Positions 1-64,000 of a stretch of DNA of 64,000 nt are shown piece after piece. The notes under the pieces were generated by a model. The model saw only the letters and a program-made list of their open reading frames with translations, was not told the DNA's origin and searched no databases. This DNA is from Alphaproteobacteria bacterium. GTDB taxonomy: Bacteria > Pseudomonadota > Alphaproteobacteria > Micropepsales > Micropepsaceae. A program made the position numbers and the translations under genes. The stretch's first letter is position 1. Every line of letters starts with the position of its first letter. The stretch spans positions 62,001 through 126,000 of the forward strand of contig JANXXU010000015.1 of NCBI GenBank assembly GCA_025350465.1. Direction: 5' to 3'.

Positions 1-144
1 GCGATCGCCGCCTGACGGATACTGCAGGTTTTCGGCCTCTAATCTCTGATTCGCCCGAAACATCCTGACGCAGGTTCCAGCAGAACCGCTGATCGATTTT
101 GCTTACTGCCAGCGATCCGCCATTAACCGCTGGACTGCACAAGC

Positions 145-333
145 ATGACAGATTCGAAGAAGACATCAGACGAAACGAATGAGAGCGAGACTTTGATCGA
201 CGCGCTCGACGATCCCCAAACGTTGGCGTTCTTAAAGGACTATCTAGCGATTTCAGACGATGATCTGCGCGCACATGTCCGCCGTCTCGTCGAGGAGATA
301 CGCCTCAACCCAAAGAAGAAGTCCGCGCCCTAG
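145..333 (+). CDS. Small acidic hypothetical protein
   Basis: Encodes 62 residues that I do not recognise. The protein is acidic over the first 45 residues and ends in a short basic tail (PKKKSAP). It has no signal peptide, membrane segment or cysteine. Its stop overlaps the stop of the convergent transglycosylase gene by four bases, the tight packing typical of real genes here. The 144 bases upstream may hold the promoter and the end of a gene to the left. It could be a small regulator or a chance reading frame. Confidence 0.5.
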   Translation: MTDSKKTSDETNESETLIDALDDPQTLAFLKDYLAISDDDLRAHVRRLVEEIRLNPKKKSAP

Positions 334-1631
334 GGGACTGCCGCAACGGCGTGGCGCAAACGCAGCAACAGAGTCGTCGTCGCGTAGCCATCTTGGATCA
401 GGCCTTCGGCCTTTTGGAAATCGCGGATCGCGCGGCGCGTGCGTTGACCGATCACGCCGTCCGGATCGCCGACGTCGAAGTTGCGCTTGGCCAAGAGAGA
501 CTGCATTTCCATGCGGTCGGCGCGCGAGACGAGGGGATCTTCATCGCGCGGCCACGGCCTCTTGATCGGCGGGCCGCCGTCGAAGCGCTTGGCCAGCTGG
601 CAGACGGCGAGCGCATATGACACAGCGTTGTTATAGGCGAGCACCGCCTTGAAGTTCGGATAGGCGATGAAAGCGGGCCCGCGATGTCCGGCGGGCGCGA
701 CCAACGCCGCAGACGCTTCGGCAACGCTCTTGGGAAGCTTGTGTCCGTCGATGCGGAGGACGCCTTCGTCCTTCCATTCCTTCACCGGCTTTTCGATCGA
801 GATGTCGGCTTCGGCGAAATTGAAGCCATCCGGGAGGCGCACTTCATCGAAGCAGGGCTGGCCGGTCTCCCAACCCTTTTGCTGAAGATAGTTGGCGGTC
901 GAGGCAAAAACGTCGGCGAGCGTGTCCCACAGATTTCGTTTGCCGTCGCCATTACCGTCGCGCGCGTATTGCAAAAAGACGGTGGGAATGAATTGGGTTT
1001 GGCCCATGGCGCCGGCCCACGAACCCGTCATCCGATCGGGAGCGATGTCGCCTTCCTCGATGATCTTGAGCGCGGCCAACAATTGCTCGCGGCCGAAAGC
1101 GCTGCGGCGACCTTGGTAGCCGAGTGTCGCGAGCGCCTCGATGACGTTGAAGCCGCCGAGATCCCTTCCGAAATTGCTTTCCAACCCCCATATCCCGGCG
1201 ATGATGCTGGAGGGAACGCCGTATTCGCGCTGAGCGGCGCGGAAGGTCTTGCGATGCTGGCGCAGAAGCTCTCGACCGCGTTTCACACGCCCGTCGGAGA
1301 CGGCGCTGTCCATGTAGTCCCAAATTGCGCGATTGAATTCGGGCTGATTCTCATTGAGCTCGATGACACGCTGATTGAGCTTCACATTGCGGAACGCTTC
1401 GTCGAACGTCTTGGCCGAGATGCCTTGTGCCAGCGCCTCGACGCGAAACGCCGCGATCCACGCCTCGAACTCGGGCGGTCGAGCGGGGGTGTCGGAAACG
1501 GGTTGTGCCGTTCGTGTGCCGGCCGGCGGGGGATCGGCAAGCGCGACGCCGACGCAGAGCACGCAACTGGCCAGCACCAAAGCCATGGCGCGGGCTCCCA
1601 AAGCGAGAGCGGTAAGGTACTGACGGATCAT
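330..1631 (-). CDS. Lytic murein transglycosylase, MltB/SLT_2 family, with peptidoglycan-binding domain
   Basis: Predicted to cleave the MurNAc-GlcNAc bond of peptidoglycan in the periplasm, forming anhydro-muropeptides. The start at 1631 gives MIRQYLTALAL followed by a hydrophobic signal peptide; the upstream in-frame start would bury that signal. The SLT_2 domain covers roughly residues 55-345 and carries the catalytic Glu in IWGLESNFG and the GAMGQTQFIP motif. The C-terminal 70 residues form a peptidoglycan-binding repeat (DVGDPDGVIGQRTRRAI). The family assignment is firm. Which Mlt paralogue it corresponds to cannot be settled from sequence alone. Confidence 0.92.
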   Translation of the reverse strand: MIRQYLTALALGARAMALVLASCVLCVGVALADPPPAGTRTAQPVSDTPARPPEFEAWIAAFRVEALAQGISAKTFDEAFRNVKLNQRVIELNENQPEFNRAIWDYMDSAVSDGRVKRGRELLRQHRKTFRAAQREYGVPSSIIAGIWGLESNFGRDLGGFNVIEALATLGYQGRRSAFGREQLLAALKIIEEGDIAPDRMTGSWAGAMGQTQFIPTVFLQYARDGNGDGKRNLWDTLADVFASTANYLQQKGWETGQPCFDEVRLPDGFNFAEADISIEKPVKEWKDEGVLRIDGHKLPKSVAEASAALVAPAGHRGPAFIAYPNFKAVLAYNNAVSYALAVCQLAKRFDGGPPIKRPWPRDEDPLVSRADRMEMQSLLAKRNFDVGDPDGVIGQRTRRAIRDFQKAEGLIQDGYATTTLLLRLRHAVAAVP

Positions 1632-1699
1632 GTGTTCTCGGATCGCACGCGGGGAAGGGCAAAGGCAAGGGATGAGCATCACAACTGTGGTGCTCGGCG

Positions 1700-1729
1700 T
1701 TGACAAGCGGTAAAGGCCGCCCCTATGGT
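1700..1729 (+). promoter_or_regulatory. Sigma-70-like promoter for rpmJ
   Basis: TTGACA at 1700-1705 and TATGGT at 1724-1729 are 18 bases apart, a near-consensus housekeeping promoter. Transcription would start near 1736, about 45 bases before the rpmJ start. It is the best -35/-10 pair in the gap between the transglycosylase gene and rpmJ. Confidence 0.5.
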
Positions 1730-1780
1730 CCGCCCCTTATTTTTCCCGGCCTTTTTGGGACAGTCTGTCACGAGATCGAA

Positions 1781-1906
1781 ATGAAAATCCGCAATTCCCT
1801 GAAGTCGCTCAAAGCCCGTGACAAGGACTGCCGCGTCGTTCGCCGCAAGGGCCGGGTCTACGTCATCAACAAGAAGAACCCCCGCTTCAAAGCGCGCCAG
1901 GGCTAA
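1781..1906 (+). CDS. rpmJ: 50S ribosomal protein bL36, zinc-free form
   Basis: A 41-residue basic protein of the large ribosomal subunit. It begins [11 protein letters not shown] and ends NPRFKARQG, matching the alphaproteobacterial bL36 pattern. The Cys/His zinc-ribbon ligands are absent apart from a single Cys (KDCRVV), so this is the C-minus form. The in-frame ATG at 1781 gives the canonical N-terminus; a longer frame from 1700 would start inside the promoter. It stands alone between divergent genes. A GCCCG-ATACT-CGGGC hairpin without a T-run lies at 1950-1964 downstream. Confidence 0.95.
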
Positions 1907-1990
1907 CCGGAGCGCTTTGCCGATCCGGCTGGCACTCGCCAGGCCATCTGCCCGATACTCGGGCGGGTGAGCGCAAGCGGGTGATTTGCC

Positions 1991-3475
1991 GTGCACATGC
2001 CGGAACCGAACAAGGACGTGCTGAGGCGGCGCCCGGCGATCGTCGAGCAGTTGCGCCGGTTGGTGCCGGACGGTGTCGTTGCCGACCAGGACGCGCTCGC
2101 TGCCTATGATTGCGACGCGCTGACCGCCTACCGCCAGAAACCGCTCGCGGTCGTCTTGCCACGCAGCGCCGACGAGGTCAGCGCGGTCCTGGCATTCTGT
2201 CATCGCGAGCAGGTGCGCGTCGTGCCGCGGGGCGCCGGAACGTCGCTGTCGGGAGGCGCCTTCCCCCTGGCCGACGGAATTCTGCTCGGGTTGTCGCGCA
2301 TGAGCCGGATTCTTGAAATCGATCTTGAGAATCGCTGTGCCGTGGTCGAGCCGGGCGTCACCAACCTCGCCATCACGAAGGCCGTTGAGGCCCAGGATTT
2401 TTATTACGCTCCCGATCCTTCGAGCCAAGTCGCCTGCTCGATCGGCGGCAATGTCGCGGAGAACTCCGGCGGCATTCACTGTCTCAAATACGGACTGACG
2501 ACGAACAATCTTCTAGGCGTCGAGCTGGCGCTGATCGGGGGCGAGCGGATTCGCCTCGGCGGCAAAGCGATGGAAGCCGGCGGGCTCGATCTCATTGGGC
2601 TCGTCACCGGATCGGAGGGTTTGCTCGGCGTCGTGACCGAGGTGACGGTGCGCCTTCTGCCGAAGCCGGAGATTGCGCGCGCGTCGCTCGCTGGTTTTCC
2701 GTCCATCGAAGAAGCGGGCCGGTGCGTCTCCTCGATCATTGCGTCAGGTCTGATCCCGGCCGCGATGGAGATCATGGATCGCTTCGCCATGGACGCCGTC
2801 GAGACCTATTGCGCGCCGGGCTATCCGCGCGACGCGGCCGCGATGCTGATCGTCGAACTCGACGGCGTCGCCGTCGACGTGGCGAGCGCGCTTCGTCGCG
2901 TCGAAGAGATTGCGCGCGCGAACGGCGCGATCTCCTTTTCGACAAGCAACAGCGAAGCGGAGCGGGCGCGCATTTGGTTGGGCCGCAAGGCTGCGTTTGC
3001 CGCCGCCGGCCGCATCGCGCCCGATATGCTGTGCATGGACGGTACGATCCCGCGCCGCGAATTGCCGCGCGTGCTGAGCCGCATCCGCGAGATGGCAAAG
3101 CACTATGACCTGCCGGTGGCGAACGTGTTTCACGCGGGCGACGGCAATCTGCATCCGCTCATCATGTTCGACGTGATGAGGGAGGGGGACCTCGAGAAGG
3201 CCGAAAAATTCGGCGCCGACATCCTGAAGCTTTGCGTCGAGGCGGGCGGCGTGTTGACCGGCGAGCACGGCGTCGGAATCGAGAAGCGCGACTTGATGCC
3301 ATTGATGTTCGCGCCCGAGGATCTGGCCCAGCAAGAGCGCATCAAATGCGCGTTCGATCCGGATGCGTTGCTCAACCCAGGCAAGGTCTTTCCCTCGCTT
3401 TCGGCCTGCGTCGAGGGCGGGGCAATGCACGTGCACAAAGGCCGCTTGCCGTTTCCCAATTTGCCGCGTCTCTAG
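1991..3475 (+). CDS. glcD: Glycolate oxidase FAD-linked subunit GlcD
   Basis: Catalytic flavoprotein of the glycolate oxidase complex, oxidising glycolate to glyoxylate and passing electrons to the membrane. At 494 residues it is close to the usual length of about 499. The FAD-binding (PCMH) domain is in the N-terminal half (PRGAGTSLSGGAFP, CSIGGNVAENSGG). The C-terminal FAD-oxidase domain has NVFHAGDGNLHP and the end motif GEHGVGIEKR. The start is GTG at 1991 or ATG at 1997. It is first of three genes, with glcE starting 3 bases after its stop. A D-lactate dehydrogenase role is possible for single members, but the DEF set argues for glycolate. Confidence 0.93.
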   Translation: MHMPEPNKDVLRRRPAIVEQLRRLVPDGVVADQDALAAYDCDALTAYRQKPLAVVLPRSADEVSAVLAFCHREQVRVVPRGAGTSLSGGAFPLADGILLGLSRMSRILEIDLENRCAVVEPGVTNLAITKAVEAQDFYYAPDPSSQVACSIGGNVAENSGGIHCLKYGLTTNNLLGVELALIGGERIRLGGKAMEAGGLDLIGLVTGSEGLLGVVTEVTVRLLPKPEIARASLAGFPSIEEAGRCVSSIIASGLIPAAMEIMDRFAMDAVETYCAPGYPRDAAAMLIVELDGVAVDVASALRRVEEIARANGAISFSTSNSEAERARIWLGRKAAFAAAGRIAPDMLCMDGTIPRRELPRVLSRIREMAKHYDLPVANVFHAGDGNLHPLIMFDVMREGDLEKAEKFGADILKLCVEAGGVLTGEHGVGIEKRDLMPLMFAPEDLAQQERIKCAFDPDALLNPGKVFPSLSACVEGGAMHVHKGRLPFPNLPRL

Positions 3476-3478
3476 ACG

Positions 3479-4660
3479 ATGGAGGTCTTCGAGCCCGCGA
3501 ACGAGGCGGACGCGGCGGCGATCGTTTCCGATGCTGCCGTGCGCGGTCGGACGCTGGCAATCGAGGGCCTTGGATCGAAGCGCGGTCTGGGGCGGCCGAT
3601 GGAGACCACGGGCGTTCTGAAGCTCGCGGCTCTCAGCGGGATCATCGTCTACGAGCCGGACGAGTTGGTCATCACCTTGCGCGCGGGTACGAAGCTGCGC
3701 GACGTGGAAGCGGCGCTTGCCGAAAAGAATCAATGTCTAGCGTTCGAGCCGGCGAGCTGGTCGTTCGACGCTGCCGCCGAAGCAACGATAGGCGGTACGG
3801 TCGCGGCGGGCGTCGCTGGAACGCGCCGCGTGGTGCTCGGCGGGGCGCGCGATCATCTGATCGGCTTTCGCGCGATCAACGGCCAAGGCGATGTGTTCAA
3901 AGCCGGCGGGCGCGTGGTGAAAAACGTGACGGGCTACGATCTGCCGAAATTGGCGGCGGGATCGTTCGGGACTTTGTTCGCGATGACCGAGCTGACGTTG
4001 CGCTGCTACCCGCGCACCGAAGTTCCGACATCGCTCGTCGTGCGCGATCTCAGCGTCGCGCAAGGCTGCGCATTGCTGCGCAAAGCCGCCGGCTCGGCTT
4101 GGGAGGCGACCGGGCTTTGCCATTTGCCGCGAACGGCGCTCGATAGACTTGGCACGCAATCCGATGCCGCCCAATCTCTGACGGTGATCAGGTTCGAGGG
4201 AAGCGCGGAAAGCATGGCGGCGCGGGCCAAGGGATTTGCACAAGCGCTGGCGCCGGACGCCAGTATCGCGGCGGACGATTGGTCACGCCGCCTGTGGAGC
4301 GAGCTCGCGCAACTCAAACCGTTCTGGAATACCGAGAGTTTGTGGCGCGTCAGCGTGCCGCCGGCCGCGGCAGCGCGTGCGCTTCAATTGCTGCGGCCTG
4401 AGTGCTTTATCGTGGATTGGGCGGGCGGTTTGTTGTGGGTCGAGTACGGCGCGGCTTTGCGAACCGCGGAGGAGGTGCATGCGACCGTGCTCGATCTCGG
4501 CGGACACGCCATGCTGTTCCGCGGCAGCGACGAGATGCGCCGCACCGCCGCTGTTTTTGCGCCGCGCGATGAAGCGACGATGGCGCTGACCCGCCGCGTC
4601 AAGCAGGCGTTCGATCCAGCAGGGGTCTTCAATCCCGGCCGCATGTACGCCGGGATTTGA
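3479..4660 (+). CDS. glcE: Glycolate oxidase subunit GlcE
   Basis: Second FAD-binding subunit of glycolate oxidase, 393 residues. The PCMH-type FAD domain is seen as ATIGGTVAAGVAGTRR followed by GGRVVKNVTGYDLPKL, a GlcE hallmark, and it ends with the FNPGRMYAG motif. It lacks the full catalytic C-terminal domain of GlcD, as expected for this subunit. It follows glcD with a 3-base gap and precedes glcF with a 3-base gap, indicating one operon and probable translational coupling. Confidence 0.93.
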   Translation: MEVFEPANEADAAAIVSDAAVRGRTLAIEGLGSKRGLGRPMETTGVLKLAALSGIIVYEPDELVITLRAGTKLRDVEAALAEKNQCLAFEPASWSFDAAAEATIGGTVAAGVAGTRRVVLGGARDHLIGFRAINGQGDVFKAGGRVVKNVTGYDLPKLAAGSFGTLFAMTELTLRCYPRTEVPTSLVVRDLSVAQGCALLRKAAGSAWEATGLCHLPRTALDRLGTQSDAAQSLTVIRFEGSAESMAARAKGFAQALAPDASIAADDWSRRLWSELAQLKPFWNTESLWRVSVPPAAAARALQLLRPECFIVDWAGGLLWVEYGAALRTAEEVHATVLDLGGHAMLFRGSDEMRRTAAVFAPRDEATMALTRRVKQAFDPAGVFNPGRMYAGI

Positions 4661-4663
4661 GTC

Positions 4664-5947
4664 ATGCGCACCAATTTTTCGGCAACTCAACTCAACGATC
4701 CGGCCCTCGCCGCGGCCGAACATGAATTGCGGGCTTGCGTCCATTGCGGCATTTGCACCGCCACTTGTCCGACCTATGTGCTGCTTGGCGATGAACTCGA
4801 CGGTCCGCGCGGGCGCATTCAATTGATCCAAGGGATGCTGGAGAGCGGTGCGGCGCCGAGCGCGAAGGTGGTCACGCATATCGACCGCTGCTTGTCGTGC
4901 ATGGCGTGCGTCAGCGCGTGCCCTTCCGGCGTCAACTACCCGCGCCTGATCGACGAAGCACGCGCGCATATCGAGGAGACCTATAGGCGGCCTTGGCGAG
5001 ATGTCCTGCTTCGACGCGCGCTTGGGTTCGTCCTGCCGCGGCGATGGCTTTTGCGATGGGCGCTCACGACGGCGCGGGTAGCGGCGCGTTTCTCGTGGCT
5101 TGTTCCCGAGCCGGCGCAGGCCGCGTTGATCGTCGCCAACGGTTTGCCGCGACCGGCGCCGGCAAAGCATTTTGCGAAAACCGTTGCGGCGCAGGGCGTT
5201 CAAGAACGCCGCATCGCGTTGCATGCCGGCTGTGTCCAAGAAGTCATCGCGCCCAGCATTACAGCGGCCGCGATCCGCGTGCTGACGCGGTTCGGCGCGC
5301 AGGTCACGATCGTCGAAGGATCGGGCTGCTGCGGCTCGCTCAACCATCATTTGGGCGAGACAGCTGCCTTTGCGCGCCACGCCAACGCTCTCATCAAGGA
5401 CATTGGCGACGCCCCCTTTGACGCGATCGCGACGACGGCATCGGGATGCGGTGCGACCGTGCGCGACTACGGCTTCTTGCTGAAGGGCTCGAAGGTCGCA
5501 GCCCAGGCGAGTGAAATCGGCGCGAAGGTGCGTGATATCTGCGATGTGCTCCTGGATCTGCCGCTTGCTTCGCCGCATTCCGTGCCGAAGCTGCGCGTCG
5601 CTTATCATGCGGCATGCTCTCTGACACACGGCATGCGCCAGGATGCAGCTGCGAGTTCGATATTGACGAAGCTCGGGTTCGACGTCGTCACGCCCAGCGA
5701 CACCCAGTGCTGCGGTTCGGCGGGCGTCTACAACGTTCTGCAACCGGCTATCGCAGACGAATTGCAGGCGCGCAAGGCGCAAGCGCTCGCCGCCTTGAAT
5801 GCCGACGTCATCGTCACCGGCAATATCGGATGCTTGATGCAGATCGCGAGTGCAGTGCGCACGCCGGTCGTGCATGTCGTGGAGCTGATCGACTGGGCGA
5901 CGGGCGGGCCTCAGCCAGAAGCGCTGCGCATGCGGCTCAGCGTTTGA
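4664..5947 (+). CDS. glcF: Glycolate oxidase iron-sulfur subunit GlcF
   Basis: Electron-transfer subunit that links the flavin subunits to the respiratory chain. Two ferredoxin-type 4Fe-4S motifs are visible: CVHCGICTATCP (about residues 26-37) and CLSCMACVSACP (about 77-88). Two CCG domains follow, containing GSGCCGSLNHH and DTQCCGSAGVYN. At 427 residues it is slightly longer than the E. coli protein. It is the last gene of glcDEF and overlaps the convergent amine oxidase gene by 11 bases. No glcC-type regulator or malate synthase lies next to it. Confidence 0.94.
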   Translation: MRTNFSATQLNDPALAAAEHELRACVHCGICTATCPTYVLLGDELDGPRGRIQLIQGMLESGAAPSAKVVTHIDRCLSCMACVSACPSGVNYPRLIDEARAHIEETYRRPWRDVLLRRALGFVLPRRWLLRWALTTARVAARFSWLVPEPAQAALIVANGLPRPAPAKHFAKTVAAQGVQERRIALHAGCVQEVIAPSITAAAIRVLTRFGAQVTIVEGSGCCGSLNHHLGETAAFARHANALIKDIGDAPFDAIATTASGCGATVRDYGFLLKGSKVAAQASEIGAKVRDICDVLLDLPLASPHSVPKLRVAYHAACSLTHGMRQDAAASSILTKLGFDVVTPSDTQCCGSAGVYNVLQPAIADELQARKAQALAALNADVIVTGNIGCLMQIASAVRTPVVHVVELIDWATGGPQPEALRMRLSV

Positions 5948-7280
5948 GAAATTGCAAAATCCGCTCGGCCGTTTTTCGCCCCGACTCGTAAGCGCCTTCG
6001 ACCGACTGACAGCGCGCGCCGCCTTGCGCCTCTCCGGCGAAGAACACGCGCTCGGCGGTTGGCGTGTCGAGTTTGGCGCGCGCCGCCGTCGCGCCAGGCT
6101 TGGCTGCGGCGTAAGCGCCAAGCGTGTAAGGGCTCGTACCCCAATCGGTGACCACGCCCCTTCGATAACCCTTGTCGGCGTTCTTGCCGAGTAACATGCG
6201 CAATCGATCGCGCGCGAAATCGATGCCGACGGACGGCGGCTGGGTCGACAGATCCCACGCGAGCGAGCCGCCGACCGAACAAATCACCAGCGGCAAACCC
6301 ATTGGACGCACCAAGAAAGAATGCCCGCGCTCGCCTTGGACCTGCGGCACGACCACGGCGTTGGCAGGGAAGGCAAGAGCCGGCGAGCCTTCGGCAAACA
6401 GCAGTGCGCTCTTTGTCAGCAAGCCCATCGGCAAGCCGTTCAGCGCCGTTTGCATCCCTGCGTCGAGCGGCGGATCAAAGACGATGCCGCCCGCGGCAAG
6501 GACGCCGGTTGACACGGTCACGAGGGCCGCATGCGCTCGCAATGTACCGCGCCCCGTTTCGAGCGCGACGCCGTTGCCGGCGACGCTGATGCGACTGACG
6601 CGAGCGTTTGCGAAGACCGGCAGACCCTCGGCCAAACGTCCGACCAGCGTTCCGTAACCCTGGCGAACACCGGCGTTGGGTTCTTTGTCTTCGCGGTCGT
6701 GCCAGTCTTGAACCGACATCGCTTCGAGATCGACACCCACATCGAGCGGGCCGATGGCGGCGGCGGCGGTGGGAAGCCATGCAGCGATTGCGGGCGCAAG
6801 GTCGGTCGGCATCGCGGCGCTTGCGGGCATGTCGTCGCTCTCATGGGCGGCGACGCCGATCGCTTCGCCCAAAGCTTCGTAGGCGCGATCGTAGTTCTCG
6901 GTTTCCGATGCGCTTGCACGCATGCCGTTGAGGTAGAGGATTTCCTGCGGCTCGTCGGTGACTAACTCGAAGCCATGGTAGCGGGCCAGGCCCGACATCA
7001 CGTTGTCATCGGCACCATGGATCCAGGCGGCGCCGCGATCGAAGGGAACCCCAAACGTTGCGATGTCGGTGAAGGCGCGCCCACCGATGCGCGGCGACGC
7101 TTCGAGCACGGTCACGCTGCGGCCACCGGCGATGAGGACGCGCGCGGCGGCAAGGCCGGCGACGCCCGCGCCGACCACCACGACGTCGGGATTTTGCGTC
7201 GGCGCAGCGTTAATGGGGCGGGCGACCGCGGCAGCGGCCGCGAGTCCCAAAACGTGACGGCGCGAAAGCGGATGATTCAT
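5937..7280 (-). CDS. Tat-exported flavin amine oxidase
   Basis: FAD-dependent amine oxidase of the monoamine oxidase/polyamine oxidase fold, probably deaminating a primary or secondary amine outside the cytoplasm. The start at 7280 gives MNHPLSRRHVLGLAAAAAVA, a twin-arginine-like signal; the longer frame would add 77 low-quality residues. The dinucleotide-binding motif VVVGAGVAGLAAARVL is followed by GGRAFTD. The C-terminal FAD-contact region is GEAQGGARCQSVEGAYESG. The substrate is unknown. A second member of the family lies at 23087. It is divergent from the TPR gene with only about 37 bases between the starts. Confidence 0.85.
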   Translation of the reverse strand: MNHPLSRRHVLGLAAAAAVARPINAAPTQNPDVVVVGAGVAGLAAARVLIAGGRSVTVLEASPRIGGRAFTDIATFGVPFDRGAAWIHGADDNVMSGLARYHGFELVTDEPQEILYLNGMRASASETENYDRAYEALGEAIGVAAHESDDMPASAAMPTDLAPAIAAWLPTAAAAIGPLDVGVDLEAMSVQDWHDREDKEPNAGVRQGYGTLVGRLAEGLPVFANARVSRISVAGNGVALETGRGTLRAHAALVTVSTGVLAAGGIVFDPPLDAGMQTALNGLPMGLLTKSALLFAEGSPALAFPANAVVVPQVQGERGHSFLVRPMGLPLVICSVGGSLAWDLSTQPPSVGIDFARDRLRMLLGKNADKGYRRGVVTDWGTSPYTLGAYAAAKPGATAARAKLDTPTAERVFFAGEAQGGARCQSVEGAYESGRKTAERILQFLKR

Positions 7281-7317
7281 GAAACGAGTCTTGGCCAAAT
7301 CCCCTCGCCAGCCTAGC

Positions 7318-7878
7318 ATGGCCCGCATGCGTATCAGCGGTGCGTTTCTGACCTTCGTTCTCTTGCTAGCGGCGGGTCCGGCATTCGCCGACCAATCCGA
7401 TCCGCGCCTCGATCGCCTCTTCCAGCAATTGGCAAAGGCGACGACGCCACCCGAGGCGCAAGGTGTCGAGCGCGAGATCGCAACGCTGTGGCTGCGCTCT
7501 GGCAGCGACACGGTCGACGTGTTGATGACGCGAGCCCAGCAATCGGTCGAAGCACAGGATGCGGCGACGGCGAAGAAATTGCTGGACGCCGTGACGGAAA
7601 TGAAGCCGGGTTATGCCGAGGTTTGGTATGAGCGCGCCGCGCTCCTGGTCGCGATGGACAGTCCGCAAGAAGCAGCACCCGATTTGCAGAAAGCGATCGA
7701 ACTCGAGCCGCGGCACTTCCAAGCGTTGGCGCTTGCCGGAAAGATCGCCGAAGACTCAGGCGACAAGCGTACGGCGCTCGCGACTTATCGCCGAGCCGTT
7801 GCGGTCAACCCTCAGCTCGAGGCGATCAAGCGCAAAATCTCGGCGCTCGCGGCCGAGGTCGAAGGCAAAGATATTTAA
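7318..7878 (+). CDS. Exported TPR-repeat protein
   Basis: A 186-residue protein beginning MARMRISGAF, with a hydrophobic signal peptide ending near AGPAFADQ. The rest is helical with at least three tetratricopeptide-like units (AEVWYERAALLVAMDSPQEAAPDLQKAIEL is replaced in the next unit by HFQALALAGKIAEDSGDK). It is likely a periplasmic scaffold or adaptor. The ATG at 7318 was preferred over 7279 because it places the signal at the N-terminus and leaves room for the divergent amine oxidase start. Its end overlaps the pyk stop by four bases. No specific partner can be named. Confidence 0.75.
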   Translation: MARMRISGAFLTFVLLLAAGPAFADQSDPRLDRLFQQLAKATTPPEAQGVEREIATLWLRSGSDTVDVLMTRAQQSVEAQDAATAKKLLDAVTEMKPGYAEVWYERAALLVAMDSPQEAAPDLQKAIELEPRHFQALALAGKIAEDSGDKRTALATYRRAVAVNPQLEAIKRKISALAAEVEGKDI

Positions 7879-9311
7879 TTCACCGCTCCGGCGGATCGTC
7901 CGACAAAGGCGACGCGCAGGAGATTGGTCGCGCCGGGCGTACCAAGCGGAACGCCCGCGGTGACGACGATGCGTTGGCCGGCGGTGGCGAAGCCTTCGCG
8001 AAAGGCAATGCGGCAGGCGCGATCGACCATATCCTCGAAATCATGCGCGTCTTCGGTGACGACGCAATGCAATCCCCAAGCGATGGCGAGGCGCCTGCCG
8101 GTGGCGGCGATGGGCGTGAGGGCGATGATCGGCGCGCTCGGCCGCTCGCGCGCCGCACGCAAACCCGTCGAGCCCGAACCGGTCCAACAGACGATTGCCG
8201 CGGCCTTCACAGTCCGGGCGACTTGACGCGACGCGGCGGTGATCGCGTCAGGCGTCGTCCCTTCGGGGTCCGTGCGCTGGATGTCGATGAGCATGCGGTA
8301 TTGCGGATCGGCTTCGATCGAGCGGGCGATGCGATCCATCATTTCGACCGCCTCGATCGGATATTTGCCGGAGGCGGATTCGGCCGAGAGCATGACGGCG
8401 TCGGCGCCATCGAATACGGCGGTCGCGACATCGGACACCTCCGCGCGCGTCGGCACAGGACTTGTGATCATCGATTCGAGCATCTGCGTCGCGACGACCA
8501 CGGGTTTGCCCGCGCCCCGCGCGGCACGTGTGATCTGCTTCTGACGGCCGGGCACCTGTTCGAGGGGCAGTTCGACGCCCAGATCGCCGCGCGCGACCAT
8601 CAAGGCATCCGAAAGCTCGATGATTTCGTCGAGACGCTCGAAGGCCGCGGGCTTTTCGATCTTGGCGAGAACACCGGCGCGACCGGCGACGATCTTGCGG
8701 GCCTCGGCGACGTCTTCCGGGCGCTGCACGAACGAGAGCGCAATCCAATCGACGCCGAGTTCGAGCGCGCGATCGAGATCGGCGCGGTCCTTGGCCGACA
8801 GCGCCGCGATCGGCAGTAGCACGTCGGGTACGTTGACGCCTTTGCGATCGGTCAGCCGGCCGCCGAGTTCAACACGGGCGGTCACATAATCCGCCGCGAC
8901 CTCTTCAATGCGCAGGCGAAGCTTGCCGTCGTCGACCAACAATTGGCCGCCGGATTTCAGGACGGCGAAAACTTCCTTGTGCGGCAGGCTCAGATGGGTC
9001 GCGTCCCCCGGCGCCGGATCAAGACCGATGCGCACGACCGAACCGGCGATGAGATCGGTCGCGCCGCCCGCCACCGCGCCGATACGAAGCTTGGGGCCTT
9101 GCAGATCGGCAAGAATGCCGATGGGCCTGTCCAGTTCCGCCTCGATCGCGCGGATCGATTGGACGAATGAGGCGAGGCCGGCGTGATCGGTATGGCTCAT
9201 GTTGATGCGGAAGACGTCGGCGCCAGCTTCGAAGAGGCGGCGGATCATGTTCGGCTCGCGCGAGGCCGGGCCCAAGGTCGCAAGAATCTTTACGTTACGG
9301 CGGCGACGCAT
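7875..9311 (-). CDS. pyk: Pyruvate kinase
   Basis: Converts phosphoenolpyruvate and ADP to pyruvate and ATP in the cytoplasm, the last step of glycolysis. At 478 residues it has the normal bacterial length. Visible motifs are KILATLGPAS at the N-terminus, FRINMSH, the catalytic segment IEKPAAFERL, ARGDLGVELPLE and the substrate-binding stretch VATQMLESMI. The allosteric C-terminal domain is present from about residue 350. It is probably transcribed with the upstream DUF1036 and glycerate 2-kinase genes, which fits conversion of glycerate-derived 2-phosphoglycerate to pyruvate. Confidence 0.96.
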   Translation of the reverse strand: MRRRRNVKILATLGPASREPNMIRRLFEAGADVFRINMSHTDHAGLASFVQSIRAIEAELDRPIGILADLQGPKLRIGAVAGGATDLIAGSVVRIGLDPAPGDATHLSLPHKEVFAVLKSGGQLLVDDGKLRLRIEEVAADYVTARVELGGRLTDRKGVNVPDVLLPIAALSAKDRADLDRALELGVDWIALSFVQRPEDVAEARKIVAGRAGVLAKIEKPAAFERLDEIIELSDALMVARGDLGVELPLEQVPGRQKQITRAARGAGKPVVVATQMLESMITSPVPTRAEVSDVATAVFDGADAVMLSAESASGKYPIEAVEMMDRIARSIEADPQYRMLIDIQRTDPEGTTPDAITAASRQVARTVKAAAIVCWTGSGSTGLRAARERPSAPIIALTPIAATGRRLAIAWGLHCVVTEDAHDFEDMVDRACRIAFREGFATAGQRIVVTAGVPLGTPGATNLLRVAFVGRSAGAVN

Positions 9312-9335
9312 CGGGATCTCGCTTTGTCTTTTGTC

Positions 9336-9749
9336 TCAATCGGAGAGGTTATGCGTCCAGTTCGGATAGTCGCCGGTGTCGATTTCGAAGAAGCCAGCCT
9401 GACCAAACCCGCGTTCGCTGCAAAGCTTGCGGCCCTTGATCGTGAAGTTGTCATGCGAAACGCAGAAGAAAAAGCGATTGCTGTCCCAGGCACCATCCTC
9501 CCCCACCTGAACGCCGCGCAGGTAGTAGTAGCGCGCAGTGAGGGGACCTTGGATGATGTCGGCGCATGATTTGGCCGGCACTTTCCACCATCCCTCGCTG
9601 CTCCAATCCTTGCCGTCATACCGCCCCAACGCCAGCAGAGCGGCAATCTCCGTCTTATTGCAAATCCGCAAGTTGGCTTCGGCCGGCGTCGACATCGATT
9701 GCGACATGAACAACGCCAGTGGCGCGACCGCGAAGGCGAAAGACTTCAT
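9336..9749 (-). CDS. DUF1036 exported protein
   Basis: A 137-residue secreted protein of the DUF1036 family; the function is unknown. The start at 9749 gives MKSFAFAVAPLALFMSQSMS, a clean signal peptide. The mature part begins with LRICNKT and has several Cys (CNKT, KSCADI, FFCVSHD, KLCSERG) that could form disulfides, plus aromatic-rich stretches (SSEGWWKVPA, YYYLRG). It sits 24 bases upstream of pyk on the same strand. The family commonly sits beside pyk in alphaproteobacteria, so the linkage here is conserved rather than informative about mechanism. Confidence 0.82.
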   Translation of the reverse strand: MKSFAFAVAPLALFMSQSMSTPAEANLRICNKTEIAALLALGRYDGKDWSSEGWWKVPAKSCADIIQGPLTARYYYLRGVQVGEDGAWDSNRFFFCVSHDNFTIKGRKLCSERGFGQAGFFEIDTGDYPNWTHNLSD

Positions 9750-9814
9750 TTTCACTGTGACGTAAGAGCGAGAATCGCTACGCATGCACAATACTTCGAC
9801 ACCCGCCGGTCGCG

Positions 9815-11077
9815 TCAATCACCGGGCATCATCAGGATGGCGCGAAAGTCGTTGACATTCGTGCGCGTCGGGCCGGTTACGACCGCTTGATCGAGCTTGT
9901 CGAAGAAGGTTCCAGCATCATTGTCGTGTTCCGCAGCGACAGCATCTAGTCCAAGCGCATGGGCGCGCGCCAGCGTACTGGAATCAATCCATGCCCCGGC
10001 CACGTCGTCGCTGCCGTCGATGCCGTCGGTGTCGCAAGCGAGCGCCCAAACGTTGGGCATGCCGTCGAGCGCCTGCGCCAGCGCCAGGAGGTATTGGCGA
10101 TTGGGACCGCCGCGCCCGGTGCCTTTGACGGCGACGGTCAACTCGCCGCCCGACAGGAAAAGCAGCGGCTTCGTCGGTGGCGCGGCGCTGCGAACAATCT
10201 CTGCGTGGCTTTGCGCCACGTGGCGGGCATCGCCCTCGATGTCGACTCCCAAGATGCGAATTTCGAAGCCCAGGCGATGGGCTTCGTCGCTCGCGGCAGC
10301 GACGGCATCGGCGGCGCGCGCAATGATGCGCGCCTCGCTGGTCGCAAGACGGGGGTCGCCGAGTTTCATCGACTCATGGGCTGTGCTGTTCAAGACCGAG
10401 GCAATGCTCCACGGCGTCGCGATATCGTAGCGCGAGAGAATGCGCTTGGCATCGTTCTGAGTCGTCGGATCGGCGACGGTCGGACCGGAGGCAAGGACAG
10501 AAACATCATCGCCTGGCACGTCGGAGATCGCGAGCGTGAGGACGCGTGCAGGATACGCCGCCGCGGCAAGGCGCCCTCCTTTGATCGCGGAGAGGTGTTT
10601 GCGCACGCAATTGATCTCGCCGATCGAGGCGCCTGAGAGAACGAGGGCGCGTGTCAGAGATTGTTTCTCGGCAAGCGAGACCGGTGCGATGGGCGCGCTC
10701 CACAAGGCCGAACCTCCGCCCGAGAGAAGCACCAACGCGAGATCGCTCGGCGTCAATGCCTCTGCGAAGGCGAGCGCCCGCTGGGCGGCTTGCGCGCCGG
10801 CCGCGTCGGGAAGAGGGTGGCCCGCCTCAACGACTTCGATGTGACGCGTGGGTGCGCCATGGCCGTAGCGTGTGACGATCAAACCTTCGAGCGGTGCGCC
10901 CCATGCATCTTCGACTGCAGCTGCCATGGCGGCGGAAGCTTTGCCGGCGCCGAGCACCACGACGCGACCTTTCGGGCGTTCGGGCAAGACTTTTGGTACC
11001 ACGCGCGATGGATGGCAAGCAGCCACCGCAGCATCGAAGAGGCGGCGCAAGATTTGCGGGGGCTCGTTTCGATTCAT
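9815..11077 (-). CDS. Glycerate 2-kinase (MOFRL/GckA-TtuD family)
   Basis: Predicted to phosphorylate D-glycerate to 2-phosphoglycerate. At 420 residues it has the normal length. The N-terminal domain contains VVVLGAGKASAAMA and the Gly-rich LVLLSGGGSALW. The C-terminal MOFRL domain contains LFLSGGELTVAVKGTGRGG and ACDTDGIDGSDDVAG. The family was formerly called hydroxypyruvate reductase (TtuD). On the same strand as pyk, it would feed 2-phosphoglycerate into lower glycolysis. With the glcDEF operon nearby this suggests a glycolate/glyoxylate-to-pyruvate route, although no glyoxylate carboligase or tartronate semialdehyde reductase is seen in the window. Confidence 0.92.
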   Translation of the reverse strand: MNRNEPPQILRRLFDAAVAACHPSRVVPKVLPERPKGRVVVLGAGKASAAMAAAVEDAWGAPLEGLIVTRYGHGAPTRHIEVVEAGHPLPDAAGAQAAQRALAFAEALTPSDLALVLLSGGGSALWSAPIAPVSLAEKQSLTRALVLSGASIGEINCVRKHLSAIKGGRLAAAAYPARVLTLAISDVPGDDVSVLASGPTVADPTTQNDAKRILSRYDIATPWSIASVLNSTAHESMKLGDPRLATSEARIIARAADAVAAASDEAHRLGFEIRILGVDIEGDARHVAQSHAEIVRSAAPPTKPLLFLSGGELTVAVKGTGRGGPNRQYLLALAQALDGMPNVWALACDTDGIDGSDDVAGAWIDSSTLARAHALGLDAVAAEHDNDAGTFFDKLDQAVVTGPTRTNVNDFRAILMMPGD

Positions 11078-11164
11078 GTCCCCAGTTGTCTCCCAACTTG
11101 CTGTGACAGTGCTATGTCGAGCGTCTTATTCTAGTCCAAGTCGCGTCGTTGGGGGCCCTTGCGA

Positions 11165-11935
11165 ATGAAGCAAGCCGCATATCGTTCGCTCGAAAAGGGG
11201 AGCGCTCAGGAGTCTTCGCTGATTTTTGTCTGCGATCACGCGTCCAATACCTTGCCGTCCGCGTATGGATCGCTGGGCCTTGGGCCCGACGCTTTCGAAC
11301 GCCATATTGCTTATGACATCGGCGCGGCCGACGTCACGCGAGCACTGGCGGACGTGTTCGGCGCACCGGCGATTTTGGGTCCCCATTCGCGCTTGCTCAT
11401 CGATCTCAATCGCGGTCCCGACGACCCGACGCTGGTGATGAAACTTTCCGACGGCGCGATTATTCCCGGCAACGCGACGGCGGACGCTGCGGAGATCGTG
11501 AAACGCTCGAACCACTATTACCGGCCATACCATGACAGCATCGAAGCCGAAGTTGAGCGTGTGCGCGGCAGCGGCAAGGTGCCGGTGCTGATTTCGATTC
11601 ACAGCTTCACGCCCGAGTGGCGTGGGTGGAAACGGCCTTGGCACGTCGGCATCTTGTGGAGCGACAAGGACCCGCGGTTGGCGCAATTCATGCTCGAACG
11701 GCTCGGCCGCGAGAGCGGTCTGACAGTCGGCGACAACCAACCGTATTCCGGCGAACTCGATGGCGATTGCATGGATCAGCATGCCGTGGCTCACGGCTTT
11801 GCGCATGTTTTGATCGAGTTGCGGCAGGATTTGGTGGACAATTCGGCGAAAGCGCAACAATGGGCGGCGCGACTTGCGCCGATCTTGCAGGAGGCGCTCG
11901 CGACCCTAGATTTACGAGCACTCTTGAAAGGATAA
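11165..11935 (+). CDS. N-formylglutamate amidohydrolase family protein
   Basis: A 256-residue member of the N-formylglutamate amidohydrolase family (zinc-dependent deformylation of N-formylglutamate in histidine breakdown). Seen are FVCDHASNTLPS near the N-terminus, the DIGAADVTRAL helix, HSRLLIDLNRGPDD and ISIHSFTPEW, all family hallmarks with likely metal ligands His and Asp. I chose the ATG at 11165 over an in-frame TTG two codons upstream. There are no other hut genes nearby, so the true substrate may be another N-acyl amino acid. The DUF1244 gene starts 3 bases after its stop. Confidence 0.88.
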   Translation: MKQAAYRSLEKGSAQESSLIFVCDHASNTLPSAYGSLGLGPDAFERHIAYDIGAADVTRALADVFGAPAILGPHSRLLIDLNRGPDDPTLVMKLSDGAIIPGNATADAAEIVKRSNHYYRPYHDSIEAEVERVRGSGKVPVLISIHSFTPEWRGWKRPWHVGILWSDKDPRLAQFMLERLGRESGLTVGDNQPYSGELDGDCMDQHAVAHGFAHVLIELRQDLVDNSAKAQQWAARLAPILQEALATLDLRALLKG

Positions 11936-11938
11936 TCG

Positions 11939-12238
11939 ATGGACGAAAAGCTTCGAAGCGAAATCGAGGCCACCGTGTTTCGCCGTCTGGTTGAGCATCT
12001 GAGGGTGCGGAACGATGTGCAAAACATCGACCTGATGAATTTGGCCGGCTTTTGCCGCAACTGCTTGGGCGATTGGTTCAAGGACGCGGCGCAGGCCCAC
12101 GGCATCGACATGGCGAAAGACGATGGGCGCGCTCAAATTTACGGCATGCCTTACGCCGAGTGGAAAGAGCGTTATCAAAAAGAAGCCTCAGCGCAACAAA
12201 AATCATCGTTCGAAAAAGCCCACAAGAATCACGAGTGA
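11939..12238 (+). CDS. DUF1244 family protein
   Basis: A 99-residue cytoplasmic protein of the DUF1244 family, conserved across alpha- and gammaproteobacteria; function unknown. Characteristic features are RRLVEHLRVRNDVQNIDLMNLAGFCRNC, with two conserved Cys, followed by LGDWF and YGMPYAEWKERYQ. The C-terminus is charged and Gln/Lys-rich. It follows the amidohydrolase gene by 3 bases and is probably cotranscribed with it. gapR starts 83 bases downstream. Confidence 0.9.
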   Translation: MDEKLRSEIEATVFRRLVEHLRVRNDVQNIDLMNLAGFCRNCLGDWFKDAAQAHGIDMAKDDGRAQIYGMPYAEWKERYQKEASAQQKSSFEKAHKNHE

Positions 12239-12321
12239 GGCGCGTTGCGCGGCGCAAGGGGCGCGGCTAATGTCGCCGCCCTCTCCCCTCGTTTCAAATT
12301 TCCAGCACCAGGTGTTCGCCC

Positions 12322-12567
12322 ATGGCTAAGCCGAATTTTGCCAAGGATCAATTGCGTTCTCTCGTCGAGCGCGTTGAACGGCTCGAGGAAGAAAAGACCG
12401 CACTGACCGGCGACATCCGCGAAGTTTACGCGGAAGCCAAAGGCCACGGCTTCGACACGAAGATCGTGCGCCAAGTGGTGCGCTTGCGGAAATTGGATTC
12501 AACCGAGCGCGAAGAGCGAGATGCGCTGCTCGATCTTTATATGTCGGCGCTCGGGATGGTGAACTAG
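12322..12567 (+). CDS. gapR: GapR (DUF2312) nucleoid-associated protein
   Basis: An 81-residue coiled-coil DNA-binding protein. In Caulobacter, GapR clamps overtwisted DNA ahead of replication and transcription and supports topoisomerase action. The sequence [21 protein letters not shown], then [21 protein letters not shown] and VRLRKLD matches the family along its full length. The Lys/Arg face of the coil is retained. The ATG at 12322 gives the canonical N-terminus. A likely intrinsic terminator lies about 140 bases downstream. Confidence 0.93.
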
Positions 12568-12707
12568 AGCGTAGAGCGAAATCGGATCAACTGGAATTCG
12601 CGACGGGGACGCCCGGAGTAGGGGGCACTCCTGGCGTTGGTCATGTTTTGTCCATGGGGCAGCCTTTGGCCCTAATCGCTCATAGCGACATTCACGCCGG
12701 TAGAAGC

Positions 12708-12731
12708 AGGCGCTTAACGCCTTTTTTGTTT
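12708..12731 (+). terminator. Intrinsic terminator after gapR
   Basis: A five-base-pair stem AGGCG/CGCCT with loop CTTAA is followed at once by a T-rich run (TTTTTGTTTT). It is the only clear hairpin plus T-run in the 249-base gap between gapR and the convergent P-type ATPase gene. The stem is short, so efficiency is uncertain. Confidence 0.55.
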
Positions 12732-12816
12732 TCTGTGGCGTCGCCGCGACACACGGTCCGGCGGGGTTCGCCGCGTAGGCTAGGTCGCTACGAACCGTCA
12801 AGTGACTCACTGCGGC

Positions 12817-15381
12817 TCAAATGCGAAGCCAATCGCGCAAAGTGATCTTCAGGCCCTCAAGGCTCACGAGAACAAGTGCGCCGGCGCCGGCCGCCAATAC
12901 GAGACAGTTCACGGGCAACGCTTCAAAGTGAAAGAGGGTGAGGGCGAAAGGCCACCAGAGAGTTGCGCCAAGCATGGCCATGACCGCGAAGAGTACGACA
13001 ACCAATGCTCGATTGGGCCGGCGTAGCGCGGTCGCCAATGATGCGCTGAACGAGCGGTTGACCAGGATCAGGCTAATGGTCATCAACACCAGCGATAAGA
13101 ATACCAAAGCCCGCACTTGCGCTTCGAGCATGCCTTGGCGCGGCGCAACGATAAGAATCGCGGTTGCGAGAGCTGAAGCCAAGGTACCTTGCAGCAAACT
13201 CCAGAAAATCAGCTTGCCCGAGAACAACGCCGCGCGCGGCGAACGCGGCGGTCGGCGCATCACGTTCTCCTCCTCGCTTTCGGCTTCAAATACCAGCGAG
13301 CACACCGGGTCTATGATCATCTCCAGGAAGGCGATGTGTATCGGACCGAACAAAATCGGTAGACCGAACAATAGAGGCAACAGCGCCAATACCGCGATCG
13401 GCACGTGCACCGCAAAGACGAATCCCATGGCCTTACGCAGATTGTCGTAAATCCGGCGCCCCAGCCTTATTGCCTTGACGATCGAACCGAAGTCGTCGTC
13501 GAGCAGGACCATCGAAGAGGCTTCGCGCGCCACGTCCGTGCCGCGTCCGCCCATTGCAATGCCGATGTGCGCCGCCTTCAGCGATGGCGCATCGTTGACA
13601 CCGTCGCCCGTCATGGCCACGATCTCGTCGTTCGCCTTTAGCGCGTTGACGATGCGCAGCTTTTGGGCCGGCAGGATGCGGGCGAACACCATGGTGCTGC
13701 GAACGCACGCGGCCAATGCCGTGTCGCTCATCTGCTCGAGTTCTTGCCCTGTCACGACCACCCCAGCGTCGATCCCGGCTTGCCGTGCGATAGCGCGCGC
13801 GGTTGCGGGATAATCGCCGGTGATCATTACAACCTTGATACCGGCCGACCGGCATTCGTTGACGGCAGCGTGCACGCTCGCGCGCAACGGATCGGCGAGC
13901 CCGACAAGGCCCAGCAATTCGAATGCGAAATCGGTCTGCTGTTCCGGCAATTCCTTACCGGCGAACCTTGCGCGCGCAACGCCCAGTACACGCAAGCCCT
14001 CGTCTGCCATGACGTCGATCGCATGCGTCAGCGCGCTCCGTTCGGTTGCGCTGCAGCGGCAGAGATCGGCGATGGCTTCCGGCGCGCCTTTGGCCGCTAT
14101 CATGAATGCGCCGTCGCCGTCGGCCCCGCGCCAAACATTAGACATCGCCAGCAAATCGGGCCGCAGGCCGAATGCGCGCACGAGCTGCCAATCGGTGCCA
14201 GGCAAATAGTCGTTCGCCGCCGCCTGAGTACGACCGAGAGCATAAAACGCCTTTTCCATCGGATCGGTGGGCTCGCGGGCGCTGGCCAGAATTCCGGCCC
14301 TAAGCAATTCGCCGAACGGTTCGGACAGGATCGCGCCGTCTGCCTCGCGCGGCCGCAAATAGTCGCCGCTCAACAGGCGCAACTCGCCGATCGACATGCG
14401 ATTCTCGGTCAACGTGCCGGTCTTGTCCGTGCAGAGAACCGTTGCCGACCCCAACGTTTCGATCGACGCGGCGCGCCGCGTTAGCACGCGCGCCTGCGAG
14501 ATGCGCCAAGCCCCCATCGCCATAAAGACTGTAAGCACGACCGGGAATTCTTCCGGCAGCATCGCCATGCCGAGCGCAATTCCGGCGAGCACAGCATCGA
14601 GCCAGCCTCCACGCAAAAGGCCGTATAGCAGAACGACAACGACACTTACGCCGCCACCGACCATCGCGAACAGCCGAACGAGTCGGCGTGTCTCGACTTG
14701 CAAGCGCGGCGGCTCGCTGTCCACCGTGCTGAGCGACTGTCCGATCTTGCCGATCTCGCTTTGACCGCCAGTCCCCGTCACCTCTCCTGTTCCTGACCCG
14801 CGTACGATCATCGAACCGGAATACACGTTTGGCTGGTCGTCGCCGCCTGGACGCTGCGGTCCGGTCGTAGTGCCCGGGCCGGCGGCCTTGCGCACCGGCA
14901 CGGACTCGCCCGTTAACAGCGATTCGTCCGCCTGCAAGTCGTGACACGCGATGAGAACGGCGTCCGCCGGCACGCGGTCGCCTTCAGCGAGTACGATTAC
15001 GTCGCCGCGCACAACCTCTCGCCCGGCAATGCGCTTGCGAACGCCGTCCCGGATGACCAGTGCGCGTGGGCTCGTCAAATCGCGCAGGGCTTCTAGCACG
15101 CGCTCGGTCCGCGTTTCTTGCACTACCGTGATCACGACCGAGAGCGAAGCAAACGCGGTCAGAATCAACGCTTCCTTTAGATCGCCGAGCAAAAAATAAA
15201 TCCCGCCGCCACCGAGCAGCAGCACGAGCATTGGCTCGCGCAGGACTTCCGCCACGATACGAAGCGGCGTCCGCCGCTCGGCCTTAGGCAGGTCATTGTA
15301 TCCTTCGAGCTTTAACCGAACCTGCGCTTCGCTTTCGCTCAGCCCGCGCGCCGATGGTTCTTGAGCAGTGACGGCAGCCAT
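12817..15381 (-). CDS. P-type cation-transporting ATPase
   Basis: An 854-residue P-type ATPase of the P2/P3-like class, a membrane pump for an undetermined cation. Domains in order: cation-ATPase N domain with GYNDLP; first membrane pair; actuator loop with LLTGESVPV; M3-M4 with MLPEEFPVVL; phosphorylation site CTDKTGTLTENRM; hinge TGDGVNDAPSLKAAHIG; and a six-helix C-terminal domain containing FLEMIIDPVC. The M4 motif PEEFP differs from the PEGLP of Ca pumps, and there are no N-terminal CxxC heavy-metal domains. It diverges from a universal stress protein gene across a 160-base gap, which suggests a stress or anaerobiosis link. Confidence 0.9.
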   Translation of the reverse strand: MAAVTAQEPSARGLSESEAQVRLKLEGYNDLPKAERRTPLRIVAEVLREPMLVLLLGGGGIYFLLGDLKEALILTAFASLSVVITVVQETRTERVLEALRDLTSPRALVIRDGVRKRIAGREVVRGDVIVLAEGDRVPADAVLIACHDLQADESLLTGESVPVRKAAGPGTTTGPQRPGGDDQPNVYSGSMIVRGSGTGEVTGTGGQSEIGKIGQSLSTVDSEPPRLQVETRRLVRLFAMVGGGVSVVVVLLYGLLRGGWLDAVLAGIALGMAMLPEEFPVVLTVFMAMGAWRISQARVLTRRAASIETLGSATVLCTDKTGTLTENRMSIGELRLLSGDYLRPREADGAILSEPFGELLRAGILASAREPTDPMEKAFYALGRTQAAANDYLPGTDWQLVRAFGLRPDLLAMSNVWRGADGDGAFMIAAKGAPEAIADLCRCSATERSALTHAIDVMADEGLRVLGVARARFAGKELPEQQTDFAFELLGLVGLADPLRASVHAAVNECRSAGIKVVMITGDYPATARAIARQAGIDAGVVVTGQELEQMSDTALAACVRSTMVFARILPAQKLRIVNALKANDEIVAMTGDGVNDAPSLKAAHIGIAMGGRGTDVAREASSMVLLDDDFGSIVKAIRLGRRIYDNLRKAMGFVFAVHVPIAVLALLPLLFGLPILFGPIHIAFLEMIIDPVCSLVFEAESEEENVMRRPPRSPRAALFSGKLIFWSLLQGTLASALATAILIVAPRQGMLEAQVRALVFLSLVLMTISLILVNRSFSASLATALRRPNRALVVVLFAVMAMLGATLWWPFALTLFHFEALPVNCLVLAAGAGALVLVSLEGLKITLRDWLRI

Positions 15382-15541
15382 TTTCCGGAAATTTGCCCCT
15401 TAGCCGGCTGGCCGAGTTGGCACATGGCCGCTCGCATCGCGTGAATGATCGTTGAGAAGCCGCAATGCCGGATTGATTTGGCTCAAGGTGGGGGCCAGCG
15501 AATGCTGTGAGGTTGATTGTTCGGATGGCAGGGGTAGCGTC

Positions 15542-15973
15542 ATGTTCAAATCGATCCTTGTTCCCATTGACATCGCCCATCGCAGTAGCTGGCAATTTGC
15601 GCTTCCTCAAGCGATCGAACTTGGAACGGCAGGAAAGACAAAGTTGACCGTGGTCACCGTCGTGCGCGAGTTGAAAGCGATGTTCGAAGGCGTGCGCTTC
15701 GAGTTTCAACTCGAGCGCATGATGTCGGACGCGCGCGCGAAATTGGCGCAGATCGTTGCAGAGTTCGACGCCAACGGCATTGCGGCGGATCAGAATATTC
15801 TCTTCGGCAGTATCAGCGCGGAAATTTGCAAAGCTGCCAAGGACGTGGGTGCAGACCTTATAGTTATGGCATCCCATCGGCCTGAGATGCGCGACTATCT
15901 TGTTGGCCCGAACGCAGCCTACGTCGCGCAGAATGTGTCATGCTCTGTATTGGTGCTTCGCCGGTTCGAATAG
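15542..15973 (+). CDS. Universal stress protein (UspA family)
   Basis: A 143-residue UspA-fold protein beginning MFKSILVPIDIAH. The C-terminal phosphate-binding region appears as DLIVMASHRPEMRDYLVGPNAAYVAQNVSCSVLVLR. The ATP-type glycine signature G-2x-G-9x-G(S/T) is degenerate (HRPEMRDYLVGPN), so nucleotide binding is doubtful. The start at 15542 has a purine-rich upstream region (AGGGGTAG). It diverges from the P-type ATPase, and the two may share promoters. Usp proteins of this kind often respond to oxygen limitation or redox stress. Confidence 0.88.
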   Translation: MFKSILVPIDIAHRSSWQFALPQAIELGTAGKTKLTVVTVVRELKAMFEGVRFEFQLERMMSDARAKLAQIVAEFDANGIAADQNILFGSISAEICKAAKDVGADLIVMASHRPEMRDYLVGPNAAYVAQNVSCSVLVLRRFE

Positions 15974-16086
15974 CGGTACCGATAGCGCGAGTTCTGCCGT
16001 CATCATCGCGATAAAGACTGGCCCTGCGGAGGTCATCGCGACGAAGGTGACGGGGGATGAGGGAGCAGACCAGCCTTGCCGGGAAT

Positions 16087-19000
16087 TCAGTGTGCGTTGT
16101 TCAAGATATGTAGTGGCGAGGGAGACCGCGCGGGCAACGCTTTCGTCGCCAGCGCGGCCTTGAAGTTGACGAACTCCAATTTCATTTCGCGTGCATCTTC
16201 CCCACTTGTGATTGCGTCGCCTTCCGTCAATGTTTTCTCCAGGCGCGCCGCAAGCTTGGATAGCGAGACCGCGCCGACCATGGCACTGGCGCTCTTGAGC
16301 GAGTGCGCGATGCGGATGGCCTCGGCGTGGCTGTTTGTATTGCCCGCGAGCTTCGCCAATTTGTCGAGCTTGTCCGCCGTGTCGGCAAGATAGGTGTCGA
16401 TCAACAGGCGCAGCATCTCATCGCCCGCGTCCGCCTGGAAGCGCTGGATCGTGGACCAATCGAGGGCCGCCTCGCGGCTCGCATCGCTGACGGCCTCTAC
16501 GACCGGCGTCGCGAAGCGGCTCTGCCCGGTGAGAGCATCGCCAAGCGCGATCAAGAGTTCATCTTTGCGGAACGGTTTGCTGACATGGGCATTCATGCCG
16601 GCGTTCAGACATTGTTCGATGTCGTGCGCAAACGCGTTTGCCGTCAGCGCCACGATCGGCACGCGTGCCGCCGGACCATTGAGAGCGCGGATCGCCCGCG
16701 TCGCGCTGAGCCCGTCCATCTCCGGCATCTGCATGTCCATCAGCACGACATCATAGCGTCTGTGCCGCACCGCATCGACCGCTTCAAGACCGTTGCTTAC
16801 AACATCGGGCGTGACGCTCAATTTCGCCAACATCAGCCCGACCACCAACTGATTGGTGACGTTGTCTTCCGCGACCAGGAGGCGCAGCGGCCGGCCCAAG
16901 GCTGCGATTGCCGCGAGTGCCGCGTCGATTCGCGAGGGATTGATTTTCTGTCTCGAGCGCGTCGCTTCCTCTTCGGTGGAGAGCGAGACCGGGAGTTCGA
17001 ACCAAAAGGTCGAACCTTTGCCGGCCTTGCTATCAACGCCGATCGTGCCGCCCATCCGCTTCGTGAGTTTCTTTGAGATCGCGAGCCCCAGTCCCGTGCC
17101 GCCGAACCGGCGCGACATCGAGGCGTCGGTCTGGCTGAAGCTCTGGAATAGGCGGCCGAGCCGGTCGGCGGGAATGCCGATGCCGGTGTCGACCACTTCG
17201 AAGCGCAGGTGAGCGCGGTTTTCACTCTCGGGTTTTGCGCCGACCCTGAGTGTGACCGACCCGCGCTCCGTGAACTTGACCGCATTGCCGAGCAGGTTGA
17301 GCAGAATTTGGCGAATGCGTCCGGGATCTGCGAGCACGAACTGCGGCACCGCGTCGTCGATCTCGACCCGAAGGTCGATCTCCTTGGCCGTGGTCCGCGG
17401 CGCTACAATCTCTCTCGTGCTGGTCAGCAACTCATAGATATCAAAGGTGACGAGTTCCAGCTCGACGGCGTCGGCCTCAAGCTTGGAGAAATCAAGCACG
17501 TCGTTGATGATGGTCAGCAAGCTTTCGGCGGATTCCCGGATCGTCGACGCGCTGCGCCGTTGTTCGGCGGTAAGTTCGGTATCGAGCAATACGCTTGTCA
17601 TGCCCAAGACGCCGTTCATGGGCGTGCGAATCTCGTGGCTCATCATCGCCAGGAATTCCGATTTCGCGCGGTTGGCGGCTTCCGCGGCGTCGCGCGCATC
17701 GGCGAGCGCTTTTTCGGCCTCCTTGCGCGCCGTCATGTCGATCGACATTCCCTCCATGATCTCGGGCCTGCCGTTGGCGTCGAAGGCGGTCGTGCGTCCG
17801 GCCTCCAGCACCCATTTGAGCTGCCCGCTGGGAAGCACGATCCGGAACTCAATTTCGTAGGGCCGGTTGTCTCGCAGCGCCGTGTCGAGCGTACGCTTGT
17901 AGCGATCGACGTCGTCGGGATGCGTCAATTGTATCCCGATCGGCGGTTTGCCGATCAGCTCTGCCGCGTCGCGGCCGATGTGTTTTTTGATACCCGGGCT
18001 GTAGTACTCCATGATCGTGGGAGGACCCAGTCGCGTCCTGAACAAGACGCCGTCGATATTTGCCGCCAGACTGCTGAGGCGCTCCTCGCGCAGCCGCAAC
18101 TCGTCGCGAAGCCGGCGCTGTTCCGTCACGTCGACGATGAAGCCGTCTATGTGGGTCGGAGCTCCCGCCGCATCGCGGTCGCTGACGCGTCCGCGCTCGA
18201 GGACCCATTTGACTTGGCCGTCCGGCATGTTCAGCCGGTACTCCGCCTCGTAGAGCTCGCCCGACAACGAAGCGGCGCCGACTTTCTGCAGGTAACCGGA
18301 CGCGTCTTCCGTCCGCATGAGACGGATCGTGGGCGAACGCCGGCCGATGACGTCGTCCGGCTCACGATTCCACAGTTTTGTAGAGCCGGCGCTCACATAT
18401 TCCATCGAGAGCCTGTCGTCGAGCCGCACGCGGAAAATCACGCCGTCGAAATTTGCCGCGATCGCCGCGAAGCGCCGCTCGCGCTGCTCCAGCTTTTCGC
18501 GCAGCGCATGCTGATCCGTGACGTCGAAGATCAAACCGTCCATGAATTGATAGGCGCCGTTGGCGTCGGGCTCCGAAGCGTATCCACGCTCCAACAGCCA
18601 TCGCTCGGTTCCGTCCGCGCGCGTGATCTTGTATTCGAACTCGTAACAACCTTTGGCGCGAACCGCTTCGGCGACCGCGTTCGTGTAGGGCGCCAGGTCT
18701 TCCTTGCGCATCATGGCAAACGTTGCAGGCCGCTTTCCCGCGGCCTCGGCGGCGTCGATACCGAGAATGTCGTTTGCGCCCTCCGACATGAACTCCATGG
18801 TCACGGGGAAAGTCAGGCGCGCACGGAAGATGATGCCGTTGAGATTGGTCGCCAGCGATGCAAAACGCCGGTCGCGATCTGCAACGGTGGCATGGAGCTG
18901 TGCCGTGGTGGTGCGCAGGCCCTGATTGGCTTGCGAAAGCTCCTCCTCCATCAAACGCGAGGAGCGGTCCAACAACTTGCGATCGCGATCGAAAGACTCG

Positions 19001-19095
19001 TAAGTCTCGAGTACGAGCGCGCTCAACTTATCCGCGTCAAGCTCGCCGTTCGCTCGTCGAGCCTTCGCAAATTGCCGGGCGAGCAGCGAGTGCAT
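16087..19095 (-). CDS. Cytoplasmic hybrid histidine kinase (PAS x3, HisKA, HATPase, REC, HPt)
   Basis: A 1002-residue phosphorelay kinase. A short N-terminal coiled coil is followed by three PAS/PAC modules at about residues 75-200, 205-330 and 335-455, each with an ANxxGxxFR core. HisKA has the phospho-acceptor His487 in MMSHEIRTPMNG. HATPase shows N, G1 (DTGIGIP) and G2 (GGTGLGLAIS) boxes. REC has Asp787 in LMDMQMPEMDG, and the HPt has His931 in IAHSLKSASAM. No membrane segment is present, so it senses inside the cell. Its ATG overlaps the stop of the FIST gene (ATGA), so the two are translationally coupled and probably form one sensing unit. No output regulator is encoded beside it. Confidence 0.95.
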   Translation of the reverse strand: MHSLLARQFAKARRANGELDADKLSALVLETYESFDRDRKLLDRSSRLMEEELSQANQGLRTTTAQLHATVADRDRRFASLATNLNGIIFRARLTFPVTMEFMSEGANDILGIDAAEAAGKRPATFAMMRKEDLAPYTNAVAEAVRAKGCYEFEYKITRADGTERWLLERGYASEPDANGAYQFMDGLIFDVTDQHALREKLEQRERRFAAIAANFDGVIFRVRLDDRLSMEYVSAGSTKLWNREPDDVIGRRSPTIRLMRTEDASGYLQKVGAASLSGELYEAEYRLNMPDGQVKWVLERGRVSDRDAAGAPTHIDGFIVDVTEQRRLRDELRLREERLSSLAANIDGVLFRTRLGPPTIMEYYSPGIKKHIGRDAAELIGKPPIGIQLTHPDDVDRYKRTLDTALRDNRPYEIEFRIVLPSGQLKWVLEAGRTTAFDANGRPEIMEGMSIDMTARKEAEKALADARDAAEAANRAKSEFLAMMSHEIRTPMNGVLGMTSVLLDTELTAEQRRSASTIRESAESLLTIINDVLDFSKLEADAVELELVTFDIYELLTSTREIVAPRTTAKEIDLRVEIDDAVPQFVLADPGRIRQILLNLLGNAVKFTERGSVTLRVGAKPESENRAHLRFEVVDTGIGIPADRLGRLFQSFSQTDASMSRRFGGTGLGLAISKKLTKRMGGTIGVDSKAGKGSTFWFELPVSLSTEEEATRSRQKINPSRIDAALAAIAALGRPLRLLVAEDNVTNQLVVGLMLAKLSVTPDVVSNGLEAVDAVRHRRYDVVLMDMQMPEMDGLSATRAIRALNGPAARVPIVALTANAFAHDIEQCLNAGMNAHVSKPFRKDELLIALGDALTGQSRFATPVVEAVSDASREAALDWSTIQRFQADAGDEMLRLLIDTYLADTADKLDKLAKLAGNTNSHAEAIRIAHSLKSASAMVGAVSLSKLAARLEKTLTEGDAITSGEDAREMKLEFVNFKAALATKALPARSPSPLHILNNAH

Positions 19096-20225
19096 CAGGC
19101 CCGTTCGCCGAAACTCGTGACCGTCATCGTCTGATTGTGCAGCTGACAGTCGCCGGTGACACGATGGGGAGCGATTTCGCCGTAGGAATAGAACCCGGAG
19201 AGCGCCACGTCGGGGCCAAATACGTCGCCGACGGCCTCGATTTCGTCGGCAACGCGTTGCCCCAGCAAGAGCTTGCGTCCGATACAACTGACGAGGATCG
19301 CAAAGCTCGGCGATTTGACGTTGGCGGCGGCAGCAGCGGCGGCAGCGCCCGCCGCCAATTCCAAATGTCCGCCCCTCATAAGACGTCCGACGTGACCTTG
19401 CGGAATGTCGCCGGCGAAAATCATCGATTGCTCGGCGTCGTCGATGCCGACGATGGTGCGAACCACCGCCGCGTCTTTGTCGGCGGGTGGCCTGACCGTC
19501 AGCGGAAACAACAGCGCCGATGACGGCAAGCGTTCGGCCTCGTCGCCCAGATAGTCGCGGTAGAGCTGCAAAGCCGGCCGCCCGTCCAGCTCAAACAGCA
19601 CGTTCTCTCGTGCACGCGTGATCACACGCTCGGGGCCGAACGGCTGCCAGCCGCCGACGCTGCCGGTATTGGCGACGATGCGGCTTCCGTAGAAGCCGAC
19701 AGCCGCGATAACGCCCGGCTCAGGCGAGACGTCGACGTCCACATAGGTTTTTTCAAAGCGCGGGCCATCTCCGGCCAATCCACCGCTGATGCCCACCGCG
19801 GCCGGTAAGACGCGGCGCAGTCCGTTGATCAGCGTGCTGCCGTTGACCATCGTTCCGTCGGAAAGAACGAAGACATGCCGAAGGTCCGAGAGCGGCAATT
19901 GTCTGGCCAGCGCCTCGCCGGCTGCTGCGGAATCACTGATTGATCCAACGCGCACGGAGGCGACGCGTACCGGCGTGTCGGCAAATTCCAATGCGGTGGC
20001 GATCACGCCGCCATCCAACACTTCACGGCCGACGATCTCGCCGCCGGTCGAACAGCCTACGACATGGGCAGCCTCGAACATTTTATGCAGCTCGCGCGAG
20101 GCCGCGCCGTCGCGCATTGCCTCGGGAGCGCCGAAATACAGAACGAGCTGCGGCCTAATGTCCGTCTGACCGCTCAACCGGGTCCAGCCGCCGTGATGAT
20201 CGCATGAGTACTGTGCGATTCTCAT
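19095..20225 (-). CDS. FIST domain ligand-sensor protein
   Basis: A 376-residue cytoplasmic protein with FIST-N and FIST-C domains. The FIST family is thought to bind small molecules such as amino acids and often pairs with histidine kinases. Family features are GCSTGGEIVG, the FVLSDGTMVNGSTLINGLR segment, GGLAGDGPRF and the C-terminal GFYSYGEIAPH with the end motif HNQTMTV. The ATG at 20225 (MRIAQYSC) places the domain at the start; an upstream GTG/ATG would add ten residues. Its stop overlaps the kinase start. I infer that it supplies ligand information to the hybrid kinase, a common FIST arrangement. Confidence 0.92.
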   Translation of the reverse strand: MRIAQYSCDHHGGWTRLSGQTDIRPQLVLYFGAPEAMRDGAASRELHKMFEAAHVVGCSTGGEIVGREVLDGGVIATALEFADTPVRVASVRVGSISDSAAAGEALARQLPLSDLRHVFVLSDGTMVNGSTLINGLRRVLPAAVGISGGLAGDGPRFEKTYVDVDVSPEPGVIAAVGFYGSRIVANTGSVGGWQPFGPERVITRARENVLFELDGRPALQLYRDYLGDEAERLPSSALLFPLTVRPPADKDAAVVRTIVGIDDAEQSMIFAGDIPQGHVGRLMRGGHLELAAGAAAAAAAANVKSPSFAILVSCIGRKLLLGQRVADEIEAVGDVFGPDVALSGFYSYGEIAPHRVTGDCQLHNQTMTVTSFGERA

Positions 20226-20555
20226 ATTTGCCTGCCTCTTCAGTTCGAGGATCAAGCTACTGGAAAGTCGCTTAGTTCGACTTAATTCGCGTGATTTCCG
20301 GATGGGCGACTCAAGCCCGCCTCGACGGGAGAATCGCAGAAGTTAAGAAGTGGGCAATCTTCTCAGAAACGCTCGCGCGGTTTTCGTGTCCGCGACATCG
20401 AATACCCACTCAACGGGGGCCCGGCGGCTGAAACACAAAGAGCCCTTGCGAATCGGCTTAACCGAATTGTTCCACTTTCCGACGCACATTCGAGGGGACA
20501 CAACGGTGGTTAAGAAAATCTTGCAACACCACCTCGATGGGGAGACATCATTCAT
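20226..20555. other. Divergent regulatory spacer between FIST and diguanylate cyclase genes
   Basis: About 330 bases with no credible coding frame. It must hold promoters for the FIST-kinase operon (leftward) and the diguanylate cyclase (rightward). The cyclase has a GGGGAGA ribosome-binding sequence ending about 11 bases before its ATG. I could not place -35/-10 elements with confidence. Confidence 0.4.
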
Positions 20556-21620
20556 ATGCATTATTGGGAACTGCCGGATCAAGCGCGCACGCTCCGTGGG
20601 CAGGCACTGCACCTTCTCGATCAGCATGAGATCGCGCCCACACCGCACAATTATGAACTCTGGTTCGCCTATGCGGCCGGTGAAGACCGGACGCTGATCG
20701 AGTCGCTCGACCGCGCCGCGCGTGACGGGCGTGCACGGGACGCTATCTTTGCCCGCGAGCTGCATGCCAAATATTTCGACAACGGCGGCACCGCAGAGGC
20801 TGCCGCCGTGGAGGAGCGGTTGCGCGAGGAGATGAAACGTCTGGCGGCCGTGCTCGATGCGACCGGCCAAGGCAGTTCGACCTTCGGCAAGACGCTTTCG
20901 ACGGTGGCCGAGCAGCTGGACAACGGCATGACAGAGTCCGTGTTGACGGCGGTCGTTCAAGGGCTTGCCGTCGCGACCCGAGCGATGGAAACCAAGAACA
21001 AGGCCCTCGAAACGCAAATGACTGAATCGTGCAGCGAGATTGAAGCTCTGCGACAGTCGATGGACGCTATCAAGACACAAAGCTTGCTCGATCCGTTGAC
21101 CGGGCTCGCCAACCGTCGTGCCTTCGACGAGCGCCTGGCGGAAGCCGCCGCGCAATCGCGAGACGAAAACACGCCGTTGAGCGTCTTCATCGCCGACATC
21201 GATCATTTCAAGCGCTTCAACGACACCTGGGGTCACGCGACCGGCGACAATGTGCTTCGCCTGGTTGCAAACTGCTTCAAGACGAACGTCAAGGGTCGCG
21301 ATACCGCCGCGCGTTTCGGAGGCGAAGAGTTCATCGTCATCCTGCCCTGCACGCAATTGCCGAATGCGATAATCGTTGCCGAGCAGATTCGCACGGCGGT
21401 CGCTTCGAAAAAAATCGTCAAGAAATCCACGAATGAGAACTTGGGCAGCATCACGATTTCCGTCGGCGTCGCGCAATACGCGCCGGGCGAGGACACCGAG
21501 ACGCTCATCGAGCGCGCGGATTCCTGTCTTTACGCGGCCAAGCGCAGCGGCAGAAATCGCGTCGTTTCCGAACAGCACGCGGACGGCGTTGCGGCAGCCT
21601 CCACCAAGGCACAGGCGTGA
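20556..21620 (+). CDS. Diguanylate cyclase with N-terminal helical domain
   Basis: A 354-residue GGDEF protein that makes cyclic di-GMP from two GTP. The GGDEF domain starts near residue 175 (LLDPLTGLANRRAF), with the metal site FIADIDHFKRFN and the catalytic signature RFGGEEFIVIL. The inhibitory RxxD site before it reads KGRD, so Arg is replaced by Lys and product feedback may be weak. The first 170 residues are helical and soluble with no recognised sensor domain; similar N-termini occur in Caulobacter-type DgcB-like cyclases. Located next to the FIST/hybrid kinase operon but divergently transcribed. Confidence 0.93.
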   Translation: MHYWELPDQARTLRGQALHLLDQHEIAPTPHNYELWFAYAAGEDRTLIESLDRAARDGRARDAIFARELHAKYFDNGGTAEAAAVEERLREEMKRLAAVLDATGQGSSTFGKTLSTVAEQLDNGMTESVLTAVVQGLAVATRAMETKNKALETQMTESCSEIEALRQSMDAIKTQSLLDPLTGLANRRAFDERLAEAAAQSRDENTPLSVFIADIDHFKRFNDTWGHATGDNVLRLVANCFKTNVKGRDTAARFGGEEFIVILPCTQLPNAIIVAEQIRTAVASKKIVKKSTNENLGSITISVGVAQYAPGEDTETLIERADSCLYAAKRSGRNRVVSEQHADGVAAASTKAQA

Positions 21621-21698
21621 CGCTTGCAGATTTGCTGAAAAACCGATGACGATCGTCGTCGCCTTCAAACCAAAGGCAATCTCGATCTATCCGGCGTA

Positions 21699-22763
21699 CT
21701 AATCGATATTCAGCCGGTAAACTCGCTTGGCCGTGCCGCTGAAGAGTGCCGTCTTTTCGTCCGCCGAATACGCCTTCGCCAGGCGCTTGAACGCGTTCCA
21801 CAGCGCGGTGTAGGTCGCTCCGAAGCGGTCCACCGGGAAGTTGCTCTCGAACATGCAGCGCCGAACGCCGAACGACTCTATGCAGGCCTCGACGTAGGGC
21901 TGCCATTGGGCGGCCAAGGTTTGCGATGTCTCATCGGGCCCGGCCATGTGTGCGCGCCAGCCACCGAACGGCATCGGCAATCCGCCGACCTTAACGTTCA
22001 CGTTGGGACATGCGGCCAGCGTCTTGATATTTTGGCGCCAGATCGCAAAGCGTTCCTCGCGCTTGCCCTTGTAGCGTCCGATGCCGAGTGGCGTGCCGAC
22101 ATGGTCGAGCACGATGGTCGTGTCGGGGAACGCACGCGCCAGGTCGATCAGGTCCGGCAGCTGCGGCTCCAGCATCCACGCGTCGAACGACAGCCCGAGC
22201 TTCTGCAGATGTTTGAAGCCGTCGCGAAATTTCCGGTCGAGATAAAGCCCCGCGGCGGTCCTGCCCGCCAGCGGGCCCAGTACGTTGGGGTCGTCGTCAT
22301 GCGCGGCGGAGTGGCGGATGCCGCGGAAGCGGCCGTGCCCCGCGGCGACATGGGCGCGCAACACATCCGCCGCCGCATCACCGATGCGAAGATCGACGTG
22401 TCCCACGATGCCCGCGCAGGCGCGCACCTCGCCGTAGATGCCGCTTGCGGTCATCGCCGCGATGCCGCCCACGAATTCCGTCTCGCCGACGCATTTGAGC
22501 GCGTCGGGGCCGTCGGCGCGATACATCGCGCCGCATTCCATATAGACCGTCGCGCGCAAATTGTGGCCGCAGGTCAGATCGGCGAGCAGCTCGTCCAACA
22601 GATAGCGCGGGATCTCGTGGATGATGTCCATGAAGCCGTGATCGGACGGCGGCAAGTTCTTGAGGATCGCGGTGGGCCTGTCCCACAGATGATGGTGCGG
22701 ATCGATGATCGGAAGGCCGGGCTCGAGGATCTCTTCGCTCATGGTGGTCTCGTTCGGTTGCAT
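21699..22763 (-). CDS. Amidohydrolase_2 family metal-dependent hydrolase
   Basis: A 354-residue TIM-barrel hydrolase of the amidohydrolase_2/lactonase-like group. The metal-binding N-terminal motif is IIDPHHHLWDRP; further ligands are likely in GIRHSAAHD and the late Asp in FESNFPVDRFG. Members hydrolyse lactones or decarboxylate aromatic acids, and the substrate here is unknown. The start may be 22763 or the ATG at 22742. Upstream at 22774-22794 there is a six-base dyad TGGTGC/GCACCA that could be an operator. No pathway partner is adjacent. Confidence 0.85.
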   Translation of the reverse strand: MQPNETTMSEEILEPGLPIIDPHHHLWDRPTAILKNLPPSDHGFMDIIHEIPRYLLDELLADLTCGHNLRATVYMECGAMYRADGPDALKCVGETEFVGGIAAMTASGIYGEVRACAGIVGHVDLRIGDAAADVLRAHVAAGHGRFRGIRHSAAHDDDPNVLGPLAGRTAAGLYLDRKFRDGFKHLQKLGLSFDAWMLEPQLPDLIDLARAFPDTTIVLDHVGTPLGIGRYKGKREERFAIWRQNIKTLAACPNVNVKVGGLPMPFGGWRAHMAGPDETSQTLAAQWQPYVEACIESFGVRRCMFESNFPVDRFGATYTALWNAFKRLAKAYSADEKTALFSGTAKRVYRLNID

Positions 22764-23086
22764 ATCGTTTGCGTGGTGCGTTTTTGTGGCACCAATCAGC
22801 GCATACCGGAAGGGAGTTTCGATGGCGGTTCCTTCGCGCTGGAAAGCGAGGCCACCGAAAACGTCGCGCCCGGTTGGCGAGCGCGCGAATGATATCGCTT
22901 CATCGAGCGTGAACCAGCCGGGTCGCGCCCGCTGCGCGTCCCCGCATGCGTGATGCCTGGCTGATGCTCCGGCGCCACAGATGTCCTAGTCGAATCGGTG
23001 CCACCGATTGTGTAGGCTTTGCGAAGAGTTTAGCGTCGATATTTCGATTTTCGTCGAATGGCGCGGTCCAGCCTAGTGGAGTTCTC
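22764..23086. other. Divergent spacer, no gene seen
   Basis: A 323-base gap between the amidohydrolase gene (leftward) and the second amine oxidase gene (rightward). It contains the TGGTGC/GCACCA dyad at 22774-22794 near the amidohydrolase start. No reading frame in it looks coding; the frame upstream of 23087 lacks coding character. Confidence 0.35.
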
Positions 23087-24547
23087 ATGCGCCGCGATCT
23101 GAGTAGGCGTGCCTTCGTCACGCTTGCGGGGCTTGGAGTCGCCGCGGCCTCGCTTCCGATCAATAGAGGCGCTGCCGTAGCGGCAGAGTCCGAGGGAACA
23201 ATCTACGACGTCATCGTGGCCGGGGCCGGCGTCTCGGGCCTTGTCGCGGCGCGGGCGTTGCAGCGCGCCGGAAAATCGGTGCTCGTCATTGAGGCGCGCG
23301 ATCGCGTCGGCGGGCGCACGTGGACAAAGGAGTCGAACGGACGGCGCTTCGATCTCGGCGGGCAATTTGTCGGCCCGACGCAAGATCGCGTCATCGCGCT
23401 CTGCAAGGAATTCGGCATCCGCATCACGCCGAGCGCAGTCGACGGCGACAGCCTGTTCGAGCGTGAGACGAACGTGCTGCGCTATCAAGGTGTTTTGCCC
23501 GACAAGGGCGTGTCGCGCGCCGACCTCACAGCGTTCGGCAAGACGGTCGAAGCGTTCGAGAAAATCGTGCAAGCGGTGGGTGCGATCGAGCCGTGGGCGC
23601 ATCCGCAAGCCGCGTCGCTCGATGCGATCAGTTTCGGCGCGTGGTGCGCGGCGCGCACGAAGTCCAAGTTCGTGGCCGACTTCATGACGGTCGTGACGCG
23701 GGCGGTTTTGGGGCTCGATCCCGACGAGGTGTCGATGCTGGCCTTCGCTTACTATTCGGCGCAGGGCGACAGCTTCTCGACCTTGATCGGCACGAAGGGC
23801 GGCGCGCAGGACAGCTGGATCCGCGACGGCGCGCAAACGATCTCGCTCAAGCTCGCGGCCGAGATGAAGGATCGCGTGGTGCTGGACGTACCGCTGTTGC
23901 GCGTGTCGCAGACCGAGAGCGGCGTCGCCGTCGCCCACGGCCGCGGCCTGGCGAAGGCGCGTCAGTTCGTGCTCGCGATGCCACCGATGGCGGCGAACGC
24001 GGTTGCGTTTGAGCCGTGGTTGCCGGCCGAACGCGTCGAGCTTCAGTCGCGCATGCCTATGGGCGCTTACGCGAAGGTCGTCGCGGTCTATGACAAGCGC
24101 TTCTGGCAGGCGAAAGGGCTAAATGGGTTCTTCGCGAGTCTGCGCGGGCCGATTTCCGCGAGCTTCGACGAGAGTGAGCCGGGCGGCGCTTATGGCGCCG
24201 TGCTCGGCTTCATCGCGGGCGATCACACGCGAGCTTGGCGCACGCTTGACGCCGCCGGACGGAAGTCGGCTGTGCTCGCGCAGCTTGCGCGGCTTTTCGG
24301 GCCCGAGGCCCTGACGCCCGCCGACTATCTCGAGAAGGATTGGATCGACGAGCCGTGGTCGCGCGGCGCGCCGATGACGATACCGGCGCCGGGTGCGCTC
24401 TCGCGGTCCGGACGTGCGCTGCGCCGCTCGATCGGGCGCATCCACCTCGCCGGAACCGAGGCAGCCGAGCATTGGACGGGCTATATCGACGGCGCGGCGC
24501 GCGCGGGCGAAGAGGCAGCAAAAGCGGCCCTCGCTCGGCTGGCATAG
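23087..24547 (+). CDS. Tat-exported flavin monoamine oxidase
   Basis: FAD amine oxidase of 486 residues, a second family member in the window. The start at 23087 gives MRRDLSRRAFVTLAGLGVAAAS, a classic twin-arginine signal. FAD-binding motif: VIVAGAGVSGLVAARAL then EARDRVGGRTW; C-terminal FAD contact: IHLAGTEAAEHWTGYIDGAARAGEEAA. It is closer to MAO/putrescine-oxidase-type enzymes than the gene at 5937 because of the conserved GTE..WTGY end. Substrate unknown. The first REP-like repeat begins 39 bases after its stop. Confidence 0.9.
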   Translation: MRRDLSRRAFVTLAGLGVAAASLPINRGAAVAAESEGTIYDVIVAGAGVSGLVAARALQRAGKSVLVIEARDRVGGRTWTKESNGRRFDLGGQFVGPTQDRVIALCKEFGIRITPSAVDGDSLFERETNVLRYQGVLPDKGVSRADLTAFGKTVEAFEKIVQAVGAIEPWAHPQAASLDAISFGAWCAARTKSKFVADFMTVVTRAVLGLDPDEVSMLAFAYYSAQGDSFSTLIGTKGGAQDSWIRDGAQTISLKLAAEMKDRVVLDVPLLRVSQTESGVAVAHGRGLAKARQFVLAMPPMAANAVAFEPWLPAERVELQSRMPMGAYAKVVAVYDKRFWQAKGLNGFFASLRGPISASFDESEPGGAYGAVLGFIAGDHTRAWRTLDAAGRKSAVLAQLARLFGPEALTPADYLEKDWIDEPWSRGAPMTIPAPGALSRSGRALRRSIGRIHLAGTEAAEHWTGYIDGAARAGEEAAKAALARLA

Positions 24548-24585
24548 CCTGACCTCGGCCTTCACCGACTTTCAATAGCCGGCTC

Positions 24586-24652
24586 AATTAAGGGGACGCT
24601 TTATATAACTTAGGCGAACTCTTGGCGGCGAAACAGATAAGTATAGTGTCCT
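24586..24652. repeat. REP-like repeat, copy 1
   Basis: A 67-base element starting AATTAAGGGGACGCTTTA and ending GTATAGTGTCCT. Its ends are imperfect inverted repeats (GGGGACGCT versus the complement of AGTGTCC). It matches copy 2 at 26178 at roughly four positions in five, in the same orientation. The pair brackets the TIR-FGE gene. Ends of this type resemble REP sequences mobilised by Y1 (RAYT) transposases, but no transposase is present in the window. Confidence 0.75.
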
Positions 24653-24795
24653 CGAAACTATTGCAGGAAGAGACCGCGCCAGTTCGCGCCTGTAAAGCCT
24701 CAATGAAGAGATGGGTGCGATGTCGCCCGCGACATAGGCTTTGAGGATTTGCGCCGGACGGCTATCCTTCGCGCCGGGGAAAGAGGCCTAGCCAC

Positions 24796-26160
24796 TTGCC
24801 GGACATCTTCATTTCTTATGCGCGCTCCGATCGCGCGCGCGTCGCGACGATTGCGGCCGCCTTTGCCGCAGAAGGGTTCGACGTTTGGTGGGATCCCAAG
24901 ATCGAGCCTGGCGAGACCTTTCGCGGCGGTATTGAGAAGGCGTTGACCGCGGCCAAGTGCGTCGTCGTCGCGTGGTCAAAGGATTCGGTCAAGCGCAATT
25001 GGGTCATCGAAGAGGCGCAAGAGGGTCTCGACCGCCAGGTGCTGGTTCCCATCCTGCTCGACGACGTCGTCGCGGAACTGCCGCGCGGCTTCAAGAGCGT
25101 TCAGGCCGCTGATCTTACGCGCTGGCGCGGTGGTCGCGACGATGCGAACTGGCAGATCGTCAAGGCGCGCGTCGCCGGACTGACGCAGCCGAACGGCGCG
25201 CTCGGTGCGCCCGCCGAGCTTGGTGTTCCCTCCGCCGCTTCATTTTTTGCCTCGCTCAAAAAGATACCTGCGCGCGTGGCCTTGGCGGCTTCGATGCTGC
25301 TGTTGCTCGGGGCGCTCGCGGCCGTCTATTTTTATCGTGCGGCGCCCACGCGCAGCGCCCAAGACCAAAGCGCAGCGGGCGCCGCCACCAAGACCTTCAC
25401 CGATTGCGCGCAGTGCCCCGAGATGGTGGAGATACCGGCGGGAACGTTTCTCATGGGCTCGCCGCCGAGCGAAGCGGGTCGCTTCCCCAACGAGGCGCCG
25501 CAACACAGCGTCACGCTGAGGGCTTTTGCCGTCGGCCGCTATGAGGTGACGTGGGACGAATGGAACGCGTGCGTCGCGGCGGGCAGTTGTCCCTCGGCCG
25601 ACGATTTGGGCTGGGGCGGGGGGCGCTTGCCGGTCATCAACGTCAGCTGGACCGACGTGCAAACCTATCTCGCGTGGCTCCGCCGCGTGACCGGCAAGGA
25701 CTATCGCTTGCTCACCGAAGCCGAATGGGAATACGCCGCGCGTGCCGGCACGACCAGCCGCTACAGTTTTGGCGACAGCGAGGCCGAGCTCTGCGCCTAC
25801 GCCAACGGCGCCGACCAATCGGCAAAGGCGAGTCATAGCGATTGGCAAGCCTCCAGTTGCTCGGACGGCTTTGTCCGCACCGCGCCCGTCGGCTCGCTCA
25901 AGCCCAACAAGTTCGGCCTCTACGACATGCATGGCAATGTTTGGGAATGGGTCCAGGATTGCTTCGCCGAGTCCTATGATGGCGCAGCAGTGGACGGCGC
26001 GGCGCAGACGGCGGGCGATTGCTCGATCCGCACGTTGCGCGGCGGCGCCTGGTACTCAACGCCGAGTGTCCTGCGCTCCGCCAGCCGCGGCAAGGCGGCG
26101 TTGAACACGCGCAGCTTCGTCTTCGGCTTCCGGCTCGCGCGCACCCTTACCGGCAATTGA
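24796..26160 (+). CDS. TIR domain / membrane segment / FGE-sulfatase-fold fusion protein
   Basis: A 454-residue fusion. Residues 1-129 form a TIR domain (DIFISYARSDRARV) with the Glu72 position of NAD-cleaving TIRs in NWVIEEA. A single membrane segment spans about 162-180. Residues 205-452 form an FGE-sulfatase/SUMF1-like fold (VEIPAGTFLMGS, LTEAEWEYAARAGT, DMHGNVWEWVQD, GFRLA). The catalytic Cys pair of true formylglycine-generating enzymes is absent: the segment GGAWYSTPSVLRSASRG has Tyr/Ser and Val there. The fold is therefore probably a ligand-binding, C-type-lectin-like module. The start is TTG with AAAGAGG upstream; no internal ATG would keep the TIR domain. It stands alone, bracketed by repeats. 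A signalling or defence role is inference. Confidence 0.88.
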   Translation: MPDIFISYARSDRARVATIAAAFAAEGFDVWWDPKIEPGETFRGGIEKALTAAKCVVVAWSKDSVKRNWVIEEAQEGLDRQVLVPILLDDVVAELPRGFKSVQAADLTRWRGGRDDANWQIVKARVAGLTQPNGALGAPAELGVPSAASFFASLKKIPARVALAASMLLLLGALAAVYFYRAAPTRSAQDQSAAGAATKTFTDCAQCPEMVEIPAGTFLMGSPPSEAGRFPNEAPQHSVTLRAFAVGRYEVTWDEWNACVAAGSCPSADDLGWGGGRLPVINVSWTDVQTYLAWLRRVTGKDYRLLTEAEWEYAARAGTTSRYSFGDSEAELCAYANGADQSAKASHSDWQASSCSDGFVRTAPVGSLKPNKFGLYDMHGNVWEWVQDCFAESYDGAAVDGAAQTAGDCSIRTLRGGAWYSTPSVLRSASRGKAALNTRSFVFGFRLARTLTGN

Positions 26161-26177
26161 CGTTCGAGGCTCTAAGG

Positions 26178-26244
26178 AATTAAGGGGACGCTTTACATGA
26201 CTTGGCGCGAACTCTTGACGGCGCAGAGATAAATATAGTGTCCC
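26178..26244. repeat. REP-like repeat, copy 2
   Basis: Second copy of the element at 24586, same orientation, starting 17 bases after the TIR-FGE stop. It begins AATTAAGGGGACGCTTTA and ends AATATAGTGTCCC, so its two ends pair better than those of copy 1 (GGGGACGCT against AGTGTCCC). The recombinase remnant lies 12 bases further right. Reading leftward, the remnant's frame runs straight into this repeat, so the repeat marks the breakpoint. Confidence 0.75.
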
Positions 26245-26256
26245 TGAATCTTCTAG

Positions 26257-26466
26257 CTTCGAGACGACACCTTTGGCCTTGAGCTCCAGGCGCAGTTTGT
26301 CGGTCGATCTTAGTTCCGTGTACCGCCTGAAGATCTGGCGGATCGTCTCGGCCTCGATGGGGTTGGGCACAAGCTTATGTTGGGCGAGGTCGTAGCCCGT
26401 CGGGATGGTGCCGCCCGTCCACATGCCCTTCTTGCGCGAGGCCGAGACTTTGTCGCGGATCTCCAT
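26257..26466 (-). pseudogene. Serine recombinase fragment
   Basis: About 70 residues of the central Recombinase domain of a large serine recombinase. MEIRDKVSASRKKGMWTGG, then TGYDLAQHKLVPNPIEAE and IRQIFRRYTEL match the pattern that follows the catalytic resolvase domain. The N-terminal catalytic domain is missing: a stop codon lies three codons upstream. The C-terminus is cut off at the REP-like repeat. It is a dead remnant of an integrase or phage/transposon recombinase, evidence of past mobile DNA at this spot. Confidence 0.8.
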
Positions 26467-26472
26467 CAGCGG

Positions 26473-26998
26473 TCATTTAGAGCGCGAAGCAAGCTCAATA
26501 ACCGCTGAGTCCGCGAGGGCCCCTCGGCCGATGGCCTTGAGAAGGTACATCCCTTCGATAGACACGAGGAACAGCGGGGCCAACGAAGGCGGCTCGCCGT
26601 CGCTTTCCGGCTGCAGGCGGATCGTCACCCAGGCAAGGAACCCGTCCGCGATTTCGCCGGCAACATCGCGGTGCGGCTGAAGACCGCGAGCTGCACCCGA
26701 CGCCAAGTCGAGCCATAGATGCATGAATGGCTGCAGGCTCTCAGAGGCCAACGCAGCCCAGACCTGCTCCAGCAACACAGGAAAGGGTTTGCGTGGTTCG
26801 ACAGGGATTTTGCCGTCGAGCTGCGCGATCATTCGCGTGGCGATCCTGGCCAGCGTGGCAGTGAGCAACTCGTCCTTGTCGGTGAAGTAGTAGAGCAGCA
26901 TCCGGTCGCTGGTTCCTGCCGCAGCGGCCAAGGGCGGAACGGGCGATGGGCCTGTCAAAAAGACGCCAACACCGTTGCCGCGCAGTGGGCCGGACCAT
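26473..26998 (-). pseudogene. TetR-family regulator, frameshifted and shortened N-terminus
   Basis: The C-terminal 150 residues are a normal TetR regulator: recognition helix LAAAAGTSDRMLLYYFTDKDELL followed by an all-helical ligand domain. The N-terminus is not intact. A TetR-like start MVRPTARQR lies at 26998 in another frame, while the frame that carries the recognition helix reads through FLTGPSPVPP, which does not look like helix 1. I infer a small deletion plus frameshift. An in-frame start at 27024 would give 183 residues but with a non-TetR first helix. It lies beside the recombinase remnant and diverges from the monooxygenase gene. Confidence 0.6.
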
Positions 26999-27022
26999 GC
27001 AACACGACGAGAGGATATGAGC

Positions 27023-27373
27023 ATGTCAGGGGGTGTTCTTGTGACCGTGACTTGGAGGATCAAGCCCGAGCTCGCCGATAAATGCATCGAGACCCTTCGA
27101 GGTATGTTCCCGACAACGCGGCTGAAAAAAGGCTTTCGGAACATTCGGCTTTTAAGGAGTGATGTCGACCCTAACGAACTTATTTTGGTCCAGGAATGGG
27201 ACGAAGTCCAAAACCATCGGGACTACATGCAGTTTCGCACCGAGACCGGCGATATGGCGAAGCTGATGGCGATGACCGTCAGCCCGCCACAACTGGGATA
27301 CTGGTCGCTCAACCCGCTCGCTGCGGCGCAAGCCCCTCGCCGTGCCGGACGGCTTCGGGCTTGGCTGCGATGA
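27023..27373 (+). CDS. Antibiotic biosynthesis monooxygenase (ABM) family protein
   Basis: A 116-residue ferredoxin-like alpha/beta barrel protein: MSGGVLVTVTWRIKPELADK, then FRNIRLLRSDVDPNELILVQEWD and the helix HRDYMQFRTETGDM. The family includes cofactor-free oxygenases and detoxifying enzymes. The ATG at 27023 is preferred because AGAGG sits 8 bases upstream; ATG 27017 is too close. The C-terminus is Ala/Arg-rich (APRRAGRLRAWLR), longer than usual. The broken TetR gene diverges from it with only 24 bases between them, so its promoter must lie inside that pseudogene. Confidence 0.75.
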   Translation: MSGGVLVTVTWRIKPELADKCIETLRGMFPTTRLKKGFRNIRLLRSDVDPNELILVQEWDEVQNHRDYMQFRTETGDMAKLMAMTVSPPQLGYWSLNPLAAAQAPRRAGRLRAWLR

Positions 27374-27492
27374 GATCGATGGTCCAATGCGGAACTCTCC
27401 GCCTGAACCGGCGTTGAACGCTCCCCGAGGGCAATTCTGTCTTGCTCCATGAGCGGCTTCACGACGATAGAAGGGTCAGGCACGCTTAAATT

Positions 27493-28050
27493 ATGAGAAG
27501 CCGCAATCCCACAGACCAAACCGCCCCGGCGGCCAGCGATATGTGCAAGCAGCCGACTTCGCAGCGCACCGGCGTTCTCACGCGCCGCGCCGCCGTCGCC
27601 GCTGTCTCGCTCCTGGTCGTCGGATGGGAGATGCCAGGCCGAGCCGCTCCTCCCTCTTCCACGAAAAAGCTGGAACCGATGTCAGATCCCCGCATCAAGA
27701 CCTACGAAACCTATCTCGCCGCTTGGTCGGCTGTTCCCGACAATGAGCGAGCAAAGCTGCTCCGCGAAAGCCTGTCGGAAGACATCGTGTTCACCAACTC
27801 TACGCAGACGCGCCGTGGTTTGGCAGATGTTGCGGTGCATCTGCAGGCCTTCCAACAGCGCAGCCCCGGCGGGTCGTTCCGACTGAACGAGATGCTGGGT
27901 TGGGAAAATCACGGCATTGCGACGTGGCAGCTCGTCGATGCTCAGGGTCAACCGGGGTTCTGGGGCTATGACGTACTCGCTTACGACGGACAGGGCCGCA
28001 TCGAGAGCATTCTCATGTTCGTCCATGTGGAAAAGCAAATACTGAAGTAG
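27493..28050 (+). CDS. Exported SnoaL/NTF2-like protein
   Basis: A 185-residue protein with an NTF2-like (SnoaL) fold in its last 115 residues (RIKTYETYLAAWSAVPDNERAK, then LLRESLSEDIVFTNSTQTRRG, GQGRIESILMF). The N-terminus has LTRRAAVAAVSLLVVGW, a twin-arginine-like signal. No clear ribosome-binding site marks the start; 27493 and 27541 are both possible, and an ATG near PMSDPRIKTYE would give an unexported form. The fold serves enzymes and carriers alike. It lies convergent to the LysR gene with 16 bases between stops. Confidence 0.68.
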   Translation: MRSRNPTDQTAPAASDMCKQPTSQRTGVLTRRAAVAAVSLLVVGWEMPGRAAPPSSTKKLEPMSDPRIKTYETYLAAWSAVPDNERAKLLRESLSEDIVFTNSTQTRRGLADVAVHLQAFQQRSPGGSFRLNEMLGWENHGIATWQLVDAQGQPGFWGYDVLAYDGQGRIESILMFVHVEKQILK

Positions 28051-28066
28051 CGAAAATCCGGCAACG

Positions 28067-29005
28067 TCAGATCAGGTCCGCCAGCCGCGGCGCGTGCCCG
28101 CGAAGATAAGCGATCACGGTGTCGACACGCTCGGGCGCCAAGCGCCGATCGCGACGCAAGAAGTTCATCGTCACCTCAGCGTCGCGCCAATCACGAAGGA
28201 GCTCGACCGCGCGTCCCGCTCTGAGATCGTCCGCGGCCAGCCAGAGCGGGGCGGACGCGATGCCCGCACCGTGTACGACCGCCCGCCACGCCGAGGCGCC
28301 GTCGTCGAAGACGGACGAAATGTCGGGTGCAACCTGAATAACATCGCCTTCATTGTTCGGTTGGCGAAACCACCACGGACGAACTTGACCGGTGCGCTGG
28401 TTTCGAAAGCCGATCAGCTTGTGTGCGGCGAGATCGCTCGGCTGTTCCGGGCGCTCGCGTCCCTTGAGATACGCCGGCGAGGCGCAAACCACCCAAGGAA
28501 ACTTGAACCACGCTGTCTGCAAGTGACCCGGAACGCGGACCAATGAACCGCTGCGGATCGCAAGATCGACGCCGTCCTTGGCCAGGTCCGAAAGCTCGTT
28601 GCCCGCCCGCAGATCGAGCCGAATGGAGGGATTCTCCCGGCTGAATTCCGCAAAAAGCGGTGTCAGCACGTCGCGCATGAAGGCGACGGGCGCTGTGACA
28701 CGTACCCAGCCGGCGCCGCTTTCTTGATTCTGGACCCCCGCCGAACGGCTGAAGTCGCCGGCGGCGCGCACCACTTCGCGCGCCAGCTCAACCAGCTGCT
28801 CCCCGTCCTGGGTCAACGAGACAGCATGGGTCGAACGGTGCAGAAGCTTCACGCCGGACGTCTGTTCCAGACGCGCGATCGCTTTGGAAACGCTCGCCGT
28901 CGACATCCCGAGTTGGCGGCCGGCTTCCGCCAGCGATCCGGCGTCCACCACCGCGACAAAGCATCGAAGCTGGGAAAGCGAAATATCAAGTTCGGTCGTC
29001 GCCAT
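28067..29005 (-). CDS. LysR-family transcriptional regulator
   Basis: A 312-residue LysR regulator. The winged HTH is at residues 8-67 (LSQLRCFVAVVDAGSLAEAGRQLGMS is a textbook LysR helix set; the recognition helix is STASVSKAIARLE). The ligand-binding domain follows from about 92. It belongs by appearance to the AaeR/DsdC-like subgroup (RLDLRAGNELSDLAKDGVDLAIRSG). No gene is divergently transcribed directly from its promoter, since the gene to the right is on the same strand, so its target is unclear. The NTF2-like gene is the nearest candidate. Confidence 0.9.
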   Translation of the reverse strand: MATTELDISLSQLRCFVAVVDAGSLAEAGRQLGMSTASVSKAIARLEQTSGVKLLHRSTHAVSLTQDGEQLVELAREVVRAAGDFSRSAGVQNQESGAGWVRVTAPVAFMRDVLTPLFAEFSRENPSIRLDLRAGNELSDLAKDGVDLAIRSGSLVRVPGHLQTAWFKFPWVVCASPAYLKGRERPEQPSDLAAHKLIGFRNQRTGQVRPWWFRQPNNEGDVIQVAPDISSVFDDGASAWRAVVHGAGIASAPLWLAADDLRAGRAVELLRDWRDAEVTMNFLRRDRRLAPERVDTVIAYLRGHAPRLADLI

Positions 29006-29079
29006 GCCAGCGGCTCTACCACTCAGATGGCGATCTCGCCAACCCTTGCGCGCCGATCAAGCCTTCAAGTTGAGCAACG

Positions 29080-29646
29080 CTAGTCTTCCCACACGTTGAC
29101 GGCAGGCAACCCACGTTCTGCTCGCGCGCGGTCAATAATTCCCTGAATGAAGGCGGTCTTGGCTTTCGTGTAGGCGAGAGAGTCGTCGACAAACGCCATC
29201 GCCAGTTCGTTCTTCAGCGCGCTATACGCATTTGCCGCCTCAGGATGCTCCCGGAGATAGTCGCGCATAAGCCGTTCATTCCGCTCAGGCCACGTGGCGA
29301 GTTCTACGATGTGAAGCTGATAGATCTGACCGGACGGCGCTTTCTTACGAAAGAACAGCCGATCGCGCATTCCCGTCTCGATGAGTTTGTAAGCCAACGC
29401 TTCGAGAGGCGTTTCTAAGGCCTCCGCAGTTTCCATCGTGGGCACCGCCGCCATCATGTCGATGATAGGCTTCGCACGCAGCCCTGGGACGGACGTGCTG
29501 CCAATATGCTCAAACTCCGCGAACGGAGGCCCGATCTTCGAAATGAGGAGTGCGCGTTCAACGTCGTACAAACATGCCCATGCGGCGTCGAAATCGACAA
29601 CTTCCACACGATCCAGGGATTCGAACGGACAACCGGAATTCAGCAT
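29080..29646 (-). CDS. GrpB/UPF0157 family protein
   Basis: A 188-residue nucleotidyltransferase-fold protein of the GrpB family, sometimes fused to dephospho-CoA kinase in other bacteria. Typical features are VEVVDFDAAWACLYDVERALL, EHIGSTSVPGLRAKPIIDMM, and RDRLFFRKKAP. The conserved GSTSVPG and Asp pair are intact. The start at 29646 (MLNSGCPFES) removes an upstream frame with no coding character. Its biochemical role in bacteria is not established. It stands alone upstream of the LysR gene. Confidence 0.87.
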   Translation of the reverse strand: MLNSGCPFESLDRVEVVDFDAAWACLYDVERALLISKIGPPFAEFEHIGSTSVPGLRAKPIIDMMAAVPTMETAEALETPLEALAYKLIETGMRDRLFFRKKAPSGQIYQLHIVELATWPERNERLMRDYLREHPEAANAYSALKNELAMAFVDDSLAYTKAKTAFIQGIIDRARAERGLPAVNVWED

Positions 29647-29859
29647 GGGCTTGGTTGCTTGTTGGGTGGATGATCGGAATGGCGACAGTGTACGCGGCTC
29701 ATCGCGTCGTTGCGCGTGGGGCCGAAAGTTTCCGTTTGAGCCATTTGACCTTGGCTCCAGGCGCGAAATCGGCGCTAAGCTCAAGTGATCCTGTTCCGGC
29801 CGGACGGTGTTAGGTACACTATTTCGGACTCTATTAGCAGCTACTCGGAGGAATTGTGC

Positions 29860-31491
29860 ATGAGCAAGATCGCTCGCGCGACGATGCGCGAAGACGTCGA
29901 CGTCGTGATCGTCGGCGCAGGATTTGCGGGACTTTACATGTTGCACAAAGCGCGTGGTGCGGGGCTCACGGCGCGCGTGTTCGAAGCGGGCGCTGGTATC
30001 GGCGGAACTTGGTATTTCAACCGCTATCCAGGTGCGCGCTGCGACGTCGAGAGCATGGAATATTCGTATTCGTTCGATCCAACGCTTGAACAAGAATGGC
30101 AATGGACCGAGCGCTACTCGACGCAGAGCGAGATCCTAAAATACATCAATCACGTCGCCGATCGTTACGACCTGCGCCGCGACGTTGTTCTAGAGACGCG
30201 CGTCACAGCGGCGACGTTCGACGAACGGCGCAGCCGCTGGACCGTAGAGACGGACAAGGGCGATCGAGTGACGGGGCGGTACTGCGTGATGGCGACCGGC
30301 TGCCTTTCGGTAACCAATCTGCCGCCGATCAACGGCATCGAGACGTTCAAGAAGCCGATCTATCACACCGGCGCCTGGCCGCATGAGGGCGTCGACTTCA
30401 CGGGTTTGCGCGTGGGCGTCGTCGGGACCGGATCGTCCGGGATTCAATCGATACCGCTCATCGCGGAGCAGGCCAAGCATTTGACGGTATTTCAGCGCAC
30501 GCCGAGCTATTCAATCCCGGCGCATAATCGTCCGCTCGCCGAGGAAGAGCAACGCAAAGTGAAGGCCGAGTACCCGGCGAAGCGCAAACGCGCCTTGGCC
30601 GAGGGTTTTGCCATCGACATGCAGATGTCGCAAACGCCCGCGGCATCGGCGTCCGATGCGGAGACCAAGGAAGCCTTCGAAACCGTCTGGTCGCGCGGAG
30701 GCCTTGGCTTCCTCGGCGCATTCTCCGATCTTGTCCTTGATCGGGCGGCGAACGACAAGGCGGCCGAATTCCTGCGCGGGAAAATCCGCAGCATCGTCAA
30801 GGATCCGAAAACCGCGGAGAGACTTGCGCCGCCGCAGGTCGTCGGCTGCAAGCGGCTGTGTGTCGACACGAACTACTTCGCCACTTTCAATCGCGACAAC
30901 GTCGCGCTCGTCGATTTGCGGGAGACGCCGATCGAGGAGATCACACCCGACGGCGTGCAAACGTCTGCCTCGTTCCATTCGCTCGATGCGCTGGTCTTGG
31001 CTACGGGCTTCGATGCGATCACAGGCGCCCTCAACCGCATCGACATTCGCGGACGCCACGGCGCACGCCTGCGCGACGCCTGGGTCGATGGTCCGCGTTC
31101 CTATCTTGGGCTCGGCATCGCCGGCTTCCCGAATATGTTCATGATCGCAGGACCCGGCAGTCCGTCAGTCTTGACGAACATGATGGTCTCGATTCAACAC
31201 CACGTCGATTGGATCGCGGAGGCGATGAGTTTTCTTGCGAAGCGGCAACTCGCCACGATCGAACCGTTGGCTGAGGCGCAAGAGGCTTGGGTCAAAGAGG
31301 TCGAGATGGTCGCGAACTCGACGCTCTTTCCGGCGTGTAATTCCTGGTATGTGGGCGCGAATATTCCAGGCAAGCCGCGCGTGTTTCCGGCCTATGTCGG
31401 GTTTCCTCCCTACGCCGAAAAATGCGCGGCGATCGTAGCAAACGGCTACGAGGGCTTCGCTCTTGCGGCCCAGGCGACCGCAGCGGAGTGA
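29860..31491 (+). CDS. Baeyer-Villiger-type flavin monooxygenase
   Basis: A 543-residue class B flavoprotein monooxygenase of the cyclohexanone monooxygenase type, using NADPH and O2 to insert oxygen beside a ketone. It has FAD motif VIVGAGFAGLYMLHKA, the long signature GIGGTWYFNRYPGARCDVES, the BVMO fingerprint FKKPIYHTGAWP and the NADPH motif VGVVGTGSSG. The start at 29860 has CGGAGGA seven bases upstream; an earlier frame from 29785 is non-coding. The substrate is unknown. The cluster with LysR, ABM and NTF2-like genes suggests a small catabolic or detoxification region. Confidence 0.92.
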   Translation: MSKIARATMREDVDVVIVGAGFAGLYMLHKARGAGLTARVFEAGAGIGGTWYFNRYPGARCDVESMEYSYSFDPTLEQEWQWTERYSTQSEILKYINHVADRYDLRRDVVLETRVTAATFDERRSRWTVETDKGDRVTGRYCVMATGCLSVTNLPPINGIETFKKPIYHTGAWPHEGVDFTGLRVGVVGTGSSGIQSIPLIAEQAKHLTVFQRTPSYSIPAHNRPLAEEEQRKVKAEYPAKRKRALAEGFAIDMQMSQTPAASASDAETKEAFETVWSRGGLGFLGAFSDLVLDRAANDKAAEFLRGKIRSIVKDPKTAERLAPPQVVGCKRLCVDTNYFATFNRDNVALVDLRETPIEEITPDGVQTSASFHSLDALVLATGFDAITGALNRIDIRGRHGARLRDAWVDGPRSYLGLGIAGFPNMFMIAGPGSPSVLTNMMVSIQHHVDWIAEAMSFLAKRQLATIEPLAEAQEAWVKEVEMVANSTLFPACNSWYVGANIPGKPRVFPAYVGFPPYAEKCAAIVANGYEGFALAAQATAAE

Positions 31492-31567
31492 ACTTCGACT
31501 GGCTTGTGCAGCGGGTGAGCGAATGATCGCTGTCGGGCGATCTTGGGGCCGGCGCACGAGTTCATTG

Positions 31568-31601
31568 TTGTGCCGAGCGTCGATTTGTTCTATATACGTT
31601 C
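31568..31601 (+). promoter_or_regulatory. Putative SOS-regulated promoter with alphaproteobacterial LexA box
   Basis: GTTC-TATATAC-GTTC at 31587-31601 is an exact GTTC-N7-GTTC direct repeat, the LexA site of alphaproteobacteria. It overlaps a TATATA -10 at 31591-31596, which lies 17 bases after a TTGTGC -35 at 31568-31573. Overlap of box and promoter is the usual layout for LexA repression. No gene of normal size follows on either strand. The match is short and could be chance. Confidence 0.5.
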
Positions 31602-31737
31602 TCATGAAGCGAGCTCGCGCGTGCGTGAGGCTCGCCTGTCTTTGACACCGTGAATCTGGATCCAATGGCTGTCGCGGCCGAAAGCGCGATGTGTGCCCCG
31701 AACTCTGCGCAAGCCCTGGCTGGCAGCCGAGAAATTG

Positions 31738-31814
31738 TAACGGATGTAACGGCAACGCAACGGCAGTGTAACGGCGAAAGTTGAATGAATTCAACGTTGT
31801 AACGGATGCAACGG
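31738..31814. repeat. Phased TAACGG/CAACGG hexamer array with central palindrome
   Basis: Six hexamers YAACGG begin at 31738, 31747, 31758, 31769, 31800 and 31809, spaced 9-11 bases apart within each cluster, close to one helical turn. Between the clusters lies the palindrome GTTGAAT-GA-ATTCAAC (31780-31795), which runs into a second palindrome CAACGTTG (31792-31799). The layout resembles a multi-site protein-binding region. No known family is assigned. Confidence 0.6.
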
Positions 31815-31864
31815 GTAAAGGGTCACCCCTCGTTTTTGGTACAACCAGAAGTAGGTTTTGGGCT

Positions 31865-33376
31865 TCAAGCTGCGTCGATGCGCTCGTCGAGGCCCATCTC
31901 GCGCAGCTTGCGATAGAGCGTCGAGCGGCCGATGCCGAGACGGCGGGCCACTTCCGACATGTGACCTTCGTATTTGCCGATCGCGAAGCGGATGAGTTCG
32001 TGCTCGATCTCTTCGAGCTTGCGCAGATGGCCGTCGATTCCCATGACGCTGATGCCGGCGTTGCGCGCCGTGGCGGCGCCGGGTTCAAGGGCCGCCGGCG
32101 CCGGCGGCGGTGAAACGGCGACGAACGGCCGGGACGGCATCTCGCCCGGCAGCGGCTCGTCCTCAAGATCGAAGGCGGTGCGGACTTCTATGCCGAGCTG
32201 GGTGGCGATTTGCGGGAAATCACCGATATGCAGGCAGTCACCGTCGCACAAGACGACCGCCCGAAAGACAGTGTTTTCGAGCTGACGAATGTTGCCGGGC
32301 CAGTTGAAGCCCTTGAGCATGTCGAGCGCGTCGGCGTCGATGCCGACTACTTTTTTGTTCTCCTCAACCGCGAAGCGACGGATGAAGTGGGCGACGAGAC
32401 TTGGGATGTCTTCGCTCCGTTCGCGTAACGGCGGCAGGGTGATGGGAAAAACGTTCAGCCGATAGAACAAGTCCTCGCGGAATTTCCCTTCCGCCACTTG
32501 CTGCGCGAGGTTGCGGTTGGTCGCCGAGACCAAGCGGATGTCGACCTTGACGGGGCGCTTGGCACCGACCGGATCGACTTCGCCTTCTTGAATGGCGCGC
32601 AGCAACTTCACTTGCATGTCGAGGCGAAGCTCGCCGATCTCGTCGAGAAACAGCGTGCCGCCGGTCGCTTCCTGGAATTTGCCGATATGGCGGTCGATGG
32701 CGCCGGTGAAGGCGCCCCTCTCGTGACCGAACAAAATGCTCTCGATCAGCGTGTCGGGAATGGCACCGCAATTGACCGCGACGAAAGGCTTTCCGGCGCG
32801 GTCCGAGCCGCCTTGAATGGCGCGCGCCAAGACTTCCTTGCCGACACCGCTTTCGCCTTCGATGAGAATGGGAATGTTCGATTGGGCGGCACGCTCGGCC
32901 ATGCGCACGACCTGGCGCATGGGGCCGCTCTCGGCGACCAGATCGGCGAAGGAAAGGCGGTTGTCTTGCGTCTTCTTCAGTCGCTGGATTTCGCCGTTGA
33001 GCGCCTTCAACTTCAGCGCATTCTGGATCGAGACCTGAAAGCGTTCGGGGCTTGCGGGCTTGACCAAGAAATCGTCCGCGCCGGCGCGCATCGCGGCGAC
33101 CGCCGTATCGACGCCGCCTTGCGCAGTCAGGACGATCACCGGGAGCGAGGGATGGGTCGGGCGCAGCTGGTTCAGCACCGCAAGGCCGTCCATTCCGGGC
33201 ATGATCAGGTCGAGCAGGATGAGACTGACGTTCGCCCCTTTGGGGCTGCGCAAGAGGTCCAGGGCCTCGCCACCGGAGGCCGCCGTCAGGGTCTGGAACC
33301 CGGCGCGTTCCGCCATGGCCTGCATCAACCGGCGCTGGGCAGGATCATCGTCGACGACAAGGGTCGTATGCGTCAT
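31865..33376 (-). CDS. NtrC-type sigma-54-dependent response regulator
   Basis: A 503-residue activator. The REC domain (1-120) has the phospho-acceptor Asp56 (LILLDLIMPGMDG) and Lys106 (FLVKP). The AAA+ domain has Walker A GESGVGK (174-180), the sigma-54 contact loop GAFTGA (221-226) and Walker B TLFLDEIG. A Pro/Ala-rich linker leads to a Fis-type HTH (YEGHMSEVARRLGIGRSTLYRKLREMG). The start at 33376 gives MTHTTLVVDDD; an upstream frame would add 55 spurious residues. No histidine kinase is adjacent, so it is an orphan. It should drive sigma-54 promoters elsewhere. Confidence 0.95.
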   Translation of the reverse strand: MTHTTLVVDDDPAQRRLMQAMAERAGFQTLTAASGGEALDLLRSPKGANVSLILLDLIMPGMDGLAVLNQLRPTHPSLPVIVLTAQGGVDTAVAAMRAGADDFLVKPASPERFQVSIQNALKLKALNGEIQRLKKTQDNRLSFADLVAESGPMRQVVRMAERAAQSNIPILIEGESGVGKEVLARAIQGGSDRAGKPFVAVNCGAIPDTLIESILFGHERGAFTGAIDRHIGKFQEATGGTLFLDEIGELRLDMQVKLLRAIQEGEVDPVGAKRPVKVDIRLVSATNRNLAQQVAEGKFREDLFYRLNVFPITLPPLRERSEDIPSLVAHFIRRFAVEENKKVVGIDADALDMLKGFNWPGNIRQLENTVFRAVVLCDGDCLHIGDFPQIATQLGIEVRTAFDLEDEPLPGEMPSRPFVAVSPPPAPAALEPGAATARNAGISVMGIDGHLRKLEEIEHELIRFAIGKYEGHMSEVARRLGIGRSTLYRKLREMGLDERIDAA

Positions 33377-33744
33377 GGGGGTCCGCGTGCTCCGGGGCGT
33401 GCTGAAACGGGTCGGAGGATTGCGGGTGGCGGGTAAAGGGCGGGTATAGCCTGTCTCAGATTGGGTTGTTCCCGCAGCGGCGCTCGCTCGACCGTTGCGG
33501 CCGGGCGACAGCCTGCAACCGTTCTGCGTCCGCAACGCCACATTCGCTTGAAAGTGGCAGGCGTTAATGGGATTTCATTAAGGCTTTTTCAACGTCCGGC
33601 TCGCGGGGGTTGCTCTGCGGTAGCAGCGGGCAAAGTGGGGGCGTCGGATTAAGCGACAGAGGGGGTAAGCGCGGCGCGTAGGGTCCATCGGGGCCTTATG
33701 CGCCGCGGCTGTTTCAACGCCACTGTGTCCGTGGAGATCGACGA
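33377..33744. other. Divergent spacer with TTAATG/CATTAA dyad
   Basis: A 368-base gap between the NtrC-type regulator (leftward) and a lipoprotein gene (rightward). The only notable structure is a perfect six-base dyad TTAATG-GGATTT-CATTAA at 33564-33581, AT-rich against the surrounding GC-rich DNA and suitable as an operator or -10 region. No convincing reading frame or RNA gene was seen. Confidence 0.4.
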
Positions 33745-34254
33745 ATGGGAGCACGCGCATTGGCTGCTCCGCGATGGCTGACCGGCCTTTGCGTTGCCGT
33801 CGTCGCCGGCTGCACGACATTCGGCGATACGTTTCACGTTACCGCATTCCTGCGTGAGCAGATTACCGGCGATACCTGGCGTGCCTGCCTCGCGCGCGAG
33901 TATCAAACCCAGACCCGAACGATCGTGCGCGAAGGAAGAGATTGGGCGGCCGCCTCGCGATTTTCCGGGAAGGGGTGGGCGACGTTGAACAATGGCGACG
34001 TTGCGCCTTGGCCGGTATCCGAGTTCGATTTGAGTGCGGGGCGCCAAGCCGAATTTGAAAACGCCCATGCAAACCTTGAGACCGCATTGACCGGCAAAGC
34101 GTCGGCGCCGTGCCCCTGTGCCCGGGCGCAAGCGCGCTATGACGGATGGATTGCTGCGTCCGGCCGGCAGGCCGCGAACGAAGACGCTGCCCGCACGGGA
34201 TTTTTCAACGCGCTTGCGGAATGCCGGCAAACAGAGAAGGCCAACGCGCGTTGA
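33745..34254 (+). CDS. Hypothetical lipoprotein
   Basis: A 169-residue protein, family not recognised. The N-terminus has a signal with lipobox VVAGC (Cys at residue 23), so it is probably a lipid-anchored envelope protein. The mature region is helical and charged, with several Cys: ACLAREYQTQ, the closely spaced CPCAR near residue 123, and AECRQTE near the end. The 48-base spacing to the ABC1 kinase gene on the same strand suggests possible cotranscription. No function is inferred. Confidence 0.65.
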   Translation: MGARALAAPRWLTGLCVAVVAGCTTFGDTFHVTAFLREQITGDTWRACLAREYQTQTRTIVREGRDWAAASRFSGKGWATLNNGDVAPWPVSEFDLSAGRQAEFENAHANLETALTGKASAPCPCARAQARYDGWIAASGRQAANEDAARTGFFNALAECRQTEKANAR

Positions 34255-34301
34255 AGCGCACTGATCGCTCTGCCATATCTGTGTTGATCCGGAGTTTACC
34301 C

Positions 34302-35669
34302 ATGAGCGATGGCGCAAAGCGGGACAAGGCTGAGCGCAATACGCTGGCGCGCAGGCTCAGACGTTACGCCAATGTGACGAGAAGTGTCGGCGGCGCGGCG
34401 GCGCGAATTGCTGGCACCCGCGCCCTTCGCATGGGTTCAGATGAGAAGGCCCAGGCGGCCAACCTCAAAGCGGCGCTCGGCGGCGTCAAGGGACCGATCA
34501 TGAAGGTCGCCCAGATGCTCGCCTCGATTCCCGAAGCGCTGCCGGCGAACTTCGCGGCCGAGCTCGCAACCCTGCAAACGAACGCGCCGCCGATGGGGTG
34601 GCCGTTCGTGCGACGGCGCATGAGCGTCGAACTCGGGCCGGGCTGGGAGGGGAAATTCAAAACCTTCGAACGCGAGGCGGCAGCAGCGGCATCGCTCGGT
34701 CAGGTGCACCGCGCTTGGGCCAAGTCCGGCGAAGCGCTGGCGTGCAAGCTTCAGTACCCCGATATGGCATCGGCGGTGGAAGCGGACTTGGCACAGCTGC
34801 GGCTGATCTTTTCGATCTACCGGCGCATGGACCGCGCGATCGATCCAAGCGAAATGGCAGACGAAATCGGTGCAAGGCTGCGCGAAGAATTGGATTACGA
34901 GCGCGAGGCGGCACACGTCGATCTCTACCGAAACGTCCTAAAGTCGCGCCCGCGCATTCATGTGCCCCGTGTGATCGATGCCTTGTCGACGAAGCGTCTG
35001 CTGACGATGAGTTGGGAGGAAGGCAAACCTATCCTCGATTTCAAGTCGCATCCTCTTGAGGTGCGCAATACGATCGCACGGCATCTCTTTCAAGCGTGGT
35101 GGCACCCGTTCAGTCACTTCGGCGTCATTCACGGGGACCCGCATCTCGGCAACTACACGGTTCGCGAGAATCTCGATCTCAATTTGCTCGATTATGGATG
35201 TGTCCGCGCCTTCAAACCCAAGTTCGTCCAGGGTGTGATCGATCTCTATCGCGCGATGGAACGAAACGATCGCGATCTTGCGGTTCACGCCTATGAGACC
35301 TGGGGATTCAACGGTCTCAAGAACGAAGTGATCGATACGCTGAACATCTGGGCGCGCTTCATCTATGCGCCGCTGCTCGACCATCGCGTTCGCACGATCG
35401 CCGATGGCGTCGAGCCGGGTGCCTATGGGCGCAAAGAAGCCTTCGAGGTGCACAAACGGCTCAGCCAGCTCGGGCCTGTGAAGCCGCCCCGCGAGTTTGT
35501 GTTCATGGATCGAGCCGCCATCGGCCTCGGCGGTGTGTTTCTGCACCTTGCCGCGGAATTGAACTTCTACGAACTCTTCAACGAAGAAATCGCGAGCTTC
35601 GACTTGAAGACCGTTGCGAAGCGTCAGGCGGAAGCATTCAAAGCCTCTCGCGTGCCTTTGCCAACATAG
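34302..35669 (+). CDS. ABC1/UbiB (ADCK) family atypical kinase
   Basis: A 455-residue ABC1-family protein. The family is needed for ubiquinone synthesis and lipid handling and has an atypical protein-kinase fold. Seen are the KxGQ-region variant IMKVAQMLASIPE, the Ala-rich nucleotide loop AAAAASLGQVHRA with the catalytic Lys in ACKLQYP, the ExD-type EELDYEREA and the catalytic/metal motifs VIHGDPHLGNY and LLDYGCVR. The Gly of KxGQ is Ala here, as in a common alphaproteobacterial subgroup. The start at 34302 follows GGAG. No membrane helices are obvious at the C-terminus, unlike E. coli UbiB. Confidence 0.9.
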   Translation: MSDGAKRDKAERNTLARRLRRYANVTRSVGGAAARIAGTRALRMGSDEKAQAANLKAALGGVKGPIMKVAQMLASIPEALPANFAAELATLQTNAPPMGWPFVRRRMSVELGPGWEGKFKTFEREAAAAASLGQVHRAWAKSGEALACKLQYPDMASAVEADLAQLRLIFSIYRRMDRAIDPSEMADEIGARLREELDYEREAAHVDLYRNVLKSRPRIHVPRVIDALSTKRLLTMSWEEGKPILDFKSHPLEVRNTIARHLFQAWWHPFSHFGVIHGDPHLGNYTVRENLDLNLLDYGCVRAFKPKFVQGVIDLYRAMERNDRDLAVHAYETWGFNGLKNEVIDTLNIWARFIYAPLLDHRVRTIADGVEPGAYGRKEAFEVHKRLSQLGPVKPPREFVFMDRAAIGLGGVFLHLAAELNFYELFNEEIASFDLKTVAKRQAEAFKASRVPLPT

Positions 35670-35681
35670 CAAGGAAGAGTC

Positions 35682-36755
35682 TTGTCGACCGTCGCTGCCA
35701 AAGACTATTGGGGTTTCTTCGCCGGCGAGGCGAAGCGTGGCCACTCGCCGCTTTACGAGCGTTTAGCGCTCGGCATTCGCGAAACTCCCGAGCTGCAAGT
35801 TCTTGCGGCGCGTGCCAAAAAGGGCCAGCCGCCTGCGAATATTCTATTCGGCGCCGTCCATTACCTGCTGCTCGGCGGGCAAGACCATAAGTTGGCAGAT
35901 CATTATCCGAGCGTGCGGCCGAATGCGCGCCCCGACGGCGACGCCTTTCCGTTGTTCAAAGAGTTTTGCGGGGCGTTCGAGCGCGATTTGCTGGCGCTGA
36001 TCGAAACGCGCGTGACCAACACGAACGAGGTTGCGCGCTCGTCGATGCTCTATCCTGCGTTCGATTTCGTCGCCCGCGAGACGGGCGAGGCGCTTCACCT
36101 CATCGAAATCGGGCCCAGCGCCGGATTTAATTTGAATTGGGACCGCTATCGCTACTCGTTCCTGCGCGGCGCCAAAGCTGTCATCGAGAGAGGTCCGCGC
36201 GATTCCAGGCTCCATCTTTCGCCGGAGCTGCGTGGCGATCGTGTGCCGCCGCTCGCCGAGCAGTTTCCCATCGTTGCCAATCGCATCGGCTTGGAGCTCA
36301 ACCCAGTCGATCTATCCAAGCTCGAGGATCGCCTGTGGCTCAAAGCACTAACGTGGCCCGAGCACGCGCCGCGCTTTGCCAGGCTTGACGGCGCGATTGC
36401 GGAGGCTATGGCGCATCCTCAGCGCATTTGGGCGGGCGATGCTCTCGAGCTGCTGCCGGTCGCGATTGTGCGCGAGCTGCCGCCGACGGGCATCGCGGTC
36501 GTCTATCACAGCCACGTCACCTATCAGTTCAGTGTCGCGATGCGATCGCAGCTGAATGAAACCCTCTCGACGCTTGCGCGCAAACGGCCGATCTATCGCG
36601 TCTCCGTTGAATGGAACGGTGAATTTTCCCCGTCCAAGATCAATGAAGGCAACTACCCAATCAACATAAGGCTCTACGACGGCCAAAACGAACCGGTCAA
36701 ACGTACGATCGCGTTTGCCGACCCTCATGGCGGCTGGCTCGAATGGCGAGGCTGA
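35682..36755 (+). CDS. DUF2332 family protein
   Basis: A 357-residue protein of the DUF2332 family, function unknown. Features are FFAGEAKRGHSPLYERLALGI near the start, the Gly motif LIEIGPSAGFNLNWDRYRY, which resembles an S-adenosylmethionine-type loop, and VVYHSHVTYQF. The start is TTG at 35682 with AAGGAAG seven bases upstream, since no ATG begins the conserved domain. It follows the ABC1 kinase gene by 12 bases and is probably cotranscribed. A methyltransferase-like fold is only inference. Confidence 0.85.
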   Translation: MSTVAAKDYWGFFAGEAKRGHSPLYERLALGIRETPELQVLAARAKKGQPPANILFGAVHYLLLGGQDHKLADHYPSVRPNARPDGDAFPLFKEFCGAFERDLLALIETRVTNTNEVARSSMLYPAFDFVARETGEALHLIEIGPSAGFNLNWDRYRYSFLRGAKAVIERGPRDSRLHLSPELRGDRVPPLAEQFPIVANRIGLELNPVDLSKLEDRLWLKALTWPEHAPRFARLDGAIAEAMAHPQRIWAGDALELLPVAIVRELPPTGIAVVYHSHVTYQFSVAMRSQLNETLSTLARKRPIYRVSVEWNGEFSPSKINEGNYPINIRLYDGQNEPVKRTIAFADPHGGWLEWRG

Positions 36756-36912
36756 GCCTCAGCCACGATCCGACGCCGTTCCAGCTGCATAAGAAATAGT
36801 CACGAGGCATAAGATGAGTGCGGCGATGCCAACAATAGGTCTCGTTTCGGCTGTCATTGCTTCACCCTCTCGTGCTTGTTTATGGTTCGGCTTGCAGCGC
36901 AGCACACCCCAA

Positions 36913-37365
36913 ATGACCGACGACCTCCTGGAAGAACATGCCCCGGATATTCCCGGCGGCTTCGAACGAATGAATTGGTGGCAAGGGTTCGGCCGGCAGA
37001 TCGGGCCGCTCTACGAGCGCATCAATTCGGACAAGACCTATACGCGTGCGTTCCTGGTTTGCGAGCATCACACGAACGGCATGAGAAATTGCCACGGTGG
37101 GATGCTAATGGCGTTCGCCGATATGGCACTCGGCCATGCGATCACGTTGGAGACGAACCGGTTCTGGGTGACGGTCCGCATGGTCACGGACTTTCTCGAG
37201 GCAGCGCAGATCGGCGAGTGGGTCGAGGGCAGCGGAGCCATCACCGGTCGCGATCACGATTTCTACACAGTCTCCGGCCGCATCTGGACCGGCGAGCGGA
37301 CGCTGATGACGGCAACGGGCGTTTTCAAGGCGCTTGGCCAGCGTCCGCTCAAGCGCAAAGCATGA
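36913..37365 (+). CDS. PaaI-type hotdog thioesterase
   Basis: A 150-residue hotdog-fold protein of the PaaI/YbgC-like acyl-CoA thioesterase superfamily. The active-site region NCHGGMLMAFADMALGHA carries the HGG motif of PaaI enzymes, and later strands read VTVRMVTDFLEAAQIGEWVEGSG. The start at 36913 (MTDDLLEEH) is chosen because the longer frame from 36814 has no family similarity. It is followed by the alpha/beta hydrolase gene, 13 bases away. The substrate acyl-CoA is unknown. Confidence 0.87.
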   Translation: MTDDLLEEHAPDIPGGFERMNWWQGFGRQIGPLYERINSDKTYTRAFLVCEHHTNGMRNCHGGMLMAFADMALGHAITLETNRFWVTVRMVTDFLEAAQIGEWVEGSGAITGRDHDFYTVSGRIWTGERTLMTATGVFKALGQRPLKRKA

Positions 37366-37378
37366 CGGTGCAGGCTCG

Positions 37379-38320
37379 ATGAACGAAATCGCACCGAAGG
37401 AAGGGCCGCTCGTCCATTATCACGGCGCGCGCGTCGCCGGGCCCGATTGGTTCGACCGCGCCATCGCGACGGCGGCTGAGAGCGGGTGGGTGACCGTCGA
37501 GGGCACGCCAATCCACTATCTGCGCTGGGGCGCGCGCGAAAAGCCGGGACTGATCCTGGTCCACGGCAACGGTGCACACGCGTATTGGTGGAGCTTTATC
37601 GCCCCGTTCCTCGCGCGCGAATACAACGTCGCGGCAATGGACCTGTCCGGCATGGGCGATTCCGGTCGACGGCCGAATTATACGATGGAGCATTTTGCGC
37701 GCGAGCAGCTTGCGGTCGCCGAACACGCCGGCATGTTCGACAATCCGGAGCCGCCGATCATCGTGGGCCACAGCTTCGGCGGTTTCGTCACGATCTTGAC
37801 CGGCGCGCTTTACGGGGAGCGCTTGGCTGGAACAGTGATCGTGGATTCCCCCGTCAACCCACCCGACCGGCCACACGGTCCACCGCATCGCGAAATTCGC
37901 CCGCATCGCGTCTATCCGACACTGACGGACGCGTTGGCGCGCTTTCGCTTGGCGCCGGAGCAGCCGTGCGAAAACGACTACATCGTCGACTTCATCGCGC
38001 GCCGCTCGCTCAAGGAGGTCGAAGGCGGCTGGACGTGGAAGTTCGATCCGTCGATCTGGACGCGCTTCTCGATCGGCGACACGGCCGAGCGCTTGCGGTC
38101 GACAAAGTGCCGCATCGCCATCTTTCGCGGTGAGGGCTCGGTGCTGATGCCGGCGGAGGTCGGCGAGTACATGTTCAACCTGCTCGGCCGTGCGGCACCG
38201 GTCGTCGAGATACCGCAGGCGCGCCATCACGTCATGCTCGACCAGCCGCTGGCATTCGTTGCCGCGCTGCGCGCCCTATTGGCGGATTGGAATCATTCGA
38301 TGCCTACGCGTCGCGTGTGA
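37379..38320 (+). CDS. Alpha/beta hydrolase
   Basis: A 313-residue alpha/beta hydrolase. The oxyanion-hole motif is ILVHGNGAHAYWW, the nucleophile elbow GHSFGG (Ser), and the catalytic His is in ARHHVMLDQP. The acid is probably the Asp or Glu near IFRGEGSVL. It looks like an epoxide-hydrolase/haloperoxidase-type or esterase enzyme; the substrate is unknown. The start at 37379 gives MNEIAPKEGP. It lies 13 bases after the thioesterase gene, so the two may act on related acyl substrates. Confidence 0.88.
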   Translation: MNEIAPKEGPLVHYHGARVAGPDWFDRAIATAAESGWVTVEGTPIHYLRWGAREKPGLILVHGNGAHAYWWSFIAPFLAREYNVAAMDLSGMGDSGRRPNYTMEHFAREQLAVAEHAGMFDNPEPPIIVGHSFGGFVTILTGALYGERLAGTVIVDSPVNPPDRPHGPPHREIRPHRVYPTLTDALARFRLAPEQPCENDYIVDFIARRSLKEVEGGWTWKFDPSIWTRFSIGDTAERLRSTKCRIAIFRGEGSVLMPAEVGEYMFNLLGRAAPVVEIPQARHHVMLDQPLAFVAALRALLADWNHSMPTRRV

Positions 38321-38468
38321 TCCCTCGCCGCAGCGCCGCTATCTCCGAGAATCTCCGGCCAATCGGCGCACGCCGTGCGCAAGTTTAACGTGCTGTACCC
38401 ATTGCCGAGCGGGTTCGGACGGGTATAGTCCGCTCCCAGTCAATTTGCCGGAATTCGAGGGATTCGAT

Positions 38469-38618
38469 ATGGCCAGTGCCAAGCAGCAGCCCTATGTCCG
38501 AGGCAAGCAGGACATTCGTGAAAATCAGAAGACGTTCCAATTTTTTTGGGATGCGACCGCTGGGAGCATCGGCGTGATCCTGCTCACTCTCCTTATCCTC
38601 GCCTATTTTTTCACCTGA
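38469..38618 (+). CDS. aa3-type cytochrome c oxidase subunit IV
   Basis: A 49-residue single-span membrane protein: MASAKQQPYVRGKQDIRENQ then a helix GSIGVILLTLLILAYFF. It matches the bacterial aa3 oxidase subunit IV pattern (small N-terminal loop, TFQFFWDAT, one helix). The start at 38469 follows a GGGATTCG region. In alphaproteobacteria this gene is usually found next to the transhydrogenase genes, as here. The main oxidase subunits are not in the window. Confidence 0.9.
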   Translation: MASAKQQPYVRGKQDIRENQKTFQFFWDATAGSIGVILLTLLILAYFFT

Positions 38619-38672
38619 TCGCGTCGCCTGGCTGGGCGGCGGTTTATTCGCCCAAGCAAGTACAGGACTCTC

Positions 38673-39803
38673 ATGAGAATTGCCGTTCTGAGGGAGCGCC
38701 GCCCGAACGAAGCGCGCGTCGCTGCAACGCCTGAATCCGTGAAGAAATTCAAAGCTCTCGGCGCGGAGATTGCGGTCGAGGCGGGCGCGGGTGCCGCCTC
38801 GTATTTCGCTGACAGCGATTACGCAGCAGCGGGTGCGACGATCGCGATTGACGCCGCGGCAACGCTCGACGGCGCCGAGGTCGTTCTCAAAGTGCAGCGG
38901 CCGCTCGACGACGAACTCAATGCTATGAAACAAGGCACGATGCTCGCCGCCATGCTCGCGCCTTACGCCGACCGCGAGGCGGTCAAATCCTATGCCGGCA
39001 AAGGCGTGAATGCCTTCGCGATGGAATTCATGCCGCGTATCACGCGCGCGCAATCGATGGACGTTTTGTCGTCGCAGTCGAATCTTGCGGGCTACAAGGC
39101 CGTCATCGACGCAGCCGCCACCTACGGCCGCGCCTTTCCGATGATGATGACGGCGGCCGGCACAATTGCGCCGGCGCGTGTTTTCATCATGGGTGTCGGT
39201 GTTGCGGGCCTGCAGGCGATTGCGACAGCGAAACGACTCGGCGCCATCGTCTCGGCGACCGACGTGCGCGCGGCGACGAAAGAGCAAGTGCAATCGCTTG
39301 GCGGCACCTTCGTCATGGTCGAGGACGAGGAGTCCAAGGCGTCAGAAACCAAGGCCGGCTATGCCAAAGAGATGAGCGACGCCTACAAAAAGAAGCAAGC
39401 GGCGCTGATCGCGGAAACGATCAAGAAGCAAGACATCGTCATCACGACGGCGCTGATCCCTGGGCGGCCGGCGCCGATGCTTGTCACCGAAGAGATGGTG
39501 CGCTCGATGAAGCCGGGCTCGATCATCGTGGATTTGGCGACCGAGCAGGGTGGAAATTGTCCTTTGTCGAAACCTGGCCAAACTGTCGAGGTCAACGGCG
39601 TCAAGATCATCGGTACGGTCAATTTGGCCGGCCGCCTTGCCGCTGACGCGTCATCGCTCTACGCGCGCAATCTGTTCAATTTCCTCTCGCCGTTGATCGA
39701 CAAGACGACGAAGGCGCTCAAGATCGATTGGAACGACGAGATCATCAAAGGCACGTGCCTGACGCGCGACGGCGAAATCGTGCACCCGGCGCTGAAAGGG
39801 TAG
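38673..39803 (+). CDS. pntAA: NAD(P) transhydrogenase subunit alpha part 1 (domain I)
   Basis: The NAD(H)-binding domain I of the proton-translocating transhydrogenase, 376 residues, soluble. It begins [20 protein letters not shown]. It contains the NAD-binding Rossmann region [22 protein letters not shown] followed by the dimer and mobile loops ([18 protein letters not shown]). The enzyme uses the proton gradient to reduce NADP+ with NADH. It is split into three subunits as in Rhodospirillum. First gene of the pnt operon; pntAB starts 5 bases after its stop. Confidence 0.95.
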
Positions 39804-39808
39804 AAAGA

Positions 39809-40120
39809 ATGGAAGCGGCGATCGACCCCTTTATCTTCCGCCTGTCGATTTTCGTACTGGCGATTTTCGTCGGCTATTACGTGGTGTGGAGCGTCACGCC
39901 TGCCTTGCACACGCCGCTGATGTCGGTGACCAACGCCATCTCGTCCGTCATCGTCGTCGGAGCGTTGCTCGCTGTCTCCGTCCATGCCTTCAGCGAAGGG
40001 AGCTGGACGGCGAAACTCTTCGGATTCCTCGCGGTGATCCTGGCGAGCGTGAATATTTTCGGCGGCTTCCTGGTGACCCAGCGCATGCTCGCCATGTATC
40101 GCAAGAAAGAAAAGAAATAG
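39809..40120 (+). CDS. pntAB: NAD(P) transhydrogenase subunit alpha part 2
   Basis: The membrane part of the alpha subunit, 103 residues with three to four helices ([63 protein letters not shown]). The C-terminal [19 protein letters not shown] is conserved in the family. The start at 39809 overlaps no gene and lies 5 bases after pntAA. It helps form the proton channel with PntB. Confidence 0.93.
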
Positions 40121-40132
40121 GGGAGTGGAAAA

Positions 40133-40423
40133 ATGCCTGCAGAACTTACACCGCAAGTGCTGACGATCTATCTCTTGATCGGCGCGGGCGTCGTCTCGCT
40201 GCTGATGGCGATTCTGAACGTCGGCAACGTCATGCGAGCGGCCGGTCTGATTTGTCTTGCTGTCGCCATCGCGACCGTGGCGCTTATCGTGCAAGGCCAG
40301 GAGAACCGTATTCTGGTCTATATCGCGGGTTTTGCGCTCTTGGGCGCGATCTCGCTCATCGGTGGTTTTTTCGGCGGTACCGAGGGCAAGGCCGTGGGCC
40401 GCGACGCCGGCGAGCATCATTAG
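40133..40423 (+). CDS. Small three-helix membrane protein inside the pnt operon
   Basis: A 96-residue protein I do not recognise as a PntA or PntB part. Three hydrophobic segments are seen at about residues 9-29, 33-53 and 59-81, followed by a polar tail GTEGKAVGRDAGEHH. It lies 12 bases after pntAB, and pntB follows 21 bases later, so it is within the operon. Both flanking subunits look full length, so it is not a split fragment. It may be an accessory or assembly protein of the transhydrogenase. Function is unknown. Confidence 0.75.
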   Translation: MPAELTPQVLTIYLLIGAGVVSLLMAILNVGNVMRAAGLICLAVAIATVALIVQGQENRILVYIAGFALLGAISLIGGFFGGTEGKAVGRDAGEHH

Positions 40424-40444
40424 CAACGGATCGACCTTCAGCTC

Positions 40445-41848
40445 ATGACCGCCAATCTCGCCGCATTGCTCTACCTGGTTGCCGGCGTCCTCTTCATCAT
40501 GGCGCTGCGCGGCTTGTCGAGCCCGGTTACCTCGCGGCGCGGCAACCGGTTCGGCATGATCGGCATGGCGATCGCCGTCGCGACGACGTTGTGGCTAGCG
40601 GCGCCCGGCGACGCACTGACTATCGGGCTGATCGTCGGCGGCATTGCGATCGGCGGCACGATCGGGGCTGTGATCGCGAGACGTATCGCAATGACGGCGA
40701 TGCCGCAGCTTGTTGCCGCATTTCACAGCCTCGTCGGTTTGGCGGCGGTCTACGTCGCGGCGGGCGCGCTCTATGCGCCGGGGGCCTTTGGTATCGGCGC
40801 ACCCGGCGCGATCCGCATGCAGAGCCTGATCGAAATGTCGCTCGGCGTTGCCATCGGCGCAGTGACGTTTTCGGGCTCGATCATCGCTTGGGCGAAATTG
40901 CAAGGCGTGATGTCGGGCGCGCCGATTATTCTGCCTGGACGTCATGTGCTGAACATCGCCGTTGCCGTCGGCATCGTCGCACTCATCGTTCTCCTGGTGA
41001 TGAGCGGCGGCGGGGCGACATGGGCATTCTGGGCGGTCGCAGCGCTGGCGATGCTAATCGGAATCACGCTGATCATTCCGATCGGCGGCGCCGACATGCC
41101 GGTCGTGATCTCGATGCTCAATTCCTATTCGGGGTGGGCGGCCGCCGGCATCGGCTTCACGCTCGAGAACACGGCGCTGATCATCACCGGCGCGCTCGTC
41201 GGCTCGTCGGGTGCGATCCTTTCCTACATCATGTGCAAGGGGATGAATCGCTCGTTCATCTCGGTGATTTTGGGCGGCTTTGGCGGTGAGGTCGCAGCTG
41301 TGGCCGGGGCAACCGAAACACGTCCGGTCAAGCTAGGGTCGGCCGACGACGCCGCTTTCATCATGAAAAACGCGTCGTCCGTCATCGTCGTGCCCGGCTA
41401 CGGCATGGCGGTCGCGCAAGCCCAGCACGCGTTGCGCGAAATGGCGGATCGGCTGAAGAAGGAAGGCGTCAAAGTCTCCTACGCCATTCACCCGGTGGCA
41501 GGCCGGATGCCGGGCCACATGAACGTTCTGTTGGCAGAGGCGAACGTGCCCTACGACGAGGTGTTCGAGCTAGACGATATCAACAGCCAATTCGCGACAG
41601 CCGACGTCGCCTATGTGATCGGTGCCAACGACGTGACCAATCCGGCCGCCAAAACGGACCCGAAATCGCCGATTTACGGTATGCCGATCCTCGACGTCGA
41701 AAAGGCCAAGACGGTGCTTTTCGTCAAGCGCGGGATGGGTTCGGGTTATGCGGGCGTCGAGAACGAGCTATTCTTTCGCGACAACACGATGATGCTCTTT
41801 GGCGACGCCAAGAAAATGACCGAAGAGATCGTCAAGGCGCTTGGCTAG
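40445..41848 (+). CDS. pntB: NAD(P) transhydrogenase subunit beta
   Basis: A 467-residue subunit: the N-terminal membrane domain II (about eight to nine helices, residues 1-270) and the C-terminal NADP(H)-binding domain III. Domain III shows VIVVPGYGMAVAQAQHALRE, YAIHPVAGRMPGHMNVLLAEA, VIGANDVTNPAAKTDPKSPIYGM and the end stretch RGMGSGYAGVENELF. These are signatures of NADP binding. With pntAA and pntAB it forms the energy-linked transhydrogenase. Confidence 0.96.
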   Translation: MTANLAALLYLVAGVLFIMALRGLSSPVTSRRGNRFGMIGMAIAVATTLWLAAPGDALTIGLIVGGIAIGGTIGAVIARRIAMTAMPQLVAAFHSLVGLAAVYVAAGALYAPGAFGIGAPGAIRMQSLIEMSLGVAIGAVTFSGSIIAWAKLQGVMSGAPIILPGRHVLNIAVAVGIVALIVLLVMSGGGATWAFWAVAALAMLIGITLIIPIGGADMPVVISMLNSYSGWAAAGIGFTLENTALIITGALVGSSGAILSYIMCKGMNRSFISVILGGFGGEVAAVAGATETRPVKLGSADDAAFIMKNASSVIVVPGYGMAVAQAQHALREMADRLKKEGVKVSYAIHPVAGRMPGHMNVLLAEANVPYDEVFELDDINSQFATADVAYVIGANDVTNPAAKTDPKSPIYGMPILDVEKAKTVLFVKRGMGSGYAGVENELFFRDNTMMLFGDAKKMTEEIVKALG

Positions 41849-41859
41849 GGGATATATCA

Positions 41860-42354
41860 ATGAGATTTTCCATCGTCAGAGCAGTCGCGATTTCTTCAGT
41901 GCTGGCGCTTGCGGCGTGCAATCCGTTTCCGTCAGCGCCGCAGTCCGCAGGCGGCAACGTCGATACCGGTGAAGTGCGCTCGGCGGTCGAGGCCTATGCC
42001 GCTAAATTCAATGCGCACGATGCGGCTGGAGCCGCGGCGCTCTATGCCGACGATCCTGCCTTCCACTGGGTGGAGGGCGGACGTTTGGACTACGCGACGC
42101 GTGAGGCGGCCGTTAAGGGGCTCGCCGATTTTCTCACGGGCTTTCCCGAGTCGCGTCTCGAATTTCACAACATTAGGGTTGATGCCGTCGGAGACGGGAC
42201 CGCCGTCGCTACCGTCGATTTTCGCCAGACCGTCGCCGCGAACGGCCAAACAGCGCTCGCCTTTGAGGGCATCATGACGCTGACTATGGTCAAGCGTGAT
42301 GGTAACTGGAAAGTCATCGTGGGACACAGCAGCACCGGACAACTGCCCCGTTAG
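41860..42354 (+). CDS. NTF2-like lipoprotein (SnoaL/DUF4440 type)
   Basis: A 164-residue envelope protein. The signal ends at lipobox LALAACNPF (Cys about residue 20). The mature region is an NTF2-like fold: VRSAVEAYAAKFNAHDAAGAAALYADDP, then MTLTMVKRDGNWKVIVGHSS, typical of SnoaL/calcium-kinase-association-domain proteins. It starts 11 bases after pntB and may be cotranscribed, although it has no evident link to transhydrogenation. Ligand unknown. Confidence 0.82.
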   Translation: MRFSIVRAVAISSVLALAACNPFPSAPQSAGGNVDTGEVRSAVEAYAAKFNAHDAAGAAALYADDPAFHWVEGGRLDYATREAAVKGLADFLTGFPESRLEFHNIRVDAVGDGTAVATVDFRQTVAANGQTALAFEGIMTLTMVKRDGNWKVIVGHSSTGQLPR

Positions 42355-42410
42355 CCTTCAAAATATGGTGTTGATCTTGCATCTCGCATGGGGGTGTTGT
42401 TCGTGGGGCG

Positions 42411-43340
42411 ATGGGGGACGCGGTACTCCAACTTGATGGCGTAACCAAGCGGTACGGCGATTTTCTCGCCGTCGATCGCGTGAGCCTGACTGCGCCGCGC
42501 GGCAAGATTTTGGGCCTATTGGGCCCGAACGGCGCGGGCAAGACCTCCACTCTGCGCATGATCCTCGGCATCACGCCGCCCGACAGCGGTACGATCGCGG
42601 TGTTCGGCAAGCTGCCCGGCCGCGCGGTGCAACGGCGTGTCGGCTACCTGCCGGAAGAGCGCGGTCTCTACAAGCGGATGCGCACGCGCGACACCATCGT
42701 CTATTTCGCGATGCTGAAGGGCATGGGCCGAGGGCGGGCGAGGCAGCGCGCCGATGCGCTCCTTACCGAACTCGGCCTTGCCGATGTCGGCGACCGGCGC
42801 ATCGAGGCCTTGTCCAAAGGCATGGCGCAAAAAGTTCAGCTGATGACGGCGATTGCGCATGAGCCCGAGCTGCTGATTCTCGACGAACCGTTCTCCGGCC
42901 TCGATCCCATCAACCAAAACGAGCTTGAAGCTGCCATCCGCCGGCTCGCAAAGGGCGGCACAACGATCCTGTTTTCGACGCACACGATGAGCCATGCCGA
43001 GCGGCTGTGCGACCGCTTCGTGATTTTGGTCAAAGGTCACAAGGCATTCGACGGCACGCTCGACGATGCACGCGCGGCCATTCCACGAACCGTGAAGCTC
43101 GAGGCGGACGGCGATCTCAGTTTCCTCGGTGCCATCAAAGGCGTTGCGGGAGTGACGCCGCCAGCGGAAGGTTCGCATCATTGGGAGGTTACGCTGGCGC
43201 GCGGCGCGGAGCCCCAGGTCGTGCTTGCCGCCTGCTTCGAACGCGGCGTCAAACTCACGCGGTTCGACTCCTCACCGCCGACGCTGCATGAGGTCTTCGT
43301 CTCGCTCGCCGGCGGCAACGACGAGGGGACCGAGCCATGA
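42411..43340 (+). CDS. ABC exporter ATP-binding protein (NatA-like)
   Basis: A 309-residue ABC ATPase of the ABC-2 exporter type. Walker A is LGPNGAGKTS, the signature is EALSKGMAQKVQLM (a variant LSKGMAQK in place of LSGGQ, common in NatA-like proteins), Walker B is LLILDEPFSGLDP and the H-loop His is in ILFSTHTMSH. A C-terminal DUF4162-like extension runs from about residue 225. It overlaps the permease gene by four bases, so they form one unit. The exported substrate is unknown. Confidence 0.92.
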   Translation: MGDAVLQLDGVTKRYGDFLAVDRVSLTAPRGKILGLLGPNGAGKTSTLRMILGITPPDSGTIAVFGKLPGRAVQRRVGYLPEERGLYKRMRTRDTIVYFAMLKGMGRGRARQRADALLTELGLADVGDRRIEALSKGMAQKVQLMTAIAHEPELLILDEPFSGLDPINQNELEAAIRRLAKGGTTILFSTHTMSHAERLCDRFVILVKGHKAFDGTLDDARAAIPRTVKLEADGDLSFLGAIKGVAGVTPPAEGSHHWEVTLARGAEPQVVLAACFERGVKLTRFDSSPPTLHEVFVSLAGGNDEGTEP

Positions 43341-44884
43341 GGGCGATGTTGCTGATCGCGTGGCGCGGATTTGTGCAACAGGCGACGTCGCGGGCGTTTC
43401 TGATCGGACTCCTGCTGATGCCGCTCTACATGCTGATCGGCGGCTATGCGCCGCAAGTTTCGCAGCTCTCCAGCCAGCAGTCGGCATTCCAGTCGGTCCG
43501 GCGCCATTTCGCCGTCATAGATAAGACAGGGACCTTTATCCCGCCGATCGACGCGGCATTGGCGCGCGATGACGCAAAACGCGGATTGAAAGCGCTGGTC
43601 GACTACGCCGAAAAGAACGTCGACAAGGAAAAGCTCAGCGCCGCGAATGCGCCTCTCGCTGCGCTCGTCATCGACGGCGATCCCGACAGCCCGCGCGACG
43701 TCGCGGCGTTTCAAGTTATGGGCGGAAGCAGCGGCGCCTTCGCTGCGCTGCAACCATATCTCAGACCCGGGGCCGACGTCTTCGATGCGCCGAGGGCGCG
43801 CTTTGTCCGTGTCGAACTGCCCGTCGAATTGGCCGCGGCGCCTGATCCTGTCGCAGCGGCGCGTCCCTATCTTGTCGGCGACTTGTCGATGCAAGGGCCG
43901 TCAGGTGGATTGGTCAAACTGTGGGCCATCCTCGTCTTGCCCGCCGATTTTGCCTCCGGCAAAGCTGCCGCGACCTACGTTGCCGATGATGTCGTTCGAA
44001 CCGGACTTCGCGACTTTCTGAAGGAAGCGTTGAGCGAGGAACTCAAGAAACGGCGCGCCCAGTCGCTTGGTTTATCGGAGGACGCGTCTATCGACGCGAT
44101 GAGCGCTTCGGCGGCGATTACGACGGTCGATCCCGACGAAGAGACCAAGATGACGGCGCCATTTCAGCAATTCGCGATGGTCGGGCCGATGCTGGTCTAT
44201 CTGATGCTGTTCCTCGCCGTCTTTATGACCGCGAATATGGTCGTGACGTCGATGGTCGAAGAGAAGAGCAATCGCGTCGCCGAGCTGCTGCTGTCGTGTG
44301 TGCGTGCGGAAACGTTGATGGCAGGCAAGCTTGTGGCCGGTCTATTCCTTGCCTTCTTGCTGGTCGCGGTTTGGATGATCAGCGCGTCGGCGAGTGCGGC
44401 GTGGCTTTACCCAAGCTCGACGAGCGTGGTTGCGGATTTCTTCGCCAGCATCACGTCGGGCACGCAGCCGATCATGATGCTGGTCTTTTTCTCCCTCGCT
44501 TATCTGACTGTTGCGTCGTTCTACCTCGCGGCGGGGAGCGCCGCGACGTCGGTCAGCGACGCTCAGGCGATCGTTGCGCCGGCGACGTTGCTTACGCTTC
44601 CCGTGTTCTTGGTGCCGGTTGCGATCGCGTTCGATCCGAACGGATTCTTGGCGCGCGTCGCTTCATTCGTGCCGATCGTTTCTCCGTTTGTGATGATGCT
44701 GCGCTCGATGAGTGCGCCGCCGCCGGTCGACGTCTTGATCGCATTCGGCGTAAGTTTCGTCACGCTGATCTTCATGATCCGGCTGGTCGGGCGCGTGTTC
44801 CGCGCCAACCTGCTCAAACCGGATAGCACGCCATCATTCATCGCCTTCATCCGCGACTTCTTCGGGCGAAGGCGCGCGGCGTGA
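43337..44884 (+). CDS. ABC-2 type permease (NatB-like)
   Basis: A 515-residue permease partner of the preceding ATPase. One helix lies at the N-terminus (about 14-33), followed by a large extracytoplasmic domain (about 35-260), then a five- to six-helix ABC-2 domain (residues about 275-495). The VTSMVEEKSNRVAELLLSCVRAETLMAGKL loop is the hallmark of NatB/YhaP-type permeases. It overlaps the ATPase gene (ATGA-type) and is itself overlapped by a truncated acetyltransferase frame (GTGA). Confidence 0.9.
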   Translation: MRAMLLIAWRGFVQQATSRAFLIGLLLMPLYMLIGGYAPQVSQLSSQQSAFQSVRRHFAVIDKTGTFIPPIDAALARDDAKRGLKALVDYAEKNVDKEKLSAANAPLAALVIDGDPDSPRDVAAFQVMGGSSGAFAALQPYLRPGADVFDAPRARFVRVELPVELAAAPDPVAAARPYLVGDLSMQGPSGGLVKLWAILVLPADFASGKAAATYVADDVVRTGLRDFLKEALSEELKKRRAQSLGLSEDASIDAMSASAAITTVDPDEETKMTAPFQQFAMVGPMLVYLMLFLAVFMTANMVVTSMVEEKSNRVAELLLSCVRAETLMAGKLVAGLFLAFLLVAVWMISASASAAWLYPSSTSVVADFFASITSGTQPIMMLVFFSLAYLTVASFYLAAGSAATSVSDAQAIVAPATLLTLPVFLVPVAIAFDPNGFLARVASFVPIVSPFVMMLRSMSAPPPVDVLIAFGVSFVTLIFMIRLVGRVFRANLLKPDSTPSFIAFIRDFFGRRRAA

Positions 44885-45003
44885 ATTCGTTCCACATTCG
44901 GGAAGGCCGGTTGCCGAAAGACGGGGCGATCGCACGCTCGTTCATCATGGATCTGCAGATATTCGAGCGCGCCCTCGAGCCCGGCCGATGGCTCGATCCC
45001 TGA
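44881..45003 (+). pseudogene. Truncated GNAT acetyltransferase
   Basis: A 40-codon frame starting GTG within the permease stop (GTGA overlap). Its translation FHIREGRLPKDGAIARSF then IMDLQIFERALEPGRWLD matches the N-terminal strand-helix of GNAT acetyltransferases that begin with HIREG and have a FERALEP-type helix. A stop at 45001-45003 ends it, with no homologous continuation. Either the gene lost its remaining hundred or so codons by deletion or this is a tiny coupled peptide. It probably was a third gene of the ABC operon. Confidence 0.6.
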
Positions 45004-45012
45004 GAATGCGAA

Positions 45013-45039
45013 GGCCGCGATCCTCGGGAGGACGCGGCC
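45013..45039. terminator. GC-rich hairpin between ABC operon and rpsU
   Basis: A near-perfect stem: GGCCGCG at 45013-45019 pairs with CGCGGCC at 45033-45039, extended by TCCT/AGGA around loop CGGG. It sits between converging transcripts and could stop both. There is no strong T-run on either side, so it is at best a bidirectional or Rho-assisted terminator. Confidence 0.4.
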
Positions 45040-45072
45040 ATTCGATAATACCTTAGCTCACGCGGGGCGGGA

Positions 45073-45291
45073 TTACTTCGTGCGCGGCAGAAGGCCCTCG
45101 CGCTGCATCTTCTTGCGCTGAAGCTTGCGGGCGCGGCGGATGGCTTCGGCCTTTTCGCGGGCACGGCGCTCGGAGGGCTTTTCGTAGTGGTTGCGCAGCT
45201 TCATCTCGCGGAACAGACCTTCCCGCTGCATTTTCTTTTTCAGCGCCTTCAAGGCCTGGTCGACATTGTTGTCGCGCACGATAATCTGCAA
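45073..45291 (-). CDS. rpsU: 30S ribosomal protein bS21
   Basis: A 72-residue small-subunit protein needed for base-pairing of mRNA leaders with 16S rRNA. The sequence [20 protein letters not shown], then [21 protein letters not shown] fits bS21. The start is TTG at 45289-45291: no ATG precedes the conserved QIIVRDNN, and the strong ribosome-binding site GGAGG is at 45296-45300. It has a second, repeated-looking basic tail ([18 protein letters not shown]) that echoes the internal [10 protein letters not shown]. Confidence 0.93.
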
Positions 45292-45323
45292 GCAAACCTC
45301 CAAAACGGCATCCGATAACGGTC

Positions 45324-45352
45324 GGCGGCCAAGGCTTTGTGGCCCGGCCGCC
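45324..45352 (-). promoter_or_regulatory. Structured leader hairpin upstream of rpsU
   Basis: In the rpsU leader, GGCGGCC pairs with GGCCGCC over a loop that contains a smaller GGC/GCC pair. It lies 33 bases before the TTG start. It could be part of a 5' untranslated region controlling translation, or a terminator-like block before rpsU. The function is not known and no T-run follows it. Confidence 0.4.
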
Positions 45353-45429
45353 AAGGGCGCGGGTGATAACAGATGGTCCCCCGACTGTCCACCCTTGCGG
45401 GCCCCGCAGCCTGATTGCATATCAAACGC

Positions 45430-45984
45430 ATGACGATCCGAAAAATTGCGCGCATGGGCCATCCCGTGCTTGCCAAGCGCGCCGCTGAAGTGCCGGATCC
45501 GGGCCATGTGGATGTCCGGCGCCTTGTCGAAGACATGATCGAAACCATGATCGACGCCAACGGCGCCGGCCTTGCCGCGCCGCAGGTGCACGAAGATTTG
45601 CGGGTCATCGTCTTTCAGGCGCCCATTACGCGCTCCGACCCGGGGCTGGGGGAGGCGGAAGCGTTCGATCACACGGCGCCGCTCACGGTTCTCGTCAACC
45701 CGGTTATCGAGGTCGTGGATGGCTCGGTCGAGGGCGGATGGGAAGGCTGTCTGTCCGTGCCGGGCTTGCGCGGCTGGGTGGAGCGCGCTGCTCACATCAG
45801 GTATCGCGGCGTGGGGCTTGACGGGCGAGCGTTTGAACGCGTTGCAAAGGGCTTTCATGCCCGCGTCGTGCAGCACGAATTCGACCATCTGGAGGGGATT
45901 CTATATCCGCAGCGGATGACGGATTTGACGAAACTGATTTTCGAGAGCGAGATCAAGCACTGGGCGGCTCCGGACGAAGAATGA
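45430..45984 (+). CDS. def: Peptide deformylase
   Basis: A 184-residue metalloenzyme that removes the formyl group from nascent proteins. All three motifs are intact: [17 protein letters not shown] (metal-ligand Cys) and HEFDHLEG (His ligands and catalytic Glu). The start at 45430 gives [14 protein letters not shown]; an in-frame TTG at 45415 adds five residues and is less likely. It overlaps the COQ9 gene by four bases. The usual fmt partner is not beside it. Confidence 0.95.
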
Positions 45985-46640
45985 GCAAACCTGACGGCTC
46001 ATCGGTTGATGACGTAAAAGAGCGCGTGCTCAAGGCCGCTCTGCCTCTCGTGCCGTTCGACGGCTGGTGCGACCGCGTGTTGCGCGAAGCCGGTCGCGCC
46101 GCCAATGTCGCAGACGTCGACGTGCGTGCTGCTTTTCCGCGCGGCGTAATCGATTTGGTCGCCTACTACGCCGACGACGCCGACCGCCGCATGGCAGAGG
46201 CGATGAAGGGTGTCGACCTCGCTGCGCTGCGGGTGCGCGAGCGCGTCACGCTCGGCGTGCGACGGCGGATCGAGGCGGTCGCCGACTCGAAAGAGGCATC
46301 AAGGCGAGCTGCCGCCGTGTTCGCCCTGCCGCAACACAGCGTCGATGGAATGCAATCCGTTTATCGCAGCGTCGATGCGATCTGGAGGGCGGTGGGGGAT
46401 ACCTCGGCCGACTTCAATTTCTATACGAAGCGGGCGCTGCTCGCCGGCGTCTACACGTCGACGATGCTGCACTGGTTTGCCGATACCAGCGAAGGCGTGG
46501 CCGATACCTGGGCCTTCCTCGATCGGCGCATCGGTGAAGTGATGCAGATCGAGAAATTCAAAGCCTCGGCGCAAAAGTTTGTCGCGGGGTTGCCCAATCC
46601 GCTTTCGATCCTCGGATCGTTTCGCCACCCGCGCGGCTAG
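45981..46640 (+). CDS. COQ9 family ubiquinone biosynthesis protein
   Basis: A 219-residue helical protein, lipid-binding COQ9 homologue that supports the COQ7-type hydroxylation step in ubiquinone synthesis. It begins with a TetR-like fold (VDDVKERVLKAALPLVPFDGW). The C-terminal TSADFNFYTKRALLAGVYTSTMLHW and TWAFLDRRIGEVMQIEK are COQ9 hallmarks. It overlaps def by four bases (ATGA). It is one of several quinone-related genes scattered in the window (ubiX, ABC1 kinase). Confidence 0.93.
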   Translation: MSKPDGSSVDDVKERVLKAALPLVPFDGWCDRVLREAGRAANVADVDVRAAFPRGVIDLVAYYADDADRRMAEAMKGVDLAALRVRERVTLGVRRRIEAVADSKEASRRAAAVFALPQHSVDGMQSVYRSVDAIWRAVGDTSADFNFYTKRALLAGVYTSTMLHWFADTSEGVADTWAFLDRRIGEVMQIEKFKASAQKFVAGLPNPLSILGSFRHPRG

Positions 46641-46643
46641 ACG

Positions 46644-46829
46644 TTACGCCTGAGCCCGGTTCGCGTTGTCGTTCAGAAATTTCTCGAGGTCGACGACGGC
46701 GACCCGCCACTCGCGGCCGAACTTGATTGCGCGAAGTTTGTGATTTCGGATCCAGCTGCGCACCGTGCTGTCCTTGACCTTCAAGGTCTGGGCCGTCTCA
46801 TGAACGGTCAAAAGCGGTTGACTCAGCAT
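46644..46829 (-). CDS. Small MerR/excisionase-type HTH DNA-binding protein
   Basis: A 61-residue protein with a winged HTH (HTH_17): LTVHETAQTLKVKDSTVRSWIRNHKLRAIKFGREWRV, then a short helix VVDLEKFLNDNAN. It consists of little but the DNA-binding domain, like excisionases and BldC-type regulators. It follows purK on the same strand with 60 bases between. The gap holds a direct repeat with a 20-base period that could be its own operator. No phage genes are nearby. Confidence 0.85.
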   Translation of the reverse strand: MLSQPLLTVHETAQTLKVKDSTVRSWIRNHKLRAIKFGREWRVAVVDLEKFLNDNANRAQA

Positions 46830-46853
46830 CGTTACGCCAACCTAGCACGGGTC

Positions 46854-46883
46854 TATGGTTGTTCATATATGTTTGTGGTTGTT
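46854..46883 (-). promoter_or_regulatory. Direct repeat with 20-base period upstream of the HTH gene
   Basis: TRTGGTTGTT occurs at 46854-46863 and 46874-46883, exactly 20 bases apart, two helical turns, in an AT-rich stretch just upstream of the HTH start (25 and 45 bases). A CATATAT sequence lies between the copies and could be a -10 element. Small MerR-type proteins such as BldC bind direct repeats, so autoregulation is plausible. Inference only. Confidence 0.5.
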
Positions 46884-46889
46884 TGTGCG

Positions 46890-47984
46890 CTAAGTCTTGG
46901 GCCGCGTCCCGAGCGGAAATAATTTTGTGACGTGCCCCATTTTGCGGCCGGCCCTCGGCTCGGGTTTGCCATAGATGTGGAGGCAGGTTCCGGGCGCGGC
47001 GGCATAAGGTGCCCATCCCAACGCTTCATCGCCCAAGAGATTGCGCATCACGGCGTCGGAGTGGCGAACAGGGTCGCCCAGCGGCCAGCCGCTGATCGCC
47101 CGGATGTGCTGTTCAAATTGGCTGACGGCGCAGGCGTCGATCGTCCAATGTCCCGAGTTGTGGACGCGGGGAGCAATTTCGTTAACGAGCAAGCGGCCAT
47201 CACGCGTCTCGAATAACTCGGTCGCGATGACGCCCGTGTAGCCGAGTGCCTCGACGATCTTGCGCGAAATTTCATCGGCCTCTTCCGTCAACCGCGGCGA
47301 ACCATGCGCTGGCGCAAAAGTCGTGCGCAATACGTGGTGCTCGTGAGCATTTTCCACGAGGTCGTAACACCGCGTCGTGCCGTCGACGCCTCGCGCCGCG
47401 ACTAGCGACAACTCGCGTGCGAAATCGACAAAGCCCTCGAGAATGCACGGTGCACGGCCCAAATCACGCCAAGCCGCAACCGCTTCATCGGCTGAGTGGA
47501 CGCGCCGTTGGCCTTTGCCATCGTAGCCCAATCTCGAGGTTTTGATGATCGCGGGCGAACCGATGGAGGCGAACGCGTTGCGTGCGCTCGCCTCGGAATC
47601 CACCGCCGCGAACGGTGCTGTTTCTATTCCAAGGCCGCGAATAAACGTCTTCTCCACGACCCGATCTTGCAAGGCTGCGAGAGCCTCGGCATTCGGGCGG
47701 ACCGGCCGCATCGAAGATAGCAACGCGACGGCGTCGGCCGGGATGTTCTCAAACTCGTAAGTGACGACGTCGACGGTCTGCGCGAATGCTTTCAGTGCGG
47801 CAGCATCGCTATAGCCGGCGATGGTATGTGCAGCGGCAACCTGGAATGCGGGGCTATCGGACTCCGGTGCGAAGATGTGGCATTTGATGCCGAGGCGCGC
47901 GGCCGCAAGAGACAACATCCGGCCAAGCTGACCGCCACCGATGATGCCGACAGTGCCGCCCGGCGGAATGACCTTAGCTGGCAT
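46890..47984 (-). CDS. purK: 5-(carboxyamino)imidazole ribonucleotide synthase
   Basis: ATP-grasp enzyme of purine synthesis converting AIR, bicarbonate and ATP to N5-CAIR, the substrate of PurE. The N-terminal [21 protein letters not shown]-grasp [30 protein letters not shown] and the C-terminal GHVTKLF are visible. The start at 47984 ([10 protein letters not shown]) is preferred; two upstream Met codons are possible. It overlaps the end of purE by 11 bases. At 364 residues it has the normal length. Confidence 0.95.
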
Positions 47985-48519
47985 CGTCTTCATCGACTGG
48001 GGCTTCGGGCACATCGGCAGTCTGGCGTGCGCGATAGGCCTCCAAACGCTTTGCCAGGTCCCTGTCGCTCAGAGCAAGAATCGCTGCGGCGAGCAAAGCG
48101 GCGTTCGTCGCTCCAGGTTTGCCGATTGCGAGGGTGCCCACGGGCACTCCGGCCGGCATTTGCACGATCGACAACAAGCTGTCCAATCCTTGCAACGACG
48201 CGGAAGGGACCGGCACGCCAAGCACCGGCAGCGTCGTCATGGACGACGTCATTCCCGGCAAATGCGCTGCACCGCCGGCGCCGGCGATAATAACTTTGAT
48301 GCCGCGGGACTTGGCCCCCTTGGCATAGGCAAAGAGCCGATCAGGCGTGCGATGCGCGGATATGATCCGGGCCTCGTAACGCACGGCGAGCTTGTCGAGT
48401 GTCTCGGCCGCCTCGGAGAGCACGGGCCAATCGGACCGACTCCCCATGATGATGCCGACCTCGGCGGAATCGCGCTCGCCGGCGCGGCTCGTTTCTTTGA
48501 CGGCCGGTTTGTTGGCCAT
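47974..48519 (-). CDS. purE: N5-carboxyaminoimidazole ribonucleotide mutase
   Basis: Class I PurE, converting N5-CAIR to CAIR in purine synthesis. At 181 residues it carries [14 protein letters not shown], the catalytic [14 protein letters not shown] and the [12 protein letters not shown] loop, with PVLGVPVPS and the end motif [18 protein letters not shown]. The ATG at 48519 gives [10 protein letters not shown]. It is first of purEK, with the diguanylate cyclase gene diverging 192 bases upstream. Confidence 0.96.
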
Positions 48520-48711
48520 AGCTTCCCCTGCTGAGCGGCCCGCTTGATGTGCAGGTGCGCGAAGAAGCGGCGCAGTATAGGCTTGGGGACGACCAAAACA
48601 AGCAAGCGCGACCGTTAAGCTTCTCGCGACCGTCCGCACAACATGCAATATCGGCGCGATGGCAACAGGAGTTGAGTCGACGATAAGGCCGCTGAAGGCG
48701 CGGACGATTTC

Positions 48712-49431
48712 ATGAAGATTACCTCGAAACCGACCAAGGGCCCGGCCGGCGTGACGCCGAGGAGCGTCACCCGGTCGCAGCAATCGTCTCCCGCCCGGGC
48801 CGGCCGTGCGACGCAAGATGTCGCGGCTGTGCTTGGCATTCCTGAAGCGGAATTCACGCCGCGCGTGCGCGACGCGATCATGGTGCTGATGGCCGAAGTC
48901 GACCGGCTTCGCCAAGAGCTAGAGCAGATCAGGAAGCGTCTCGAAGCGGCCGAGACAGAAGCCGATCAAGATGACCTTCTGCCGGTGCTCAATCGCCGTG
49001 CCTTCGTGCGCGAGATGTCGCGCATCATGTCGTTCGGCGATCGGTATGACCTGGCGGCGAGCCTCATCTACTTCGACCTCGACGGATTCAAGAGGGTGAA
49101 CGATACACACGGGCATGCGGCCGGTGACGCCGCGCTTATGCACGTCGCAAGCTTGTTGACCGCGAACGTACGCGAGTCAGACGTTGTCGGCAGGCTCGGC
49201 GGCGATGAATTCGGCGTGATCTTGGCGAAGGCCGATATTGCTCAAGCTCAGACGAAAGCGACTAAGCTTGCGCAGCTCTTCGAAGCGCAACCCTTCATGT
49301 GGGAGGGGCAGGCTTTGCCACTCTCCTTCGCCTTCGGGGTCTGCATGTTTCAGAAAGGCGAAAGCGTTGCGAGCGCCATGGCGAACGCCGACAAGGCGAT
49401 GTACGCCTCGAAGCGCGACAAGAAGAAGTAA
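48712..49431 (+). CDS. Diguanylate cyclase (GGDEF), small form
   Basis: A 239-residue c-di-GMP synthase. A short coiled-coil ([21 protein letters not shown]) leads into the GGDEF domain with [17 protein letters not shown] and the signature [11 protein letters not shown]. An inhibitory I-site RESD precedes it at the right spacing, so product feedback should work, unlike the cyclase at 20556. No membrane or sensor domain is visible; dimerisation through the coil may set activity. The DUF465 gene converges 5 bases downstream. Confidence 0.93.
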
Positions 49432-49436
49432 TCGGA

Positions 49437-49715
49437 TTACGCGATGATATCGGGGACGATTTCGTCCTCGAGCTTCGTGATTTGATCGCGAAGCATCAAT
49501 TTGCGTTTTTTCAACCTGGTTAGCTGCAACTGATCGTGAGCGCCGGCCGAAACCAACGCCAGGATTGCCTCGTCGAGGTCGCGATGCTCCTGTTTCAGCT
49601 GAGCCAGTCTGTCCTGACCGGGTGAGGACGGGGTTGCCGCCGGTCCGGAAGAACCTGTGCCGCTGATGACGGACAGGCCGCTGTTTTCTCCATCGCCGTC
49701 GCGTGAGAACGCCAT
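49437..49715 (-). CDS. DUF465 (YdcH) family protein with N-terminal extension
   Basis: A 92-residue protein whose C-terminal 60 residues are a DUF465 coiled-coil (DRLAQLKQEHRDLDEAILAL, LTRLKKRKLMLRDQI). The first 35 residues are Ser/Gly/Pro-rich, unlike the neighbour at 50505. The start at 49715 follows TTG at 49718, which is less likely. DUF465 proteins are small, abundant and of unknown function. It lies just upstream of the opposing diguanylate cyclase end. Confidence 0.8.
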   Translation of the reverse strand: MAFSRDGDGENSGLSVISGTGSSGPAATPSSPGQDRLAQLKQEHRDLDEAILALVSAGAHDQLQLTRLKKRKLMLRDQITKLEDEIVPDIIA

Positions 49716-49765
49716 CAATTGAGGTGCCTAAACTTGTCTACAATTCTGAGTGGAAGACTACCACA

Positions 49766-50404
49766 TCAGCGCTTTGGAGTCTTGGGGTTCGCCGCCGGTG
49801 GTTGCGGACGACGCCGTCCTTGCGCCAAATCCTCGCCCCAGCGCTTGGTCGTTGTGGCGTCGAGGCCCAGGAGATCGAAAATGCGACCCACCGATTGATC
49901 GATCAGCTCGTCGACGGTCTTGGGGCGGGCATAGAGAGCCGGCACCGGCGGCGCAATGATCGCGCCCATTTCGCTCAATGAGGTCATCGTGCGCAGATGG
50001 CCGAGGTGCAGCGGCGTCTCGCGAATCATTAAGATCAACGGACGCCGTTCTTTTAACATGACGTCGCCGGCGCGCGTCAGGAGCGAGGTCGTAACGCCCG
50101 TTGCCAGTTCCGACATCGTGCGAATCGAGCACGGCGCGACGATCATTCCGAGCGTCTTGAACGAGCCGCTGGCGATCGCGGCGCCAACATCTTGCGCCGC
50201 GTACGCCGTATGCGCGAGGGCGCGGACTTGATCCGGCTTCCACTCGGTCTCATATCCTAACGTCATCTCGGCGGCTTTCGAGATGACAAGGTGAGTCTCC
50301 AGGCCAAGCGCGCGCGCAACCTCGAGCAAACGCACGCCGTAAATTACGCCTGAGGCACCGGAGATTCCCACAACAAGGCGCCGCGTTGCAGCGGATGAGG
50401 GCAT
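49766..50404 (-). CDS. ubiX: Flavin prenyltransferase UbiX
   Basis: Makes prenylated FMN, the cofactor of UbiD-type decarboxylases used in ubiquinone synthesis. At 212 residues it shows LVVGISGASGVIYGVRLLE, the FMN-binding APCSIRTMSELATG and LILMIRETPLHLGHL. The start at 50404 gives MPSSAATRRL; a longer frame from 50500 is non-coding. No ubiD is in the window. It is bracketed by two DUF465 genes. Confidence 0.95.
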   Translation of the reverse strand: MPSSAATRRLVVGISGASGVIYGVRLLEVARALGLETHLVISKAAEMTLGYETEWKPDQVRALAHTAYAAQDVGAAIASGSFKTLGMIVAPCSIRTMSELATGVTTSLLTRAGDVMLKERRPLILMIRETPLHLGHLRTMTSLSEMGAIIAPPVPALYARPKTVDELIDQSVGRIFDLLGLDATTTKRWGEDLAQGRRRPQPPAANPKTPKR

Positions 50405-50504
50405 GAAACCCGTTAACTCCTTGTTTGCGATTGCTTCGAAGGAACTGCTGACATTACGTCGATTCTGTGATTGAATGGTTGAGCCTAAAAACGGAGGCAT
50501 TCAC

Positions 50505-50678
50505 ATGGGCCTAGAGTCGCATATCCTGGAACTTGCGGATAAGCACCACAAACTCGACGAACTGATCCACGACGAGCTCCATCGTCCGCTCCCCGACGAT
50601 TTGATGATTTCAGAGCTCAAAAAGCGAAAACTCCGACTTAAAGAAGAAATCGAACGTCTGAAGACGGACGTTCACTGA
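50505..50678 (+). CDS. DUF465 (YdcH) family protein
   Basis: A 57-residue coiled-coil protein: MGLESHILELADKHHKLDELIHDELHRP, then ELKKRKLRLKEEIERLK. It is a minimal DUF465 protein. The start at 50505 has GGAGG eight bases upstream, a strong ribosome-binding site. It is divergent from ubiX by 100 bases. Function unknown; its paralogue lies on the other side of ubiX. Confidence 0.88.
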   Translation: MGLESHILELADKHHKLDELIHDELHRPLPDDLMISELKKRKLRLKEEIERLKTDVH

Positions 50679-50773
50679 AACAAGGTAGCTGGCTTCGGCC
50701 GCTCCGACCCCCTGTTTAGAAACACCCTCGCGCGTTGCCCGCTTCAGCTGGCGACGCGCCGAGATGCGTTTGC

Positions 50774-51610
50774 TCAAGACCTAACGTCGTTGCGAAACGC
50801 TGCCGGCGTCGTGCCGAAGCGGGCCTTGAACGCGCGCGAGAAGTGAGCTTGATCGCAAAATCCAACAGCGATCGCGATGTCGACCAGCTTTGAATTGGAG
50901 TCGCGAATGAGCGTCGCCGCCCGCTGCAGCCGACGTTCGCGAATGTAGCCGCCAACCGACATTCCAAATGCAGAGCGGAAGGCACGCGCAAGGTGACCAG
51001 CGCTCACACGAGCGTGTCCGGCCAAAGACGACAAGCGTAGTTCGTCGCCCGGAGTGCTTTCAATTTGATCGAGCGCCGACGCGAGCCACGCGGGATGACC
51101 GTCGTTCCTGAAAAGCGACAACCGCGAGGCGCTCTCCAAAAGCTCGATCAACAACACTTCGACTGTGAGGGGCGAAGTCGAGTCGGGGTGCTGTAGTTCG
51201 TGTGCGAGTTCGCGCCCCAGAGATTGGAGGCGCGCCGAGCGTTGATGGCAATAAGTGTCCATCAACGAAGTGAAGCCGTTCTGCGAGAGCCAAGTGCGGC
51301 GCGGAAAAAGACTCAAGCACAAGCCGCGCATCGCCGAGAAACGATTGGAGTGGACGCAATCGGATGGCCGCACCAACAGGCTGCCGGTACCGCATTCTTC
51401 ATGCTGAGAGCCGGACCGTTCCTCGAATTCGCCGTCGAGAGTAACGCACCATTGGTATTCGTCGGCGTGGCGGTGAGCCGGGATCGCCTCGCGCGCATGA
51501 TGGTGTCCGACGCTGAGCGCAAAGCCCACGAAGTCGCGTTGCGCGAGGGAGCGGCCATACGTGCTGAATGTGGGCAGTGAGGCAACGGGCATAGACCAGC
51601 CGGATATCAC
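50774..51610 (-). CDS. AraC-family transcriptional regulator
   Basis: A 278-residue AraC regulator. An N-terminal cupin-like sensor domain (HHHAREAIPAHRHADEYQWCVTLDGEFEE) with several His is followed by the two-HTH DNA-binding domain (LSSLAGHARVSAGHLARAFRSAFG, then VDIAIAVGFCDQAHFSRAFKARFGTTPAAFR). The inducer is unknown. It diverges from the secreted HExxH protein gene with 68 bases between the starts, so it may control that gene. Confidence 0.92.
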   Translation of the reverse strand: MISGWSMPVASLPTFSTYGRSLAQRDFVGFALSVGHHHAREAIPAHRHADEYQWCVTLDGEFEERSGSQHEECGTGSLLVRPSDCVHSNRFSAMRGLCLSLFPRRTWLSQNGFTSLMDTYCHQRSARLQSLGRELAHELQHPDSTSPLTVEVLLIELLESASRLSLFRNDGHPAWLASALDQIESTPGDELRLSSLAGHARVSAGHLARAFRSAFGMSVGGYIRERRLQRAATLIRDSNSKLVDIAIAVGFCDQAHFSRAFKARFGTTPAAFRNDVRS

Positions 51611-51678
51611 AGCCGTACAAGACCGGCCATCACAGCTTAGATTTGCTGACCCCGTCCGTTATTGAAGGGGTCTTTCCG

Positions 51679-53583
51679 ATGACTCGGCGCTTTTTCCTGT
51701 TGTGTGTTGTGGGTTTGGGCGCCGTCGGGGCGACGCAGTTAACCTCGGCGACGGCCGCACCGGCCACGTTCCAAGCGGGGGAAGAAGCTTACATCGCGCT
51801 TCATTTTTCCGAGGCCCGTACCGCCTATCAGGCGACTGCCGCCCTCGCCGCTAGCCCCGCGAAGGATCGTACCGCCGCGCTGTGTCAACTTGCCGTGATG
51901 GCTTGGCGAATCGATAACCGACCGACAGAAGCGGAACATTATTTCGCTGAAGCGCTTGCGGTGGGTGCCGATCAGAGCGCGACTCACGTCGAACGGGCGC
52001 GCTTCTATGAGTCGACAAGCCGGTTTGAGAATGGGCTCGCTGCAGCGAACGCCGCGGTGGGGGCCGCCTCAAGCGCGCGGGAGCGGTACGATGCGGCGTT
52101 GGCGTTTGCGGTCGCGGTCAATGCGAGGCTTGAGGGTGTTGGGATTGCCGATCAATCGGCGGCGCAACACGAGGAGCTTGAAAGAGCGCGCACATTGGCT
52201 CGACCCTTCAGCGCCGAGCCGCCGATGACGCTAGAGATGTCGGAGGCATTGCTTGAGGTTGCATTACGGCTCGACGACGGCGCGTTGGCGCTGACGGCTT
52301 GGCGTTCATATGCGCGTGAAACGGAGAGCGGCGGTCCGTCCCGAGATGCAGCGCGGTTGCTCGCCGGTGCGTTGCCGCAATCGACGGGCGCCGGTGTGCC
52401 AGAGAGTGCCCGCGATAATATCGTCGAGGGCCTTCGATTGTCGCAATTCTTCCGTTTGTCCGCGCTGGTTGCCGCCGATCGACGTTCGTCTCATGCGCGC
52501 GCGCGACTCGATCGGCCGCGTGTACGCGAGACTGTCGCTTACGCCGCTTTCATTTCCGATATGACGAAGGTGACGGACGCCTACTATCGCGACGTCGCAA
52601 ACAAGCGCGGGGACGTCGCCGCGTGGAAGCAGCAGGTCATTTCGTTGGGCCAAAAGCTCTGGCCTGAACTCGATTTTGCGGCGGAACGCCCGACCTATTC
52701 CCAAGAACGGTTCGAGCGCGACGTGCGAACACGCTTCGGCGGGTATATCAATCTCGGGGAGACCGGCGGCGTTCCCGATCTGCACTACGGGCACGTGGTC
52801 GCCGACGATGCGCGCGAGATCGATCAATACGGCCACAAAGCAACACTTCGCAGGCTTGCCATCGATTTGATGGTGTCGAATGGCTACGAGAGTTGGGTGT
52901 GGGACGGGCGTCAAGCACATGGCGGGTGGAGCACGGCGGAATTTCTGGTCCAGGTGCGCCCGGGTTACGCCGATGGGGCGCTTGGGCGATGGTTGCAATT
53001 GATCGATCCTGCTTTGCGGGCGGCGGAAGACACGCAAATTGATGCAGATACGGTGGCCGACGATGCGATCGCGGCGCGGCAAGAAATAGCGTTCCTGCCG
53101 GGGCTCGCGCGGCGTCTACAACGTCAGGGTCAGGATGCGTTGCTTGCTGCCCTCAGGGCGCAAGGCACTGGAAGTTTAGAACTCAAGCGCGCGTTCGTCA
53201 TTCGCCTGTCGCAGGTCGTACTCGATTCCAACTTTTTCGCCCACGAGGGGCGCCATTCGCTGGATCGCCAGTTCTTTGGTGCCAAAGAGCCCGACCAAGA
53301 AGAGCTTGAATTCCGCGCGAAGCTGTCCGAGGTCGCTTTTTCCGACGAGCCGCGGATGAGCTGGGACGCGATCCTGAACCCGAACATTGCCGACGCAACG
53401 TCGCCGCATGGTCGCGCAAACACGAGGATCGTGCGGGGACTGATCGCATGGATGACGGCGCATCAAAGTCAGATCGCAGGTCTCGACCCGGCACGCCCGT
53501 TGCTTCCGCAATTCGACAGACTCACCAACGATCAAATGCGCGATGCAATGCGTTCGATGGATCCGTGGGCGCCAAAGACGTAG
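51679..53583 (+). CDS. Secreted protein with HExxH motif and TPR-like N-terminus, function unknown
   Basis: A 634-residue protein, family not recognised. MTRRFFLLCVVGLGAVGATQ is a signal peptide. Residues 30-230 are helical with TPR-like pairs. The C-terminal region has HEGRH at residues 522-526, a zinc-metallopeptidase HExxH motif, and EELEFRAKLSE at about 541-551, which could provide a third metal ligand (Glu). No other catalytic domain is seen. The start at 51679 follows AAGGGG. It is divergent from an AraC regulator and convergent with the acyl-CoA synthetase gene. It may be an exported peptidase. Confidence 0.8.
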   Translation: MTRRFFLLCVVGLGAVGATQLTSATAAPATFQAGEEAYIALHFSEARTAYQATAALAASPAKDRTAALCQLAVMAWRIDNRPTEAEHYFAEALAVGADQSATHVERARFYESTSRFENGLAAANAAVGAASSARERYDAALAFAVAVNARLEGVGIADQSAAQHEELERARTLARPFSAEPPMTLEMSEALLEVALRLDDGALALTAWRSYARETESGGPSRDAARLLAGALPQSTGAGVPESARDNIVEGLRLSQFFRLSALVAADRRSSHARARLDRPRVRETVAYAAFISDMTKVTDAYYRDVANKRGDVAAWKQQVISLGQKLWPELDFAAERPTYSQERFERDVRTRFGGYINLGETGGVPDLHYGHVVADDAREIDQYGHKATLRRLAIDLMVSNGYESWVWDGRQAHGGWSTAEFLVQVRPGYADGALGRWLQLIDPALRAAEDTQIDADTVADDAIAARQEIAFLPGLARRLQRQGQDALLAALRAQGTGSLELKRAFVIRLSQVVLDSNFFAHEGRHSLDRQFFGAKEPDQEELEFRAKLSEVAFSDEPRMSWDAILNPNIADATSPHGRANTRIVRGLIAWMTAHQSQIAGLDPARPLLPQFDRLTNDQMRDAMRSMDPWAPKT

Positions 53584-53584
53584 C

Positions 53585-55345
53585 TCAGGCGGCTTTCGCC
53601 TTCTCGCGCAGCTTGAATTTCTGGATCTTGCCAGTGGACGTTTTCGGGAGCTCGCCGAAAACAATCGTCCGTGGGATCTTGTAACCGGCAATGTGCTGCC
53701 GGCAGAAGAGAATGATCTCCTCAGCGGAAACTTCGCCTACGCTTGCTTTCAATTCGACGAAGGCAACGGGCGTCTCGCCCCATTTTTCATCGGGCTTACC
53801 CACAACCGCCGACATGCTGACGGCCGGATGCTTCGCGAGCACATCTTCGACTTCGATCGATGAGATGTTCTCGCCGCCGGAAATGATGATGTCCTTTGAG
53901 CGGTCCTTGAGCTGGATGTAGTTATCGGCGTGCCAGACGCCGAGATCGCCGGAGTGGAACCAGCCGCCTTTGAAGGCGGCGTCGCTCGCCGCCGGATTTT
54001 TTAGGTACCCTTTCATTACGACATTTCCTCGGAAGAAGACCTCGCCCATCGTCTCGCCGTCCTTGGGCACATCTTTCATGGTGTCGGGATCTTTGACAGC
54101 CAGGGCTTCCAGGACCGGATAGCGCACGCCTTGGCGAGCTTTGATGCGGGCGCGCTCTTCCATTGGGTGGGCGTCCCACTCGTCGTGCCAGGCGTTGACG
54201 ACGGCTGGGCCGTAGGTTTCGGTCAGACCATAGACGTGGTGGACCTGGAAGCCTGCCGTTTCCATGCGCGCGAGCGTTGCGGCAGGCGGCGGCGCCGCCG
54301 CGGTCATGAACTCGACCTTGGTCTTAAGCGTCCGTCGCTCGGCGTCGGTTGCGTTGACGAGCATGCTCATGACGATCGGCGCGCCGCACATGTGCGTGAC
54401 ATCATAGCGAGCGCAAGCCGCGAACATCGTCGCCGCGTTGACGCGGCGCAAGCAGACATGCGTGCCGGCGACGACCGAGATCGTCCAGGTGAAGCACCAG
54501 CCGTTGCAGTGAAACATCGGCAGCGACCAGAGATAGACGGGATGTACGCGAATCGACGCCGCGATCACGTTTCCCAGCGCCAGCAGATAAGCGCCGCGAT
54601 TGTGAAAGACGACACCCTTCGGGTTGCCGGTCGTGCCGCTCGTGTAGTTGAGCGTGATCGCTTCCCACTCGTCCTCCGGCCAGCGCCACGCGAACGAGGG
54701 GTCACCGGTCTTGAGGAAGGCTTCGTACTCCACCTCGCCGATCAATTCGCCGCCGACATATTCCGGGTCGTCGATGCCGATGACGATCGGCTGAACCTTG
54801 GCATTGTAGAGCGCTTCGAGCGCAAGGGCGCCGAATTCCTTGTCGACGATGAGGACCTTCGCCTCACCGTGATCGAGGACGAAGGCGATCTCCTGGGCGC
54901 TGAGGCGATAGTTGATGGCGTTCAAAACGCCGCCCGTCATCGCGACACCGTAATGCGCGTCGAGCATCGGCGGAATATTAGGTGCGAGAACCGCGACGGT
55001 ATCGCCGACGCCGATGCCGCGTTTCTTCAACGCAGAGGCGAGGCGCCGACAACGCGTGTAGAAATCGCGATAGCTGATGCGCTGGTCGCCGTGAATGATC
55101 GCGATCGTGTCGGGAAAGGTCGAGGCTGACCGTTCGAGAAACGTCAGCGGCGTCAGCGGTTGGTAGTTTGCCGGATTCTTGTCGAGATGAAACGCGTACG
55201 GGCTATCGGATTTGGCGGTGTGTGCCGATTTTGCGCGCTTTGCGCGCGGGGTGCGCCGCGTTGCGACGGCCTTAATCGGTTTTGCTTTCTTGGCCGCGGG
55301 GCGCGATTTCAAGCTTGAGCGCTTTGCCTTTTTGGCGCGGGCCAT
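53585..55345 (-). CDS. Acyl-CoA synthetase with basic H1-like N-terminal tail
   Basis: A 586-residue adenylate-forming enzyme that activates a fatty or aromatic acid to its CoA thioester. AMP-binding motifs: LNYTSGTTGNPKGVV, YGLTETYGP, GWFHSGDLGVWHADNYI, DRSKDIIISGGENIS and the catalytic Lys in STGKIQKFKLRE. The first 47 residues are Lys/Ala/Arg-rich (MARAKKAKRSSLKSRPAAKK, then AKPIKAVATRR), like a histone-H1 or AlgP tail. No other start lies before the enzyme, so the tail appears genuine. The enzyme part resembles medium-chain acyl-CoA synthetases. The tail may bind nucleic acid or acidic lipids. Confidence 0.9.
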   Translation of the reverse strand: MARAKKAKRSSLKSRPAAKKAKPIKAVATRRTPRAKRAKSAHTAKSDSPYAFHLDKNPANYQPLTPLTFLERSASTFPDTIAIIHGDQRISYRDFYTRCRRLASALKKRGIGVGDTVAVLAPNIPPMLDAHYGVAMTGGVLNAINYRLSAQEIAFVLDHGEAKVLIVDKEFGALALEALYNAKVQPIVIGIDDPEYVGGELIGEVEYEAFLKTGDPSFAWRWPEDEWEAITLNYTSGTTGNPKGVVFHNRGAYLLALGNVIAASIRVHPVYLWSLPMFHCNGWCFTWTISVVAGTHVCLRRVNAATMFAACARYDVTHMCGAPIVMSMLVNATDAERRTLKTKVEFMTAAAPPPAATLARMETAGFQVHHVYGLTETYGPAVVNAWHDEWDAHPMEERARIKARQGVRYPVLEALAVKDPDTMKDVPKDGETMGEVFFRGNVVMKGYLKNPAASDAAFKGGWFHSGDLGVWHADNYIQLKDRSKDIIISGGENISSIEVEDVLAKHPAVSMSAVVGKPDEKWGETPVAFVELKASVGEVSAEEIILFCRQHIAGYKIPRTIVFGELPKTSTGKIQKFKLREKAKAA

Positions 55346-55494
55346 AGGCGTTCTCCGGTCCTGCGTGAGGTTTGTGAGCGGTGAACTATTATGAGCGGCG
55401 AAACGTAGCGAACGGCCCTATGCGCGGCAAGGCGGCGCACGGTGACGGTCGCTGCTGGTCACTGCGGCCCGCTTTGGCTATGACGAGAGGCGAA

Positions 55495-55689
55495 ATGCCA
55501 AAAGCCAAACCGACGGGAAAAGGGCATCGACGTAGCGCTACCGAGACGCGTAAGTCTGCGGCGCGCCTAAAGGGTCCATCGTTTAAGGGTTATAGGAGAG
55601 AGTTGCGCGAATTTGCCGACTATCTGGATAAATTGGCAGTTCATTTCGAGTCGCTGTCTCGGAAGTCAAGAAAAGCAAAATCGAAGTGA
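55495..55689 (+). CDS. Small basic protein
   Basis: A 64-residue, strongly basic protein that I do not recognise: MPKAKPTGKGHRRSATETRK, then YRRELREFADYLDKLAVHFESLSRKSRK. A Lys-rich start is followed by a helix. The start at 55495 is favoured by GAGAGG upstream; a longer frame from 55381 is less plausible. It is divergent from the acyl-CoA synthetase whose tail is similarly Lys/Arg-rich. It could be DNA- or RNA-binding. Confidence 0.55.
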   Translation: MPKAKPTGKGHRRSATETRKSAARLKGPSFKGYRRELREFADYLDKLAVHFESLSRKSRKAKSK

Positions 55690-55748
55690 CCAACTACAGG
55701 TTCATGGTGCCGACTCATGAACGACAGCGCTAGGTTGCTCAAATCTCG

Positions 55749-57008
55749 ATGCCCAAACGAATTTCCCGTGCCGACCTGACGAAGATCGCGGCGCTCTTGG
55801 CGACGGCGGCGATCATGCTGCTCGCCAACGGGTTGCAAGGCACGCTGGTGCCGATGCGCGGGCATCTGGAGGGATTCTCCGACACGGTGTTGAGCTTGCA
55901 GGGCTTCACCTATTTCTTCGGCTTCGTCGCGGGGTGTCTTGCCTGTCCTTATCTGGTTGCGCGCGTCGGACATATACGCGCCTTCGCTATTTTGACGGCG
56001 TTGACCGCGGCGATAATCCTCATCCTTCCGATTGCCATCGGACCGGTGATTTGGGGCCTGCTTCGCTTAGGGGTCGGATTTTGCGCGGCCGGCATGTTCG
56101 CGGTGCTCGAAGGCTGGCTCAATCAGCAGGCGCCGAACGCCAAGCGCGGGCGGATCTTCACGCTCTACGCCGCCATCAACAATTTGGCGCTGCTCGGAGG
56201 CCAATATCTGTTCACGCTCGGCGATACCGGTGGTCCCGCTCTCTTTTCGCTCTGCGCGATCCTGACGGTGCTCTGCCTCATCCCGATCGGCCTGACGCGA
56301 CAGGTCGAGCCCCAGCGTGTGGAGTTGCCGAAATTGCGCGTCGCGCATCTCTATCGCGTCTCGCCCGTCGGCGTGATCGGCGCGGTGATTGTCGGATTGA
56401 CGGGCGGCGCCTTTTGGACGCTTGCTCCGGTGTTTGCGAATTCGCGCGGGCTGACGGGTGACGGCGTCGCGCTCTTCATGTCGGTCACAATCTTGGGCGG
56501 GGCAATTGCTCAGTGGCCGCTCGGCCGAATTTCGGATTTCACGGACCGGCGTATCGTGATCGGTTGTGCTTCAGTGGTGGCATCGATCGCCGGATTGATG
56601 CTCGCGGTCCCGATCCCATCTGGATTTACGAGCAGCAGTTGGCTGTTAGCCGGCGGGTTCTTCTATGGCTTGTCGGCCTTTCCGATCGGTGCTCTCACGA
56701 ACGCGCATTTGAACGACCATGCCGCGCAAGAGGAAATGACCGAATTCGCGTCGAGCAACCTTTTTGTCTATGGCACGGCGGCGATGATCGGACCCGTGAT
56801 CGCGGCGGGCGTGATCAAATTGGGCGGACTCAATGCGATCTTCTTCTACACGGCGACGATACATGCCTCGTTCGTCGCGTTCGTTCTCTACAGGATGATC
56901 GTGCGCGCGGCCGTGCCGAGCGAAGATCGCGGCGCCTTCAGCGTCGCCACGACCCAAGGCGCCGGCGCCGTTCACTTCGCGCCGGCGGAGGTCAAGTCAG
57001 AAGCCTAG
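55749..57008 (+). CDS. MFS transporter
   Basis: A 419-residue major facilitator superfamily permease with about twelve hydrophobic segments. It begins MPKRISRADLTKIAALLATA. The MFS loop motif after TM2 is degenerate (VARVGHIRAF), while the repeat in the second half is better kept (GRISDFTDRRIVIG). The family resembles the YcaD-like subgroup; substrate unknown. Its stop overlaps the convergent trcR stop by four bases. Confidence 0.9.
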   Translation: MPKRISRADLTKIAALLATAAIMLLANGLQGTLVPMRGHLEGFSDTVLSLQGFTYFFGFVAGCLACPYLVARVGHIRAFAILTALTAAIILILPIAIGPVIWGLLRLGVGFCAAGMFAVLEGWLNQQAPNAKRGRIFTLYAAINNLALLGGQYLFTLGDTGGPALFSLCAILTVLCLIPIGLTRQVEPQRVELPKLRVAHLYRVSPVGVIGAVIVGLTGGAFWTLAPVFANSRGLTGDGVALFMSVTILGGAIAQWPLGRISDFTDRRIVIGCASVVASIAGLMLAVPIPSGFTSSSWLLAGGFFYGLSAFPIGALTNAHLNDHAAQEEMTEFASSNLFVYGTAAMIGPVIAAGVIKLGGLNAIFFYTATIHASFVAFVLYRMIVRAAVPSEDRGAFSVATTQGAGAVHFAPAEVKSEA

Positions 57009-57691
57009 GTCTTGTCGCCGCGCACGCGCTGGAATGAAGCGAAGACGGACGCCGGATCGTATTTCATCTGCGGCTGGCGTTCTTCTTCCTCAGGCTCGGG
57101 CTGTTTGGTGGTCTCTGCAGCGGGCCTCAAAGTCGCACCTTTGAGTTCGGGCGGGGCGTTCTTCGCCTTGCGATCGGCGGCGCGTGTGACCGCCAAATCG
57201 AGCTCGAGCTGCGAACAAAGGCCCAGCGTCACGGGATCGACGGGCTTGATGTTCGCGATGTTCCAATGGGCGCGCGTGCGGATCGACTGGATCGTCGACT
57301 TCGTCGTACCGATCAACTTTCCGATCTCGGCGTCGGTCAATTCGGGATGATTGCGGACGATCCAAGCGATCGCGTCCGGGCGATCTTGGCGGCGCGAGAC
57401 CGGCGTGTAGCGGGGGCGCGTCTTGTTCTTCGGCGGGGGCACGTCATGGGTGGACCTCGCAATCACCAAGCGCTTTCGCGGGTCCTTCTCGCCGGCTGTG
57501 ATTTCTTCGCGCGTCAGCTGGCCGCTCATCGTCGGATCGAGCGGCACGATCTTTTCCGGATGGAGATCGTCCGCCATGGCCTTGATCTCGAGATGATGCA
57601 GCCCGCAGAACTCGGCGATCTGGTCGAATGTCAACGTCGTATTGTTGATGAGCCACGCGGCTGTCGCCTTGGGCATCAGCGGTTTGTTCAT
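57005..57691 (-). CDS. trcR: Cell-cycle regulator TrcR (DUF1013)
   Basis: A 228-residue alphaproteobacterial regulator of the DUF1013/TrcR family, linked in Rhizobium/Sinorhizobium relatives to cell-cycle transcription. MNKPLMPKATAAWLINNTTL, LTFDQIAEFCGLHHLEIKAMAD, and the HTH-like DAIAWIVRNHPELTDAEIG, then LIGTTKSTIQSIRTRAHWN are hallmarks. The C-terminus is charged and variable. The assigned name rests on family knowledge. It is convergent with the MFS gene and separate from the quinone oxidoreductase gene. Confidence 0.9.
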   Translation of the reverse strand: MNKPLMPKATAAWLINNTTLTFDQIAEFCGLHHLEIKAMADDLHPEKIVPLDPTMSGQLTREEITAGEKDPRKRLVIARSTHDVPPPKNKTRPRYTPVSRRQDRPDAIAWIVRNHPELTDAEIGKLIGTTKSTIQSIRTRAHWNIANIKPVDPVTLGLCSQLELDLAVTRAADRKAKNAPPELKGATLRPAAETTKQPEPEEEERQPQMKYDPASVFASFQRVRGDKT

Positions 57692-57809
57692 GGGTCAAGT
57701 CTCCGCTTGGGGCGCCAGTGGGGTCACCACCAGGCCAGAGGCACTCACCTCAATTGAGGGAATTGGGCAGTTATATAGAGGCTCGGCGTCCCGGCGGAAA
57801 GCGGAAGTG

Positions 57810-58808
57810 TCAGGGGGTCAACAGAATCTTGCCGATATGCTGGCTTCCGGCCATTCGTGCATGGGCGTCCGCCACCTTTTCCAAGGGATAAACGCTGTCG
57901 ACGACCGGCTTCAAGCGCCCGGCATCAAACAGCGGCCAGACCTCGCGGGCGAGGGATTTGCCGATTTCGGCCTTCTGCTCGGGCGTTCTTGGGCGCAACG
58001 TTGAGCCCGTGATCGTCAAGCGCTTGAGCATGATCACGAGCAGATTGAGCGTCGCTTCGGCGCCCTCCTGGAAGGCGATGTTCACAAGGCGGCCCTCGGT
58101 CTTGAGCGATTGAATATTCTTCATGACGTAACTGCCGCCGACCATGTCGAGGATCACGTCGACACCTAAGCCTTTGGTCTCCGCCTCGAGAACTTCGACG
58201 AAGTCTTCGTTGCGGTAGTTGATGGCACGCGCGGCCCCGAGCTTTGTGCAGGCGTCGCACTTTGCCGGCGAGCCGGCGGTTGTGAAGACACGATGACCCC
58301 GCGCTGCAAAGAGTTGGATTGCGGCGGTGCCGATCCCGCTCGATCCGCCGTGAACGAGAAAGGATTCGCCGGGCTGGAGCCGCGCGCGATCGATCACGTT
58401 CGTCCAGACTGTGAAATACGCCTCGGGTAATGCACCGGCGTCGATGAGCGAAACACCCTTCGGCACGCGCAGGATACTACCCTCGTGCGCGACGCAGTAT
58501 TCAGCGTATCCGCCGCCGGGAACCAGAACACAAACTTGGTCGCCCACGCGCCAGGCCGTAGTGCCTGCGCCGACGGCGGCGACCGTGCCGGACGCTTCCA
58601 TGCCCAGTGTTTCGGGCGCGCCGGGGGGCGGTGGATAGAAGCCCTGCACTTGCAGCAGATCGGCACGGTTCAGACCGGCGGCCGCCACTTTGAGCAAAAC
58701 TTCATGCGGGCCGACTTCGGGAAGGGGGATACGCGCGATGTGTGGAACACGCTTGCCGCCCACTTCGCCGGGCAAAACCGCTCTCATTGTGCTGGGAAGA
58801 TTGGTCAT
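57810..58808 (-). CDS. NAD(P)H quinone oxidoreductase (zeta-crystallin/PIG3 type)
   Basis: A 332-residue medium-chain dehydrogenase without the catalytic zinc site. The GroES-like part reads VAAAGLNRADLLQVQGFYPPPPG and MEASGTVAAVGAG, and the Rossmann part FLVHGGSSGIGTAAIQLFAARGH. The start at 58808 (MTNLPSTMRAVL) fits the family; an upstream frame adds 11 residues. It should reduce quinones with NADPH. It diverges from the DUF1192 gene with 77 bases between. Confidence 0.92.
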   Translation of the reverse strand: MTNLPSTMRAVLPGEVGGKRVPHIARIPLPEVGPHEVLLKVAAAGLNRADLLQVQGFYPPPPGAPETLGMEASGTVAAVGAGTTAWRVGDQVCVLVPGGGYAEYCVAHEGSILRVPKGVSLIDAGALPEAYFTVWTNVIDRARLQPGESFLVHGGSSGIGTAAIQLFAARGHRVFTTAGSPAKCDACTKLGAARAINYRNEDFVEVLEAETKGLGVDVILDMVGGSYVMKNIQSLKTEGRLVNIAFQEGAEATLNLLVIMLKRLTITGSTLRPRTPEQKAEIGKSLAREVWPLFDAGRLKPVVDSVYPLEKVADAHARMAGSQHIGKILLTP

Positions 58809-58885
58809 TGCGAACACCTCTTGCGGGCCCTTGGGTTTCACGTTTCAAATGATTAGCGGCTTTTGTCGCCGGCGACACGAGGGTA

Positions 58886-59083
58886 ATGCCGATGTCATGG
58901 GATGATCTCGAACCAAAGACGAAAAAGCCGGTCGTGCTCGACCTCGGGCCGTTGTCCATCGAGGACTTGACGCTGCGGATCGCGGACCTCGAGGCCGAAA
59001 TTGCCCGCATGAAGCAGGCGATCGTGGAAAAGCAGAAACAACGCAACTCCGCCGACGCGATTTTCAAGAGCAAGGGTCAGTAG
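58886..59083 (+). CDS. DUF1192 family protein
   Basis: A 65-residue cytoplasmic coiled-coil protein. It begins MPMSWDDLEPKTKKPVVLDL, with the DUF1192 core GPLSIEDLTLRIADLEAEIARMK and a charged helix. Widely conserved and uncharacterised in alphaproteobacteria. Its end overlaps the stop of the convergent DUF429 gene by seven bases. Confidence 0.9.
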   Translation: MPMSWDDLEPKTKKPVVLDLGPLSIEDLTLRIADLEAEIARMKQAIVEKQKQRNSADAIFKSKGQ

Positions 59084-59781
59084 TGGATCGCCATCAGCAG
59101 GCCGCGCGCGTCGCGGGCTGCCGTTTGTGGCAAGCTCACGGCATCGCCGCGACGAATGCGCTCGGCGGTTAACAGCAACGCGCAGGCGTCAAGAATGTCG
59201 TCGGGTTTTGCGTGCATCTCACGCCGGTCCGCGAGCCAATCGTCCAGGCGGGCGAAGCCGGCCTTGCGCAACAGGCGCCGCCGCACCTTGAGCCCGTCTT
59301 TCGTGTGCTTGGAGATTAGCGGCCTGCCGCCATTCATGAGGCAGAAAGCGAGTTCGGGATGGGCCTCGCGAACACGCGCCTGATCGCTCGCCGCAATTGC
59401 GCCATCGATCTCGGTAATTTTGGGCAAGATGTTCCAGGCCTGCTTCGAGATGCCGCCGTAACCTTGATGCTTTGACCAATTGTTGGCCCCAATCCAATCG
59501 GTCGGCGCGAAAGCGAGTGCGCCGCGAGCAGGAACACGGAACACTCGCGAACCGTGCGGCCGCAAAATCTTTCGCGCTTCGACTTCGCATTCGCGATGGC
59601 CGCTCTCGCTCAGACCGATCGGCATGTCGACGGCGATGACGTCGAAGCGTTCCTGAATCTCATTCCAGTGCGTGGCGAATTCTATTTGAGCGTGCGCGAC
59701 ACCGCGCGTTGTGTGCGCGACGACCCAACCGCCGCGACATCCATCGACTCCTGCTAGATGACGTCGTGCGCGTCGTTTCAC
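59077..59781 (-). CDS. DUF429 family protein (predicted RNase-H-fold nuclease)
   Basis: A 234-residue protein with DUF429 hallmarks: LAGVDGCRGGWVVA, IAVDMPIGL, and GSRVFRVPARGAL with Asp and Glu residues at the usual places (LAGVDGCRGG and DVIAVDMPIG). The family has an RNase-H-like fold, and a nuclease role has been predicted only. The start is GTG at 59781 preceded by GAAAGAGAG; no ATG begins the conserved core. It diverges from the DUF1465 gene. Confidence 0.87.
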   Translation of the reverse strand: MKRRARRHLAGVDGCRGGWVVAHTTRGVAHAQIEFATHWNEIQERFDVIAVDMPIGLSESGHRECEVEARKILRPHGSRVFRVPARGALAFAPTDWIGANNWSKHQGYGGISKQAWNILPKITEIDGAIAASDQARVREAHPELAFCLMNGGRPLISKHTKDGLKVRRRLLRKAGFARLDDWLADRREMHAKPDDILDACALLLTAERIRRGDAVSLPQTAARDARGLLMAIHY

Positions 59782-60006
59782 GTTAACTCTCTTTCGCGTG
59801 ACCGATTGTGTTTTTCGTGCCAAGCTTGGCGCGAAGAATGCAAGCTCATCGATCTTAAGCTTGAACTGTGCCGTGCATTTGCTTTTGGCTTCTTGGCCAA
59901 GAACAGCGTCAACCAAGGCGCGCGCGGGCACAGGCGGCGAATTGAAAAGTCCGCGGAGGTCGATGGCATGTCGGGTTTGCAAGACGTGGGACAAAACGGG
60001 GAAGGC

Positions 60007-60525
60007 ATGGCCATCAGACCGGCGGTTGAACCGCAATTCTCGAATGCGTTGGCATTTTCGGGCTCTGAGTTGTTTCGCCGCACGTTCGAAGAAGGCATGG
60101 GCATGGTCGAGGAAACAGCGACCTATCTCGACGGGCGGGGACGCCAGGAATCAAAATTGTTGCCGTCGAAGGCGGCGCTTGCCTATGCGGGCGAAAGCAT
60201 GCGCCTGACAACTCGTCTTATGCAGGTCGCGTCGTGGTTGCTTGTGCAGCGCGCAGTCAGCGAACGCGAAATGACGACGGACGAAGCGGGCAAGGAAAAA
60301 TATCGCCTCGGCGCGCGTGAAATCTGCCGCGGCCGGCGCTTGGAAGCCGTCGACCTGCTACCGGCGAAATTGGTCGATCTCTTGGAACGCAGCGCCCATC
60401 TTTACGAGCGGGTCGATCGCCTCGATCAATTGCTGTACGCGGCGCCGGAAGCGGGGCCTGCCGGGTTGCATGCTCAGATGAACCGGTTGCAGGCAGCGTT
60501 CGGTGGGGTCGAGACGTCGCGCTAG
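60007..60525 (+). CDS. DUF1465 family protein
   Basis: A 172-residue helical protein of the DUF1465 family, an alphaproteobacterial group of unknown function. It contains LFRRTFEEGMGMVEETATYLDGRGR and LTTRLMQVASWLLVQRAV, then ICRGRRLEAVDLLPAKLVDLLERSAHLYERV. The start at 60007 has a strong GGGGAAGG just upstream; an ATG at 59968 would add 13 residues. It ends 24 bases before the convergent rpmE. Confidence 0.87.
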   Translation: MAIRPAVEPQFSNALAFSGSELFRRTFEEGMGMVEETATYLDGRGRQESKLLPSKAALAYAGESMRLTTRLMQVASWLLVQRAVSEREMTTDEAGKEKYRLGAREICRGRRLEAVDLLPAKLVDLLERSAHLYERVDRLDQLLYAAPEAGPAGLHAQMNRLQAAFGGVETSR

Positions 60526-60549
60526 GCTCTTCCAGAAAAAGGGAAGCGT

Positions 60550-60789
60550 CTAGGCGTCCGCCTTCTTGGCGCCGACCATGCCCTCGAACTTCTTATTGAA
60601 CTTGGAAACGCGGCCCGCGCGGTCGAGGATTTGCTGCCCGCCGCCGGTCCATGCCGGATGGGTCGTCGGGTCGATGTCGAGCGTCATGACGTCACCCGCC
60701 GCACCCCAGGTCGAACGGGTTAAGAACTTCGTCCCGTCGTTCTGGAGGACGGTGATGTAGTGATATTCGGGGTGGCCATCTTTTTTCAT
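60550..60789 (-). CDS. rpmE: 50S ribosomal protein bL31, zinc-free form
   Basis: A 79-residue large-subunit protein: [19 protein letters not shown], then [19 protein letters not shown] and FNKKFEGM. The start at 60789 gives the family N-terminus. It lacks the CxxC zinc-binding cysteines, matching the alphaproteobacterial C-minus bL31. It stands alone, divergent from the ABC exporter gene (135 bases). A CTTCC/GGAAG hairpin downstream at about 60530-60546 has no T-run. Confidence 0.95.
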
Positions 60790-60924
60790 GAAACTCAGCT
60801 TCCGGCGGATCCTCAAGAGCGCGCGGATATAGCCAAAACACCACGCCTGCGCAAGGTCGCGGGGGCAGGGGGCTCGCGCCGAGCCTAAGCCGGTGCCATA
60901 TAACGCAAACCTCTACCTATCGGA

Positions 60925-62751
60925 GTGCCAGCCCCCGTGACCAATTCCGGCGCCGAATTCGCCGCTACAGTCGAGCGCGAGGCACAAACCCGCAAGCGCA
61001 GCCGCAACGTCCGCGTGCTGGCGCGATTGGTGCCGTTTCTGGTGCCCTATCGCACGGTGATTGCGCTTGCCGGTGTCTTTTTGCTCGTCGCGGCGGTCGC
61101 GTCGCTGGCTATTCCGGCCGCCGTTAAGGACATGATTGATCACGGCTTCTCGAAGGAGAATGCGGGACTGATCGACCGCTACTTCCTCGGCTTGATGGGA
61201 GTGGCGGCAATCCTTGGACTAGCGACTGCCGCGCGTTTCTACTGCGTGACGTGGCTGGGAGAGCGCGTGGTCGCGAATATCCGTCAGGCCATCTACGACC
61301 ACGTTTTGTCGCTGAGCCCCGCCTTCTTCGAGGTCACACGCACCGGCGAGGTTTTGTCGCGGATTACAACGGACACCACGCTGATCCAAACGGCCGTCGG
61401 CTCCAGCGTTTCGATCGCCTTGCGCAACATCGTGATGCTGATCGGCGGCATGATCATGCTCGTGGTCACGAGCGCGAAACTTACCGGTCTAGTCCTCGTG
61501 ACAGTGCCGCTCGTGGTCGTGCCGCTGATTTTTTTGGGCCGCGCGGTACGCAAATTGTCGCGTGCGAGTCAGGATCGTGTAGCGGACACGAGCGCGTACG
61601 CCGCAGAGACGCTGAATGCGGTTCAGACGGTGCAGGCATTCACGCATGAGGCGATCGATCGCACGAGGTTCGGCGCGGCAATAGCCGCGACCTTTGCGAC
61701 CGCGGTTCGCCGGGTCAAGGTGCGCGCCGTGATGACGGCGCTGGTCATCGTGCTCGTGTTCGTGAGCATCGTCGGCGTGTTGTGGGTAGGCGCCCAGGCG
61801 GTGCTCGCCGGAACGATGACCGGGGGCGAGCTCAGCCAGTTCATCCTCTACGCGGTGATAGTTGCAAGCGGCACTGGCGCCCTCTCCGAAGTATGGGGCG
61901 AGGTGCAACAAGCGGCGGGTGCGGCAGAGCGATTGATGGAACTTTTGTCGATCGAGCCGCAGATCAAGGCACCGGCCAATCCGATGCGCCTGCCGGTTCC
62001 GGCGCGGGGCGCGGTCAAGTTCGAGGACGTCACTTTCGAGTATCCGTTGCGGCCCGGTGTCTCTGCGCTAAGAAAGTTCTCGCTCGACATCAAGCCTGGC
62101 GAAACCATTGCGCTTGTCGGGCCTTCGGGTGCAGGCAAGACCACGGTCTTTCAACTGCTGTTGCGGTTTTTCGATCCGCAGGCCGGCCGCGTGCTTATCG
62201 ACGGGGTGGAACTCGCGAAGGCGGAGCCGCAGGATGTGCGCTCGCGGATTGCCCTCGTGCCGCAGGACACGGTGATCTTCGGCGATACCGCATTTGAAAA
62301 TGTACGCTACGGCCGGCCCGATGCGTCCGAAGACGAAATCCGCACGGCGGCCGAAGCGGCGCAAGCAGCGGAATTCATCGAAAAACTGCCGCAGGGCTAC
62401 CACACGTTCTTGGGCGAACGCGGTGTCGCGCTCTCGGGCGGACAACGCCAGCGTATCGCAATCGCGCGAGCCATTTTGCGTGACGCACCCATCCTGCTGC
62501 TCGACGAAGCGACGAGCGCGCTTGACGCAGAGAGCGAAAGATTGGTGCAGCGGGCCATCGAAGGCATTATCGGCAAACGCACGATCATCGTCATCGCACA
62601 CCGGTTGGCGACCGTGCAGCGCGCCGATCGCATCGTCGTCTTGGATCAAGGCGGGATCGTCGCGCAAGGAACGCACAAGCAGCTTGTCGAAGGCGGCGGT
62701 CTTTATGCCCGGCTGGCGCGTTTGCAATTCGCCGGGCTGGCCGCCGAATAG
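60925..62751 (+). CDS. MsbA-like ABC exporter (fused permease and ATPase)
   Basis: A 608-residue ABC half-transporter with an N-terminal six-helix membrane domain (about residues 30-320) and a C-terminal ATPase. Walker A is [10 protein letters not shown], the signature is [12 protein letters not shown], Walker B is ILLLDEATS and the switch His is in IIVIAHRL. It resembles ABCB/MsbA-type exporters of lipids or drugs. The start is GTG at 60925, with a second GTG at 60937 possible; no upstream ATG is present. The paraoxonase-like gene starts 21 bases after its stop. Confidence 0.93.
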
Positions 62752-62772
62752 TTCAGGGGTTGAGGTTAGGAT

Positions 62773-63858
62773 ATGGGGCGAGTGCTTCGAATTGCCGGCG
62801 TTACAATCGTGGTGCTCGCGATCGTCGGCGGCGCTCTCGTCTACCGAACGCTCAATGCGGCGGGGTATTTCAACAGAGTCGTTTCGGCATTCGCAGGCAA
62901 GTGCGTGGCCGTCACGGGCGTCGTCGGCGCCGAGGATATCGAACTCGACCGGCAAACGGGCGAGCTGTTTATCTCGTCGCAGGATCGCCGGCCGTTTCGG
63001 CCGGACGGCGACCGGTTCCGCCAAGGCGACATTTTCCTCGCGCATATCGACCAACTGGATTCGAAGCCCGAATCCTTGACCGCGATGATGAGTTGGACGC
63101 TGCACCCGCACGGCATCAGTCTCTACAAGGACGGCAACGGGAAACGAACGCTCGCGGTCGTCAATCATGTGACGCCGGGTGCTTCCGAGATCATGTTGTT
63201 CGATGTCGTCGAGGGCGCCGGCAAGCACCCGCAACTCAGCTTGCGGCGGCGGGTGAATGATCCGCTCATTCACGATGCAAACGATGTCACGCTAGTCGGG
63301 CACGACTCGTTCTACGTGACCAATGATCACGGATCGGAGAGCCAGCTCGGCAAGACGCTGGAGACCTGGCTGTTGTTGCCTCGCGCGAACGTCGTCTATT
63401 TCGATGGCAATGCTGCGAAAGTCGTTGCCACCGGCCTCAACTACGCCAACGGCATCAATCGCAGTGCCGATCTGGCGACGATTTACGTCGCAGAATCGAC
63501 GGGGCGGACGCTCGATATTTTTCATCGCGACACGACGAGCGGGGTGCTGTCGCCAGTCCGTTCCTTGTTCTTGGGCGTTGGCGCCGACAACATCGACATC
63601 GACGCAGACGGAAATCTTTGGATCGGCGCGCATCCCCGAATGCTCGATTTTCTGGCGCACGCGCGGGACGCGAAAAACCTATCGCCAAGTGTGGTTCTGA
63701 AGATCGATCCGACGACCGACGATGGCGCGGCGCGGACGATCTATGCCAACACCGGCGAGGAGGCATCAGGCGGATCGGTCGCAGTCTCCAACGGCAAGCG
63801 CATGGTCATCGGTATGGTGTTCGAGCCGAAGGTCTTGAATTGCACACTGGCGCCATAG
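62773..63858 (+). CDS. Paraoxonase/SMP-30-like membrane-anchored lactonase
   Basis: A 361-residue six-bladed beta-propeller of the paraoxonase/arylesterase family, probably a calcium-dependent lactonase. A membrane anchor at residues 5-25 (LRIAGVTIVVLAIVGGALVY) is followed by the propeller with VVGAEDIELDRQTGELFIS, HPHGISLYKDGNG, HDANDVTLVGHDSFYVTNDH and LNYANGINRS, including the Asn/Asp calcium-ligand positions. It follows the ABC exporter by 21 bases and is probably cotranscribed. Substrate unknown. Confidence 0.88.
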   Translation: MGRVLRIAGVTIVVLAIVGGALVYRTLNAAGYFNRVVSAFAGKCVAVTGVVGAEDIELDRQTGELFISSQDRRPFRPDGDRFRQGDIFLAHIDQLDSKPESLTAMMSWTLHPHGISLYKDGNGKRTLAVVNHVTPGASEIMLFDVVEGAGKHPQLSLRRRVNDPLIHDANDVTLVGHDSFYVTNDHGSESQLGKTLETWLLLPRANVVYFDGNAAKVVATGLNYANGINRSADLATIYVAESTGRTLDIFHRDTTSGVLSPVRSLFLGVGADNIDIDADGNLWIGAHPRMLDFLAHARDAKNLSPSVVLKIDPTTDDGAARTIYANTGEEASGGSVAVSNGKRMVIGMVFEPKVLNCTLAP

Positions 63859-63866
63859 CCGCGCTT

Positions 63867-64000
63867 TCAGATTGCCCGAACCAAGACATCGACGCGATCT
63901 GAAGAGCCGTCCGTCGACCCGCCAAACGCCAGCACGTCCACGCGGCTGATCGGCACGCCCTTGCTCGCGAGATAGGTGCGCACCGCAAGCGCCCGTTCGA
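63867..64000 (-). CDS. OmpA-like C-terminal domain, partial (left end is the stop)
   Basis: The last 43 codons of a protein that extends beyond the right edge. The end reads ERALAVRTYLASKGVPISRV then DVLAFGGSTDGSSDRVDVLV and AI before the stop (TGA, complement at 63867-63869). This matches the OmpA-family peptidoglycan-binding fold (R-A-x-x-V-R-x-Y-L-x-S-x-G-V). It is likely an outer-membrane or periplasmic peptidoglycan-binding protein. Only the C-terminus is visible, so full identity is not known. Confidence 0.75.
   Translation of the reverse strand, partial: ERALAVRTYLASKGVPISRVDVLAFGGSTDGSSDRVDVLVRAI

Follow-up and report, generated by a model that had tools for sequence, protein, structure and literature searches.

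The gene analysed here lies in a 64,000-nucleotide stretch of an alphaproteobacterial contig, referred to as the window, and encodes a single protein that joins a TIR domain, one transmembrane (TM) helix and a domain with the fold of formylglycine-generating enzyme (FGE). The purine-rich stretch GGGGAAAGAGG stands just 5' of its TTG start. Pfam assigns residues 206-449 of the window protein to FGE-sulfatase (E 1.8e-58), and the one hydrophobic segment in the protein peaks at residues 161-179 with a Kyte-Doolittle value of 2.33. An AlphaFold2 model built from 35 sequences (mean pLDDT 85.7) contains two confident domains with a helix at residues 159-181 between them; its low-confidence stretches are residues 136-147 and 178-193. 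Since the open reading frame, the Pfam domains, the hydropathy peak and the model agree, the order proposed in an earlier note on this DNA (TIR, one membrane helix, FGE fold) is real, and the structure prediction that the note had suggested as a check returned two well-folded domains and the helix. Coordinates are given in Table 1.

Table 1. Features of the TIR-TM-FGE gene and its flanks, with the related retroelement locus.
Feature	Position	Strand	Details and basis
Left direct repeat, ~75 bp	24586..24660	+	Pairwise alignment, pattern search
TIR-TM-FGE gene	24796..26160	+	454 aa, TTG start; open reading frame and translation, Pfam, structure model
TIR domain, residues 4-115	24805..25140	+	Pfam TIR_2, E 1e-22; PDB matches 3h16, 7uxr, 8g83
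E73 codon	25012..25014	+	Aligns with the catalytic Glu of TIR NADases; phmmer to PdTIR/AbTIR, alignment of TIR relatives
Single transmembrane helix, about residues 159-181	25270..25338	+	Hydropathy 2.33; helix in model
FGE-fold domain, about residues 204-449	25405..26142	+	Pfam, fold comparison, Cys-pair co-occurrence
Predicted ligand-contact segment, residues 420-442	26053..26121	+	Template/variable repeat (TR/VR) codon mapping, entropy test
Truncated serine-recombinase-like frame	26056-26466	-	Pfam Recombinase, 20.1 bits, sub-threshold against a cut-off of 21.1
Right direct repeat, ~75 bp	26178..26252	+	Pairwise alignment, pattern search
L068 retroelement locus	L068:4009-10254		One template, three FGE targets (STAND-FGE, TIR-FGE, third gene)

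The gene is flanked by near-identical repeats of about 75 bp, which occur in three copies in the genome, the third of them diverged (73%) and located elsewhere. The repeat ends resemble an imperfect inverted repeat (GGGGACGCTTTAT ... ATATAGTGTCC), and the repeat may be a small mobile element or a REP-like one. The recombinase-like frame on the opposite strand overlaps the 3' end of the gene, extends past it and looks like a decayed mobile-element remnant. Acquisition of the TIR-TM-FGE gene by mobile DNA is plausible. An empty-site comparison within the genus found only the upstream amine oxidase conserved in the relative G010, without synteny. No relative was found in viral contigs scanned with the TIR domain, and none of the plasmid records covers as much as 80% of the window protein.

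According to Pfam, the nine neighbouring open reading frames look metabolic or regulatory, and the immediate neighbours belong to families other than that of PvdP, with which PvdO would share a pyoverdine gene cluster. PADLOC found no convincing known defence system among ten neighbours, and a defence island around the gene is without PADLOC support. The match of the window protein to ThsB is weak (16 bits) and none of these ten neighbours hits ThsA, which does not make the gene a Thoeris system. No vWA, MoxR or VMAP partner was found near the gene in either the nine frames searched with Pfam or the ten searched with PADLOC. The AAA region of a frame at 31865-33541 on the minus strand matches RtcR/PspF-type regulator models at 376 bits in PADLOC and is likely an ordinary sigma-54 activator; neither this regulator nor the match of the amine oxidase to a desaturase model was taken as a defence gene.

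Fold comparison places the window TIR domain with known TIR structures at Z about 15. The active-site Glu of PdTIR and AbTIR, four residues after a Trp (W+4), corresponds to E73 in the window protein, i.e. W69 + 4, in both the phmmer match and the alignment of TIR relatives. The catalytic-type Glu claimed in the earlier note is thus present, but its numbering as Glu72 was wrong, position 72 being unconserved in these alignments. Five TIR-kinase proteins from the same bacterial family (L195, L196, L198, L199, L201) carry Val instead of the catalytic Glu, which suggests that their TIR domains are non-catalytic.

The fold closest to the FGE part is that of PvdO (Z 35.3, 1.8 Å over 242 residues), followed by TvpA (2y3c), a variable protein of Treponema denticola diversified by a diversity-generating retroelement (DGR), at Z 30.8; true FGE structures come third. 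In PDB and NCBIfam searches, too, the outer domain matches PvdO best (Pseudomonas aeruginosa, 5hha; 41-46% identity), although the NCBIfam PvdO equivalog score of 222.9 bits falls short of the cut-off of 500. PvdO acts in the periplasm (PMC6206403). In the alignment to human FGE, C336 and C341 become S421 and L426 in the window protein, so the copper-binding pair is indeed replaced, as had been noted. Its absence is, however, no special trait: because Cys stands in both columns in just 2 of the roughly 154 relatives aligned (152/154 are without the pair) and PvdO, the nearest solved structure, likewise lacks the FGE cysteines, the absence is ordinary for this branch. We therefore dropped cysteine loss as a distinguishing feature.

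Nine cysteines occur in the window protein, one in the TIR domain and eight in the FGE part, and across about 154 relatives the latter co-occur as four pairs, 204-207 (phi 0.97), 259-265 (0.98), 333-355 (0.98) and 389-409 (0.94), with phi about 0 for unrelated cross pairs such as 259/333. Such pairs are commoner where a hydrophobic segment lies upstream (Mann-Whitney p 2e-4, uncorrected for ancestry) and are absent from L068, L070, L094 and L097, the TIR-FGE homologues that show no clear TM helix; in each of the four TIR-TM-FGE proteins 6-10 Cys follow the helix and 0-1 precede it. The relatives used here and in the entropy test below share ancestry, and the p-values of both are approximate for that reason. 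That the two members of each pair are gained and lost together argues for an FGE domain that is probably disulphide-bonded and periplasmic. The helix of the window protein has balanced flanking charges (3 positive and 1 negative to either side), and three relatives favour an N-in orientation; it is from hydropathy and the cysteine patterns that we infer the outside location of the FGE domain.

A related locus provides a link between this type of protein and retroelement diversification. In L068, from a gammaproteobacterial Methylococcaceae MAG, bAvd and a reverse transcriptase (RT) precede the gene for a soluble TIR-FGE protein (L068:5959-7113). Three FGE genes, including the TIR-FGE gene and a STAND-FGE gene, have 3' ends that match the template at 5625-5755, and 42 of 43 template/variable mismatches fall at template adenines. 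By this defining signature the L068 element is a DGR, and its TIR-FGE gene is a genuine DGR target. Next to the element are a gene for SIR2-TIR and one for a DNA methylase. DGR-type RTs also occur at the FGE loci L104, L127, L098 and L203, and in the template/variable pairs of L104 and L127 93-95% of the mismatches are adenine-specific.

The genome of the window (G000, 98.3% complete) contains no RVT_1 match and no relative of the L068 RT. Nor does it contain a template copy for the 3' end of the gene, the only hit being to another FGE gene (88 bases, 78%), and no template repeat lies within the window. A DGR acting on the window gene was rejected, given the missing RT and the missing template, and this TIR-TM-FGE copy is therefore apparently fixed. 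The suggestion of a DGR in the earlier note, with RT and template repeat as its check, fails for the organism's own genome but holds for the L068 homologue.

The variable codons of L068 map without gaps to window residues 420, 421, 422, 424, 425, 430, 432-435, 437, 438 and 440-442. The segment of residues 420-442, which the earlier note had quoted, spans the positions of human FGE Cys336 and Cys341 (421 and 426), and both this mapping and the TvpA match give the window FGE fold a C-terminal variable-type segment, as in DGR variable proteins. Among 34-35 close homologues, mean entropy is 3.31 at the mapped positions and 1.54 in the rest of the FGE domain (p about 2e-9), and the genomes of these homologues are nearly all without a DGR-type RT (2 of the 39 checked have one). 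The ratio of this excess is 2.22 for fused homologues, 1.95 for single-domain homologues and 1.56 for a conserved orthologue group; because the control groups show a smaller excess too, patch variability is not unique to TIR fusions and does not decide between a sensor and an enzyme. The variability fits, and so supports, a predicted binding patch. A DGR homologue varied at the same residues puts a name to that predicted patch, with which ligand hunting and pocket mutagenesis become practical.

The layout is not confined to this genome. TIR-TM-FGE proteins were found in two other alphaproteobacterial genomes, G181 (L046, 42% identity to the window protein over its length) and G797, which encodes both L204, with intact TIR motifs, and the paralogue L206, whose TIR is degenerate and which is perhaps a regulatory or decoy partner. 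Related FGE domains stand C-terminal to caspase, trypsin-like, ankyrin, kinase-TM, TIR-STAND-TM and TIR-multiTM modules, these N-terminal modules being assigned by eye from sequence rather than by Pfam. At L149 an FGE gene is directly followed by a TIR-TM-repeat gene, and the window's genome has two other TIR genes, one TIR-TM-YbjN (of the 'sensory transduction regulator' family) and one TIR-TM-unknown. Taken as a set, the TIR and FGE proteins look like mix-and-match receptors.

Because of the architecture, the fold, the catalytic-type Glu, the cysteine pairing, the recurrence of the layout and the DGR homologue varied at the same patch, we read the gene as encoding, on its own, a transmembrane TIR receptor that probably serves defence or regulated cell death, with a probability of roughly 0.6. 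The ligand-sensing outer domain and inner TIR of the earlier note gain partial support from the cysteine pairs, from the recurrence of TIR-TM-FGE, from the attachment of related FGE domains to other signalling modules and from the L068 DGR acting at the matching surface. The periplasmic location, ligand binding, clustering, NAD cleavage and role in defence or cell death that we infer would fit together as follows. The C-terminal FGE (C-type-lectin-like) domain would lie in the periplasm, held by four disulphides and without the FGE copper site, and residues 420-442 would serve as a patch for ligand binding where an enzyme has its active site. One helix would cross the inner membrane and leave the N-terminal TIR domain in the cytoplasm. 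An outside ligand, which may be a phage, toxin, envelope or foreign-cell component, would bind the 420-442 patch and cluster the receptors, and the TIR domains would then assemble as in SpbK, a bacterial TIR NADase from which this assembly and clustering mechanism is taken (PMC12847820). Assembly would make E73 competent, and NAD+ would be cut, leading to cell arrest or to an NAD-derived signal.

Other readings differ in what they make of the two ends of the protein. The FGE part could be a membrane-tethered periplasmic PvdO-like enzyme, the TIR serving only as an anchor or scaffold or reporting catalytic flux; PvdO, the top match in sequence and structure, is itself an oxidation factor, so the window domain may have kept some enzymatic role. 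We consider the tethered enzyme improbable: the NCBIfam score lies well below the PvdO cut-off, the Glu of the PvdO DWGEPP segment is S421 in the window protein, and no part of the domain varies more than the would-be active-site patch. The protein could also be a receptor whose TIR does not cut NAD and acts instead through protein-protein contact, recruiting an adaptor in the manner of TLR/MyD88. The Val of the five related TIR-kinase proteins and the degenerate TIR of L206 beside intact L204 would suit such a mode, but W69 and E73 are both kept in the window protein, L204 and L070, and L068 keeps the Glu with Phe replacing Trp, so we give it a small chance as well.

A further reading leaves the receptor in place and changes its purpose: it would report stress, the state of the cell envelope or contact with kin, unconnected with phage defence. 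The absence of defence genes among the neighbours is consistent with this, as is the company of the TIR-TM-YbjN and second TIR-TM proteins in the genome; against it, predicted conflict systems contain related FGE/CLec fusions (PMC7159879, PMC10907252), and the neighbours of the L068 gene include SIR2-TIR and DNA methylase genes. We regard it as possible but rather unlikely, and retain the transmembrane TIR receptor for defence or cell death as the preferred reading.

Parts of this arrangement are already known. In conflict systems the FGS domain always lies C-terminal to other domains (PMC7159879), FGE/CLec domains have been described C-terminal to conflict-system effectors including TIR (PMC7159879, PMC10907252, PMC7517822), with published DGR targets combining CLec and TIR (PMC10907252, PMC7517822), and caspase-FGE proteins have been published too (PMC3501461). 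We found no literature combining an FGE-sulfatase and a TIR domain by name, and the searchable literature yielded no example of the alphaproteobacterial TIR-TM-FGE form, which spans the membrane and is apparently not diversified.

Compared with SUMF1, the formylglycine-generating enzyme itself, the outer domain has the same fold (Z 28-29) but lacks both copper-binding cysteines. PvdO, periplasmic and likewise without these cysteines, is a stand-alone pyoverdine maturation factor, whereas the window FGE domain is joined to a TM helix and a TIR. Prokaryotic caspase-FGE proteins (PMC3501461) also place a cell-death-type effector N-terminal to the FGE domain, with a caspase where the window protein has its TIR. 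The DGR-diversified CLec/FGE sensors (Thiohalocapsa DGR targets and cyanobacterial variable proteins; PMC10907252, PMC7517822) and the FGS of ternary systems (PMC7159879) similarly carry a C-terminal FGE/CLec domain on a signalling or effector domain including TIR, and the former have the same fold as the window protein, as TvpA illustrates. The window system differs from them as a single gene with one TM helix and a periplasmic-type disulphide pattern, in a genome without RT or template repeat and with no vWA, MoxR or STAND partner seen nearby. With the NADases PdTIR (3h16) and AbTIR (8g83) it has the TIR fold and the W+4 Glu in common; in contrast to these and to SpbK, its TIR is predicted to be membrane-anchored with an outside sensor, and its NADase activity is putative.

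Most studied bacterial TIR immune proteins sense intracellular events. If the receptor reading is true, a lectin-like sensor held by disulphides on the outside would let bacteria trigger TIR signalling by signals met before entry. We tentatively propose that transmembrane TIR immune receptors form a class in bacteria, with an outside ligand domain, one helix and an inside TIR NADase, in which the binding patch sits where the FGE active centre would be and is diversified by a retroelement in related systems. Such a class would be functionally like the Toll-type receptors of animals, but with the domain order reversed in the bacterial proteins.
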